From the NCBI RefSeq assembly GCF_022605165.1, contig NC_063068.1:2790001-2854000 (forward strand): DNA of 64,000 bases. The letters run 5' to 3'. The position numbers and the translations under genes are program-made. Each line of letters starts with the position of its first letter. Position 1 is the first letter of the stretch. This document shows positions 1-64,000 of the stretch, one piece after another. The notes below the pieces were generated by a model. That model was not told the DNA's origin and did no database searches. It saw only the letters and a list, made by a program, of their open reading frames with translations. This stretch comes from Purpureocillium takamizusanense (taxonomy: Eukaryota > Ascomycota > Sordariomycetes > Hypocreales > Ophiocordycipitaceae).

Positions 1-1295
1 AGTCCCAGCGAAGCTGTGACTAGACGCTTTCAGGGCTTTTCTGCGTTCGGTTTGGCCCCTACGCTTCATCGCACGCATGAAGGCATTGACGTCCCTCGTC
101 ATAAATGGCGGAACACAGGATCGAATGCAAGTTTCTGTGAGCCGTTCAGATGGGTGGATGGTTTGCTTGGAAATGTCTGTTTGTCGATTTGCGCTTGCCT
201 TGCCCTACTGAACCTTGCATTCCCTCTGGACGGGAATTTCCAGGCTGGGACTGTACCTAGGCCCCAGGCGGTAAAGGTACTACCTTAGTACCACCTTAGT
301 ACCCTTAGCATCGTACCTCAGCAACATTGCAGGTGGTGTCAAGCACTGTGACCGGGAGCTCTACAGCGCAATAGCCGCTAAAATGCCCACTATAATGAGG
401 GCTGGTACGAATGGATAGCTGGACGACTGCTTCAGCTGGGGTTCGATCCGGTAGTCGATTCATTTGACAAGACTGTAGCGGATCGCACAGTCAGTCGCGA
501 GTGACTGAGCCAATCGAGCAATCAATGCAGCAGTCGTTCCCAATAATGTCGGCCAGCAGTCAGGGTGGGGGTTAGGGTTATTTCAAGCCGAGCGCCAACT
601 TGGTTGGTCCAACGCTCAATCCAGAGCGAGCAAAGCACGAGGCACTGTTCGTTCGTGCACTGATGAGGCAGCAGCCAGTTGCTGCGTACCGGAGTACGTA
701 CCACGCGCTGAACGCGATGGCATGCGGGCGGGGGCGTGGGCGCCGGGAAGCGAGCCCGCTGAAGACGGGAGGCTGCCTTGGCTGCCTGGGAGAGGCGGCG
801 TTGTTCTGGAGGGCGGGACTGTTGACGGCCTGAGCGGTTGCGCTGGTGAAAAAGTGGCTGTCCCTGGGCGTACCCCCCCTGTCAATGGGCCGCCTGTCAG
901 GTGCTGGCCCGCCCCAAACTCAAACAGGGACAGGCCGGGACGGGACCGACTGAGCATTGGTTTTTGGTTCCTTTGGCTCCTCCTTGGTTCCCTGACTTGA
1001 CTTGGCCTGGCCTGCTCCTAGCCTGGCCTGGCTGTTCGTTGGCCTGGCACCAGACGAAGTGCCTGTCGCCCGTGTCCGCACCTTTCCTTCCACTGTACCT
1101 GTATCTACCCAACCCGACCGAGAGAGAAGGCGCTCGTCGAATCCGCACTCTCCTCCCAATCGGCCGACGCGCCGGAACGCCATGGTCTCCTCTTCGCAGC
1201 TTTGGTAGCCGACTCCCCCAATTCTCCTCCCCAATGCGACGACATTCGACGAACACAGCTACATCAAAGCAAAGACCCCGTCCGCCTTGGCGCCG
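1..1295. other. Intergenic region upstream of the GT90 gene
   Basis: I recognise no gene here; the open frames are short and overlap on both strands. The stretch at 277-303 holds several copies of a TAGTACC/CCTTAGTACC motif that recurs in other spacers of this window. Bases 1008-1055 carry repeated GGCCTGGC units. The last few hundred bases, C/T-rich on the plus strand, are probably promoter and 5' leader of the glycosyltransferase gene. Confidence 0.6.
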
Positions 1296-3278
1296 ATGCT
1301 GAATCCCACTTCCCAGCAAATCATGCGACGCCGACAGACCCTGGCGCTGTTCGGCCTCGTCTTGCTCGCCCTCTGCTTCTACACAGTCCTCCGCCTCGAC
1401 GACTCGCGGCTGGTGAGGGAGCCAGTGTCCCGCAAAGGGCCGCCACCGGAGACGAAGACGGGCGAGAACAATGGCGGCGACAAACCCAAGTCCGTACACT
1501 GGGAAGAGGCGCCCCGTATCCGTGGGGGCCCTAGACCAAAGTCTGTCAGCGGGACTGGCTCGCATCCCATCTGGTTTCTCATGAGCGATGCCCAGCGCGA
1601 GCATGACCAACTCATCAAGAGGCAGTCCAAGACGCTGGCAGATGCTGTCAAGGAATACCGCAGGCGGTACCAGCTGTCCCCACCCCCCAACTTCGACAAG
1701 TGGTTCGAGTTTGCCACGGCCAACAAGGTCCAGCTTGTCGACGAGTTCGACACCATCCACGACCTCATCACGCCCTTCTGGGGCCTAAAGCCCAAGACGA
1801 TTCGCGCGAGAGCCAAGGAGGCCCTGGGTTTCGACAACGCGCTCATCGGCGTCGCCATCCGGAACCATGCGGTCTCTCATATCAGCGGCGGCCAGGAATG
1901 GCAGCGCAACGCCACCGAGGGCATGATGGCCAAGTTCGTACAGTATCTGCCGGACATGGACTTGGCGTTCAACATCCACGACGAACCGCGAGTCGTCGTT
2001 CCGCACGACGATCTAACGCGACTCGTGAGCAAGGCGCGCGATGTGAACATGCCCGCTTCCAACGCCAACACAAACCCGATTAATGACTTCTCCAAGACAG
2101 CTCCTGAGCTGAGCGACAAGAAGATGTTTGAAGAGACGAAACTGACTCGTTTCAACGTTTTCGCCCATCAGCCCACTTGGACGCACTCGCGCATGTCGTG
2201 TCCGCCCGACAGCCCGGCCAGGATTCTCGAAGAGGACGAGCGCGCCGACGACATGAGCAAGTACGGGGTTGGTGATCTCGGCTTCGTCTACAACGCCACG
2301 GCCATGTCGGACGTTTGCCTCACACCGTCGTTGAGCTCGACCTTTGGCTTTTTTGATCGGCCCAATGCTTTCAACATCGTCCACGACCTGTTCCCCATAT
2401 TCTCCCAGTCAAAAATCTCATCATATAATGACTTCATCTATCCCTCGCCCTGGTATTGGTACAAAAAGGTGTCCTACGAGGAGGATAAGGACAAGCCTTG
2501 GACGCAGAAGCTAGACAAGCTCTATTGGCGTGGCTCGACGACCGGCGGCTTTAGCCGGAACGGAGGGTGGAGGAGGCAACACCGCCAGCACTTTGTCCAG
2601 AAGATCAACGCACATGACCAGGTACAGATTATGGTCAACAGTGGCGGTGCGGAAAATCCGAAATGGGAGACGAAGCAAGTTCCCCGTGGGGACTATCGCG
2701 ACTTCATTGATGTGTCGTTCTCGCACGTCGGCCAATGCGACCCAGGTGACTGCGACGCGCAAACTCAATACTTCGATGTGAAGGACCGTGTGGAGCAACA
2801 GGATGCTTGGGGTTACAAGTACCTCCTGGACATTGACGGCAACGCTTTCTCTGGTCGCTTCTACGCCTTTCTGCAGAGCAAGAGCCTGACCTTTAAGCTC
2901 GCCATGTTCCGTGAATGGCACAATGAGTGGCTCCGACCCTGGTTACACTACGTGCCCCTGAGTCTTCAAGGCGATGAGTGGCTCGAGGCGGTGCGCTTTT
3001 TTAGCAGCAGCAGACTCGGCAACAACGAGGCCGAGCGCATCGCCATGGCGAGCACGCAATGGGCCAACAAGGTGGTCCGCAAAGAGGATATGGAGGCGTG
3101 GTTTTTCAGATTGCTCCTCGAGTAAGTCAACTTGGCTGCAGCACCCAATTGCCGTCGCGAACTTCAATTTCGAGGTAACCGTTACTGACACCGGCGTGAC
3201 AGGTATGGACGCGTCATTGACGACCAGAGAGCAATCATTGGTTTCGATCCGTCGAGCGCGGGCAAGAAACTACCGTGA
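1296..3278 (+). CDS. Glycosyltransferase family 90 (CAP10-like), Golgi type II membrane protein
   Basis: Two exons, 1296-3121 and 3203-3278, encode about 633 residues. The intron (donor GTAAGT at 3122, acceptor GTGACAG) restores a C-terminus ending ...SSAGKKLP; without it the frame stops at once. An N-terminal RRR followed by about 18 hydrophobic residues (LALFGLVLLALCFYTVL) is a signal anchor, so the catalytic part should face the Golgi lumen. The C-terminal third has the CAP10/GT90 signature: DKLYWRGSTTGG, then YKYLLDIDGNAFSGRFYAFL and a final WANKVVRKEDMEAWFFRLLLEYGR block. Characterised fungal GT90 enzymes include the Cryptococcus beta-1,2-xylosyltransferase Cxt1, so transfer of xylose or a related sugar to a glycan is a fair guess; the acceptor is unknown. 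ATG 1323 (MRRRQ), with A at -3, is an alternative start. The gene converges on Paf1. Confidence 0.9.
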
Positions 3279-3651
3279 CTGACCCAAGAAATGAGTTGAG
3301 GACCACAAGGGCCAGCGTGTGAATGACGAAACGGCTGTATATGCATATACACAAAGCGGGCGAGCCGGGACCCTTTATATATACAAACGTTTCCCGCTTG
3401 CTCAAGGAGTACGGGCGCATTCTTTTCTTGTTTATCTACTTCACCACTTCCCTGGGCGGCTTGTAGAACAGAGTTGGCTTGATTGCGATTTTGTAACATC
3501 GGACATGTAAAGCATACAATATAATACCCCTTCCGCCTTGAAATCATGTTTTGCGCGAGCTCTCTGTCTTGGGACTTTTGCACCAGCGCTGTGCCGTCGG
3601 TAACCTTCCGACTAGATGAGATGGCCGTGCTGCTGCCCCTTGCACTCCAAG
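3279..3651. other. Spacer between convergent GT90 and Paf1 genes
   Basis: This spacer lies between two stop codons facing each other and should hold both 3' UTRs. It contains AT-rich patches such as TATATGCATATAC near 3340 and TATATATAC near 3377. No gene is seen. Confidence 0.6.
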
Positions 3652-5239
3652 CTACTCTTCGTCTTCGTCTTCTTCCTCCTCGCCCTCGCCCTCTCGATCC
3701 CGCGGTGACCGGGCATCTGACCGATCGGCGTCGCTACTCTCACGGTGGCGGCGGCGACGTCGCTCACCATCACTGTCTTGCCTCTCGTCGGCATCAGCGT
3801 CGGCATCAGCATCAGCATCCGCATCCTGCGTCTGTGTCTGCGTCTGCTCCTCCTCGCCCTCCTCCTCATCGGCTCCCTGGTCCCAGCCAAGTGGCCGCTC
3901 CTTGTACTTGCGCATGGCGTCGAGCATGCGATTGCTAGGGTCCTGAACGGTGACTTCGATTTCGTCAATGACTTGCTCCTCCTCGTCGCCCTGGGACATG
4001 CCGGCAGTGCGGGCGAGGCGCTTGGTGCGCTGGGGCCGGATGGAGGAGCGCTGCATGATGGGGTAGTAGTAGACGGCTTTCTGCTTGGGATACGTGTCGT
4101 CATCGTTGGAAGCGAGGATTATCTCGTCTTCATACTTTGTCGGGTGGTCCAGCTCCGTCTCTTGAGATGTCTCGTAGGCCCTGACTCGGCTGAACGTAAA
4201 GTGGCCGCGGCCGTTGGCGGTACCGTGCGTGTACAGGCTGTCGCTATCGTGTTCAGGATCATCAAGGTCGAATTTGCGGCGGAAGTTCTTGGCCACGTCC
4301 TTGGTCGGTGTGAGGTAGAAGTCGTAGTTCATGAGGTTCTGCGGCTTCGGGTTGACGGTGGGATCCTCCTCATAGGCGGCAAGGGCCATCTCGAACAGTT
4401 CCTCCTCGGCGGGCGTGCGGTCTATCGGACGGAAGAGGCCGCTCAGGAGTCGTGTGTCGTACTGGGTCGCGTTCGTGATGGGGTTGGTGAGGAACTTGAT
4501 GGTGACGTAGGCGCCCGAGTCGGGGAACGCGTCCAGGTCGGGCAACAGAGGCACCGCGTCAACGAGCTTGACCTTCTTGTTGGCCGGGTGCTTGACGCGC
4601 TTGGTATCTTTGAGATCGGCCTCGGCGATCTCGAAGCTGCGGTCGATCTTCCGCTTGATGGCCTGTGGGGAATCGGCGGCGGCATCGGGGGCAGGGCGGA
4701 CAGGTCTCCGGGCGCCCGTGACGCCAATCCGGGAATTATCGCTCTTGGGATGTTTGGAATTGCTCGATGAAATGTATTCTGTGCGGCGGAGGAAGGATAC
4801 GTTGGCCTCGGCGACCTTGTGCTTGCCGAGGGCGGCGATGGGCCGCAGGAGCGGGCGGTCATTGGGGTGGACAGGCGGTGCGACAGCCGGGGCTTGAATG
4901 GCTGTGTATCCAATGGGTCAGTACGGCTGGCTCTGAAGAAACAGGGCCTGTTATGGTATTCAACTGACATCTCTCGTCGCCGTCGAAAACGCCAGGCATG
5001 CCCACGAGGTTGAGCGGCATGCCCAGCTCGGCGTCGGCCTCGATGTTGAGCGGCTGCTCCCGGGCCAGGCGAGACGCGAAGCCAGGCGTCGTGTACTGGC
5101 CACTGGCGAGTCCCGTGTTGGGGATATCGAGCAGCTTCGGAGGCGTCGGCGGCGGCGGTAGGGCATTAGAGAAGCGAATGCGCGCGATGTAGTCCTGGTG
5201 GATAGCGCGTTCGCCGGTGCGCGCCCCGGTGGACGCCAT
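3652..5239 (-). CDS. PAF1: RNA polymerase II-associated factor 1 (Paf1 complex subunit)
   Basis: Two exons on the minus strand, 5239-4969 and 4901-3652, encode 506 residues. The intron donor is GTCAGT at 4968 and the acceptor ends at 4902; the splice gives ...FDGDERSIQAPAVAPP. The N-terminus has the diagnostic Paf1 block QDYIARIRFSN, PPKLLDIPNTG and FASRLAREQPLNIEADAELG. The middle contains LLPDLDAFPDSGAYVTIKFL and FRRKFDLDDPEHDSDSLY. The C-terminus is a low-complexity acidic tail (TQTQTQ, repeated DA, then E/D/R-rich), typical of the family. Paf1 is a nuclear scaffold of the PAF complex, which links elongating polymerase to H2B ubiquitination and H3K4/K36 methylation. A 341-residue frame on the opposite strand (3745-4770) is only its shadow. 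Confidence 0.95.
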
Positions 5240-5956
5240 GGCTGCTGTGGTGGGCAGATGAACGATTGATGCGCTCAGATGGCCGGTGATGGCCGTTCCT
5301 CGTAGATACCTGTCGCAGGGAAAGCTGTTTGGATGGTGTCAGTGGTTGCGATGAGGGTCGTCGTTTGCGTGTGTGTTGTGTGGTTGGAGGTTGAAGGAAG
5401 GCCAGAAAAAAGATGGGGCTCGCGACAAGACTGGGTTTGCTGGGGTCGCTGCCAGAGTCAGGAACTCAGCTCCCCGCCACAATGCAATGCCACAATGCCG
5501 CCAATCCCAATCGTTCCCCAACAATAGAGTCGTCAGATATGGCCAGCAGAGCACTTTGCAATGTAAATTCATAGAAGAACGACGAATGGCCGCGCTACTC
5601 GGTCCCACGGTTCGCCCGAAAGGCCCCGAGCGCTGCAATGCCTGGCTTCCGCTTCCGTTACGATCTCTGCTTATGCTGCGACTCGGTGTCGCCTGGTCAT
5701 TCAAACATTGCTTGTTCATTAATGAATCATCTCCAAGACCAGGCTCCGGCACCAATCTCGCCACCCAGCCCAAGCCGTCTATATGACCCTATTCCCTAAT
5801 GTCCGACCTCGCGATGGTCGCGTCGCCGACGCGCTGGTGCACTGTCGTCGCTGCACTCTTTACCAACCCCGTGACCGTTTAGGCGGCCGGCATATCATAT
5901 TGTACATGCAGGTGTCCAAAGCGTCGCGCGCTCTATTTGTCTGCCCGTGGAAGCGC
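5240..5956. other. Spacer between Paf1 and Rer1
   Basis: This should contain the Paf1 promoter (Paf1 reads leftward from 5239) and the 3' UTR of Rer1 (also minus, stop at 5957). The open frames overlap and none has recognisable protein features. Confidence 0.55.
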
Positions 5957-6787
5957 TTACGAGTTATCCTTGCGGTAGCTCTTCTTGCCAACGGTAAAGG
6001 GAACGTAGCGGTACTTGATCATGTGCTGAATCTGCTTTCGCACTTGTGCAAGTTAGCTGGTGCTCTTCCATGTTTTGTTTTGGCGGAGGTAACCATACTC
6101 GTCAGAACAAAAAGTATCAGCCAGTACATGACCAGGACGGGCCAGAAGACGGGCACATTGAAGATCTCAAAAAATGTGCAGAAGAAGGAGATGGTAACAG
6201 CGCGCGTGGCCCAGTACCAGAACTTGAACTCGGGGAGGCGGCGAATAAAGGGCTTGAACTCCTCGTCCTGCTTCGTCGGGAGGGTGCCGACTGAGCCATC
6301 CTCCATCTCGTTGTCGAGCGCATCGTTGGAAGGATCGAACTTGGGTTGGAGGAAGGCGAGGAAGAGGTTGAGCAAGTAGATGCCCAGAGCGTAGGCGACT
6401 ATTTCGGAGGGTCAGTCAGCTTGTGGCAGCATCGCCGAATAGAGGGAAGAGGCAGACGCACCGATATACCACCCCTGAGCAACGAAGATGCGCAGGAAGA
6501 AGAGGAGCAGTGCGACGCCGGTGCCGACCCATCGGTACAGCACAAAGGGCGTCGACCGATCCAGGAGAGCTTGGTAATGCTATTGATTGCGGCCATGGTG
6601 TCAGCATGAGGCCGACGAGTGAGAGGCAGAAGCGTCTTGTCTTCTTTCCTATGAGCCGGCCGACTCCAGGCCAGGCCAGGCCAGGCCAGGCCGGCTGATT
6701 GGGGGGGCGAAGGCGTACTCTTTGAATCTTGGACGTGTGCGCCGTGACGCTGGCGAAGGGGGTCTGGTCGGGCTCCGGCGCGTCCAT
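5957..6787 (-). CDS. RER1: Rer1, Golgi-to-ER retrieval receptor
   Basis: Four minus-strand exons, 6787-6719, 6579-6462, 6398-6099 and 6042-5957, encode 190 residues, the usual Rer1 length. The splices rebuild the family signature: TAHTSKIQR joins HYQALLDRSTPFVLYRW, then RIFVAQGWYI joins VAYALGIYLLNLFLAFLQP, and YWLILFVLT joins MRKQIQHMIKYRYVPF. Four hydrophobic segments fit the known topology with both ends cytosolic. Rer1 sorts escaped ER membrane proteins, and unassembled subunits, back from the early Golgi in COPI vesicles. The lysine-rich tail VGKKSYRKDNS fits this. Introns are 139, 63 and 56 nt; the first contains five tandem CCAGG units. The gene lies head-to-tail upstream of Paf1, 717 bp apart. 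Confidence 0.96.
6666..6690. repeat. Five tandem CCAGG units inside Rer1 intron 1
   Basis: CCAGG is repeated five times without interruption in the first intron of Rer1. Read as GCCAGG, each junction matches the consensus GCCARG for the fungal pH regulator PacC; whether it is bound is not known. Similar GGCCTGGC runs occur near 1010-1050 and 7200-7215. Confidence 0.8.
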
Positions 6788-8973
6788 CTTGCCGTGGGGC
6801 CTGCGAGTCGCGGGCAAGGAGTGGTAGGATAAGACTGAAGAGCTACAGGAGCAGCTGAGATTGTCGCGATGAAGCTGTGGCGACTGGGACTGTGCAGGTC
6901 GTGCGAAGCAAGGTCGAGGAGTTGGCTGCTTCCAGAAAAAAGGGTCTTCTGGCCTGTCTGTCCTTTGAGGCGACGCGAATCTCGACTTTGCGCCGCATGC
7001 GTGGTGGGGCTCGACATTAAAAGGGACCTGGAGTGGGTGGTGGAAGCCACAGCCACAGCGAGCGGCCAATTGCGCGGCCTCCTGCCGGGAGTGCAATCCA
7101 TGGCCCGGCGCTGTCTGTCCGCACTGTGTTCGATCCCTTCCAGTACGTCAGTAGTCAGTGGAGGACACTGAACCCAGTGTCGCCACTTTTCATATCTACC
7201 TTACCTGGCCTGGCCTCGCCCTGGGACGAGAGCAGGTGCAGTTCATGTATGTACCCAGTAATGAGGAAGGCTCGATCGATCATCAATTGCTTGCAGAGGT
7301 AGGGACTTGCCGCCTAGCTCTAGGTCGCTCGCTAGGTAAGTACTAAGTGAGACTCGATCATCGTCAGCCGCTTTCGGAACCCAGTCCTTCGCGGGACCTG
7401 TCGGCAACCCGCGCGACATCCGAGACACCTTTTTACCCAAAGCCGCAATTACAGACACAGTGTTGGTCTCTGCTGAGTGCGCCACTCGGCCGTTCCGCTG
7501 TGCCGTGCGTTGCGTCTCAAGGCAATTAATAAGTTAGTACGACGTACGTACGAGTGCCTGCCCGATCTTCAGGGGAGCCAAAGTCAAACTACTAACGTTA
7601 TACACTACCTACTAATACAGTAGTACTCTGTATAAGGAGGTACCAGTATATAATAGTGGCCTGGGTGTTAGCGCGCGACTCGGCTCCACCTGTGCCTCGT
7701 CTACCACACAGTCCCAGGATGCCATGCCAGGCTTGCCAGGCTTTGTTCCACTGTCCTGGGCTGCGCTGTAACTATTGGTGTGGCCCCTGTCCTGGCTTGG
7801 GCTGCGCCAATGGATGGTTTGCTGCTCTACCTTACCAGAACCTTTCCCAGCCGCTTCCACAAAGTACACCAGCTGCCAAACCCGCCCCCAGGTGGTCAGT
7901 CGGTTTGGGCTTTGTCAACGAATACGACAGGCTGTGAATTATTATACTACCTAGGTCCCACGTACGGTATAAAGGATAAGCTAAATATAAAGAAGCTTTT
8001 TAATTAGACCTCCGGGGTGAGCGGCAGAGCAAACCGTATTTGGACAACGCTGTACAGTATAGAAGCTTCTACGAAGTAGTCGACGTAGATCCAGCAGCTA
8101 TCCGTGACAAAAGGTGTCAGTCAGATGCGGATGTATGGTTTAGCTCTTTATATGAGAAGTCCTCGATGCCTCTATTTTCATTGCAGGCCGCTGAAGAGCA
8201 TTGCGGAAGGTCAGTCGGTGTGTGCTGTTCCTGTTCAACGTCATGTGCTTTGCATTCATCATCATTCTCTCGACCGACACTGCCAGAAGCTCCGTGCCAC
8301 TGCTCAATCTCGTACGTCATTGCCTCCATCCCTACCGTGTCAATATGGCCACTGTCTCGAAGCCATGTAATAGGTAGTCTCCGTAAAGGGCCTCCTCTGA
8401 AATAGGTACGGAGCCCCAGCAGGTACTCAATTCAAATTACAACATGCTTTGTCCTGTGTAATACTAAGGCCCTGACTGCGCTTCCTTGGCACTGCTGTAA
8501 AGGTTGCAAGCTCACAAAGAGCTGGATGGCGACCTTCCTCCCGTACTTCGTAGCTGCTTGTCTAGGTCCAGGGGACCGATGGAACGGCGCCACCACTGGC
8601 GTAGTCGCATGTACCCCGTACCTCTCGTATCACCGAAGCCCAAGCGATCGGCTCCCTGAGACTATTGACACCAACCTTAGCAGACGGTTGCTCGCTACTC
8701 CGTGCAGTGGGGACGGCAGGCGCGCCCGGCTTGATTACTCTCCGTCTTTCCCTCCTGCCTCTCTTGCTTGCCTACCCTAGTGGTCTTTCACCTCTCCCAG
8801 CGTCAGTGGCACTGGTTGGGTGTCTCTGGTTACCTACAACAGCGCCAACGGCTCATCACTCCGCTTCTTTGGCTTGCCCTCTTCGCGTGCTCGGTTCGAT
8901 CATGGCACATCTTGCGAGAAATCGGGTCTTTCATCGCCATAGTAGCTTTCTAACCATCGCGCCTTGAGCCGTC
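6788..8973. other. 2.2 kb intergenic region, partly AT-rich
   Basis: This holds the Rer1 promoter on the left and the promoter of the GATA-HEAT gene on the right. I recognise no gene. The stretch from about 7920 to 8420 is visibly richer in A/T than its surroundings (for example around 7970-8010) and could be an eroded insertion. A minus-strand open frame of about 70 codons at 8117-8329 has no recognisable motif. TAC/GTA-rich motif runs occur at 7530-7650. Confidence 0.5.
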
Positions 8974-10507
8974 ATGTCGGAGATCGGACCACCCTTCCCG
9001 CCGGTGAGTGCCAAATCTATGCCGGGTCGGGGGCCCCGACTGAACTAACACGAACTCTTAGCAGCTTGTTTGCGTCAACTGCCGCTCTACTGCAACGCCT
9101 CTCTGGAGAAAGGACGACAAGGACAGGCTTCTTTGCAATGCCTGTGGCCTGTACGCAAAGCTTCACGGCTGCCCCCGTCCGCTGACGTCCAAGAGAGGGA
9201 GCACAGCATCGGCAGTAGACGCAGCATCTGGAGATGACCCCGTTGTAATGTCAACCAGACCAGAGACAAGTCCGCACCAGGACCCTTCTCAACCTCAGGA
9301 CAGTGTAGTCCGCCCCGAAATCCGCCTCCTCGACGGCCTAGAGCTCATTGACTGGGCAGCGCTGCAGACCGCCTACGGCGCGGCCACCCCAGTACCTACC
9401 TGGCTCCAGGAGCTTCAATATTCAGGCCCCGCTGGCGGCAGACGTGCTGCCGACGCCCTGACTCAACTTTCCAAACATCTCGTCCACCAGGGATCTCGGT
9501 GGTCAGCAACTCCACATGCAGTTCCCTTTCTTATAAAGCTCCTGGCCGACACGCGCACCCCAGATCGTCACAAGATAATCAGTCTTCTCATCCGCCTCGC
9601 CGTTGGTAACCCGGATGACTGGCAGCCCGAGAACGTCGACATCAAGGTCTGGCGGAGCAAATGTGGCGACGAACCGGACTTTGGATTACAGTCGTACGAT
9701 GCAGTGCAAAGGGGCGTTCCTGTCCTACAGACCTTGACACTGAACGATCCGGTTCCGACAGTACAAGCCATTTCAGCTCATGCGTTGGCGTGGTTTCCGG
9801 AAGCTGCCGAAAATGGGCCTGAAAACACTCTAACCCTGCTGTGGTCAGTGGTGGATGGACGAACCGGATATGCATGGGCTCAGGCCTCCGCTGTGTTAGC
9901 TATAGGCCTGTTGACGGCCGGCATAACTGCACTCGGCTCATCCGGAGGGCAAGCGACAAACCACGACAAGCAGACAATCACCCGTTTGCGTAGCCTATTT
10001 TGCAAGCGGCCGGCTTCTCATCTGGTGAAGTGGGCAGCCGCCAAAGTGATGCTGAACCTCGGCGTGGAAGACCCCGAAGCTATTCTGACCGTTGCCAGTG
10101 CGACTGTTGATCATCAGATGCACGGCGGTTGGCGGCTGATCGTGCCAGTCGGTAATGATATTGCAGGAGTCTCTGGAGACACAATTTCGGACTTTAGGGT
10201 TCGCAAAACTACTGACGCTACATCATCAACGGCTGTCACTGCCCTGCTTGACGCACTCGCCAAAGCCTCAGGCGATGCGGCATCTTCGCTATCGTATGAG
10301 ATCATGTGCATGGTGTTTCCTGCGAAGCTGGAGACGTTGCCGGATATTGGCCAACTGCAAGAGAAACAGCAGCAATTTGTACGATCTCTGGCAAGCCTCC
10401 GTGAGTCGATCTGGACCGATGCCCAACTTGGTATACTCTGCACGAAGTACGGACTGCCGGGAGATCGTGGATCCATGAAGAACTACACAGAGGCAGCTGC
10501 AACTTAG
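8974..10507 (+). CDS. GATA-type zinc finger fused to a bacterial-type HEAT-repeat domain
   Basis: Exons 8974-9003 and 9065-10507 encode 490 residues. The 61-nt intron (GTGAGT...TTAGCAG) joins [10 protein letters not shown] to LVCVNC; an acceptor 3 nt earlier would add one Gln. Residues 13-37 form a complete type IV GATA finger, Cx2Cx17Cx2C, with TPLWRK and [13 protein letters not shown], followed by RPLTSKR. The frame runs on without a stop through a Ser/Asp-rich linker (about 55-100) into a roughly 390-residue helical region that opens [20 protein letters not shown] and continues [20 protein letters not shown] and [12 protein letters not shown]. As I recall the family, this opening is typical of HEAT-repeat proteins of actinobacteria. 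GATA fingers bind WGATAR DNA, so a nuclear role is likely; what the HEAT part contacts is unknown. The downstream neighbour, catalase, is convergent. Confidence 0.8.
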
Positions 10508-10840
10508 TCTCGACCCTGCAAGTGGCATCTGTTTATACCACCATGGTGTCGACTTCCAATTTTGATGATGGCGATGCGTTGCTTGGCGTCTCCTGTGTAG
10601 TGGGTTTCAGTGAAGGGAAGCTGGTCATGTCGTTCAACCATACCAGAAGAACCATATACGGTAACGCGAGTTTTATTCCCTCTCAATGCATCAGGTCAGA
10701 GCATGGCACAGGACATCAACCTTGATTGATTGCAGACTTGGAGCCAGCTTTGAGCTCTAGGTATCTACCGAAAGAGAAGCGAAACTCAATCAACACCGGG
10801 CACAGCCGTTGGTTGCACTCTTGCCATGCTTCATGTTAGG
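10508..10840. other. Spacer between convergent GATA-HEAT and catalase genes
   Basis: This contains the two facing 3' ends. No gene or notable repeat is seen. Confidence 0.6.
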
Positions 10841-13363
10841 TTAGGCACCTGCATCTAACGGGAAACGGTCCGTAAACTTGAACACAGCAAGGCCATCCCT
10901 GAAGTCCTTGACCACGGAGTCGACATCACTGGCCGCAAATACTCCTGGGCCATCTTGGACGCCAGCCGCCGCGCGGGCGTTGCCCGTGGAGCCAAGAAAG
11001 CCGACGGGCTTGCCCCAATTGTAGGCGTCTCTCAGAATCTGAGCTGGCCGACCGGGTGGGAACAGTGTGGTCTTGTTGGCCGCTTCAAACAGGGCACCGC
11101 CGCTTGAGGCCACTATGATGCCATCGAAACCAATGGCATCGGCGGCTGAGTAGGTTATGTCGACACCCTCGGCGAGGGACTCACCCACAGTGATGACCTT
11201 GACCCTGTCGGCCTGAAAGGCGCTTTTGAGTGAGCCGGCTTGATCCATGGACTCCTTGACGGCGGTTGAGGCGAGGACGCCGACCCGCAGGGTTGCGATG
11301 GTGGGCAGTTTCTGGCCGAAGATGGAAATGCCCTTGGTCGTGTTGCTATGGTAGTAGCGGTCGTCTTCAGCGGGCGCCTCCAGGCCGAGAGCCTTGCCCA
11401 CGCGCACAGCGATGTCGTGGCTGATCTTATTGAGCTGGAATAAGACGTTCTTTTGTACCGATGGCTGCACCTGGCTGGTCTCAAAGCGGATGGCATCGAT
11501 GAGGAACTGCTGCTCGACCTTGGTCAGGGAGTTGTAGAAGAGTCGCGGCTGGCTCCAGTGGTCGGCAAAGGTCGGACTGCGGCGGCGCACCAGCGGGCCG
11601 TCGGCCTTGCGGTTGGGCGCGGTGAAGAACCCTTTGCCGTTGGTCTGGTTAGCCTGCATGGGGAAGCCCTTGTTGAGGGTGTTTGGACTGTCTGTATTAA
11701 GGCATTAGACGATGCGGTTTTTTCGTAAGACAGGTAGGCTGAAGACCCACAAGGTGCCATATTCTTGGGAATCATGTTCTGCGCGGCGCCATCGCGATTA
11801 TTGTTGTGGACTTTGCCAATGGGCCGGTTGATGGGCAACTGCTCAAAGTTGGGGCCGCCGTGGCGGTTAATTTGAGTATCGAGGTATGAGAAAATCCGCC
11901 CCTGTAGCAGGGGGTCCTCGGTGAAGTCGACACCGCGGACGATGTGGCCAGGTTGGAACTAATACCTTGTCAATACAAGGGTTCTCCAGGCCTCAAGCGG
12001 TTGAGATACCGACCATGGCTTGCTCCGTTTCAGCAAAGTAGTTGACGGGATTGGCGTCTAGCCGCATCACGCCCACGGGGCGGAGAGGAGCGAGTTCCTC
12101 AGGGATGATCTTGGTTGGGTCCATGACGTCGAAGCCAAAGCTGAGCGCCTGGTCCTCCTCGATGACCTGGATATTGAGCTCCCACTCGGGGTAGTTGCCC
12201 GACTCGATGGCATCAAAAAGATCCTGACGATGAAAGTCGGCGTTCTTGCCTGCGACGTGCTGGGCCTCGTCCCAGACTAGACTGGCCTTGCCTTGCTTTG
12301 TTTTCCAGTGCCACTTGACCAGTTTGGTTTGGCCGTCGTTGGTGACGAAGCGGAAGGCGTGGACACCAAAGCCGTCCTGGTCACAGTCTCAGTACAATAG
12401 CCTGGCCATGATATGGTTACAGGAACGAGAGAGGGGGGGGGGGGGGGGGGGGGGGAAGCTGGGCAAATTCGCACCATATGTCTAAAGCTTCGCGGGATGC
12501 CATTGCCCGCCATGGCCCAGAAGAGTGTATGCAGCGTCGACGTCTGCTGGCTGAAGAAGTCCCAGGCACTGTCGTGCGCCGTCGCGGCTTGGGGAATTTC
12601 ATTGTCAGACCGGGGCTTGACGGCGTGGATCAGATCCGGGAAATGGATGGCGTCCTGAATGAAGAAGACGGGAATGTTGTTGCCGACAATGTCAAAGTTG
12701 CCTTCGTCGGTGAAGCTGCCGTCCGTGTCAACACACTGGGAATGTTGCGCGCCCATCCCGCCCGAAACGACATGGTTGGGTGGGAGACTTACAGCCTGAC
12801 AGCAAAGCCGTGGACGTCGCGTGCCGTGTCTGCGCTGCCGCGGGAGCCAGCGACGGTGGAAAAGCGCACGAACGTGGGTGTCTTCTTGTCCTTGGCCCCC
12901 AAAAAGGACGCGGCCGTGATGTTACTGTAATCGCCGTAGCTGGTGAAGGTGCCGTATGCACCGGCTCCGCGAGCATGGACAGCCCTTTCAGGCACCTGCG
13001 TAGGGGGCTCTTGTTAGCATCTAGCCCCCCCCCCCAAGCTTCCGGTATGCCCGCTCCACGGCTGAATCTTCTCCGACTTACTCGTTCGTGATCAAAGCGC
13101 GTAATCTTTTGCCGGAAGATGAAGTCTTCCAAAAGAGTCGGCCCTCGTTCGCCGGCTTTCAGGCTGTCCTGGTCCGCGATGGGTCCGCCGACGTCCGACG
13201 TCAGATAGCCTTGGCTGTCATCGACGTCGTACTGGGCGACGTGGTCGCGAGACGTGACGCCATCAGCTCTGGGAGCAAGTCGTGACGGGTCCGCGAAGGG
13301 ACACTGGGCAAAAGCGAGGCCAGCCCCGACCAGAGAGACGGCGAGAAGGTTCAGATACTTCAT
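10841..13363 (-). CDS. Secreted large-subunit catalase
   Basis: Six minus-strand exons (13363-13082, 12995-12793, 12715-12475, 12376-12014, 11958-11751, 11691-10841) encode 715 residues, the normal size of this class. The signal peptide is [19 protein letters not shown]. The catalase core shows [10 protein letters not shown] with distal His101, [12 protein letters not shown] with the catalytic Asn at 174/175, and RIFSYLDTQ with Tyr388 as proximal haem ligand (R384-x3-Y388). The last roughly 150 residues are the flavodoxin/DJ-1-like domain ([24 protein letters not shown]) that separates large from small catalases. It breaks down hydrogen peroxide outside the cell or in the wall, commonly against host or competitor oxidants. 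Intron 3 contains 23 consecutive G on the plus strand, and intron 4 has a weak GTCGGT donor. The start is ATG 13363, at the signal peptide. Confidence 0.95.
12433..12455. repeat. Homopolymer of 23 G inside catalase intron 3
   Basis: An unbroken run of G on the plus strand (C in the transcript) lies in the 98-nt intron 12377-12474, just downstream of its 5' splice site. The exact length is likely to vary between reads and strains. Confidence 0.9.
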
Positions 13364-13474
13364 GGTAGGCAACTAGAGTCTGTCTACTACTGCCGCGACG
13401 TTTGTTTCCCTGCCTGGCACGGGCGAGTCAAAAGGAAAACCCTCCACGCACGCTGATCTGGGGCCTACCTCTCA

Positions 13475-13481
13475 CTTTATA
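13475..13481 (-). promoter_or_regulatory. TATA box of the catalase gene
   Basis: TATAAAG on the minus strand lies 112 bp upstream of the catalase ATG, a normal distance for a fungal TATA box. It fits an inducible secreted-enzyme gene. Confidence 0.5.
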
Positions 13482-16400
13482 CGCGGGCGTAGGTAGCCGC
13501 TCGTTCACCGACCCCAGAAGCAAGCTTGTTTGTGTGTCTCTGCTAAGTGGAACATGGCACGGCCTGGCATCAAAACGCCGTGGGCGCGGGAACACTTGAC
13601 CTCGGGGTGACAGCTGCGTCACCCACATGGCAAAAAGGAAGGGGGGGGGGACCAAGTATCTTTGGTAGAGCCTGATTAATCGGCATCGAGGCACTGCACT
13701 TGCGAACTAAAAGAGGCGACGGGGCCGCTTGCGTCTTGGCCGACGGTTCCATGTCGCGACGCTGGTCGGGGGCAGAGACAAGTCTTTCCGACGTGATGAG
13801 CCAATGTCCGCGCCCCGACTGCCGCAAGGCGACTTATGGTTGACGTCGCCGTGGGCCCACTGGCATCGGGCCCGGAACTTGCTTGAGCATGGGACCGACG
13901 TGATGCATGCATGGAGCCTTGCTGGGGGTGCGCCTGGACGTCCATATACGTGTTGTCGCCGAATCCCCAGATTGCTGAGCCGTCCGTGTGCTGCAGCCAG
14001 GTGGTGGTTTGTGCCACTGGTGCGGCGAGGGGTATCTGCAGCTTCTCTCTGTGATGGGCACTCTTGGTCCGCACAACTTGGTAGTCTCTTGAGGCGGCCC
14101 AAGTCCATCGTGAAGAGCAGGCTGGCCGTCCGTGTCAACGCGTCGGCCCCTGGACAGCAGTCCACCAGGCGGCCGATCTGCGCCGCTTCGGGTCGGGTCA
14201 CGGACGGGCGAACAATCTAAAACACTCTTATGCCCATTGGCTAGGACGTAATCCGTAGGGGCGCCGCGAAAGCAGGGGGGACAGGTTTTTGAAAGCTGGG
14301 TCAAAACCGGTCCACGAAGCAGGTACAAGTAGTAGACAATGTACGGGGTACATCCCAGAAGCCGCTGCACCGTGGGCGGCCTCTTCAATGTCGGGGACCT
14401 TCTGAGAATGACAATTTGGTAATTGCAAGCGTGTGATAAGCCTGCGGAAGCTGCAAGTTGCCGTGAGCCAAGTTTCGTTCACGAATGGCCCGCAATATCT
14501 GCGAAACGAGCGCCAATGAGGTTGGTCCCGTGAAGTATATTTGGCCATGTCTGGAGTCGACCATGCATGCCATGGGGAGACGGCTGATCCCACGTCACGA
14601 AGCACACCTGTTGGTGACAGAACAGAACAGCCAAGCAAGGCCTTGGGCGCTAAAGAGGCTTCTGCATGAAATTCCATTTGTACGACGGACCAACTCATCG
14701 GTGTGCCGGGCAGACAACCTGCCGAGTACGTACCCCAGGCACCGCAAGAATGCCGCTGTGCGACGCATCGAAGGGACGAGATTGAGTTTGTGTTGTGTGC
14801 CATTGTTGGTGTGTGTCAGACGAGGCCGGCATGCCAGGTCTCTCAGAGGCGCTACGCAGCAGCGTTGCATCGGACAACATGGGTCTCCCAATGCTGGCGC
14901 TGATGCATGGCTCCAAGCCCAAGGTCGTGAGCTCGTGCGACCCACGCACCCGCACGAAGAAAACATCCGTCTCCCCAGTACGTACCTTCTTCGCGCAATC
15001 GAGGGAGGGCCCCCGTTGTGAACAGGATCAACCATGAGCGTGCGGGGACCTTTGTCTGCGCGGAGGGCGGGACGAAGCCGAGGCGGGATGGCGGGATCCA
15101 TGCACGCCTCGTCCGTTGCTGCCGACGGTTGATGGGAATCCATGCACCCGTGCATTTCGTGCCGCGCTCGCCCAGCCAACGGCAGATTTCTCTTTACCCA
15201 TCCCGTCGCGTCGTGCACACACGTACTGCCGGGTGTCGAGCGATGTGAGGGCCGTTGAGCTCTCGGTGTGCAACAGGCAGCATCACACAACGTCCGTCAG
15301 GCTGTCCATCCATCCAGTCAACGCCGTCCGTCCGTCCGTCGAGAAGCCCCCAATGACATGGCGTCCAACCGCGTGGCTCGCCACAATGCTTGTTTGACCC
15401 TGCAGGTTCGCGGCGGTCCCAGCTGCGAGTTTGCCAGTCCCATGAGCTCGGAGGCGAAACATGTGCTCGCCACACTGGCTTGACTCAAAAAAGGGTGACA
15501 TCGCCTGCCGCTGCTGAGAGACCGTCCGGGTGCGCATGCATGTCCATGTTCGTCTTGCTGCGGATTCCCAGCAGACATAACAGAGAGGGGCGCTGACTGC
15601 GGGCGGCCGGCCTGATGACGTCCTGCGGGAGAGAGGGAGCCTCCGTGGGAAGCGAAGAAGCGGCCGTCCGATGTATAACTAGACCGATGTATAACTAGAC
15701 TTGGCCTGGCGATGTGGACGTCTGGTGGTGCCATTGCCGTAAAGGTGCAAGAGCGAGCGAGGCTAAAGAGTCAAGGCAACAACTTTATTATGTAGGTAGT
15801 AGTTAGTAGTACATACTTCGTAGTACCTGGCGACAACGGCGGGCCAAGCCAGGGCTTGTACATATCATGACTAGCTCAAGCCCAGTAATAATAAGAGAGT
15901 ACCTAGTGTAAGCGGCCAAGCTAAGAGCATAGGAAGTTGGAGGGTCGTCCCTTCCCTTCCTTCCTCCCACTGCCTCGTACGGCCGTAGGCTGCCCCATCG
16001 GCATGCATGGCCGGCAGACCCGGAACGGAACTGCCGGGGGAGGGCAGGAGAGACCCGCACCAGGCAATAAGTCTCGATTTCGTAGTAACCATCGTCAAAC
16101 AATGCCTAGGTACGTTACCTACTAAAGCAAGTACGTAGATTCCACGTGCGAAAATTCGACTTCATGTCCAGATCTGACCCTGTAGACCTACGATGCGCCG
16201 ACTGCCAGCGTGAACCGCACGTCTCCACAGAGGGGCGTCTACGACAGCTAGATCATGGACGATCATGGCTGCATGGAACGGCATCTCTCGTTGCGTCGGC
16301 AATTAACAGAGCAGCATAAGCAAGCACGTTGAATGCTTTCCTTTCCGCCTGGAACTCGGCCGCATTCGCTCCAAGATACTGGACAGGAGCAAGGCAACGC

Positions 16401-16947
16401 GGCGGCAAAGACACCAATGTTCCCACCCCGTCCAGTGGCAGTCATTCAATCGATGCACCGGCGGCGTAATATCATTGCGCTCACACACAAGTCCGGTCCA
16501 AACAGCACGCATGCGCGCAACCACGCAACCACCATCGCCAGATGACCCGGCTCGCTTACCGAATAAGTGAATCTCAAGCCCTCTACGCCGTATTCTTCTC
16601 TTAAATGGGTCCGAGCCCGCCACGCGCGGACCGTAGGGCTGTAGCTTACGCCTCTCCCGAAGCCACTCGTATACCCGATTAGGCAAACGAGCCACCTCAG
16701 TCCTGGCATCGTGCTTCCCGCCCGCCAATGATGGCCTCTCTTCCAACGTCCAGCGCCGGCATGTGCATCTTTCATGGCATCAATTCGCGATTTCGGAAAA
16801 CGGCGTTCAGACATTCGGGACCACCTGCGCCTCCATCTGCGTACGCGTCTCTCGTCCACCTCATAGAGAGATAAATAGAAGCCATTGCACCATGTGTTCA
16901 AGCCCCAGCAAAGACGCAGTGACGCGAACAACTTCCTCCTCGTCATC
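13482..16947. other. 3.5 kb gene-free region between divergent catalase and carboxylesterase genes
   Basis: Many overlapping open frames occur on both strands. None has a signal peptide, a domain motif or a consistent splice pattern that I can defend. Visible structure: a G run at about 13640, TCCG repeats near 15326-15343, a perfect 2 x 16 bp tandem repeat at 15668-15699, and a TACCTAGG/GTAC-rich patch at 15785-16135. The two ends should hold the promoters of the divergent secreted enzymes. A TATA-like ATAAATA at 16871 lies 77 bp before the esterase ATG. Confidence 0.5.
15668..15699. repeat. Tandem repeat, 2 x 16 bp
   Basis: The unit CCGATGTATAACTAGA occurs twice, back to back and identical, in the spacer between catalase and carboxylesterase. 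Confidence 0.9.
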
Positions 16948-18791
16948 ATGAAGCTTCAAAGCATCTTCTCACTCGCTGCGTTTTGCGGCATCGAACCTGC
17001 GAATGCCGCGGGGGGATTGGAGCACAAAGACATCATCGCGCACACCCAGCAGGGAGCCGTCCGCGGCGTCCAGGTCCACGACCGCGTCGATGCCTTCCTC
17101 GGTGTCCCCTACGCCCAGCCGCCCGTAGGCAAGCTACGCTTCCACCCGCCGCAGCCTCTCGAGATCGTCCGCGAGCCAAAGGCCCGCGAGCCGTTCAACG
17201 CCACTAGGCCCAGCCCCGCGTGCTACCAGTTTAGGTACAATAGCATCTTGGGGGACTCGCTCAAGCCCAGCACGCCCGAGTCGGAGGACTGCCTCACCCT
17301 CAACATCTATGTCCCCAAGAAGACTAGCAAGACAAAGGGAAAGAAGCTGCCGGTCTATGTCTGGTCTTATGGCGGTGGCTTCGGCGAAGGCGCCGCTAGC
17401 GTGCCATTGTATGATCCTACGGACTTTGTCGCCGAGAGCCGGGACATCATCGTCGTCACCTGGAAGTATGCCATGTTCACTCCTTCTGGCACCTTTTTCT
17501 TTTACCCGGTATCCCCAAGTAAAGCGCGGTGCTAAGCTGTTCATGTCTGGATAGCTATCGTCTCAACATCTTCGGCTTCCCAAACTCGCCTGCCCTACGC
17601 CACCAGAATCTCGGCATCCGCGACCAGCGTCTGGCCCTCGAGTGGCTGCGAGACAACCTCGACTCCTTCGGCGGCGACCCGCGGCGCATCGTCTTCGGTG
17701 GGCAGTCCGCCGGCGCCGATTCGGGCCATTCGATGGTGTACTCGCACCCGCGGGACCCCATCGTATCCGCCTTGCTGCTCCAGAGCGGCATGATTGAAAT
17801 CGTCAACGCGCGGACCGCCGGTGCCGACTTTGAGTATGTGCGCGTCGCGGGGGCGGTGGGCTGCCTGAATAGCGACCGTGCGAAGGAGCTTGAGTGCATG
17901 AGGATGATTGACGCGGACAGGCTGAAGCACGCCATCACGAATAGCACGCTCAACAGGTTTGGGTCGCCGTATGGGGGGATGCCCATGGCGGACAACGTCA
18001 CGGTGTTCACCAACGAAGAGTACGCGAAGCGTGGCAAAGCAGGCCACTTTGCTCGTCTGGCAAGTTCACCCCCTTATAGCTTCTGTTGCCGTCAATCTAC
18101 CGAAGCACGCTCGCTGACTTTCGCCGGGCACAGCCGACACTGATGGGAATGATGCTCGACGAGGGGGACGGGGTCGCCAACTGGGATCCCGTCAAGGGCA
18201 TCAACAAGACCATCTCGAGGATCATGACGGAGACTCTTTTTGAGTGCAACATGATTGCCGAGACTGGGTGCGCATCTACACTCCCCGACCCCTCTTCGTC
18301 TGGTTTGCGTGTCTGACAGAGCCTACTTATCGACGTAGATATCGAGCTAAGCATCATGTGCCCGTGTGGCGCTACCTGAATAAGGGGGTCTTCCCAGAGG
18401 TTACGACTTTCCCCTGGGCAAGGGCTTACCACGCAGGTAATGTTGCCCCTCATCCCCTTCATCCCTCCCTTTGACGCGTGTGCTAACCAGAGCAGCGGAT
18501 ATTCCCCTTCTCATGGGCACGTATAACCTCATGGCTGGTAACAAAACGGCCGACCATGGCGGCTCGACTACTAAGGAAGCCTCACGATTCCTGCAGCATT
18601 TCTTCGCCGCCTTCATCAGGGACCCGACCCATGGCCTGAAGAAGAGTTATGGGCTGCCAATCTACGAGCCAAACACCAGTACATCTGTTGAGCTCTTCAA
18701 GAACAACAAGCCGGCCTTGACTCGAATTCTGATCCCAGATAACCCCGCTTGCGCGCACCCGACCCCGCTGCCGGAGAATGAAAGTCCCTAG
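16948..18791 (+). CDS. Secreted type-B carboxylesterase/lipase
   Basis: Five exons (16948-17465, 17555-18059, 18134-18267, 18339-18436, 18496-18791) encode 516 residues. The N-terminus MKLQSIFSLAAFCGIEPANA is a signal peptide, which favours this ATG over the upstream one at 16885. Type-B carboxylesterase blocks follow in order: VDAFLGVPYAQPPVG, SEDCLTLNIYVP, YGGGFGEG (oxyanion hole), YRLNIFGFP, and the nucleophile elbow GGQSAGA with Ser224. The acid is expected in MMLDEGD and the catalytic His in RAYHAADIPLLMG. It hydrolyses carboxylic esters; the substrate cannot be told. Intron 2 (18060-18133) is GC-AG with donor CTG|GCAAGT, and intron 3 ends at CGTAG. Both choices restore conserved sequence (FARL-PTLMG and ETG-YRAKHHVPVWRY). 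The gene converges on the HET-domain gene. Confidence 0.9.
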
Positions 18792-18948
18792 ACAGTGTCT
18801 AGCCTAGGTTCGAGGTATCTGGTTGTTACAACTCAGTCGGTTGGGAAAGGACTTGGTGTGGGTGCCGAGTGTGAGTTGATTGCGAGTCGCTAGCATGATA
18901 CATGCTGGCTCAACCAAGCCTGCTCCCTCTAAATTCCTAGCAAGCGTC

Positions 18949-20922
18949 CTATCCAAGCAAAATATCAACCTCATCCTTGGCCTGGGCATCCCACGCCTTC
19001 TGCAAGATGTGACCGATGCCTCTCCTGTACGCCACGCCAGCAATCCGCTCAATCCACAAGACGTTCACAATATCGATGATTTCGTCCGAATCCATGTTCT
19101 CCTCGAACCTTTCCACGCTAAACACGTACGAGCCCTTGCGCTCCAAAGCCGCCGAGATGGCAATGAACTCGAGCTTCTCGTCTCCGTCGTAGTTGGATGA
19201 CTGCACGCCCAGCCAGCCATCGTGTGCCCGGAACTCGCCGACCCACCTGTCAGACCTGCTCCAAATGTTGCCGACGGCAATGGGTGGATTAGGCTTATCC
19301 TTTGGAGTCATAGATATCGCATAATCGACGTCGAAGAAGGCAGCCGTGGTCTTGAAGGCGAGGAGGGGTCCAGGAAGCGGTCTCTCACGATGCCGAGGGC
19401 CATAGTCGCCTTCCTCCGGCGGCTCCTCTACCGGTACCGGGTATTTGAAGATTGTCAGGTCGTCGCTATCATGCTTGAAGTGTGAGCCGCCTGATCTAGA
19501 CCATCCAGGCGGCAGCTGTGAGCCAGTGCTCTTGCGTGAACGCAGTTCTCGATACTGCAGCCCGTTGTTTGTGACGGGAACAGAGTTGGTTCGGTCTGTG
19601 AGTGTCCATATCACGATCGGCTTGATTCTGAATGAATGGGTGGGCTGGAATCGCTTGGAGCCCTGTCCACGCCTCGTCGCCTTCGTTTCCTCGACATAAT
19701 CAGCGCCTGCCCTCCACAGGGTCAGATCAACTGGTATCCCGTCGAACCACCAGCCCATCCAAGACCATGACGGCAAAAACGGCGGCCTCGTAAGCGCTCG
19801 TCGCCGTATCGTCGCCTGCGGCCTCCAGAGCAGCGCGATGTCGAGGAACATCAGAGGCATGCCATATACGAAACCCCCAGCGAAAATACGTGAAAGGACA
19901 TGCGTGATGCCCGAAAAGGCCGCCAGCGTGTCGTCAACGAGCGTAACCCTGCGGGAACTATAGTCCATGGCCACTCTGGCATATTCATCGAGGTCAGGCC
20001 ACGGCGCATGCTGGAAGCCAAAGGCGGCCGACGAGACGCGGTTGTTGCACTCGTTGCGCTTTCCGCGCATTGCCTTGAGAACGCCCGTCGGGCTGCCTTG
20101 CCAAAGGTCGCAGTGGCATTCCCATGTTACGCTATCTTCGAAGAAGAAGACGGCGCGCCGGGAATACAGGAGCTCCTGCAGCGTCCAGCCGCGCGTGTTC
20201 CATCTTGACGAGAGCAGCAGGTCATTGTGCTCCCGGGGTCCGCCTTTGGCGGTGCGCATCGGCCGCCGCGGATCCAGTGGCAGCAAACCGGTGTCGACAT
20301 CGCCGTGGGCAGCGACGATTGTGAGGTAGGCGTTTGCGAAAACGTGGGCCATGTGCTCGATGTGATCTGCTTTGTCGCCTTCATCATCCTGGACGATGCA
20401 GAGCCTGTCAACCCATAGATGTCGGATGCCGAGCTTCTTGGACAGCCATATGGCGTCCAAGATTGTTTTGGGGATATCTGCGTCTGCAAGTCCCAGCTGC
20501 AGGGCGTCGGCATTACTGCGTAGGAGTTGCGCGACGCCGTCGGGGCCGTCGCGTCGGATTGCAGCGCCCCAGACGTAGCTGAGCGCCGTGTACCGGTCTG
20601 TGGGCTTCGCGCGGACTAGGCATCGCTCAACCGTGTCGATGAGATAGACGGGGCGCCAGGTTGGAACATCCAAGGGTCTGTCCCCGCTGCAGTGATTATG
20701 ATGCTGGCCATTGCAGGTGTCGAGCCACTCCCTGATGCGCGGAATCGGCGACTGCCTGGTCGCCGAGGATGCGCGGCGCTGGATCGAGGCGGTGGTGTCC
20801 TTGCGCGCCTGGCTGAAGGTTCCACGTAGACGCTCGGTGATGCTTTGGCGCCTGCTCGGCGGGGGATCGCGGTCGCGGTCGCGGTCGCGATCGCGCTCAC
20901 GGAACCTACCGCTCTCGGGCAT
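18949..20922 (-). CDS. HET-domain (heterokaryon incompatibility) protein
   Basis: A single minus-strand exon encodes 657 residues from ATG 20922. After a basic, repetitive N-terminus (four RD pairs encoded by a CGGTCG repeat at 20867-20895), the HET domain covers about residues 110-270. Its motifs are YTALSYVWGA, then IPKTILDAIWLSKKLGI and RHLWVDRLCIVQDD, AYLTIVAAHGDVDTGLL and a later RGWTLQELLYSRR. HET-domain proteins trigger cell death on contact between genetically different hyphae and take part in self/non-self recognition. No NACHT, WD40 or ankyrin partner domain is seen; the C-terminal 350 residues are unassigned. Homologues are often numerous and fast-evolving, so a specific het locus cannot be named. 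Confidence 0.9.
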   Translation of the reverse strand: MPESGRFRERDRDRDRDRDPPPSRRQSITERLRGTFSQARKDTTASIQRRASSATRQSPIPRIREWLDTCNGQHHNHCSGDRPLDVPTWRPVYLIDTVERCLVRAKPTDRYTALSYVWGAAIRRDGPDGVAQLLRSNADALQLGLADADIPKTILDAIWLSKKLGIRHLWVDRLCIVQDDEGDKADHIEHMAHVFANAYLTIVAAHGDVDTGLLPLDPRRPMRTAKGGPREHNDLLLSSRWNTRGWTLQELLYSRRAVFFFEDSVTWECHCDLWQGSPTGVLKAMRGKRNECNNRVSSAAFGFQHAPWPDLDEYARVAMDYSSRRVTLVDDTLAAFSGITHVLSRIFAGGFVYGMPLMFLDIALLWRPQATIRRRALTRPPFLPSWSWMGWWFDGIPVDLTLWRAGADYVEETKATRRGQGSKRFQPTHSFRIKPIVIWTLTDRTNSVPVTNNGLQYRELRSRKSTGSQLPPGWSRSGGSHFKHDSDDLTIFKYPVPVEEPPEEGDYGPRHRERPLPGPLLAFKTTAAFFDVDYAISMTPKDKPNPPIAVGNIWSRSDRWVGEFRAHDGWLGVQSSNYDGDEKLEFIAISAALERKGSYVFSVERFEENMDSDEIIDIVNVLWIERIAGVAYRRGIGHILQKAWDAQAKDEVDILLG

Positions 20923-21927
20923 GGGTGCGGCGCTGGATCGAATGCGCGGAGGGCGAGAGACGGTGCCTTACCAGCGGTGGCCGGCGTGACTCAAGAGCGC
21001 TGGTGCGAGGGCCATGATCTCTAGGTCGGCGATGGATTGTTGTTGTTGTTGTTGCTGTTGTCTGCGACGACGCTGTGCGCTAGGTCGCGGAGCGGGTTAG
21101 ATGCACCCAGGCCAGCGCAGCGCACGGGGCTGATGGCAGCGTACGCAAGCTCATGCGGGACGAGAGACGGGGCTGATGACGGAGTGGCGGGGTCGTTTGG
21201 TCGCACGCGTGGGTGGCTCACCTCATGGCGGCAGCTTCCGTTCGTAGCACCGTGGCAGCGGATTCGCGGCAGCCCATTGGACGCCCCGGATGTACCATAC
21301 AAGGGGGAAACACCAGCTGGCGAACATGATGGCCGGTTGAGGCTGTCACGAACCGCAATGAGACGACGATGTTCTGACCTGTGAGTGGTGACGGACGAAA
21401 GATAAGATAGGCTGGTGGAGCGGGAGCGCAACGCAACACAACAGTCGACGTGCAAGTGCCCCGTGATTGCGCCTTCCTTCCATTCCAGTGATGATTGACT
21501 CTCCCAAGTCTGGGCAGCAAGTTGGAGCTACCAAGTTAATAGTGACCTACCTGTAATCCCCACCCCTCACTCGACAAGCAACTCGCACTCTCGTCAGCCT
21601 AAAAAAAAAAACTGTTGCCATTGCTAGCGAGGCAGATTCGCTCCAACTCGCGACTATTTGCGTTGTTCTGCCACGGTTTGCCTGCGGCTCCCCAAGCGAG
21701 TCCGCGTACGAAGCACGCCATGGAATGCAGGCACCTTGGCTTGCTGGCAAAGGGCCAGGAGTGAGCGGTCACCGGTCGATGGCTCGTCGTCGCCGTGCTC
21801 TACAAAGCCAAGCCTTCCTCAAGCATCCATATCTCTCTCCTCCGTCCTCGGTCCAGAAGCACCAAATCTGGCACCAGAGCGCGGCGATGACGCAACTGGG
21901 CCTTTGCGAATCCCCAGCCAGCAGCAC
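20923..21927. other. Intergenic region between HET-domain and ankyrin genes
   Basis: This contains the HET gene promoter on the left and the 3' UTR of the ankyrin gene on the right. A (TTG)n microsatellite lies at 21037-21060 and a run of ten A at about 21601. The open frames on both strands look spurious. Confidence 0.55.
21037..21060. repeat. (TTG)n microsatellite
   Basis: About eight TTG/CTG units lie just upstream of the HET-domain gene start. Confidence 0.85.
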
Positions 21928-22692
21928 TCAATCCGAATGGGCTACCAACGACTCCAGGGCTTGAGCTCCGAGGCTTTCCAGCCAGAATGTCACATCAGCT
22001 GCACCGGTCCGTCGCGCTGCGTCAAGGGGCGTGAGTTTCTCCCAAGGCGGGACAAAGTTGACCGCTTCTGCCCCTCCGTGTGAATGGAGGTACTGGGCCG
22101 TCTTGAGCTGACCTCCGTGGCACGCGTTCCATAGCGCGCAGTTGATGTCCTCTTGTGACGGTCGGCCCGCCGGCGACCCCGGGACCGCTTCCTCCACACG
22201 GTCCTGCAAGCCCAGAGTTGCGGCGTCCTGCAGCGTGACCCGGGCGCCGCGCTCGACAAGCCTGTGCGCCGTCTTGAGCTGCATGAACGCCCGCGCATCC
22301 GCCAGAGGCGTCTCGGCAATGACGCCGCCCGGAGCATCGATGTCCGCTCCAGCGTCCAGCAATGTATCGAGGAGCGCCACGTCGTCGTTGCTCGCGGCCC
22401 AATGAAGGGGGGTCTCGGAATGGGCATCGCCGATGAAGGGTGCGTTCACGTCTGCACCGGCTGCGATGAGCGCCCGAGCCGTGTCGGGTGCTTGGGGTAG
22501 ATACCCTGGCCAGTCGGCAAGGATGTGAAGAAGGGTACGGGCCTCAGTTGGGGAGCCGACATGAACGGATGCGAGCGCTGGATCCGCAGTGAGGCAGGCT
22601 GTGAGAGCATCGACATCGCCAGCGCGAAGGGCGGCGATGGCAGGCGCCACTCTTTTGTCCTCCTTGTCGACGAAGATGCTTGCGTTCGTCAT
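21928..22692 (-). CDS. Ankyrin-repeat protein of bacterial style
   Basis: One uninterrupted minus-strand exon encodes 254 residues from ATG 22692 (MTNASIF). Earlier in-frame ATGs would add an unlikely low-complexity leader. At least five ankyrin-like units are visible: IAALRAGDVDALTACLTADP, TARALIAAGADVNAPF, ETPLHWAASNDDVALLDTLL, AHRLVERGARVTLQDAATLG and LTPLDAARRTGAADVTFWL. In DINCALWNACHGGQLKTAQY the cadence (units with LHWAASNDDV, APGGVIAETPLADA and ACHGGQ) is what I know from bacterial ankyrin proteins rather than from eukaryotic scaffolds. It has no signal peptide or membrane segment, so it is probably cytosolic and protein-binding. The partner is unknown. Lack of introns and the sequence style suggest transfer from bacteria. 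Confidence 0.8.
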   Translation of the reverse strand: MTNASIFVDKEDKRVAPAIAALRAGDVDALTACLTADPALASVHVGSPTEARTLLHILADWPGYLPQAPDTARALIAAGADVNAPFIGDAHSETPLHWAASNDDVALLDTLLDAGADIDAPGGVIAETPLADARAFMQLKTAHRLVERGARVTLQDAATLGLQDRVEEAVPGSPAGRPSQEDINCALWNACHGGQLKTAQYLHSHGGAEAVNFVPPWEKLTPLDAARRTGAADVTFWLESLGAQALESLVAHSD

Positions 22693-23041
22693 GCTGTCGA
22701 TCCTCGAAGGGGGGCGATAAGATGGCAGCAGCAGAAGCAGGAGGTCGTCCGTTGACGTTGACAGCACGGCGCTGACAGGAAAGGCCAGGCATGCAACGTG
22801 AACCCGACAGGCAGTCACAAGTTCACAACGCGACACCCCGCTGCTGCGCCTTCCTCGTGTCTCGCACTCCCAGATGCAAGGCATCCGAGAACGCGGCCCC
22901 ACCTCGGTCCGGTGTGCTCCCCACGAACGGTCCGCGCCGAGCCTCCGGCGGACCTCTCACGTTTGTTCATTCGCTCGAGCTAGAAGCGTGCCATCTAAAG
23001 CACAGCAAGTTAAGGAACCCTAAATCTACGTTGTCGTCATG
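22693..23041. other. Spacer between ankyrin and GNAT-like genes
   Basis: This should include the ankyrin gene promoter and the 3' UTR of the GNAT-like gene, both on the minus strand. Nothing else is seen. Confidence 0.55.
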
Positions 23042-24334
23042 CTACTCAGTATTTACAGAATCTAGGTTGACCCACAGCCAGTAGACGTCCCAACGCCACT
23101 GAGCGCCCAACCGCCGAAACGTCGCAATGCTCGCTGCGTTACTGCGCTCAACACCAGCCATCGCGATCAGGTCCGACTCTGCGATCTCTCCATAGGACTG
23201 GGCTCGGGACACTGGAGGTTCCAATGCCCCTTTGTCGCGCAATCGCCGGACAACAGCCCCAGCAAGACCCATGCCCCGGTACGTCGGCGCCACGTAGAGC
23301 GTGCTGACGGCGCCGTCTCGTCCCGTAAAGGCATATGCGACGGCCTTGCCTTGATCCGTCCCGGCTTCTTCGCGGATCGTAGCGTTCGGGAGTTCGTTGA
23401 GTTGCGCAACGCTCATGCGCTCATGCTCTGCCAGGATGTCCCCGTGATCGCTCAGCTGGACAGTACTCCACACAAGCCCTTGAGGCAGCCCGTGCGAAGA
23501 ACCGTCCGGAGCTACTGTAATGGCGTCCGGGTTGCCTCGGGCGGAAAATATGTACTTGCCGTACGGCCCGTTACGTCCCATTACTAGTCCTGCTCTTGAC
23601 AGCAGTGCTGCTAGCGTTGTCTGAACATTGCCAAGGAGGACGCTGTTCTTGCCGGGCTGGACGGGACTTCTCTCCTGAGTCGCGGCTGGAACCTTTGATA
23701 GAATGGCGAGGAGTTGACAGGTAGCCATGTCCAAGACTTCGGAGCTGAACGGTAGGCTGGTCCCGTCCGGCGCAGCCGGAACACTCGGCAACCCGGTATC
23801 CTGCGTCGATCCGACGCCGTCAAGGAGTTCGAGAGATGAAAACGGCCATATTTCGGTGCCGGGGTGATTGTCTCGGTCTATGAGGGCGATTGTCCAGACA
23901 TCGTCCACCCCAAAGCTGGCCGCCTTCTTCATTGCGTCGGGGGTCCCATTGTGCGGTAGAGACACAGTACATAAAATGGTGTTGTTTCGAACTCCCGCAC
24001 CAAATTGAATCGTTCTCAATATCGGTAGGGAGAACGGGAGCCGTTTGACCAGGAAGCTGATGATGTCACTTTCATGTTTGACGGGACTCGATGAGCAGCC
24101 CGATTGCAGCACAAACCGACCGTCCGGTTGGCGGGCGTATACTTGGACGGCCGGAGGCATGACAAAAGTGTTTGAGATTCCATTGATCTGCCAGCTCCGA
24201 CGCGGCGAGAGCAGTCTAAAATGAAGACAAGGCCTATGACTCATCCGCGTCAACTTGTCAGCACGTTGCCTCAAAATGTCTAAAGCCGATTGCGTCCCCG
24301 CCGCACCAAGTTGGTTGGGGCTGGACTCGATCAT
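23042..24334 (-). CDS. GNAT-like acetyltransferase (FR47-type C-terminus)
   Basis: A single minus-strand exon encodes 430 residues from ATG 24334. The C-terminal 110 residues resemble the GNAT fold: AVAYAFTGRDGAVSTLYVAP is strand 4 leading to the acetyl-CoA loop, then TYRGMGLAGAVVRRLRDKG (R/Q-x-x-G-x-G/A motif A), and later MAGVERSNAASIATFRRLGA, the usual N-x-x-S-x-x-x-x-x-x-x-G block near the end. The N-terminal 300 residues match nothing I can name. GNAT enzymes move an acetyl group from acetyl-CoA to an amine; the acceptor here is unknown. It could be a detoxifying or self-protection enzyme, judging only from its place between an ankyrin gene and an efflux-type transporter gene. Confidence 0.7.
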   Translation of the reverse strand: MIESSPNQLGAAGTQSALDILRQRADKLTRMSHRPCLHFRLLSPRRSWQINGISNTFVMPPAVQVYARQPDGRFVLQSGCSSSPVKHESDIISFLVKRLPFSLPILRTIQFGAGVRNNTILCTVSLPHNGTPDAMKKAASFGVDDVWTIALIDRDNHPGTEIWPFSSLELLDGVGSTQDTGLPSVPAAPDGTSLPFSSEVLDMATCQLLAILSKVPAATQERSPVQPGKNSVLLGNVQTTLAALLSRAGLVMGRNGPYGKYIFSARGNPDAITVAPDGSSHGLPQGLVWSTVQLSDHGDILAEHERMSVAQLNELPNATIREEAGTDQGKAVAYAFTGRDGAVSTLYVAPTYRGMGLAGAVVRRLRDKGALEPPVSRAQSYGEIAESDLIAMAGVERSNAASIATFRRLGAQWRWDVYWLWVNLDSVNTE

Positions 24335-24468
24335 TGAATATTGACAGCGTAAACTAACGAATGTGTAAACCGACTCTATGGCGTATATCGCCCCTCCTTA
24401 TTAGACGCAACGGAGGGCAGCACTAATCGAGGCAGTCGAGAGCCGACCCCGCGACGCAACATCATGAC

Positions 24469-26135
24469 CTACTTGGCCTTTGCGTGCCCAAAGGCCATCC
24501 TCCCCTGCCATCGCCGCAGCCTCTGTCCATATATCTGCAGAAACACAATGAAAAAGACGGAAGCAAACGTGATGCCGGCCTGCGCCCCCAGCGCCTTGGC
24601 CGGCCCTCCGCGCTCGACCCACGCGATCTGAATGTACGTCGCCATGAAGCCTGCCCAGTTGCGGCTGGCCGTGACCCAAGCGCTCACCTCGCCCGACCCC
24701 TCGGGGTAGCAGTCGAGCAGGTACGCGTTGATGGCCGTCGTGACGATCATGACGCCGAAGCACTGCAGGGCGGCGAACACGGCCAGCACCATGTAGTGCC
24801 AGTGGTGCTCGAATCCCAGGCCCAGCAGGATGAGGCTCACGCACAGGATCAGCGTCGCCGGGTACGTGATGATGAGGCGGGCCTCGGGATCGAGGCGCCC
24901 GGCGTGGCGGCGCGTGTAGAAGCGGCCGATGGCATCGTGCAGGAAGTGGCCCGCGAACCACCCGGCCAGGACGCCGACGATGCCGAAAAAGTAAAAGTAG
25001 CCGAGCCCGCGCGTGTCGAAGCCGTAGATGTTGGTCAGCCAGATGGCGATGGTGGTGTTGACGCCAATGACCCACGCGAAGTTGAGGAAGTAGTAGACGA
25101 GGACGAGCAGCACGGGCAGCTTGGTGATGGCAACGACGGGCCGTGCGAGACACTGCGTCAGGCTGCGATGCTTCCACGACCGCGCCTGCTGCGCTCCGAG
25201 GAGTCGACCCACATACGAGCCCCTGGGCACGGGGGGCGCCTTGCGATCGAACAAGGTCTCGTCGAGGAACAGCACCAGGATCCAGCCGAGGCCGGAGAGT
25301 ATGGTGCAGACCCAAAACGCCCAGCGCCAGTCCACGTCTGACACGATAAAGGACGCAATCAGGGGGCCGAGGTAGGGGCTCAGGATGATGGAAAACTCAA
25401 TGTAGTTGATGACGCGCGGGTGCTCGTGGAAGAAGAAGAGGTCCTTGATCCACATGAGCGCGCCGCCCTGGCCGACGCTGCAGAAGAAGCCGTTGATGAT
25501 GCGCGCCGCGAGGTACGACTGGAAGCTGGTGGCCGCGCCAGACCACGCGCAGGTGGCCACCATGACTGTCTGGAAGATGAAGGTGACGGGCCATCGCCCA
25601 AAGTAGGCCGCCAGGGGTACGACGAAGAGCCCGCAGGCGCCGATGGTGAAGAGGTTACCAACAACGGCGCGCTGGACCTCGGCCTGCGAGAGATGCCACT
25701 CGCTACAAAGTATCACAGATATATTAGCTATTTGATGGATTGCCACGACGGGCCCGCTGGTCTCGACCGGGCTCAAGAGAATTCTGTAGGGGTCACAATG
25801 CCATCTACTTACAACGACTGGTGGATGACCGTTATGATGGCCGTGCCACCCGTATAATCCGCCAGGAAAGCAATGTACGCCATGATGGCGACCAGGGCCC
25901 ATTTCCTCCGCGAATTCCAGTTGAGCGGATCGTCGGGCGTGTCGAGCGGCTGCGGGATAAGCACGTAGCGCCCATCGGCGCTGGTCTTGAGCCGCGCGGC
26001 ATTGTCAGGGTATCGGCTTGGGTCGACGACGTAGCCATTGAGCGCCTCGCTCTCCTCGTCAATGTCCGGGTCCGCGACCGTGCGCACGACGTCGGAGGCG
26101 GGCTTCTCGGCAGATGTTGGCGATGGCTGAGACAT
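24469..26135 (-). CDS. Major facilitator superfamily transporter (DHA1-like)
   Basis: Two minus-strand exons, 26135-25813 and 25702-24469, encode 518 residues. The 110-nt intron joins ITVIHQSF to EWHLSQAEVQRAV. The cytosolic N-terminus contains LDTPDDPLNWNSRRKWALV, the entry typical of fungal MFS drug and polyamine exporters. About 12 hydrophobic segments follow, with AAYFGRWPVTFIFQ in the loop 2-3 position and INGFFCSVGQGGALMWIKDLFF and DWRWAFWVCTILSGLGW in the first half. A charged central loop holds DETLFDRKAPPVPRG. It should export small molecules at the plasma membrane by proton antiport. The substrate is unknown. It lies 134 bp upstream of the GNAT-like gene on the same strand. Confidence 0.9.
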
Positions 26136-27885
26136 GCTTGTTGGGGTATGTATGTATGTCTTTGATCGCGCGCGCGCACACGCAAGTGCCTGGGGTTACG
26201 CCTCGTGGCACACTGCAGGAGGAGGGGGAAAGAAAAAACCTGGAAGGAAGGGGGCAGTCTCCCTGGGACGTATCAACTGTCGGCGCAAGGAGTCGTCACA
26301 GGCATCACAGGCAGAGAAGAGAGGAAGCACAGATGCGGCAGTGGGGGGGGGGGGGAGGGAGGGAGAGGCGGCGGGGTGATCGATCACATACCGCCGTAGG
26401 AGAGTTGCATGCATCTGGTCCTGGTCCCTGCGCCGCTGCTACGACTCTCGACCAACCTCTTACTTTGAGACTACGACTCTGTCCATACAGACGGCCCTGG
26501 CAGGAGGGGGGAGGAGAAATAACATGAAAGAGGGGAGGGGGATGGACGATGGCACGGGCACGGGCACTACGTTGCAAGTCGCTCATGCTCCAACCACTCG
26601 AGGCAGCCCGTTCCTCGATGTGATGCCAAAGAGCCCATCACAACCCGAACCAAGAACAATTTTTAATACAAATCGACCAGCATGCTTGGACGTGGCGCTC
26701 CAGGTTACAGGGGTGGGGAAGGCCGGGACGCGGGCCGGAGATGCAGGGCCGGCCCATGGACCCACTCTGTGCCGCACCCGCCCGGGGGACCCCGCCAGCC
26801 CGCCACAAAATCTACCATCCAAAAGCAGGCAGGCAGGGGTCGCCGGCGCCCCGGGGTGGGCTGCTGCTTCTGCTTCCCTCCCAAAACTCCGCATCGACGA
26901 GAAAGAAACTTGGCGATCCAATCCCCGCTTACCGTTCCCGGGGTGTCGTCGGGCTAACTTACGCAACTAAAACCAAACCACCCCTTGCCAGGCCGGGCCA
27001 GCGTACCGATTCCATGTCGACTTTGTGTACTACAACTAAACTACGCCTTCGCTGACCTCGACCAACAAGTGCAGCATCCATCCATCATCCAGCCCTCTTC
27101 ACTTGCGATGTGCCGCCTCCGTCATGGTCTGAAACTGCGCCCGCCCGTGGTTTGTTTGTTTGGTTCCCTCCGACAAGATCCTTGACCGCGAGCCCGTGCA
27201 GGAAGCAGACCGTTACCGCTCTCGAACGAAGCCGAGTCGCCGCGGAGGAGCCGCAGCCTTGTCTCTTTTGCATAAGAAGGGGTTAGTTACTCTTGCGGAA
27301 GGAAATTTTTACTATTTGCCTACGTCCGTCCATACAAGTCAGATGGGTGCTTGCGGCACAGTGGGACTTTTTTTTGAGGCTGACATGACCTGGGCTGATG
27401 GGCGGTTGATCAACATAAAGGCATCTCAGGCAGCAATCAAAGTCATGATGACCCACTAGCCCACACCAGACGAGCTGGTGGCAGCTTGTATACCGTGCGC
27501 GGCGTGGCCAAATGGAGATGTGCCCAGTGGGCAAATAGTGTTTCCATTGCGTCCATGCCTACCTTGACGGCCAGCATGGGATCGCCACCATCGAGGATGC
27601 CTTGTCCGGGCACAGCTCCTTTGCGCTCAGCTCACAGACGTAGCGTACGGGTGGTCGAGCATGTAAAATCAAACAGCTGGCACCACAGTCGTCACGACAA
27701 ACTTCATCGAAGTCATGAACGGAACGGCAGACGTCTTCTTTGTCGGTACCGAGCTGCCCATGCCTTCACCAGTCGTGTCTGAGCACCTTTGAAGTGTGTG
27801 CTCCTTCCAGCACGGTGGAAGCCATACTCGCCAGCCTCTCTCCCCTCTGCCCTCTGCCCTCTCCCCTTCGTCGCAGGCAGCATTG
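26136..27885. other. 1.75 kb spacer between divergent MFS and SAT4-like genes
   Basis: This contains both promoters. A 12-14 G run occurs at about 26342-26355, and several short open frames overlap without recognisable content. No RNA gene is seen. Confidence 0.5.
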
Positions 27886-29234
27886 ATGTCCGCACACGAT
27901 GCCTCCTCCGCATACGGCGGCAGAGGCCCTCTGCTCCTGGGTGTGTCGTGGGCCGAGGCCGCCGTTGCAATCATCTTGATCGGCCTGCGAGCCAAGACAG
28001 CATCGCTATGCCCGCCAGGCCATCTGCTGTCGACTGGCATCTTTGGCTTGCGTTGGGATTTCTGCTGGGTTATATTTGCGTTGGTGAGGCCCCCCGTCCT
28101 ACGTATCTTCCTGTTTTGGAAGAAAAGAGGATTTCGTGCAAGTAAATGCTCACACTGCGCCACACAGGCATTGGCACTCTCCGCTCAGGTCCTCATGACC
28201 ATTAGCGCTCGCTACGGCCTCGGCAACCACGAAGGCCTCCTTTCCGACGAAGAGATCGTCCAGACAAACTTCTGGAGCTGGATGGCGCAGGTGGTCGCGA
28301 TTCTCGCCATGGCCGTGGGCAGACTCGCCGTCATAGCCTTCCTCGTCACGCTCCAGGCCCGGACCCTCATCGCCGGTCGCTGGCTACTGTATCTCGTTGG
28401 CGCCGCGCAGGGTCTCATTAACCTGGGCGAGGTCATCTTGATCCTGCGGCAGTGCGACCCTATACAGAAGCTCTGGGACCATAACGTGCCGGGGACGTGC
28501 GATCTCGTGCTTCTCTGCTCGCAAATTGGCTTTGCCCAAGGGAGTAAGTCAACTTGCACGGGTGAAAAGCAAGGCGTGCGTGAGGCTGATGGTATTCAGG
28601 CATTGGCTCGGCGGCCGACATATTCCTCGCCTTCTACCCCGTTTATATCATCGGGTCACTTCAGCACATGAAGCTCCGTTTAAAGATTGGCCTTTGTCTC
28701 ATCATGAGCGGCGGCGTAGTGTAAGTATCTTAGCCATTCTTTTATTCCCTCCGGAGTACTCGTCATGCATGCTAACCCTTGGGCTACAGAGCGGGCGTTG
28801 CCGGCATCAACAAGACCGTCGCCATTGCTACCATCACGCAGACGCAGGACATCACCTACGCAATTGCCAAGCTCAACACATGGGTCTTGACCGAAATGTG
28901 GTTCATCATCATCTTCGGCTCTATCCCTGTCCTGCGGCCCTTCTTCGTGCGCTTCTCGCAAAGCATCAAGGCCACGGCTGGGAGTTCGCGCTCCGGACAG
29001 AGGGGAACCGGCCGCTCCGCCAAGTCCAGCCGCAGTCGCGAGCAAGACGACGCCTGGATGCAGCTCTACGACAGGCCCGCTGCCTTCCGCGCCGATCGTG
29101 AGCCTTCCCTCACAAGCCAAGAGCCTGATGACCACGCCGGGACTGAGGATGAGCATTATCTGACCGATAGAGGGTCTGGACACGTCATCATCGTAACCAA
29201 GGACGTTTCCGTCGTGAGCGAGAGGAATCCCTGA
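27886..29234 (+). CDS. SAT4/rhodopsin-like seven-transmembrane protein
   Basis: Four exons (27886-28083, 28168-28543, 28600-28720, 28790-29234) encode 379 residues. Splicing joins WVIFAL to ALALSAQVLM, FAQG to SIGSAADIF, and SGGVV to AGVAG. The order of features is that of the fungal rhodopsin/SAT4 family: seven hydrophobic segments, the loop CDPIQKLWDHNVPGTCDLVL after segment 4 (family CxPxxxxWd...GxC pattern), SAADIFLAFYPVYII, and a hydrophilic cytosolic tail of about 90 residues. Family members at the plasma membrane include PTH11-like G-protein-coupled receptors that sense surfaces or host cues. The CFEM domain of true PTH11 is absent. The first transmembrane region is shorter than usual, so the 5' end could differ. 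Confidence 0.85.
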
Positions 29235-29785
29235 CCAATTTCGGACTTCATCCTCTTAGACTCTGCAGAAAACATTATATTGCTTCGAATATGAAACGTT
29301 GGAACGCTATCGTGTGCATGTCAAGAAGTACTGCAGGTCAGGTTGCCACGATATAACGGCTCAACCGCAGCCCCATGTTCGAATCGGCGTCCCCCCCCCC
29401 TCCCCTGTAGCACAAGGAGTCGAGCTGGAGAATTTCAAATAACCCCTCAAACACGCCCTTGCGGAAATAACGATTCCCAAGCTCGTTTGGTGAAATTATG
29501 GGCGAATTCATGCAGGTAAGCTGCAGCGTAACCTATTGTTGGTGGCGCACTTTCTCGATGCGGGATAGCAGCCGGGCGTGACGGAAGATATCCCGGCACA
29601 GCACTAACGCAGTAGACGCAAGCGCTTCAAGATAGATGAACATCAGCCCATCCTTCAGGGTAGCACTTGGACTCCAACGCGAGTCGGGGTACCAATCCGG
29701 GCCACCATCTTGAAGGAACAGACATCTCTTTCACGCGCCATCGATTCCATCATCCCAGCGCCCAGCCGCATCGAACAAGCACAGC
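29235..29785. other. Spacer between SAT4-like and O-methyltransferase genes
   Basis: This probably holds the 3' UTR of the SAT4-like gene and the promoter of the methyltransferase, both on the plus strand. A C run lies at about 29391-29402. No gene is seen. Confidence 0.55.
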
Positions 29786-31259
29786 ATGAGCGTCCAGGAA
29801 CAGCTCGAGAGGTTGCAGCGTCTGGCATCTCAGGATGCGGAAGGGGACGGCTCGGCTCACAAGGCTCTGCTCAAGGGCATCCGGGACCTTCAGCTGACTG
29901 TGGAATCGCCAATCGAGACGACCTCGCGGCTCAATTTTCAGGCATGATGGATTGCCTTCTCAGAGACGGGCAGAGGAACTTCATGCTGACCGGGATGCAG
30001 ATTATGCAAAGTATTTGTAGTCGTATTGCGCTCGAGTACAAACTGTTGCATACACTCGTCGCCCGGGATGGAAAACCCATCACTGCTTCCGAGCTGGCGA
30101 GCGAGTCTGGCGCAGATGAGCTCTTGATCAGTGCGTATTCACTTGGCAAGCTTATTATAACCCATCACTGATGGTGTGGCCCGCCGTGCAGTTCGAGTCA
30201 TGCGCGTACTCGCCCCCATTGGGCTATGCGACGAGGTCGGGCCTCAGACATATGCCTCAAATGTCAACACGCGTTTCAGAGTCTTACCAGGTTCGATTGG
30301 GGCAGAAAAACACCAGTAAGTCATGGCCTATCCAAGATTCAAAACCTCAATAGAGCTGACCGACCTTACCATAGCTTTGATCTTGATTTTGGGATGGTAA
30401 GAATTATTCGTGAGAGCATAGCATTTGCGTGCTGACATGTCCAACTATCAGGGCGGCCGGCTTGTGGAATATATGCGCGGGCCCGGAATCCACCAGTTTG
30501 CCGACGAGCCAGGAGAGGTGACACTTTTCGAGTACGCCCTCGGCACCAAGACCATCTTTGGCCATCTTGAAAGGAACGAGGAGCAGAAGAAGTCTTTTGA
30601 CGACTACATGGCGTCCCGACGAATGCCAAACGCGCCTCAGTGGTTCGAAATCTTTCCGGCGGTGCAGCAGCTAGGTGACGTGCGAGGAGATGCGGCCGTT
30701 CTCCTGGTCGATGTCGGCGGCGGACCAGGACAGGAACTCGCACGTTTCAAAGAACGGCATCCCGAAAAGCCCGGACGACTGATTTTGCAAGACCTCCCGT
30801 TGACACTGCGGCGAATCGAGAAACTTCCTGAGGGTATTGAAGCGATGGAGTATGATTTTTTCACACCTCAGCCAGTCAAGGGTAGGACCACCGCTTCATG
30901 TTGCGCATGTTGCATGTCATGAAACTGACGTGCTCATAGGTGCGCGCGCGTACTTTCTCCGCGACGTGTTGCACAACTGGTCCGATTCCAAGAGCGAGAG
31001 AATTCTCTCGCGTATAGTAGAAGCCATGGACCCCGAGTACTCGACGCTGCTCATTGACGACTATGTCTTGCCCGATACAGATGCGGACCTGCGAGCTGCT
31101 GAAATGGACATCCTCATGTGGTTACACACTTCAGGGCTGGAGAGGACTGTATCGCAATGGGAAGCGCTCTTCTCCAAGGTCGGCCTTGAGTTGGTAAAGA
31201 TCTGGAGAGCTGAAAGGGGGAATGAGTCAGTCATTGAAACGCGTGTGCGCAGGCGGTAG
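29786..31259 (+). CDS. Class II (plant-type) O-methyltransferase
   Basis: Six exons (29786-29941, 30001-30130, 30192-30315, 30375-30396, 30452-30881, 30940-31259) encode 393 residues. The helical dimerisation half includes ALLKGIRDLQLTVESPIETT and ICSRIALEYKLLHTLVA. The SAM-binding motif LLVDVGGGPGQEL lies near residue 230, and the catalytic His299 is in RDVLHNWSD. A C-terminal LLIDDYVLPDTDADLRAAEM block follows. It transfers a methyl group from S-adenosylmethionine to a hydroxyl of a small aromatic or polyketide-like molecule; the substrate is unknown. Intron 1 (29942-30000) has to be GC-AG (CAG|GCATGA), because the exon runs into a TGA otherwise. Exon 4 is only 22 nt. No polyketide synthase or NRPS gene is present in the window. 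Confidence 0.9.
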
Positions 31260-31456
31260 GTCGACGCTCAGCGCGCGCCTGCGGCATGTGAGGATGCAAC
31301 AGTATTTCCAGCAACAGCCGGATGAGCTCCAGCCCGTCTTACAGGAAGATAGCCACCAAAAAGAATAGAGCGATGGACTTTATCCCAGCTTAATGTCCAG
31401 CTGGTGGGGAGCTGGCCATGATCTGCAGTACATCGCAACTAAAAGTCGGTCTGCTT

Positions 31457-31922
31457 ATCCCTTTGGGTGTGCGAAGGCCACCCCCAATGTCGCGAAACAG
31501 GGATATGGGCCAATGAGGGCATGGCCCGATGACCGGTACTTCCATTTATTAGGTAGCTTCACCACGATAGAAGTTCATGCAATCTGGCGGGGTACAAATT
31601 GCTACATTACGTTGATCACAGCACTTATGCGTCTCAGTCGGTCAGTCTGCATGCGTTACCAATTCGCCTGATAGCTGGCGCCGCCAGCTGCTTACGCTCG
31701 CGGTAGGCAATTAGGATATTGAATGCCTCGTCGCTGGCTATTACTAGGTATGGCCTCGAAAACCTGAGAAGGATCTCTGAAATCAATTGCATAGGAAATT
31801 GGCTGACGAGCCTTCTGTTGACCCTACGCGTTACGCCTTGCGTATCTTGGATGTAGACAGGGATTGCCGGCCGCGGGTGGGTCCAGTGACTTCACGGGTG
31901 GCCTTCGCACACTCAAAGGGAT
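31457..31922. mobile_element. Putative MITE (non-autonomous DNA transposon), 466 bp
   Basis: Bases 31457-31483 and 31896-31922 are inverted copies of one another, matching at 26 of 27 positions (ATCCCTTTG[G/A]GTGTGCGAAGGCCACCC). The enclosed roughly 410 bp is AT-richer than nearby genes and has no coding capacity. Terminal inverted repeats of this length around a short non-coding core are the hallmark of miniature inverted-repeat elements. I could not find a clear target-site duplication, so the exact ends are uncertain. A 7-bp-stem palindrome (AGCTGGC/GCCAGCT) lies inside at about 31675. Confidence 0.65.
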
Positions 31923-32091
31923 GGCGGCGTTGAGAGCGGATCGTCGCAGCGCCTGTCGCGTTTCTCGTTTTCAGACTCGTGAGGTAGTGCTCCTGTCGAT
32001 CATGCATCGCCACTGCCGGACCGCTGCCGCGAACCCTGAGCCACCTATGTCAGCTTCTATTATTGCCGCGACACGAAGCCGACAAGATGGA

Positions 32092-32098
32092 TATAAAA
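32092..32098 (+). promoter_or_regulatory. TATA box of the lysozyme gene
   Basis: TATAAAA lies 81 bp before the lysozyme ATG, a suitable position for a fungal core promoter. Confidence 0.6.
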
Positions 32099-32178
32099 GG
32101 CGATCTCGACTGTCCTGTGAGCTACTCAGCCTCTTGTGATGTACGCATTGATAGACAGCAAGCGCGAAACCGTCAAAA

Positions 32179-32865
32179 ATGGTCCACTTCTCGATTCAAT
32201 TCGCCGCCGTGGTGCTTCTGGGCCTCGCGTCCGGTGCCCATGCCTGCAAGGGTCCTGCCGTCAACTCGGCCACGCTCGACCTTGTGGCCAACTTTGAGGG
32301 CTTCCGAGCCAACCCTTGTGCGTTCTCGGCTGGCAGCTGCTCTGCGAAGAAAACAATAATCTAACCAAACACATAGACACGGATGCCACTGGCCACCCGA
32401 CGGTCGGGTACGGCCATCTCTGCAAGCAGGCCGGTTGCAAGGACGTCAAGTTCCCCATCCCTTTGTCCAAGGCCGATGGCAAGAAGCTCCTGGCGCAAGA
32501 CATTGCGGTACTGGCGCCGCCTCCCATATTGGACAAATAAGGGGTTCTCTTAGACTGATGTTTTCCCGCAGATTGCGCAGAACTGCATCACCTCGGACAC
32601 GGCCAACCCGGTGACGCTCAACGCCAACCAGTACGGCGCGCTGGTGAGCTGGGCCTTCAACGTCGGCTGCGGCGCGGCTGGTTCGTCGACGCTCGTCTCG
32701 CGCCTCAACAAGGGCGAGAACCCCAAGACGGTCATAGCCGCGGAGCTGCCCAAGTGGAACAAGGGCAACGGAAAGCCCATCCCTGGTCTCACCCGCCGCC
32801 GCAAGGCTGAGGTCGATCTGGCCAACACGGCTACCAATGATGGCGCCCTACCAGCCAAGTGCTGA
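32179..32865 (+). CDS. Secreted T4-type lysozyme (glycoside hydrolase family 24)
   Basis: Three exons (32179-32317, 32377-32507, 32572-32865) encode 187 residues. The N-terminus is a signal peptide (FAAVVLLGLASGAHA). The mature protein has the phage-lysozyme catalytic triad with exact T4 spacing: Glu40 in NFEGFRA, Asp49 in YTDATG, and Thr55 in HPTVGYGH. QYGALVSWAFNVGCGA and GLTRRRKAEVDL are the later family blocks. Extra cysteines near 65-75, in the middle and at the C-terminus suggest disulfide stabilisation for life outside the cell. It should cleave the MurNAc-GlcNAc bond of bacterial peptidoglycan, serving antibacterial defence or feeding. GH24 is chiefly a phage and bacterial family, so ancestral transfer is likely, though the three spliceosomal exons show that it is well established in the fungus. 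Confidence 0.93.
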
Positions 32866-33572
32866 GCTGTGCTACGAGTCGTATAACAACGCTTCGGTTC
32901 AAAATGAAAAAGACATAAGATTAGGTAGACAGAGAACTCGGGACATTGTGTCCTCTCGTCGAGGTTGTGTGTACAATTTACCAGGTGTATCGTGATCTGA
33001 GTCCGTAGCACCTGCCAAAATGCAGCTAATTACCCAATTTGGCAATGCACTCTGCCAACCCTCCGCAGGGAAGCGGCGACCCGCAGCGGCTGCCCGCTGC
33101 ATCCCTGCCTGGGTCCATACCTAGGTACCTCAGACAGATTGGGTGCTGTGGGATCGCGCCGGGAGGTGCTATAACCGCATGACTCCCCCCGCTGTGAGTC
33201 GCGCTGACGTCGACGACGGGACTGCACGGGCATCTTGATTGATGGCCCCGTGCCCCAACGTCTCAACCACCAACCAGGCCGCAGGCAATTCGATCATCGC
33301 CGCCATTGCAATCCACCACCATCTACGTACGCATCGACATCACGCGCAACCCTGCTGCAACGCCCGCCGCGCCGCCGCACTCCGCCCCACGCACATGGCA
33401 TAACCTCCGACAGGTCAAGCTCTTCCGGCCTCGACCTCGCAGGTCCTGGACTTGCCGCGGCGGTTCCCAACCCTCTGCGATCTGTTCGCCCGCCGCGCCT
33501 GCGAGAAGAATCGTCCACGACTCGGCCACGACTCCACACTGCGATAACAAGAAGACAGACTAGCCTTGGCAG
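32866..33572. other. Spacer between lysozyme and nucleoside transporter genes
   Basis: This includes the lysozyme 3' UTR and the promoter and C-rich leader of the transporter gene. No further gene is seen. Confidence 0.55.
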
Positions 33573-34976
33573 ATGGCATACGGCGCAATGGACCGTCCCG
33601 CGAGAGTCGAGTACGAGCCCCTGGCGGGGGCTGAGGACGAAGGCGATCACGACCGAGGGCCGGAACCGCTCGAGACGTCGACGGACTTTGACGGCCACGC
33701 TCACGACCACAGCGCCGTCGTTGCCTTTTCCTGGATCGAGTACGCCATATTCGCCTTCCTCGGCGTCGCCATGCTCTGGGCGTGGAACATGTTCCTCGCC
33801 GCAGCGCCCTACTTCGCATTCCGCCTCGCCGGCCACGCCTGGGCCGAGGACAACTTCCAGTCCGCCATCCTCACCGTCTCGACCCTCACCAACCTCTCCG
33901 TCCTCCTCGTCCTCACAAACGTCCAGCAGTCGGCCTCGTACCCGTTCCGTATCAACCTCGCCCTCGTCATCAACTCAGTCGTCTTCTCCCTCCTGACGTG
34001 CTCCACCGCCGTCTTCCTCGATGCGGGCCCCGGCGCGTACCTTGGCTTCCTGCTCTTCATGGTGGCCTGCTCCGCCTTTGCCATGGCTCTGATACAGAAC
34101 GGCGCCTTCGCATTCGCGGCCAGCTTCAGTAGGCCAGAGTACATGCAGGCCCTTATGGCAGGGCAGGGTGTCGCCGGTGTGCTACCCGCGGTGGCGCAGG
34201 TCGTCACGGTCCTGCTCTTCCCGCCTCCGACCGATGGTCAGTCCACGCCGTCGAGGCGTTCAGGCGCGCACGGCGGCCAGACGTCCGCCTTTCTCTACTT
34301 TCTCGCCGCTGTGGTCATCTCGGTCACCGCCCTCATCGCTCTCATCCCCCTGGTGCGGCGCCACCACCGCATCGTTGAGAGCCGAATGGCCGACCACATG
34401 GCCGAGTCGATGAACAGCATCGAGGACGCCGAGCGCGCCGCTCGCAAGGCCACCTCTTTATGGACCTTGTTCATCAAGATCCGCTGGCTCGCCCTCGGCG
34501 TTGCGCTTACCTTCACCGTCACCATGTTCTTCCCCGTCTTCACCACCAAGATCCGCTCAGTGCAGGAGGACAGGGGTCTGCTCTTCAAGCCGCCCGTGTT
34601 CATACCCCTGGCGTTTTTCTTTTGGAACCTGGGTGACTTGGGCGGCAGGATGGCCACCATGTTTCCCTTCTCCCTCCAGAATCGGCCCGTCTTGCTCTTC
34701 GTGCTCGCTGCGCTGCGCATCGGACAGCTACCACTGTATCTTCTCTGCAACGTTGGCGGACGAGGTGCCGTTGTTTCCAGCGATTTCTTCTACCTCTTTG
34801 TTGTCCAGCTAGCTTTTGGCCTGACGAATGGTTGGCTCGGCTCGAGCTTCATGATGGCTTCGGGAGAGTGGGTGGACGAGGGCGAGCGCGAGGCCACGGG
34901 CGGCTTCATGGGCCTCTTCCTCGTTGTGGGTCTCACTGCTGGTAGCCTGTTGAGTTTTACCCTCTCAAGCATATAG
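33573..34976 (+). CDS. Equilibrative nucleoside transporter (SLC29/ENT family)
   Basis: One exon encodes 467 residues. A cytosolic acidic N-terminus of about 50 residues is followed by eleven hydrophobic segments in the 6+5 arrangement of ENT proteins, with a hydrophilic loop near residues 220-240 and a charged stretch RRHHRIVESRMADHMAESM. Family hallmarks are WAWNMFLAAAPYF in segment 1, FPVFTTKIRS after segment 7, FFFWNLGDLGGRMATMFPF in segment 8 and FGLTNGWLGSSFMMASGEWV in segment 10. The closest named fungal relative is yeast Fun26, which moves nucleosides and nucleobases across the vacuolar membrane, so an intracellular location is plausible. It converges on Ipk1. Confidence 0.93.
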   Translation: MAYGAMDRPARVEYEPLAGAEDEGDHDRGPEPLETSTDFDGHAHDHSAVVAFSWIEYAIFAFLGVAMLWAWNMFLAAAPYFAFRLAGHAWAEDNFQSAILTVSTLTNLSVLLVLTNVQQSASYPFRINLALVINSVVFSLLTCSTAVFLDAGPGAYLGFLLFMVACSAFAMALIQNGAFAFAASFSRPEYMQALMAGQGVAGVLPAVAQVVTVLLFPPPTDGQSTPSRRSGAHGGQTSAFLYFLAAVVISVTALIALIPLVRRHHRIVESRMADHMAESMNSIEDAERAARKATSLWTLFIKIRWLALGVALTFTVTMFFPVFTTKIRSVQEDRGLLFKPPVFIPLAFFFWNLGDLGGRMATMFPFSLQNRPVLLFVLAALRIGQLPLYLLCNVGGRGAVVSSDFFYLFVVQLAFGLTNGWLGSSFMMASGEWVDEGEREATGGFMGLFLVVGLTAGSLLSFTLSSI

Positions 34977-35353
34977 ACGGGTCATGGCTTCGGCATTCAG
35001 GCGTTCGAGCTTTGTGTGAATAACCCTGTCTGGTCTTCCGAGATGTCTTGAGCGATATATACAACCTTTCAAGTCTAACTGTGCACACTGCACCATACAA
35101 ACATGAACCATCAGGTCCGAGCATCGTTCTGTGTTTCCGATGCCAAACTGGGGCCCCTTTGAACTTTTGCTCTCTGGCCAGCCCATCCGCCAACGCCAGA
35201 GGGCAGCCAAAAGCGTCTTGTTGCCGGATTTTCCGCTCCCATTCAAGCAAGCAGCCTCTGCCCGGCTGATATGGCCAGCATGGTCAACCGCCGAAATGTA
35301 AGAGACGCGATAGGAAAAACATGAAAATCGAATCCAAAAACCGGGTCATGCCG
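34977..35353. other. Spacer between convergent ENT and Ipk1 genes
   Basis: This holds the two facing 3' ends. No gene or strong repeat is seen. Confidence 0.6.
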
Positions 35354-37038
35354 TTACGTTTTGCCGTCAGCGGTTGTCTTGTCGTTTGTCTTGTGTGCTA
35401 TTCGAAACGGCTCAAGCAATCGCTGCAAGGATGCGACGTCGGTGTTGTAATTGAAAATCCTGGTCCCTGCCTTGTCCTCGACCAGGGTTCTGTCCTCATT
35501 CATCACCCCTGCATTGGCCCTGTCCTCGACGTTGATCATTTGTGTCTGGTTGCTCGGCGACGTCGCAGCGAACTCGAGAGCGCACAGTGTGGGTGGGCGG
35601 TATAAGACGCCGCCGCAGAGAATCCACCGTGCTGTGTAGAAGCCCCTTTCGATGAGCTCCTGTTCGGCCTTTTGCCAGCGCTCAACCTTTACTAGAGGGT
35701 CTTTCCAGTCAAAGTCGCCCATCCGCAGCTTGACGGAACGGTCGCGGCGGTGTACTTGAACGAAACAGGTGCAGTCGCGCAGCGTCATAGCGATAACGAA
35801 GCGTGGGTCCGTAGGCGCCGCGTTTAATGGGCCGAGCTTGTCATGGCGAATCTGTTGAAGTTTCAAGTCATGAATCGCAGGATGTCGCGCGACGCTGGAC
35901 AAGACCGCTCGGTAATGCTCTTGCTCGTCAGTCAAAGCAAGCTGCGGGGCGATGCGGAAAGGCGAGCTGGCTTGCGGAGGAGCGTTGTCGGCGTCCAAGG
36001 CCAGCGGGCAAGGCTTCTTCTCTGGCATGGTCCTGCTGCGCGACGGGTCGTGGATGAGGTTCCGCAGCTCCATGGCGCACTGCCTGCACCTGACGGCATC
36101 CTTAGGGGCGCTGGGAGACTGGGAGAGCCATTTTGGCTTAAACTCGATCAAGGTGGAGTCTTCTGGCTCTGTAAAGTGCATGAGCATGAGGCTGCGGCTG
36201 GCTGTGGTGCAAAAAGATGGACTCACTCGCGGGTCGCATATCCTCGACGAGGAAACCCCAGTCCGTCTGTCCGACAAAGGTTCCCTTGAACTTATCCTTG
36301 CGCTCTCCATCATTGTCACGAAGGTAATTGTTAAGCTCTTCGATAATACCGGACTTGCGAAGGATAACGAGTTCTTGGCGAATGGCATAGCTACCTAGGA
36401 GAGGCTTGATGGCTCCCTGGTAGAAATTTTGCTGGGCGAGATAGTTGTACGTCGGCGGATGACCGAGAGCTGGGACTTTAGCCACTCTCAACAGCAGACC
36501 TGTAGCACGAGTCGTGGTCAGTAGCAGGGTCGAAAGCGTGGATATGGGAGGCGGAGCGCAAGGACGCACCACTAAAGTTGCAACCGCCGCCATTACGCCG
36601 CGGCAACCTGAACTCGAAGACGGCGTTGGCGGAGCCTTCGCCAATGAGTCTGACGGGCCTGGCGCCCCGGGGCAGTCTTCTGATGCGTTGTTGGCTCAGG
36701 GTGTCGGCGCGAGACTTGGTGGCCAGCTCGGTGTCGCCTAGAGCGTGAAGCAGGGCCATGTCCTTTGGCGTTATCCATGAGCAGTCGTCGGGCTCAAAGA
36801 CTCGGTCGGCCGCAGGGGCGGGAATGCATCTTGGGGAAGTGGGCTTGGGACTGGCCGGCGACTGCGCCGCGCATCGGTCGTCGTCGACGGCCACGGCCAC
36901 GGCGACATCACCAACATCGACATCAGCTGCTGCTCCTGCCGCATCGGCCGCGCCATCAGCCGAGCCGTCGGAGGCCTGCGGCCGGGGAGCTGCCGAGGAG
37001 TCCTGGGTGCGCTGGGGTGGCACAGCCTGCAGGGCCAT
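35354..37038 (-). CDS. IPK1: Inositol-pentakisphosphate 2-kinase
   Basis: Three minus-strand exons (37038-36570, 36499-36227, 36168-35354) encode 518 residues. After a long Ala/Asp/Val-rich N-terminus of about 90 residues come the kinase motifs: RLIGEGSANAVFEFRLP (nucleotide loop), GLLLRVAKVPAL, LVEDMRPA, then LIEFKPKWLSQSPSAP and RCRQCAMELRNLI (the zinc/phosphate-binding EFKPKW...CRxC signature unique to this family), and VKLRMGDFDWKDPLVKVERW (Asp of the metal site). It makes inositol hexakisphosphate from the pentakisphosphate, needed for mRNA export and as a precursor of pyrophosphates. The splices join NFS to GLLLRVAK and MRPA to PEDSTLIEF (junction codon AAG). Confidence 0.93.
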
Positions 37039-39518
37039 GATTGGAGGCGCGGGCCTGCAGGTCGATGCAAGGAACTACCTCTGGCGCAACGGACGAGGCA
37101 GCGCGGCTGCAAGTCTCGGGGCCTGGCCAGGGAGCACAGCAGTGGCCGCCGGAGAGCTGAGGTTGCCCGGGGCGCTCTCAAAGACCCCTCGCGGGGAGTT
37201 TCGGGCGACTCGTTTCGACAGGGCCTCGCATCGATGGCTTCATCGACAGACAGGGGGGCCCATGAGGCTCAAGGAGGCGCAAAAGGCAGCGTTGGGGCGC
37301 TCGCAGGTGCAATTGTAGAGACACAGTAGTAGAAGATGGGCCCGAGTCGCCGAGGGGTCGTGCGTTCCTGGGAGCACAACGGTGCAGGTTGGGGACAGGA
37401 AAAGGTTCCAAGGTTGGTTGTTGGCTCTTTTTGGAGTCGTGGTAGGGCTGGCTGGATTGTGGCGGCGGTGCTTGCTTTTTTTTTTTTTTGTTCATGCGGC
37501 GAGGTCGAGTCGCTTTGCTACAACAAAGTACGAAGTACTTCGTCCATATGCTGCGTTGCAACCATCAGAGGAAGGAAGGTGCAGGCCTGCACTTTCACCT
37601 TCGTGCAATAAGGTACTAGAGGTACCTTAGGTCTGTAACACACGCTGAGAAGCACGGGAACCCCAAATAGGTACGGCAACGGCCTGCCAGGGCCTTCCTT
37701 TCTCGGCGTGTCCACCTCGGCGCGTCGACAGACCCAGCCACCGAGCTAAGGTAAGCCCAGCCAGCTTTCATCAGGCAATCCATTGCGGCGGAGGAGGCCA
37801 TCGTCAATGCAGGGCGCGCGCAACCTACCAAGGAGCGCGCAGCCCAGCCATGTAACGTGGAATGGGCAGGCTGCTGCATACAAGCGAGCCACTTGAGGAC
37901 GCCATGGAACGAGAAGGGATGTCGTGACGGGGTCGGGCAGCCACAACAGGCACAGCAGCTACGCCTAGAGGTATAACTTTGCAGGTACAATTTACAAGTA
38001 TACCAATGAATTGGCACCGCCGTTGACTCGCGCGCATGTCATGCTGAACCTGTCTGGAGCGGCCGACGGCTCCCGAAAAAGGAGTGCCACGGACGGAAAT
38101 ACTCGTGCCACCCGGGGCGGGAACCCGTGACACAAAGGGTCTCTGCTCGTACGAGACGCAGCCCGCATTTGCTGCGGTGAAGCTCGTTCAGGTCAAACAG
38201 GTGTGATGTCACTGGCGACGGAGAGCCTTTTGGCCTAGCGTTGTTGATATTGATGGCGGCGGGCGGCGCGTCACGCGGCCAGGTCGTTGGACACACCTCT
38301 CCTGGTACGTGGTGATAAGTACCTACCTAGGTAAGGTATACTACCTAGTAGTACCTGCCGGCGCCTCCCACGTTGGGAGTGCAGGTGGATGCTAGAGCCT
38401 AGCATAGAGACGTCATGCGATGAATGCCATGGCCCAGCGAGCGACGACGGGCACTCAACTAAGGTACCTCAGGTACCAAGGTAGAAAGATACACACTACC
38501 TTACTAACGCGGCGCGCATGCAGGCGGACGCGAATAATACCTAAGTGACCCCATACCTGTGCCTACCGTGTGAGCTTGCCAAGGTACCTTAGTACCTACC
38601 CTGCCAACCAAGGCACCTGTGTTTACCCTTCGCGGTTGCCATTCGCTCGTGGTGATGCCATGGCTCTGGCACACGCGACGGGCGGCCTCGGGTGACGCTG
38701 TCCCTCCGCATCTCCGCCTGGCCTGCTGATGTGATGGCGGGCAGCCCATAACAATCCAAGCCCCCCCCCCCGCGCATCAGCATCGCGTCAACGATCCAGC
38801 CCCTTCAGAGGATAGCTCAGGCTGTCGGGACGTAGTGTAGTACGGAGGGGGGGGGGCATGGCACTGGAAGCACTTAACCAGCACGTTACCTTACCTTAGT
38901 ACCTAGGCAGTAGGTTGGCAAGGTTGGGACCTCATTGAATATGGAACGCAGGCGGGGTCGCCCCGGCATCCACAACCTAAGGTAAGCGCCAGCAGCACCC
39001 CGGCGCAGGTCGTAGAGAGCGAACCTGCTGGAGACGGACGACGGGGTCCAACTAAAGCTTCCATCCGCTGGCCGAAAATTTGCTAGGTAGCGGTCCGCTC
39101 CACTGCGGTCCCGTCCTTGCCCGCCCACCCCGGGGGCGCCTGGGCCGGGGCCAGCCAGTGAACAGCCCGGAAAATTTCACAGCTGCCGCGTTCTGCCTGT
39201 GCTCCCGAGGCCGAGGAAAGCAACGGGCAGCGTACGACGAGGTTTTTCCACCAGCGTCAGAGACATCCACGGCCCCCCCCTTCAAATCAGCTCCCTTCTC
39301 TCCCTCTGCTGCTCATCCACCACCCAACGCCGGCCTCGCGTGCCACGACGAAATCGAACTTTGACGATCCCCGGAGCAACTCCCGCGCCGCTCGCCCACT
39401 CTCCGACCTTTCAAAGCTTCGCGCATCGTGTTTCGACCGAGCGGCCCGACGACGGCCGCTGTGCTCGTCCGCCGCCACCAGCGTCCGATGATTGAGCGTC
39501 GATAGCTGCCATTTCGAC
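37039..39518. other. 2.5 kb divergent spacer between Ipk1 and Mdm34, rich in GTACC/TACCT motifs
   Basis: No gene is seen. The part from about 37600 to 38910 is packed with GGTACC, AGGTACCT, TACCTAGG and CTTAGTACC words, often palindromic. C/G homopolymers lie at about 38761 and 38846. Both promoters must lie at the ends. Confidence 0.55.
38305..38605. repeat. Cluster of AGGTACCT-type palindromic words
   Basis: Within 300 bp there are repeated overlapping TACCTAGGTA, GGTACCTCAGGTACC and GGTACCTTAGTACC strings. Similar clusters are seen at about 277-303, 15785-15835, 37610-37635, 38884-38910, 54245-54300, 55065-55275 and 55925-55975, always outside coding exons. Confidence 0.7.
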
Positions 39519-41502
39519 ATGGCCTTCAACTTCAACTGGTCGCCGCTCACGGCTGACGCCGACTTCTACCGGCGCGCCCGCGACCTCTTGACAAAAGCGC
39601 TCAACAAGTCGCCCAAGCCGCCCATCATCGTAGATGATATCCTCGTCAGCGAGTTCAACCTAGGCACCGTGCCCCCCGACCTGGAGATTCTCGAGATCGG
39701 CGACCTCGCCGAGGATAGGTTCCGCGGCATATTCAAGATGTGCTACTCTGGCGACGCTTTTCTCACGCTCAAGACGCGGGTCCAGGTACGTTTTGGCATC
39801 GCTCTCTGTCGCGAGTCGTTTGCCCTCCCTCGTGAGGCGATGGAGCTCCAAAGCTCCATCGAGTGGCGCGCCCAGTCTCCGAAAATCCCCGACGCCAGCT
39901 GCCGCGCAACCCTTTACACTGCTCATGACAAAACAAACCCGCTTCATTTGCTCTTGTTGTTCATGCGGCGCGGGTGCTTCGCGTTTTGTTTTCTCCTTAC
40001 AGGGGTAACGCGCCGTCACTCCTCACTTTGCCTCGCTTTAAATGAACGGGCAGGGGTATATCGGGGTCGCGATGTCATAGCACACGGCACTAACAAGGAT
40101 GTCGCGAACGCAGGCCAACCCGTTGAACACCTACCTCTACTCAAAGCCCACCTTTACATCGCCGCAGCCGCTCGCCGCTGCATCTGGCCTTACGATACCC
40201 CTCTCCATTACGCTTTCGGAAATCAAGCTCTCCGCCTTCATCATCCTCGTCTTCTCCAAGCAAAAGGGTCTCACTCTCGTCTTCCGCAATGACCCCCTTG
40301 AGTCTCTCAAGGTCTCCTCAACCTTTGATTCAATCCAATTTGTGCGCGACTATCTGCAGCGCACTATCGAGCAACAACTACGGAACCTGATGATGGACGA
40401 GCTGCCCGCCATCATCCATCGCCTGTCGCTCGAGCTTTGGTGCCCCGACCAAGCGAACAAGGGTACACATACTCCCCAAGAGGACGTCGACGAGAAGGGT
40501 ATTGATCCCTTTGCAAGTCCGCCCTTGGATCCAGTCGACGCGAACGGGAATCTGTTGGATCCAAACGCCGTCTCAGAGCTCTCGCTGAACGGCGGCGGTG
40601 AGATGCAGCACCTCTTCTCGCAGAAGAACTTGCTTCGGCTGGCTGCTCTGACCGACTCACACCGAACGCTATCGCTTTTCACGCCGGGCATCCGAGACGT
40701 CGTTTTCCGCGCCTGGTCCGGCTACGGGGACCGCTCCGAGTCCGCCACCCCAGCCCTAGCGACACCCAGCTTGACCAAGACGTACTCGTTCCCCGCCAGC
40801 GGCAGCACCACATATACCTTTTCAGACGCGGGCAGCACCGCACAGGGCTACTTCCCGTCAAGGCCATCGCTAGTCAGCGTCGGCTCCGCGTCGGCTCTGC
40901 CGTACGGCTCCGGCCATCGATCGAGGCCAGGCCGAAAGAAGAAGACCAGAGTCGTCAACCTCCGGCGATCGAGATCCGAAGCAGGCTCAACCGATGGCCT
41001 ATCTGAAGCAGACAGCTCCGAAACAGCGTCGGTGAACGTGCCATCTTCAGAGCCTGTTTTTTCGACATCCATTCCCGAGGAGCGCGAGACACAGAGTACA
41101 GAGGCTACCGGCGCGGCGCCTGGCAAGGTGCGGTTTACACCTATGCACAAGGACACCACGGACATGCGCCAGGCCGTCATGTCCGAGATGCTAAAAAGGA
41201 ACCTGGAGCAGGCCGCATCTGCGTCCGAGCAACAGGCTGACACTGCGTTACCGACCCCCCTTGATCTTCCGTCTTCATCCGAGAAGGCGCCAATTTCCCA
41301 CCGCAAGGAGGCTGTCGCGGTCAAAGACCACGGAAGCAGCAGCTCCGACACTTCGTCCGTGATCCTCGAGCAGGCATGGATCATGAAGATGGCTGGTGAG
41401 ATAGCACGCCGCGTTTACGACGAGAAGAATCGTCAGCGCCAGGGCATGTGGGACGACACGGAGAACCCACCACCGCCAGCCTACGAAGCCGCCACTCGCT
41501 GA
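39519..41502 (+). CDS. MDM34: Mdm34, ERMES complex subunit
   Basis: Two exons (39519-39785 and 40114-41502) encode 551 residues. The N-terminus [20 protein letters not shown], then [20 protein letters not shown] and [20 protein letters not shown], is diagnostic for Mdm34/Mmm2. The first about 200 residues form the lipid-binding SMP domain, ending near [10 protein letters not shown]. The rest is Ser/Pro/Thr-rich, with a basic patch [20 protein letters not shown] that marks many filamentous-fungal orthologues, and a [11 protein letters not shown] end. The protein sits on the outer mitochondrial membrane and with Mmm1, Mdm10 and Mdm12 tethers mitochondria to the ER for phospholipid exchange. The 328-nt intron (39786-40113) is by far the longest in the window; the splice joins KTRVQ to [10 protein letters not shown]. 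Confidence 0.96.
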
Positions 41503-42572
41503 GGTTGTACATGCTACACAGTCACTCTTTTTTTTTTTGGCTTATATTTCCTTTGCTATTGTAGGTCGGCTCCATGCCCCAGGCGTTTTCGGGGTTGGCA
41601 AAGCGCGCGTCTTTGTTTCGTGTACATGCACAATTCCATGATGCAAACGTTTTCTACGTTTTGGCGCGTGTCTTCGACTGGTTTGAGCTTTTTGAAGTTC
41701 CACTGGACGGCTCGCCAGTGGATCACGGCGGTGACGGCGCCTGGCATGCCCCCGCGATGCTTATCAACTTCCAGGCAACGCGTGCTTGGCTGTTGAGCGA
41801 CAGCTGGTCACGGTTTCAAGTCAAGATGGAGATGTACCAACATTGGTGGAAGATCAAGCGTACTGCGGGATTTTGGATTTCTGGGTATGGAAAGGAGTCT
41901 TGGATGGGGACAAAAGCTCACTGTCCGAGACGGACGAGGAGACGAGATATTATGGGGTGACTAGTGGCGCAACGACTCCTGGATGCATTCAGCGAGCTGA
42001 GCGCGCGTGCCACGCTTCGGCGGTATACTCTCCAATCCAATCAATACATTTGACACGAAACTCGCATGCCAAAGGCGAAGTGCGTATGCTAGATATTCTT
42101 GCTCAAGGACGTGAAGACTGGACGACTGGCCTCATATGGGGACACCCAGTCATTGCTCCTGTAACGCGCGGTCACATTTCGCCACGGGCGCTAATATGAA
42201 GGCTGGTATCAAAAAAAAGAGAGGCTGCTGCCCCATAGCCCTTCATCCCTGCTACCGTATCCAAAAGAGTATCTAAGCAAGCCATACTGGGCCCATCTCT
42301 GCCTCCCAATACCAGCCCACTTTGACTGTACCTAATATCTGCCATTAAATCAGGAAGTCAGAGACTAAGACAACTATGCCGATTAAGAGATAGATCGTTC
42401 GATTGAACTAAATAGCCCGAAAGGTGGTCTCGCGGCTATGTGTAGCTACGAAACCTACTCTACTTTAGACCAGATCCATGATTTTCCTCGCACGGTATAG
42501 AGCTTGCGTAGCTATGGGGCCAGAATCTCAGGAATTTTGGCCCCAGCCTGGAGGAGGTCAATAGGTATGCTG
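41503..42572. other. Spacer between Mdm34 and the broken small secreted protein gene
   Basis: This contains the Mdm34 3' UTR (T run at about 41528-41538) and the downstream region of the minus-strand pseudogene. Bases 42190-42480 are AT-richer. A hairpin GGGGCCA/TGGCCCC with a 7-bp stem lies at 42517-42545. No gene is seen. Confidence 0.55.
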
Positions 42573-43055
42573 CTAATAAGGGTTCGTGTGGTTCCTCGGC
42601 TGGCTGAGATACTGCCAGTCGTTCTTGCAATAGCCGCCAATTTCTGCATGGTTCCAGCAGACCCTGGGGCACTCTATGACCCATCTGTACGTATAATCGT
42701 GCTGGCACACCCACATTGAGTTGCCATTGACGTAACCTGTGTAGCCCGCCTCTTCCGCGAGCCGCTGGAGGTCGTCTGGGTGGGCCATACCTGGTGAGGA
42801 TTTCCCATCAGTAAAGCCTTCTCTGAGCGCAACGCAGGGTGAAAACAAGAACCAGACAAAGAGAGCGAATTCTTCTGCCCCCGCCTCCTTTCTTGGGGGA
42901 AGGGGATCGGGAATCGGGGCTGCGGAGTTCATCTTACAATGTCCCATAAGGTCCAAGCCACAGTACCATTTTCTAGGCTCGCACTACGGTACGGCTGCAG
43001 CAAAGGGCGCAGCGGCGAGGAGCGCGGCGATGACGGAGGCGGCGAATGTTGGCAT
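42573..43055 (-). pseudogene. Small secreted cysteine-rich protein gene interrupted by an in-frame TAG
   Basis: The minus-strand exons are 43055-42938 and 42790-42573, with a 147-nt intron (donor GTAAGA, acceptor CACCAG). ATG 43055 opens a classic signal peptide (MPTFAASVIAALLAAAPFAA, then AVP). The next codon, at 42986-42984, is TAG. The same frame then continues into a cysteine-containing stretch (CEPRKWYCGLDLMGHC) and, after the intron, a tryptophan- and cysteine-rich end (WVCQHDYTY, ECPRVCWNHAEIGGYC). Seven cysteines in about 85 mature residues are typical of secreted effector-like or antimicrobial proteins; I do not recognise the family. Because signal peptide, frame and splice sites are otherwise intact, the stop is recent, recoded or a sequencing error. 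Confidence 0.6.
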
Positions 43056-45699
43056 CGTGCGGATGGAGTTGGAGACCAGCTCAACGTTTGGGGTTGCAAA
43101 CTCGTTGGAAACTGGCGACTTTCGAGGATAACTCGGGTGGTTTTGCGGGCTTTGCTGCTGCTTTGGTGTAGACTTGGAGGAAGGCTGGTGGTCGGGTATG
43201 GCTGTTTGTTGTGTGGTCTCTGGAGCTTTTATCTACTCACGATCAGGTACGAACCCCGGGGGGAGGCGGACCCTCATGAGCGAAAATCTATAACCCCCAT
43301 TCGTGTGACAAATTCTTGACAATTCCAAAAGGAAGGGAGGAGAGAAATGTCGGTTTGACGTTTACTCCTCTGCCCTAGATGCCCTTGTGTAAGCGAGGGA
43401 TGGATCCAGCTCAGAACGGGGCAAGCAAACATGTAAGTCGTACGTGAGAAGGAGACAAGACACAATGCGCCCCGCCTGGGGCGCTACACTGAGTGAAGAC
43501 ATTTCGTTATATAATAGGGTTCAAAGCGCCTGCCCGAGAATTATATCATGAAACAAACACACACAAAGACGTCGTTGCGGGTGGGGGAGGAGCCAATACG
43601 AAAGCGGATGTGCCGATGGCGTATGTTGTTTTTCCCCCGTGGCCATTGCGTTCAACATATACGGATGCTCCTTGTCATTAACGAAGGGGGGGGGGATGTC
43701 ACTCGCCTACGACCTTGGGAGGCTCAGCTTTGTGCGCCCCAAGCTAGGATGCATCGAACGGGGCAGCCCATGGAGGATGATGAGGCGAGATTTGCACACG
43801 AATCCGATCCGCAGGCTCCTACGTTTCATAGGCTCTGCGCGTAGCAGGACGCTTTTTACGAGAGCTTACGGTGTGACGTGATGCCGCAGTAGGCGCGAGC
43901 AGCAGGGGCAGCTGTCGGTGCGATGAGCGGTTTCCTGCGTCATTGGCCACTCCCCTTTGTCGGAGTGAAAATCGCGCCTTTACCAGCCCATATGGCCTCT
44001 TTGATGTGAAATTGGCGATTTCTAGACGCTATACAACAACGATGTGAGGTTCAAAGACTCCTCGCCTTGTCACTGCAAGGCTGAAAATCCGCCAAGATCA
44101 CCCTTTGGTCCGCCAAAGGTCCCTTATTTGGATACAGATTCAGATAGCGGAAGGGAAAATGGAGGCACGCGGGGGGGGGATACTGCTATCGAGTCATGAC
44201 CTCCAAAATTGACATCAAGGCTCCCTGCCGACAGCCTAGCTGGCCAGGCTCCTGGAATAGACTACCATTGGCAGAAAAGGACCGGCCGAGACAGTCGCCG
44301 GCCGAGACACCCTGTTTCTTCGCTCTGGGTCATGCATTTGTCGACAAAAATTACTCGGTCGGGACACCACCCGGGGAGGAAGGAAAACCTGGGGTAAGTA
44401 AGATCTTATAAATATACCTGATGGGTGGCGCAAAGCAAGGCCCTCCGGATATACTGTCGGCAGGCGGCGTTCCTGTGTCCCTGTCAGCAGCAGCCTTTCG
44501 AGACGCTCACGGAGTCCTAACAATCGCAGCAGCGTGATTAGCATGAGCAACTGCAGCTCGATCCCTCTGCACAGGATCCGCGGCGTTGGTCGACGACGAC
44601 GACGACGGTCGGCGACTCCGCGGTACACGATGTGGCCGAGACAAGGCGATGCACACCTCAGACCCTCCACGGATCTCGAAAGGATGTTCTGGGTCGGGGT
44701 CTATGTTAGACAGGCAGCTGTGGGCAGTTAAGGCCCCCTGGTTCCGCCAGGCTAGCAAAGTATCGTTCGAGGCGAGGGGATCCAGGAACGCCCCGGATTG
44801 CCCAACCCGTCGTGCCGCAGGAGGCGAATTGTAGCAAATATATATGTAAAGGTATCGGATGGCTGACCGCATCTTATTTGCTCGATGCTGTTGGCAAACG
44901 TCAGCCATACCCACTGGTCATGCTCGTCTCAGGTGCCGTGGAGGCACGGCGTGGGGATACTTGCCAAGCTGACAGAGTCAGGTGACATCAACTGCATGCA
45001 CACGAGGCGCACAGGTGGCCGTGTTTAGGTCCTCTCCTGCATGTACGCTGCTCGTTGTCGTTTTCGTCAAGCCCCGCGAGAGTGATGACGATGAAACAAG
45101 AGCACGGCTGGTTTGGCCAAAGCGAGGCGCCGGCTCACAGTTGAGGAGTACGCTTCAATGGCGAGAACTGGCCAAGACGCAGGCACGGGGCAAAAGTGTC
45201 TTAGGAAGGTGCGATATTTTCATCGGTGCGATATTTTCATCTTTAAAGTTGTACGTGTTTTGGGAGACGGAGCCTTGGCCCGCCCGTAGCCGGCTGGCTC
45301 TCCTGTCTCTTCCCCTGGCAAACGCTATAGCCACCTCAATCCCTCCCCCCACACTCGGGCATTGCGACTCGTGGATGTTTTGAGTAACTGCACTCGAGCC
45401 ACCCAAGAATTTTCGTGTCGCGCTGTCAGGAAGGCATCGATCTGCGGCCTGTGAGTCTGGGGTCACGGGGACTGTGGCGCTTCTCGGGCTCACCCACGAT
45501 GACCTGCACCCGGCCTCATCGAGTACGGAGCGACATGTTTTCATGACCACATGTTTGGGCGCCCATTGCGCCACCGTCGTTGGGCCATGAGGGCGGTGCC
45601 CTTGGACTGCGCGACTGTTGCAACCAAAATCCCTTGGCCCAGCCTCATCTTCTAGTAGAGCCCTCTGGCGCGCCGCGTCGACTTGCGCTTCCTCCCCCT
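43056..45699. other. 2.6 kb region without recognisable genes
   Basis: The left end should be the promoter of the secreted-protein locus; a GATAAAA on the minus strand at 43227-43233 lies about 170 bp upstream of its ATG. G runs occur at about 43684-43694 and 44171-44178. Open frames on both strands overlap and lack motifs. The right end is the 3' flank of Yaf9. Confidence 0.5.
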
Positions 45700-46606
45700 C
45701 TAGGCGGTAGGTTTCGCAGCCGCTGCGGCCGCCTGGTTCTCGGCCTTGAGCGTGGCGAGCTGTTGCTCCCGCTCCTTGATGTCCGCGAGCAGCTGCCTGG
45801 TCATTTCCTCCGTCTTGGCCTGCGCCTCGGACAGCTTCTTGATCTCGGCCGCCTCCGTCTCCATGCTGAAAGGCTGGCCCGGCCGGTTCTGGCGAGGAAT
45901 CATAGCGGTGCGCTCCCAGACGTCCCCGCTGTCGGGGGCGGGGAGCGGCGGCGGGACCTTGTTCTTGCCCTTGCCCTTGCCGCCCGTGCCCCCGGACGGT
46001 TTCCATCCCCGCGGCACGGCTCCGGCGGTGAGGAGCTGGTAGAAGGCCTCATACGGCTCGTTGAAGAGCTGCTCTTCGTAACTCCAGGCACGGACCTCGC
46101 CGTTGGCCGCTACCATGGAGGCCTTTTCTTCATCAGTGCGTCCGTACGGGTGGAGGCGAAGGTAATGGTAGAGCGTCTGCGGCTTCTCGCCGGATTCATT
46201 GACGTAATATAGCTTGATGGTGATGTCAAACTCGCCCCATCCCGTCTCGTTGACGAGGAACGGCTTGCCGGGTTCCCCTTCGACCACTGCATCAAGTTAT
46301 CAGCATCGCATGACTACTCATGCATCAGGCTTGCGGAAGGGTGGGGACATGCGGTATCGCGGACGTACTGCGAACGTAATTCGGGATCGATTCGTGCAGT
46401 TTGAACTGAACGCGGCGCACCCAATACGTAATATCTGTATCCTCGAGACCCTTCACAAAGACCTGCCATGAGTGCGTGTGGTTGTCGGGTGTCCCCGGCG
46501 GCTTCGGGTTCGACTCGGAGAAGGGCACAGCGGTGGTGCCGACAACAAAGGGCCGGCGAATCTGCGTCAACTTGACACGCTTGCCCAGCTGGTTGGATGG
46601 GGCCAT
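45700..46606 (-). CDS. YAF9: YEATS-domain protein Yaf9 (NuA4/SWR1 subunit)
   Basis: Two minus-strand exons (46606-46369 and 46286-45700) encode 274 residues. The 82-nt intron joins IPNYVR to MVEGEPGKPFLVNE. Residues 1-150 are the YEATS domain: GTTAVPFSESNPKP, HTHSWQVFVKGLEDTDITYW, VQFKLHESIPNY, TGWGEFDITIKLYY and LYHYLRLHPYG. Its aromatic cage reads acetylated or crotonylated histone lysines. The C-terminal about 50 residues form a coiled coil (MTRQLLADIKEREQQLATLK) ending in an Ala-rich tail, as in Yaf9 rather than in Taf14 or Sas5. It works in the nucleus in the NuA4 acetyltransferase and the SWR1 H2A.Z exchanger. A 283-residue overlapping frame on the same strand is a shadow. Confidence 0.95.
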
Positions 46607-47492
46607 GGCGACGGTGGTATGCGTTTGCGGGCGCCGCGTGCGCGCGCCTGCGCCGGCGAGGGAGGGCGCGTTCGCGCTTTATGTAATCACTGTTGGCGAT
46701 ACCGCGCTGGGATACGACGGGGCAGAGGGGCCGCGGTGGCGGCGCAGGAGTCGTCGAGATTCAATTGTCGGCGCGGCCAAAGTCCGTTGGTGATGGAGGC
46801 AAGCAAGTTCAGCGACGTTGGCGCGTCTAGCGTCAGCCTTGCAGGTGTCTGTCCGGCTAGCCAATCCGATCCACGGACTGATCCCTGCCGGCTGGCTGGT
46901 GGGTCGTTGGATGGCGCCAAACATGACGGAAGCTTCGACGCAGCATTAGAGCTGCCGACCGGCCATTCACATCGACGCTGCTAACTGGGCGGGAAACGTC
47001 ATTGGCATCAGACTGGGAAGAGAGGATTACGATACAATTTTATATTTTTTGGATGCTGGTTTTTTTCTTCTCATGCTAAAACAAGTCTATACACCGTGAA
47101 AATTGCTCTCAAGATCAATCAAATTAACTAGGAAGCCGCTGAATCCAGGGGGGGGGGCAATACCGGGCTGTTAGCGCATTGCTGTCGCCAGGCTCCCTCG
47201 TGGCACCACCTGCTGTGGGAACCTTTCAGCCTCATCTAAAACGTATGATCTCATGACTTTACTCCGAGCCTTCGTCCTTTCGTCAACGTGATGCGTCCCT
47301 CAGCCCAACTCAATTGAAAACACAAACACTCTCATTAGATCGCGCGTATACTTTGTGCACCGCAAGCTCTCTTCTCATTGCTGCAGCCGCATCTCGGCGA
47401 TACAGCCACTGCTCACGACCTTCTGGGTGAGGTGTGAGCCGAAGAGCTTCATCCGGCCGAGCTCCGAGTCCGAGCTCTCTCACAAAGGCATC
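46607..47492. other. Divergent promoter region between Yaf9 and the Coq11-like gene
   Basis: 886 bp separate the two divergent ATGs. The middle (about 47030-47130) is AT-rich, with T runs, and a G run lies at about 47149-47157. No gene is seen. Confidence 0.6.
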
Positions 47493-48476
47493 ATGGCGTC
47501 GGCGTCGACAGCAGCCGCAAAGAAGCTCGTCGTGTGCGGGGGCAGTGGCTTCCTCGGCTCCCGCATCTGCAAATACGCCGTCGCGCGTGGCTGGGACGTG
47601 ACGTCCATCAGGTCCGTTTTGCCCGCTCATCTGCCTCCGTCAGGAAGGCCTCGTCCACCCCTCGATTCCCGCAACATCAATGCTGACTGACGCATCGTCT
47701 GCAGCCGCTCAGGAGAGCCCAAATGGGAGAACGTCACCGACTCGGCCGACACGCCCCCGTGGTCCCACAAGGTCTCGTGGGAGCGCGCCGACATCCTCCG
47801 ACCCGTCACCTACGCACCGCTGCTCAAAGGCGCCGACTACGTCGTCCATAGCATGGGCATCCTCCTTGAGGCCGACTACAAGGGCATCGTCTCCGGCAAG
47901 GACTCGCCTATTGCCGGCCTGCAAAAGATCTTTGCCTCACCCGCCACCCGCCCGCGCGGCGTCAACCCTCTTGACAAGAAGCTCGGCGAGGACATCAAGC
48001 CCGAGGACCCTAACCTACAGTTCTCCTACGAGGTCATGAACCGCGACAGCGCCGTCGCCCTCGCGAGGCACGCCTCCGACGAGGGCACGGGCGCCTTCTG
48101 CTACATCTCGGCATGCGGCGGCGCGCCCATCATGCCCCCGAGATACATATCCACCAAGCGCGAGGCGGAGAGCGCAATCGCCACCAACTTTCCGCGGATG
48201 CGCAACGTCTTCTTCAGACCGCCTTTCATGTACGACGGCTCGCGAAAGTTCACCATTGGCATGGCTGCCATGGCTGGCGCGGGCACGATATTCAACAACC
48301 TGACAGGCAAGTACCTGAACAACTTCATGGGTGCGGCCGGCACGAAGCCCCTCAAGGTCGAGGTGGTGGCCGAGGCCGTTGTCGAGGCGCTCAGCGACGA
48401 CAAGGTGCAGGGCCCCGTAGAGGTGCCGGAGATTGAGGAGCTCGCCACCAAAGCATGGAGGAAAGGCATGCTGTGA
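47493..48476 (+). CDS. Coq11-like NAD(P)-binding atypical short-chain dehydrogenase
   Basis: Two exons (47493-47611 and 47705-48476) encode 296 residues. The intron (donor GTCCGT, acceptor CTGCAG, branch TGCTGAC) joins WDVTSI to SRSGEPKW. The nucleotide-binding Rossmann motif LVVCGGSGFLGSRICKYAV lies at residues 12-30, followed by SRSGEPKWE, GADYVVHSMGILLE, CYISACGG and KREAESAI. The pattern matches yeast Coq11 (YLR290C) and NDUFA9-like dehydrogenases, which are mitochondrial; Coq11 associates with the coenzyme Q synthesis complex. The catalytic YxxxK is replaced by YISTKREAE, as usual in this atypical group. It converges on Syf2 with only 90 bp between stop codons. Confidence 0.85.
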
Positions 48477-48566
48477 TAACTTGTATACCGACCCAAAAAA
48501 GCGCTAAAATGTACAATCCACGCCAAGACAACAGCCGCTCGCCTCTATGGACCTTTCCAGACCCCC

Positions 48567-49571
48567 TCATATCATCGTGCCTCTCTCGAAGCTGTCCCTG
48601 ATATCCGCCGTATACTTGTCGTAGAAGCGCGATAGCTTCTGGTTGAACTGCTTGTTCTTCTCGTTGATGTACGTCACGTCGCCCTCGTCGCCATTCTTGG
48701 CCATGCGTTCCTTCCTCTTTTTCAGTCTCTGCTCGTCAGCCCTTCGGAGATCCTCCACCAGTCGGTCCACCGCAGCCTTGTCCGGCTTATTTTGCGCAAA
48801 CGACGTCGTATCGGCAGTCGAGTAGAAAGACCCGTCCTTGTCCACGGCGATGAGCTCCCCGTCCTCCATCTCCACAATGTCCAGTCCACCAGAGGCTGCC
48901 GCCTTCTCGATCGCCGCCAACTTCTGCTTGTCGTAGTTTTCGAGATCTGGGTTGATGTTTTGGAGCTGCCGCTTGTACACCTTGTTGCTCTCTTGGTGAT
49001 TGTCGCGGAACGCGTTGTTGTCGCGGTGTGCCGCCTTCTTCTTCAGGCGCTTGTCCCACTTCTCGCTCTCGTCAATCGTCCAGTCCCATGCCCGCTTCCG
49101 CTCAAAGTCCTCGCCCGCCTCTTCGACGTCCGCCTTGAGTAGTTTGTGCGACGCGATAGCATGCTTGCGGTGGAGCGCCGTGAGCTGACTTGGGTCGCTG
49201 GCAAGACGCTGCGACTCCTTGGTCGCCTCCTTCAGATTCGTTTCGGACGACGTCTTGGCTCGAGCCTGCAGTGCCTTGAACCGTGCCATGCGCTCCTTGG
49301 CTTTGGCGGCGGCATCGGCGGCGCTGGGCTTCTCGGGCTCGGGCTCGGGCTCCGGGACCGCAGGCTTGGTCGCTGCCTCGGTTGTGGGTTCGGCTGTCGG
49401 CTCTGTGGACGTGGGCGCGGGCGGCTCGGGCTTGGACTCTGGTTGCGGTTGTTCTTCCTCCTCCGTGTTGTGTTCTGGCTCAGCCTGAGGTGCTGGCTGG
49501 GCCTTCTCCTGCTCGGCCTCCGCTTTGGCCGCGGCTCTCGTGGTCCGTCTCTTCTTCGCAGGAGGCGCCAT
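48567..49571 (-). CDS. SYF2: Pre-mRNA-splicing factor Syf2
   Basis: A single minus-strand exon encodes 334 residues from ATG 49571. The N-terminal third is low-complexity (E/P/A/T-rich, starting MAPPAKKRRTTRAAAKA, a likely nuclear localisation signal). The conserved Syf2 core begins at ERMARFKALQARAKTSSETN and continues RKRAWDWTIDESEKWDKRLK, VYKRQLQNINPDLENYDKQK, DKAAVDRLVEDLRRADEQRL, DVTYINEKNKQFNQKLSRFY and DKYTADIRDSFERGTMI, almost continuous with the family consensus. Syf2 is a member of the Prp19/NTC-associated group in the activated spliceosome and binds near the catalytic RNA core. The gene is divergent from the mitochondrial hypothetical gene, 476 bp apart. Confidence 0.95.
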   Translation of the reverse strand: MAPPAKKRRTTRAAAKAEAEQEKAQPAPQAEPEHNTEEEEQPQPESKPEPPAPTSTEPTAEPTTEAATKPAVPEPEPEPEKPSAADAAAKAKERMARFKALQARAKTSSETNLKEATKESQRLASDPSQLTALHRKHAIASHKLLKADVEEAGEDFERKRAWDWTIDESEKWDKRLKKKAAHRDNNAFRDNHQESNKVYKRQLQNINPDLENYDKQKLAAIEKAAASGGLDIVEMEDGELIAVDKDGSFYSTADTTSFAQNKPDKAAVDRLVEDLRRADEQRLKKRKERMAKNGDEGDVTYINEKNKQFNQKLSRFYDKYTADIRDSFERGTMI

Positions 49572-50047
49572 ATTTGATGCAGGTCGTGGCTCTTTTTCGC
49601 GTTCACTTGTGGAGATCGTCGGGCGTTGACGACATGCGGTGTACTGAACTCGGTGCAGCAGGGTGTTTGCGAAAGTTGACCACCCGCGCGGAGATACGTA
49701 AGCGCGCCTCCGAAGGCCGACAGAGGTGCCAATGATCTGCGTGGCAGAACAGAACCTGGAGCCTGGAACCTCCTCCGCAGGCGGGCGGGTGGCGGGGAAC
49801 ACAGCGGGAAGGCCCACTCAATCTTTGGGGCACCACAGCCCAAGGTTGTCCCCCTGAAGCCCGGGCAGGTCCCTGGTCGCCCCGCGTTTAGGTAGCTGCA
49901 CACCTGCGAACAGTAGGTAGAGCATCTCGCCCCTTGTCACACGCGACATCGGGACCAAACAGCTTCACAATTTCGACGACAGCCATGCCGCCCCCTCACC
50001 GCCGATAGCAGTTCATCCCTTCGCAACTTGGTGAAGTGTCCATTTCC
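49572..50047. other. Divergent promoter region between Syf2 and the gene at 50048
   Basis: 476 bp separate two divergent start codons. No gene or marked repeat is seen. Confidence 0.6.
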
Positions 50048-51679
50048 ATGATGATAAGACCAGCCGCGCGCCGCGCGCCACAGCTCCCCGAGACGGACCT
50101 CTGCGTCGGCGCTCTTCCTTCCCAGCGACGGTTTAAGACCTTTATCCGCCACGTCAACAAGAACAATGAGGTGTACTTTACGCTTGCGGGTCGACGGCCA
50201 CGCCCCGACCCCGCGTCGCCCGCTCAGCATGAGTTTTTCTCCATGCCGGACCTGCTGCTCGACCTGGACGCTGAGGGCACGGCCGGCGTGCGTCCTTTCG
50301 ACGAGGAGGCTGACGAACGGCGGCTCAAGGAGAGATGGCCCGCCGAGCCTCTTAAGCGCGCCGCCGTGAGGTCGCGTGTCCAGCAGTTTGAGGACCAGGT
50401 GTACGAGTCGCGGCGCAAGGCGAGGCAGCTCTGGTCGCAGCCGACGAACATCTGGCGCATCACGCCCCACGACCTCCTGTCCGCCGCGCTGCGAGGCGCA
50501 CCCTCACCAGACGAACCGGCCAAGCCAGACGTATCTGAGGCGACACCAAAGGCTTTCCTTGGCACGAGTATCACCGCCCAGCTGCGCATCGAGAACGGCA
50601 TCCCTCCTCACGCCCTAGACGAAGACCAGCAGCTGCTACGGTGGATGCTACTCCGACAACGCAGCCTCGAGTACTCCAAAGAAACCCAAGGCAAGGTGTC
50701 ACCGACTCCCACGCAGTTGGTTGAAGCACTTCGGAAGCAAACCTCCATCACGGAGATTCGGAGGCTGATATTCCAGTGCCTCGCCGCAGGCACCAATGTT
50801 GACGGCTTCGGCTCCCGTGGGCAGTCAGGGCTCAATCTATCACTCGAGGTTCGTCGAGCTTATGAGCGAGCGCTCGGCGAGGGCTCCACCCATGAACGTC
50901 CAGTTCTCGAAACATTGACAGCCCTCGGCAACCTTGCAGCGAAACTGTCAGCGCTCGGCGCCGACATAGGGGCGCCGTTGTATGGCCTCTGCCTCAAGCT
51001 GTGCGCTGAGGCTAGCCTCCCCGAATCGCTCGCAGAGTGGCTGTGCCGTGGCTATGAGGCCCAAGTGTGGGAAGACGAAGTAGGATCATTAGAGGATGTG
51101 GTGTCGTCCCTCTCAGCCATCGGTGCCGCCAAAGCCAGCAATGGCCACTGGGACCTGAACAGGACATCTCAGCGGCAGCTCACCTTTCGATTCCTCACAG
51201 GAGTCGACGAAAAGGACACACTCTCGGCAGATTCGTTTCGAAACCTCGCTGTGCTCCGCCTCCAGCAAGGCTCACAGGGTCAGACGTTGCCATCGCTGTC
51301 CGCCTATCAGTCGTATGTAAATCTCCTGGGCCACCTTGGGGCCGTCAGGACACTGTGGAAGGAATGGCGCCTTAGCGCGCCGCAAGCCCGTGCTGTGGCC
51401 GGACCGCAAAAGACAGACAGCAAATCAGTCGACGTCGCATTCGGAAAAGCTTTGCAGCGCGCGATTCACGTCATCACCGCGACGGATGGCGAGGCGGTCC
51501 GCGATCTCAGCCTCGACGAATGCGCCAGTCATGACCATCACGCCATTGAGATGCAAGGCAAAGGGGCACGGCATGACGTCCTCGGCCATGCCCTGAAACC
51601 TGTACAAGCCGCATTTCTGCTCGATATGGCACTTAAGGACTACCTCACTCATTTGCAGCAGATCAGAGAAGATGCATGA
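50048..51679 (+). CDS. Hypothetical protein, probably mitochondrial
   Basis: A single exon encodes 543 residues from the first of two adjacent ATGs (50048). I do not recognise the family. The N-terminus (MMIRPAARRAPQLP, then LPSQRRFKTFIRH) is rich in Arg and lacks acids in its first 15 residues, like a mitochondrial presequence. The rest is mostly helical, with evenly spaced Leu/Ala and segments such as VLETLTALGNLAAKLSALGA, LAEWLCRGYEAQVWEDEVGS and AYQSYVNLLGHLGAVRTLWK that resemble PPR- or TPR-like helical pairs, though no repeat is clean. Codon use and the absence of stops over 1.6 kb support a real gene. A role in mitochondrial RNA or translation is only a guess. Confidence 0.75.
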   Translation: MMIRPAARRAPQLPETDLCVGALPSQRRFKTFIRHVNKNNEVYFTLAGRRPRPDPASPAQHEFFSMPDLLLDLDAEGTAGVRPFDEEADERRLKERWPAEPLKRAAVRSRVQQFEDQVYESRRKARQLWSQPTNIWRITPHDLLSAALRGAPSPDEPAKPDVSEATPKAFLGTSITAQLRIENGIPPHALDEDQQLLRWMLLRQRSLEYSKETQGKVSPTPTQLVEALRKQTSITEIRRLIFQCLAAGTNVDGFGSRGQSGLNLSLEVRRAYERALGEGSTHERPVLETLTALGNLAAKLSALGADIGAPLYGLCLKLCAEASLPESLAEWLCRGYEAQVWEDEVGSLEDVVSSLSAIGAAKASNGHWDLNRTSQRQLTFRFLTGVDEKDTLSADSFRNLAVLRLQQGSQGQTLPSLSAYQSYVNLLGHLGAVRTLWKEWRLSAPQARAVAGPQKTDSKSVDVAFGKALQRAIHVITATDGEAVRDLSLDECASHDHHAIEMQGKGARHDVLGHALKPVQAAFLLDMALKDYLTHLQQIREDA

Positions 51680-54600
51680 GCCAGAGGGCGCATTGGCGGT
51701 CCGTGAGCAGGGATTTGTCGCTGGAAAATGGACCATATACCTGTAAGACATGAGGCCACCCAGAGGCTACCAGGTGATCGAAATAGTCTGGGCAGGCGTG
51801 GAGTCTTGTTTATGGGAATGTTGTCTCAGGGTGATCAATCAAGGGCATCGCGCGGATTCTACAAATTGAGACCTACGGCCGTTTCGACCATCGCGATGAG
51901 GCCTTCAAACGTCCCTTGCAGAAATCAAAATCTACGGGCCAAAAAGGCCCTGAATCCATGCAAACTGACTCTCAGCGCCACTGCGAGTCGGCATCGGCTT
52001 TCAGCCGAGTTCCGTGTGCCTGTGCAAAAACGGCTCACATTCAATCCAGCGAGCGCCGGGATACCACATTGGTGCTCTGATCACCGCCTCGTCGGCACCC
52101 CACTGACACAGGCCGTGACGGCCCCGTGCCCAATTCAATGCGAGGTGGCCGGACGCCGGCATCTGCTCCAGCTGGCTGGCATCGGCGAATGGTGAAAGCA
52201 ATGGCTCGCTTTGCGCGGCAGGGGATCGTGAGCTGGATCGGCGCAGGGTGCTGCGACTTACACGAACCCTTCTGGCAGCTTCCTGAAGGAGAAGGTCGCG
52301 GCCCGCACTTCGAGGGTCTCATCGTTGAGCCTTTTTGCCCGAACGCTGTCCTTTCCCGAGAGCCGGGACTATGTCGAGAAGCCTTGGCTGTGGCTTCCTG
52401 CAGTCATCATCACGCTGAATCCGTTTGGCGCACTATTCAGCCGTCATCCAAGCTATGTTTGTGGCATATTGTCATGAAGTGCCTACCCAAATGCACGCAG
52501 CACCATGTTCCAGCTGTGGGATGCCTTGACCATGACTTGCCAACCGAGAACATGGCGTGGCCGCGCATTCAAGGACCACGATTTTTTGCGTGATAGCTCC
52601 GATGGACTGATGGGGAACTAGTTGGCATCGTGCCTCATGCCAAGGGGCACCATCTGAGCATCAACTTGCGTTTGATGCGGCCACTTTCCTGCCGCCAAGC
52701 ATTGAGACCAATAATAGCGTACCCGTCCAATCAAGCGGTGATGCCTGTGCGGGACGCTGGCCGCCATGGATATGCTCTTGTGATTACCTCACCGCCGTGA
52801 CCAAGTGGACACATTCCTCGCAAGATGGGCGCAGCAGCAAGGACACTGTGACGAGGCGGGCGCCACAGACCTGCCCCTGGTGAAATGGCCCGTAAGAGCC
52901 TTGAGATCGTATTGCGCCAGCACACGGGAAACTTCGGCAGGGCTTATGGCACTTGCAGAGTCACCGTTCATACTTTTTGTTGGCCTGTGAGCAGGGCAAC
53001 AGCGTGGGCTAGATTTCAGGAGCGTACTTCAAAAACATCGTGCTTTTCAGGAGCTCTCCGGTCGATCCTCGATCCCACCCTCACATGGGACGTGAAGTAC
53101 TAACTGTCATCTGCCGTGGCTAGGGTGAGGAGTCGTAGCAATTGGTTCCATCCGGCGTCTGTCATGCTTCGTTTGACGACCAGATATTGCTTGCCTCCAT
53201 GCTCAGGCCAGCATGCTGACTCGGCCCGGTCCGATAGTTCCTCGGAGTGGGCTTCTCTCGTTCAAGGGCCAGGGTGGCTGGAGGGATAGCAAACCATGCT
53301 ATGCTGACAATATCCACAAATCGCAGCGGGATATTTGACTCTCCTGGGCGTGGAGCAACAAGGGAGGCAAACAATGGCCGCCGCCACCACGTCGAAGCCC
53401 CTTGCTTGTCCCTCAAATATCGAGGAGGCGAAAAAAAAAACCCAAATCTTCTGGCGTGCACAGAACAAACTTTTCTTGCTCCGAAACGAGGGCCACCGGT
53501 TGCAAACCAAAGGGCCCAGCCCGCATTGATGGAAAACTTCGCTCACGCCGTCGAGGAAAATTAACTTAGTATTGGTAGCTGCAGGTTCCCAGCACGGTAG
53601 GTGGGCCAGGCAGGCCCGTGGCACCCTGATGGGCTTTTCAGTGGTCGAGGAGCCATCGTGACTTTGAAGCCCTGCAGGGCCGGTGTTGTGGGGTGACGGG
53701 CCTGTGCGAAGTGTGTCAGAACGGCGACAGAGCTGGGAATCCGAGCCCGTCTTGCCCGTGTCGGGCTGGCATTGTCGGGAGGGCGAAGCTGGTCTTCGAG
53801 GCACGGAGCGACGGAGCAGCAGAGCTCAGGCGGGGCAGCAACCAAGGTCGCCCTGGTCGCCAGCCCTGGGTCGTCGTGTCAATCAAGCGTACCCGGTGAC
53901 GACGGAGGGCGAGCATCGTCTGTTCACTTGATCAGCGAACCGACCGAGACGCGGGACGGTCGAGGAGACCGGAGGTTTCGGTGTGGCCATGATCTATCAT
54001 GGCAAGATGGACCGGACATCCAAGTCAGGCGTCGGCCCTCCCACCCTCCCACCACCCATCCAGGGACCGGAGCGGTAGGACCTGGATGAGGCTCCGTCTG
54101 GCATCTTTGCTCGCGCCGTGGCTGGTCTCGGTAAAGCGGGGTGCTGCGGCCGGGGAGCTCGCGCAGCAGCGTAGCAGGAGCCCCCCTATGGCCACGACGG
54201 CGACTCGGCCCAACACCCCATCTCCTTGACATGCACGTAAGAAGGGCACGTTTGTAAGTAGTACTGTATGTAACTACATACCTAGGTAGTATGTATGTAC
54301 GGGCCCCAGCTGCACTTGATGGAAGAAAGTGCTCTGCAGGAGGAGGGTGGGCGGCTGGTCTGGCAGGGTGGGGACAGGCAGCGGAGCTTGATGGGCGATC
54401 CGGCATCCGAACGCGGGCAAGCCGCAGTCTCAGGCACCGTCAGTCATGGGACTGCTGGTGGCAGGGGTGGCCGAACTGGACAGTGCTGATGCGATGCCGA
54501 TGGCACGCAGAGGTGGACACTGGGGCCAACGCAACGAAACGCCATGGAACGGAGCGGCGGGTCGTCAATCGAGGTTTAATGGGCGGTGTGCAGCTGCGAG

Positions 54601-56100
54601 GAGAGGACGTACGTAAGTATGTACTATGTATGTGCAGTGGTCGTATGTACATCTCGACCGACCACTGACTGGCACCCTGCCTGGCTTTGCCTCGAAAGCC
54701 TGATGGCGGGTGCTGCAATACGACGGGACAAATGCGAGGCATCCATCCATCCGTTTGCGTGCCGCTGGGGCATGGGGATGACGACACCGGGACGGGTGGC
54801 CGGGCTTTTCTCACGTAACCAGTGCCCGAACGATGACGGTTCAAGACGGAGCGTGGCTTGCGTGAGGTTCCAGAACCGGGGAGGCAGGGGCGTGTGCCTG
54901 GATGCGTGTGTGTGCGGCATTGCGCGTTCGATTCGACGGATGATGAGCGTCAGAGGGGGGGGGGCCCTGGATGATGACGGGCGCCAGGAAGCTTGTGAGG
55001 AAACGTGCTCACGCTGGCAGCTCTGGGACGACCGACTGACGACTCCACGCGGCGGTCACTACCTGTAGTACCGGCCAGTACCTCTAAGGCACCGATCTGA
55101 AGTTAGTACCTTACCTACAGTCGTCGGCGATGGCTTCCTCGTGCCTCGACAACGAAGTACCTCCTACTAAGGTAGGGACTCCACGCCAGCACCTGACACT
55201 ACTAGGTGCCCACGGCATGTAAGTACCTTACCCTTTCCTACCTAGTAGTAGGTAGAAGGTACCTCTCGCTACCCTACCATTATGTGTCACTGCCGTGCCA
55301 GAGGCACCCGAGACTGTGACTCCCTTGCAGCACCGCAACATGGATCGAAGCAAAGCGCCAGTCACCGCTACATGACAAGTTGATGCTGGACTTGGTGGGC
55401 CTTTGGGGGGGGGGGGGCATCAGTTCCAGGTCCATGAGGTCTGACGGCTCATGTTCAGCGCCGTGCGTGCGCACTTGGCGACCACGGGGGATGCGGAGTG
55501 GTCGGCCACATGGTGTCCGACTGGAGCCCAGCCCAAATGCACTGCCATGAGCACGCTCTGGAAGATGAAGATACGAAGTATGGGCAGTGCACTGCAGTCA
55601 ACACAGGCGGACTGTCGAGGTACCGTAGTAGATGTACGGGTCAGGTACGCCGGAGCACTTTCATTGCGTCTTGTGGCCCGCATCATGGGAACACAACCGC
55701 AAGGCCAGAACACCGCTGCTTTGCACACCCTACCCTCCGCACCCCAAGCAGCCTCCAATTGTTCTCCATCTTGTGCGACTGAGTATACCCGGTGCTGCCG
55801 TCATATGTCCTGGTACCTGATCGTACGCCCATGATACGTTGATATCCGCCTTGAGGGCGTGTCGGCGTGCGCCGAACAAGCGAGAAGACGCGCATTGCGA
55901 TTTTCGCAGGTGCGATGGACTGCACCTACCTAGTAGGTAGTACGTTTATGCGTAAAGGTGCCTAGGTACCTGTAGGACTGTCCAGACGAGGAGCCCTTTT
56001 CCCTTTCACTTGCCTTAATTGCTTGCCTAGCGCTACTCATTTGCCCACGTACCTGCCTCCCGTCTTTCCATTGCTATAAGTACCTCCTACTTATGCACGT
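51680..56100. other. 4.4 kb gene-free region
   Basis: The open frames are short, overlap on both strands and show no domain, signal peptide or splice pattern I can support. GTACC/TACCT motif clusters lie at 54245-54300, 55065-55275 and 55925-55975. G runs lie at about 54956-54963 and 55406-55417. I see no tRNA-like fold or transposase fragment. Confidence 0.5.
55065..55275. repeat. Cluster of TACCTTACC / CCTAGTAGTAGG words
   Basis: Dense, partly palindromic TACCT, AGGTA and AGTAC words occur here, with a near-perfect inverted pair around 55238-55255. It is the same motif family as at 38305-38605. Confidence 0.65.
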
Positions 56101-56203
56101 CTGGTTGCAGCTCAGCAGCATCCGGGGTCAAAGTGGTTCGCCGCCGCCTACAAAGTACTAAATCTGCCTCATGTACAAAGTCCCTATCGAACTTGAGTGA
56201 CGA

Positions 56204-56225
56204 GTCGTCGTCGTCGTCGTCGTCT
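56204..56225. repeat. (GTC)n microsatellite
   Basis: Seven uninterrupted GTC units lie at the upstream edge of the pyrimidine-rich region. Confidence 0.85.
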
Positions 56226-56893
56226 GAATTTCAAGACCCAATTCCTCTCTTCTTTGTCGGCCCTTGGCTTTCTCCTCGGCCTCAACAGAGCTGCTCCCAG
56301 GATTGCCCTCTGCTCTGCGTCCGTCCGTCCGCGGACCAACGGGCCCTGTTTCACTTCTCTCGTCCGTTTTCCTTGCCCGCAGCGTGCATCAATCACGCCC
56401 TCTGGCGCTACGCCGCCGTTGGTTGCGCCTCTGACCGGCTGTCTCAGCGACACCCGCCATCCATCCCGTCGTCACGACGTCCAGCCTTTGGCTCGCAGCT
56501 GCGTTACTTCGTGCCGTTGCACAGGCAAGTGCACCAACACTACCACCACCACCACCAACACCACTTCCCACAGCCGAAAAGAACCTTGGTGTCTTGCTGC
56601 GTCTTACCGAACCTGTCGGGGGCCAACTCGCACGCCATCCGCCTCGTCGAATACGTACAAAGTACTACGCCCTCGAGTCCCGCCCGCAGAGAAACAGCCT
56701 TTACCCCTTACGCAAGCCAAGTGGGCAATCTCACCAGCAGACGGGCATTTTGGATTTTTAGACCTGACGCCGCCCACGCAACCTTTGGCGCGCAAGGTCC
56801 CAAGGGGCCCACGACCAGACTCCACCAAGCCCCCCCCCCCTCCCCCCTCATCAGGCTCTGGCTCTATCTTCCTCCCTACCAAGCTACCTACGT

Positions 56894-56918
56894 CTCTGCC
56901 TCTGCCTCTGCCTCTGCC
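56894..56918. repeat. (CTCTGC)n repeat
   Basis: About four CTCTGC units, echoed at 56936-56948, lie in the leader region of the Ecl1-like gene. Confidence 0.8.
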
Positions 56919-58666
56919 GTTGCTTCAGCTTCAGGCTCTCTGCCTCTGCCTCGGTTGCAGGGCCGTCCGTCCAGTACTACTACCAAGTACTTGTTTTGAC
57001 TCGGTTTGCGGCTGTCATCTCACCAGCCCGGAAAAGCACGACAGCGCCCACTACCACCGGTCCTCCACTCCACCGTTGCTCCACCTCCGCTACCTACAGG
57101 TAGTACGTTCTTGCACCGCCAGGGGCGAGGAGTCACACGTCGACAACATCCCTTAACTCAGAGGGACCCTATTTTTTTGCTCTCGGCTTCCGTCTATTAT
57201 AAGCTCCCTGCCGCTCCGGATCGAGTCATCCTAAGTTTACACGCCCTGACGACCTGGATTGATTTTTCATTTTTTTTTCCCCCTTTGCTGCCGCCTTCTT
57301 CTGCTTCCAACCATTTCCCGTGCGAAACACCCGACATCACATGTGGTTTGCGTCTTCATTCCTCGCTTTGGAGCGGCTCTGGCTGCTGCCCGCAAACGAC
57401 AACGACGCCCGGGCTGCACAAATCCGGTAACCCTGCTGGCTCCCCCAAGCCCAGCCTTGGAATCGCCTGGCCTCATTATTTTTTTGTTGCTCAGCTCATC
57501 CACACGCCTAGCTGCTAGTTCTACTAGCACAGAGTGTCGCCCACAGACGGCGCTACCCAGCAAGGTGTCTCGGACTCGACCCAACCCACCCAAACTCGCT
57601 CACTTACAAGCGGCATTGCCCACCGGTCGGGTTCGCTATCGCTGGCTGCTCGCCCGTCTCTACCGTAGGCGTCGCCCATCCGCTCGCTGCCTCAGCCCGG
57701 CTTATCGCCAGACGGCGCACGCACGCACAAAGACACAACACACAGTCACACGACTCTCTCGGGCGTCTCCCAGACCACCCCTCTCGACGCCAGATAGGCA
57801 ATCGCGCTGCCGAATCGAATTCCGTGCATCCTCCGTCGTCGTTATCTGCCGGGCCTCCGCGTCGATCAAAGTCGCCAGCGCCCGCACGACCCCTGCACGG
57901 GCTTGTCACTGCCCTTCTCGAATTGATCTCGAGCTCTGCACCAAGCCGTGCCTGGTGCTCCTCCCCTCCCGCCCCTTCGTTCGGTGCCCTTGGTCGGGGC
58001 CGTGCCCACAAAAGCCGGCCAGCGCCCGCTTCCCTTGTTAGGACGCACCTTTGGTTCCTACTATCGTCACATAGTCAGTCCGCTGTGTCTGCTGCTGCTT
58101 GGCCGGGTTACGCCTGTCTAGGTGCGCGTTTCTCACGACCCACGGCCTGTCACCGACCCACGACGGCCACGACCCACGTCCTGCGTCTTGCGTCCTGCGT
58201 CCTGCGACCCGCACGCAAGCCCGCTTCCACGCCCGTCTGCATTCGGGGAAGTCGCTTCCACTTCCACCCCGACACGCCCCTTTGTCCTCACTCGTTCCTG
58301 CCCGCACAAGGACAACACGTGGTCGCCCAGCATTTGCCACCAACAAATATTTTATCGACCTGTTTTCTAAGGAATACTAAAACCAAGACCCTTTCTTTCG
58401 AGCGTCCTTCACGCCCAAAGCGATCCATCTCATCTTGGACCCGGAGACCTGTGAGCGTCGCTGGTGCGGCGACGATCCGCACCAACTCACTTACACAGCG
58501 GCATTTACACCACACCCACGCCTGCAACACCAGACCGCATCGTCATTTGGCTGCGTTGTTTTCTGACACGAGCCGCGCCGACGGCTTGCCCCTATAAGCG
58601 GGACGCTTTTAGTTGCCGCACTGCTTTCACCCCGGCACCCTCGTTCTGTGCATCTTTCGCCGGCAA

Positions 58667-59487
58667 ATGCATCACCACCGCAGGAAGTCAGGCAACACGT
58701 CCATGACGGACGTGCGCAAGTCTGTAGGAGCTACCGATCCATCGACTAAAATGCGCCGACCAGGCATGACCCGACGACACACGCCCGTCAACGCCCAGAA
58801 GCTTGGCCGAAGTCACCGCGAACGAGAACGAGACAGACACGACACGTGGGATGATGAGCGGGAAAGCTTCCCCCAATTCTGGTATGCGACCATTCCATGA
58901 CCGACAAACCGTTCCTTCACTAACCGTCATCTCCCACAGCATGACATGCGAGAAGCAATTCGTCCCGCACGACGAGAAGTTCCTGTATTGCTCCGACGCG
59001 TACGTGTACCCCGCGGCGGCGTCGTTTCTTGCTTCTGCGTTCAGGGCCGGCTGGACGATTCGCGGATTGGCGGAGAGGCTGACTTGGGAATCACAGGTGC
59101 CGACGGATCGACCAACAAAGTAGCTCGACTACGCCACAGTCTGCAACGGCCCATCTTCGCGGCTACAACAGCAGCAGCTACCCTCCTTATACGTCAGGAA
59201 ATCCCGAACCCAAAGACATCATCCCTCGCGCTGCCCCTTCACGGCCCACCTCGATGCATTTCAGTAGTTCTCCTCCCGCGTCCCCCCGAGCAGCGAATCC
59301 GTCAGCTCAGTACAGCCACCACCATCATCAAATATCAGCCATCTCCGCGTTGCGATCCCTGTCAATCGGCCCTCCCAGCCCTCCCTCGCCAACCGCGAGC
59401 AACGCCAGCAGCCTCTGGCCCTTTGGGCGAAGCGTCGTGCCAAGTCCGGGAAACTCTTACACGAAGCCGTCGGCACCGTACCTCTAG
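58667..59487 (+). CDS. Ecl1-like zinc-binding protein with early TAG stop
   Basis: Three exons (58667-58881, 58940-58999, 59097-59487) encode 221 residues up to a TAG at 59485-59487. The splices rebuild one zinc site: FPQFC-MTCEKQF, then FLYCSDA-CRRIDQQ, giving Cx2Cx13Cx3C at residues 72-93. This is the signature of the Ecl1 (extender of chronological lifespan) family, whose S. pombe members respond to starvation and zinc. The N-terminus is basic (MHHHRRKS, TRRHTPVNAQKLGRSH) and the region after the zinc site is Ser/Pro/Tyr-rich. After the TAG the same frame stays open for 51 more codons, ending SIELVTPMVGR at 59641, so the annotated end may be premature. A second start at Met13 is possible. 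Confidence 0.75.
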
Positions 59488-59643
59488 TCAACCTACGATA
59501 GTGGCTACCATTACGGAAGCAGTGGTGCCTACACGTACGACGTGACGGGTGGGCCCGTGGACAGACCGTTACCATCGCGTCACCCCAGCGTTTACTCTCG
59601 CTCGAAGAGCATCGAGCTCGTGACCCCGATGGTCGGCCGTTGA
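59488..59643 (+). other. In-frame 51-codon continuation after the TAG of the Ecl1-like gene
   Basis: Directly after the TAG the frame reads STYDSGYHYGSSGAYTYDV, then RPLPSRHPSVYSRSKSIEL and VTPMVGR, and stops at TGA 59641-59643. Tyr/Gly/Ser-rich composition like the preceding exon and a non-random ending suggest former or conditional coding sequence. Without recoding it is 3' UTR. Confidence 0.55.
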
Positions 59644-62600
59644 TGGGTCAGACTAGTCCCAGCACGACCTCGGAAACCGAACATCTGCATTTGCGACGTC
59701 AACCTAGACCCGAAGGCTGGACGCTACGGCCGACTCAGCCCAGGGCCCATTCCCCTCCCCTACGTCCGAGCAACCGGGCAAGGGCCCAGGGAACGCAGCA
59801 TGGGACATTTTGCGGGGTTGCAGGGGTCCATGCCCCCAAGAAGTGCTCAGGGGCGGGGGGGACAGAGGCAATCTCGCCGCCCTGGAGCATTACATGTCTT
59901 CTCCCCAGCACTATGACGGCTGATGCCGTGTCTTTGAGGCAACGCGCAGGTTGCCTTGTACTACCACAGGACCCGCGCGGGCGCAAGGCACGATGCACAG
60001 GTCATGTTTTCGCATTTATGGTTTATTGTTGTCGCCGACGTTAAAAAGTGGGTTCCCGGCGCATCTGCCTTTTCTGCAGAGCAGCGGTTGCAACTCTCTC
60101 CACTCCAATTTCGTGGAGTCTCTCCACCTTTGAATTGCGGAGCCAGGAGCGTTTGTTTGCTGGGGCGGACGCCCAGCGACTTGTGCCGTCGCCTGCTCGT
60201 GCCTCGTTGCGAGCCTGGGCCAGAAAAGAAAAGCTTGGACGGCCTGCGGCTTACTGGCATAGTCGCTACGAAGGCGACGACATGGTGCACGCGTCTTGGA
60301 ACAGGCGCATTGACGCTGACTGGACTACACCAAGAAGGCTGCATCTGCACTGCGACGCGACGGGCAACGGTTTAATTCTCTTTGGTGGCTTGGATCTAAT
60401 TTGGGCGGCTGGCGCAGAAACATGGCGCCCCTGATGGACGGCTTGCGATTTAGCGGCTTCTTTTTTTCTTTTCTTGGCATGGCTCTGTATCATCGGGCGG
60501 CTTGGTCAACAGGGACAGCATTGAAGAAAGGCGTTGTGTTGTGTCTGAAGCTTTTGGATGGCGGGCAAGCGAGACAAGTGTGGGAGATGTGCCGGATGAG
60601 ACATGCATTGCAGAGCATGGCATGGCATGGCGTGGTAGTACTGGCTGACACAGCATAGCATGGCAAGTTGTACGGCATAACTCACCAAGTGTTGGTGGGA
60701 GCCGGGGGGTTACATGCGAGCCCTGTTATTAGTATATTTTTCACCAGACTTTCAGGTACGGAGTGCACAGTACTTCGTGGGGATCTATAATTCTAACTGA
60801 TCTACTACCTCCCACACTGCATGCTTGGCCTTGACACGCGCAGATGAATTATATTTGTAGCTTTGTCTGGTGTGTGCAAGTAATTGACACTCGCTGGGCG
60901 TTTTGCCGTTGCGAACTACGACCTCTGTTGATGCTAGCACCGCCCGGGGAAGCGCCACGAAGGAGGCGTTCACGAGGGAGGGTAATCAGACGGTCGAGAT
61001 ACGGCAGCTGCGAAATGCGCAGCCCGTCCCAGGCATTCGTCACAGACCGCACGATTCTCTCGGAGCAGAGGTGGCGGCTCACTCAGGCTCCCACATCCCA
61101 GCCCCTCGGGACGCTGGCTGACGCACAGTGAGAAACGGGGGAGGGCCACATGGACATGAGACCGGGGTATATGTGCTCAAGAGCGAGAGAGGAGCGGGGG
61201 GGGAGAGAAGACGAATGCGGCACAGACCACTTGGCAGCGCGTGGTGTTGCCAGACGACAAGGGGTTGGTGAGGAGCGGAGGAGCAGGCAGGCAGGCAAAA
61301 CGTCAGGCCTACCACTTCGTGCTCCGCCCAGACCCCCCTCCCCCCCCCCTTCCCTACCTCAACTGAGGTAAAGAGTGGAAGAAGTCTTGCTCATGGTGCT
61401 GCTGATGCGGCGTGTGACTTGGTGCGTGAATTTTCGGAGGGCATTTAGCCATAGGGGAGGCCGCTATAACATACCTCGTACATACCACCAAGTACTTACA
61501 TACTATAGTCAACAGCTCGCAGAACACGGGCGGGACGCACGCGGATGGCTCGAGAAGCGACACCACTACCACCACCACGACCGACGTACTGCTACTACCT
61601 ACGAAGTGGACTGGTTCGTATTGCGGGGGAAGGCAGGGGAGGGACGTTATTAGGAGCATGGCTTGCAGGGGTATTGTCTGGGGCTGGGCGTGCATATGCG
61701 TAGTAAGTTAGTAGTTCGCAGCGGGCTGGCTGAAGATTGTGCAGCCAGCTGGATCGCGGGGAAAAGGAAGGGATTGAACGATGGGAGGATCGAGAAAGCG
61801 AGGAGGCGGCGCCACAGATGGAGGGGGGGTAGGGCGGCTGCTGCGCGGGCGGACAGAGGCGATGATGATGATGATGGAGAAGAGACAGAAGAAGCTGGCG
61901 TTGGTTGGGCGGGCGTGTTGGCGTGGGCGTTGACGTGCGGCGTCGGGCGCGTGAGATGGGATGCAGGGAAGCAACGAGGTCGCGCCACCTGCTACTGGTA
62001 GGTAGGTAAGGCAGTCAGGCAGGCAAGGCCAGGCTTAGGCTTGCGGCTGTCCTGCAACGTGGTTGGCAAGGAATTGGCTTTTTTTCTTTTTTTTTGTTGA
62101 TTTCTTTGGTTCGGGTTTCCCCCCCTTTTTCTCTTTCACGTTGCCTCTTTTTGGTTGCACCCTGTCGAGTGCGGTTCGATAAAGCCAAGCATGGGGAAAA
62201 AAAGACGGCAACCTCGTTTGGTGATCATGGACACATACGCTGCAGTGATTACGGGCCAGGGTGTTCTCGGTCGTCTGTGATGGGAGACACACCTCGCTCG
62301 ATTCAGGTGGGACGAGTGTACGTGTTGCATACCTACTGTACGAAGTACACACATCACCTCGTCTACATACCAAGTACGTATGTGCATACACATATGCCCA
62401 TGCGCGATGCACGAGAAGGTAAGAGCATGTTGATATGCGTCATGGACAGACTGGAAGGATAGAGGGGAATTGCTCTCCTATCACTACCCAGGCAGTGCTT
62501 TCTTTGTGCGTGAACGCCCATTGGGCCGTGTGTGCCCTTGTAAATATGTATGTATGTATTGCGATGAAATTTTGGTTCCCCTGTGATGAGAAATGACTTT

Positions 62601-64000
62601 TCCCCATTACCATCAAAGTAGCCAGCCAGTTGATAGCCGCGGCGTATCGTGCCTCCAAACAGTCTCGTGAGAGACGAGCCACACGAGCACGGGTATTGTG
62701 TGGTATGCACCTCTCGTCAGGCACAGAGCATGACTGACATCCGCGACTGATAAAGTGAATTGGCAATGGGGACGACGGACGAGTCCAGGCTCTTGGACTG
62801 TTAAATTACTGAACTTGGTTACGTCCGGCATGACAAACCTGCTCATGCGGTGCACCTTGTTGCCCGCAACGCTCTCCCCCCCTGCCCCCCCTGCTGGTCA
62901 TTATCTCTCGCATTCGGGAAAAGAGGGGGAGTCCAGCCAGTCGTGCACCGGGCCTTTCCCCCGTCCTCATCATCTTCATCGTCATCTGCCTCACGCAGTG
63001 CTTGGCCCTCCACGGCGAAGGCCGCGTCCGTCCCCTGGCCTCCGATAATCCCTGCTCTCCCCGGATCTCACTCCACCCTCCTTGATCCGTTGGCGTCCTG
63101 CGTGCCTTGCCCCGGAGCGTGGCCCACCCCTGCCGCGCTCCATGTTCGGCAACCAACCCAACGATTTGGTTATGTAGGACAAAACGCCCTTACTGCTTCT
63201 CAGTTTTTTCTTGTCATGCGCTGTCATCGTACGAGTAAAAGACGAGTCATCTCTTTTCCTTTGCCGTTCCCTTTCCACTTCTATGCACAACTTTCGGTGC
63301 AGGACCGTATGTACATATACATCTAAGGTGGCAAGGCTCGACTTGACGTGCACGCCCACGTACCACGAATTGCGACGGATGGAGATGGGCCGGGAAACCC
63401 ACGGGCCAAATGTTTGTACATGGGGGTCGCTGCCTGGGTGCCAACGTCGCAACGGCCGCTGGCGCAGTAGCCCTTGTGCCGCTCCGTGGGGGTGCGTGAG
63501 GTGAGAGAGCACCCATGCTCAATCGTGAGATGCTCACGCACCACCAAGACTCGTCGTCGTCGTCCCTGAGCCGAGTAATAAAAGGGCAAGGCCCAGGCCG
63601 CTGATGACTTGCCGCCAAATTCCGTCACCAAATCTCGAGCAGGAAAACGGCCGTAAAATCTTACCACATGATTAGGGCCACTGCTGTCGAGAACCAAGTT
63701 GACGATATCGCCGCTGGCCGATGCTCGGCGCACAGCCAATCGGTCAAACAACGGGGAGACAAAGGACCGTTGACGGTGCATGGCCATGTCGCGAATAATA
63801 TTGGTAGAGATGAGCGTCAGCTCGTGACATACACATGCTCATGCTGCCCTACTTTGGCTCTTCCTCGTGCTCCTAGAATACAACGTATACATGTGCCCAG
63901 TTCCCCCCATCTAAACACCAAGCTAGCTCTCATCTCCACAAGCACGTACCTCGGCGGCCAGCACGACAGCTCACCTGTCCGTTGGTCGTGAGCTCGCCAT
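59644..64000. other. 4.4 kb right end without recognisable genes
   Basis: This contains the 3' flank of the Ecl1-like gene and then spacer. Features seen: overlapping short GGCATGG repeats near 60600-60660, a C run at about 61327-61343, (GAT)n at about 61864-61879, GTAC/TACGTA patches at 62330-62395 and 62545-62560, and long open frames on both strands with no recognisable content. The promoter of a gene beyond the right edge may be included. Confidence 0.5.

Follow-up and report, generated by a model that had tools for sequence, protein, structure and literature searches.

The window analysed here is a 64,000-nucleotide stretch from the insect-killing fungus Purpureocillium takamizusanense, whose genome assembly (G000) comprises 35.6 Mb in 14 contigs. 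The published assembly is given as 35.6 Mb in 14 scaffolds, and its annotation drew on RNA-seq and on P. lilacinum proteins (PMC9302088). On the forward strand, the window carries a gene in which a GATA-type zinc finger, a linker and a HEAT-repeat part follow one another. Exon 1 (8974..9003) is in frame with exon 2, and all of residues 1–13 (13/13) agree with the models of P. lilacinum and P. lavendulum. The exons are separated by a 58-nt intron of the form GTGAGT...CTAAC...TAG (9004..9061), and exon 2 (9062..10507, including the stop codon) is a 481-codon open frame that contains the finger, the linker and the HEAT part. The spliced frame, 8974–9003 joined to 9062–10507, is free of internal stops on translation and gives a product identical to the public protein JDV02_000898 (P0001, 491 aa), which the intron also fits. 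Thus the claim of a sequence-only reading that finger and HEAT part form one frame with one small intron is borne out. That reading placed the intron at 9004–9064; its start stands, whereas its end differs from the 9061 of the public protein. The 3’ end is ambiguous by 3 nt (TAGCAG), and the alternative is also in frame, with a difference of one Gln.

The joint between finger and HEAT part lies inside the single 481-codon exon, so the fusion is independent of the intron prediction, and a reading as two genes is ruled out. Upstream of 9062, the TAG that terminates the intron stops the frame, and the first methionine of exon 2 comes after the finger, indicating that the finger is made from the spliced form only. 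We also considered a finger-less isoform starting at this methionine (M73) and dropped it, as P. lilacinum P0002 and P. lavendulum P0003 have no Met there. Both P. lilacinum models (P0002 and P0004) lack 27 residues of the HEAT part, a gap that deletes the conserved ATPHAVPFL block. When their alignment is read against the window sequence, an in-frame GT-AG stretch of 81 nt (9502..9582, forward strand) appears whose splicing would give exactly this gap; the stretch is coding in the window and in the P. lavendulum model. On the alignment, either the P. lilacinum models would be wrong or the stretch would be an optional intron.

The gene sits on a 6.1-Mb contig, with Paf1 as one neighbour and an interrupted catalase as the other. 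The adjoining catalase gene (PF00199, PF06628 and PF18011; 10841–13372, minus strand) is large and split into several pieces, two of which are separated by a long G run near 12434. Further along are a HET-domain (heterokaryon incompatibility) protein (PF06985; 18949–20967, minus strand) and, near it, an ankyrin-repeat gene (21928–22956). Just upstream of the fusion gene, a 21-codon uORF (8902–8967) stops 6 bases short of the start codon (8974) and could damp translation if transcribed. The 1000 bases upstream of the gene contain no WGATAR site. Third-position GC is 0.571, compared with 0.677–0.813 in nine other ORFs of the window, which were picked from the ORF list and run from stop to stop. 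This low value may suggest low expression or an unusual history, and no trace of a high-GC donor is left in it.

We compared each segment of the protein with its counterparts in P. lilacinum (P0002), P. lavendulum and the more distant fused protein P0005. Identity to the window protein was 33/37, 34/37 and 22/37 in the finger, 29/47, 21/45 and 8/47 in the linker, and 291/367, 283/394 and 152/390 in the HEAT part, respectively. Judged by these figures, which are protein identities and not dN/dS, the finger and the HEAT part are both better kept than the linker, which would be a sign of use.

The HEAT part and its bacterial relatives

Searches, alignment and an AlphaFold2 model together define the HEAT part (9323..10504, forward strand) as coextensive with a bacterial protein family; it starts and ends where the bacterial proteins start and end. 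Four family signatures can be recognised, all on the forward strand: W108 ... AYGxAxxVP122 (9353..9397), in columns at least 85% conserved among 81 non-fungal sequences; HQGxRWxATPxAVPFL at residues 152–167 (9485..9532), defined by column conservation, where position 157 is Trp in fungi and mostly Tyr in the bacterial family; YDAV at residues 222–225 (9695..9706), in which Y, A and V reach at least 85% conservation; and LAWFPE at residues 252–257 (9785..9802), whose W and F do not vary among 66 aligned sequences. Across the family, the signatures read W-x-AYGxAxxVP, HQGxR[YW]xATP, YxAV and LxWFPE. Over the 53 columns that reach the 85% level in the 81 non-fungal rows, the window protein is identical at 41 and P0005 at 40. 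The 12 at which the window protein differs include His113 to Thr, Arg139 to Ala and Gly375 to Asn. The motifs singled out in the sequence-only reading, LAVGNPDDW among them, are present and fall within stretches that align with the bacterial proteins.

The Pfam match of the HEAT part is weak (PF13646, below cut-off). The AlphaFold2 model, a check which that reading had proposed for the C-terminal part, gave an alpha-solenoid with stacked helices over the whole domain. Foldseek found no match to this model in PDB or BFVD at E up to 0.001, and VIA-align matched it with generic solenoids only. A HEAT profile had 43 matches in PDB, mostly designed repeat proteins, and a weak match over the repeats to a natural eukaryotic HEAT chain, the 26S proteasome subunit 8amz_N (E 8.3e-4). 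The HEAT part is acidic. Because of this acidity and the solenoid fold of the model, nucleic-acid sensing by this part, as suggested earlier, is unlikely.

The best named non-fused relative is a Thermomonospora protein (P0007), with 30% identity over 98–99% of the HEAT part. A GTDB locus search, resting on a single peptide pattern, gave 79 loci, 76 from Actinomycetota and one each from Bacteroidota, Pseudomonadota and Planctomycetota. Relatives on plasmids came to 30 records, 26 of them from Streptomyces, and none covers 80% of the query; the family thus sits on large Streptomyces plasmids as well as on actinobacterial chromosomes. A viral or phage origin was considered and rejected, as no relative was found in phages, or in viral contigs searched with one peptide pattern. 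We also looked for neighbouring genes as a clue to function. No neighbour was constant in the 79 GTDB loci, where the commonest neighbour families occur in 7 (a survey by home-made ORF picking that recovered the HEAT ORF in 71/79), or in six chosen plasmid regions (five from Streptomyces, one from Bernardetia), and this approach was dropped. NCBIfam and literature searches found no curated NCBIfam name or assigned function for the bacterial family.

Fused relatives were found in few fungi. The order finger, linker, HEAT part recurs in P. lilacinum (74% identity), in P. lavendulum (71%) and in P0005 (37% over 98% of the query), which argues that the observed order is not due to chance. With the HEAT part as query, 11 proteins matched: P0001–P0004 from the three Purpureocillium species, the fused P0005, a related 264-aa fragment (P0006) and five further HEAT proteins, of which the named ones are bacterial. 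Neither a finger-less fungal relative nor a named eukaryotic protein outside Purpureocillium was recognised in this search; the protein searches scored the ~8000 candidates sharing most words, so that remote fungal relatives may be missed. A nine-sequence profile extended the set to 239 proteins, and among the best 120, most of them without a name, the 5 with a GATA domain are all fusions. When the full fusion was searched against the P. takamizusanense genome, other places matched by the finger alone (query residues 1–58). The public names reflect one half each: the P. lilacinum protein is called GATA zinc finger domain-containing and the P. lavendulum protein PBS lyase HEAT domain-containing. 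The sequence-only reading had predicted that the fused form would be limited to some fungi and, in the searches made, it is limited to Purpureocillium and P0005.

To place the fungal proteins, we built an unrooted tree of 86 rows, 5 fungal or fungal-like and 81 others. The latter comprise 49 of the 79 GTDB loci, each represented by one ORF of 330–520 aa, and 32 proteins picked from search matches; two rows, L031 and P0054, represent almost identical proteins. The fungal rows form one clade with support of 100/100, whose stem measures 0.8 changes per column, and in the free tree this clade joins rows from Streptosporangiaceae, Thermomonosporaceae and Streptomyces at 97/92. AU tests did not reject placement of the fungi beside a multi-phylum group (p 0.399) or next to the Micromonosporaceae group (p 0.114). 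Two longer HEAT proteins tried as outgroups could not root the tree, as they had long branches and did not group. The bacterial kinship of the HEAT part is firm. As to the donor phylum, the tree leans towards Actinomycetota. The distribution of the family suggests a transfer from bacterium to fungus, and both the length of the fungal stem and the degree to which P0005 has diverged suggest that it happened long ago. Of the bacterial origin proposed at the outset, for which a profile search and phylogeny had been suggested as the check, the core holds, in that the nearest named non-fused relatives are bacterial, whereas the AU tests make the actinobacterial source probable at most.

A GATA finger without the usual basic tail

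The finger (9071..9169, forward strand) has the form Cx2Cx17Cx2C, with the sequence CVNC-x17-CNAC, and scores 46.6 bits against the Pfam GATA model PF00320 (cut-off 26.8; E 2.4e-12), confirming the earlier description as a textbook fungal GATA finger. Its relatives in PDB include chains of vertebrate GATA-1/2/3/4 and of AreA, among the latter the AreA finger chain of entry 2vus. The core is intact, with four Cys, TPLWRK and LCNACGLY, and is conserved across the fused sequences; in P0005, Val replaces the Leu of the TPLWR core. The P. takamizusanense genome has 11 finger stretches above the PF00320 cut-off. An AreA-like stretch, L092 (G000 C4:112560-112655), holds an odd finger with an SPVWHRN core in a 205-codon open frame, and by its sequence it is possibly a decayed or diverged copy of AreA.

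The linker (9182..9322, forward strand) lacks the basic tail that usually follows GATA fingers. A highly basic region belongs to the usual description of GATA factors (PMC5693882). We measured the tail as the net charge of 22 residues beginning at +14 after the last Cys and obtained −1 for the window protein, 0 for P0002, +1 for P0003 and 0 for P0005, so that the basic tail is absent in all four fusions measured. For comparison, 23 other fingers, many from animals, were measured, of which 16 have the full 36-residue tail; the remaining seven, cut by a stop or the protein end (charges 0, 2, 0, 2, 0, 0 and 5), were left out. Fifteen of the 16 full-length tails carry +4 to +8. In a smaller set of eight chosen fingers, which includes a truncated one with an 18-residue loop, all fall in this same range. 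The one exception among the 16 is the first finger of P0010, whose tail has a net charge of 0 while that of the second finger has +5. P0010 may be a parallel to the fusion finger, and indicates that the fusion is not alone in lacking such a tail. In the AlphaFold2 model, the linker region has pLDDT <50 at residues 41–73.

GATA fingers bind WGATAR. Given the absence of the basic tail in 4/4 fusion sequences, however, it is doubtful that the fusion finger would do so autonomously, and the binding assumed in the sequence-only reading is weakened to that extent. For the same reason, we class the product as a GATA-finger protein and not as a GATA transcription factor.

Proposed origin and role of the fusion

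We hypothesize that a complete gene of a stand-alone bacterial HEAT-repeat family, probably actinobacterial, entered a fungal lineage before the split of the three Purpureocillium species and there gained an N-terminal stretch in which a flexible linker follows a GATA finger. The product would most likely be a nuclear co-regulator: its acidic alpha-solenoid would dock a partner protein, and its finger would carry this partner to GATA sites or to complexes of GATA factors. Lacking the basic tail, the finger would probably contact DNA weakly, only with help, or contact other proteins instead. We give this combination of bacterial capture and co-regulator role a slight preference over everything else taken together. 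A more specific version seems rather unlikely to us: the bacterial part would have kept its ancestral kind of partner, perhaps a bacterial or secreted protein that these fungi of soil, insects and nematodes encounter, and would relay the signal to the fungal GATA network; if true, a bacterial recognition module would have been wired into eukaryotic transcription.

Two other readings accept the fusion and differ in what the finger does. The protein could be a classical transcription factor, with a finger that binds WGATAR alone and a HEAT part for sensing a ligand or recruiting a cofactor. The intact and conserved finger core agrees with this, as does the first finger of P0010, which is likewise without net tail charge, but the missing basic tail (at most +1 in 4/4 fusions vs +4 to +8 in 15/16 comparison fingers) and the Val in the P0005 core speak against it, and we consider it improbable. 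No more probable is that the finger serves protein interaction, binding partners of GATA factors such as an NmrA-like co-repressor, so that the fusion acts as a decoy or scaffold modulating AreA or AreB. The matched chain of 2vus, which we take to be the AreA finger in complex with NmrA, the missing tail and an acidic solenoid suited to docking would all fit; on the other hand, the Purpureocillium sequences keep core residues at what are presumably the DNA-contacting positions.

The origin of the HEAT part could also be read differently: it might be a eukaryotic HEAT protein of the ordinary sort, or belong to a family that was passed on vertically and lost elsewhere. The unrooted tree splits the fungi from all 81 other rows, so a root on that branch is possible, outgroup rooting failed, and there is the weak profile match to 8amz_N. 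Nevertheless, the HEAT-part query listed no named eukaryote beyond Purpureocillium, the PDB profile matches are mostly designed proteins, and the family is present in bacterial genomes and on Streptomyces plasmids, which makes this reading very improbable in our view. An artefact of gene model or assembly, or bacterial contamination, is scarcely credible. The 27 residues missing from the P. lilacinum models do suggest that some models of the fusion gene may be imperfect, but the fusion lies in one open exon on a 6.1-Mb contig between the Paf1 and catalase genes, and the same architecture occurs in other species with independent genomes, which rules out contamination.

Among known systems, the two sides of the fusion have separate counterparts. 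The finger shares the Cx2Cx17Cx2C form with L086 and L088 of the same genome, which by resemblance we take to be AreA-like and AreB-like, with 23/42 and 24/42 identical residues, respectively; in contrast to the fusion tail of −1, theirs carry +4 and +5. The HEAT part shares its signatures and its ends with the bacterial stand-alone HEAT_2 family (P0007, P0008, P0021), from which the fusion differs by its finger, absent from P0007. With PBS lyase HEAT proteins and NblB the likeness lies in HEAT-type repeats; at an E-value limit of 0.1, no NCBIfam model, NblB included, matched the HEAT part of the window protein, for which the PBS lyase name of the P. lavendulum protein thus finds no support, while P0007 has a weak NblB match of 22.2 bits (cut-off 300). 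The Imm-HEAT proteins of polymorphic toxin systems also have HEAT repeats and occur in Actinobacteria among others, as here (PMC3482391), whereas the bacterial relatives described here have no constant neighbour, toxin or other.

In the literature searched, largely by title, we found no description of a GATA-HEAT fusion, in line with the earlier statement that no described fungal regulator of such architecture was known. Most bacterial genes described as transferred to fungi code for enzymes; in the window gene, a foreign repeat scaffold is paired with a regulator's finger from the host. The combination has been kept in three species of one genus and in the distant relative P0005, and offers a small test system for how a captured protein gets wired into gene control and for whether a GATA finger without a basic tail still acts on DNA. 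A chimera of host and transferred sequence is itself of a described kind. HGT-chimeras were described in arthropods in 2026, among them a zinc-finger mosquito chimera and a one-genus shrimp chimera, and the authors expect more in fungi (PMC13389597). As in those chimeras, the window gene joins parts of different descent, one from the host and one, on our reading, horizontally descended, in one open frame; in contrast to the arthropod cases, the host is an ascomycete, its contribution is a GATA finger, a whole HEAT protein makes up the foreign part, and the chimera is known from sequence.
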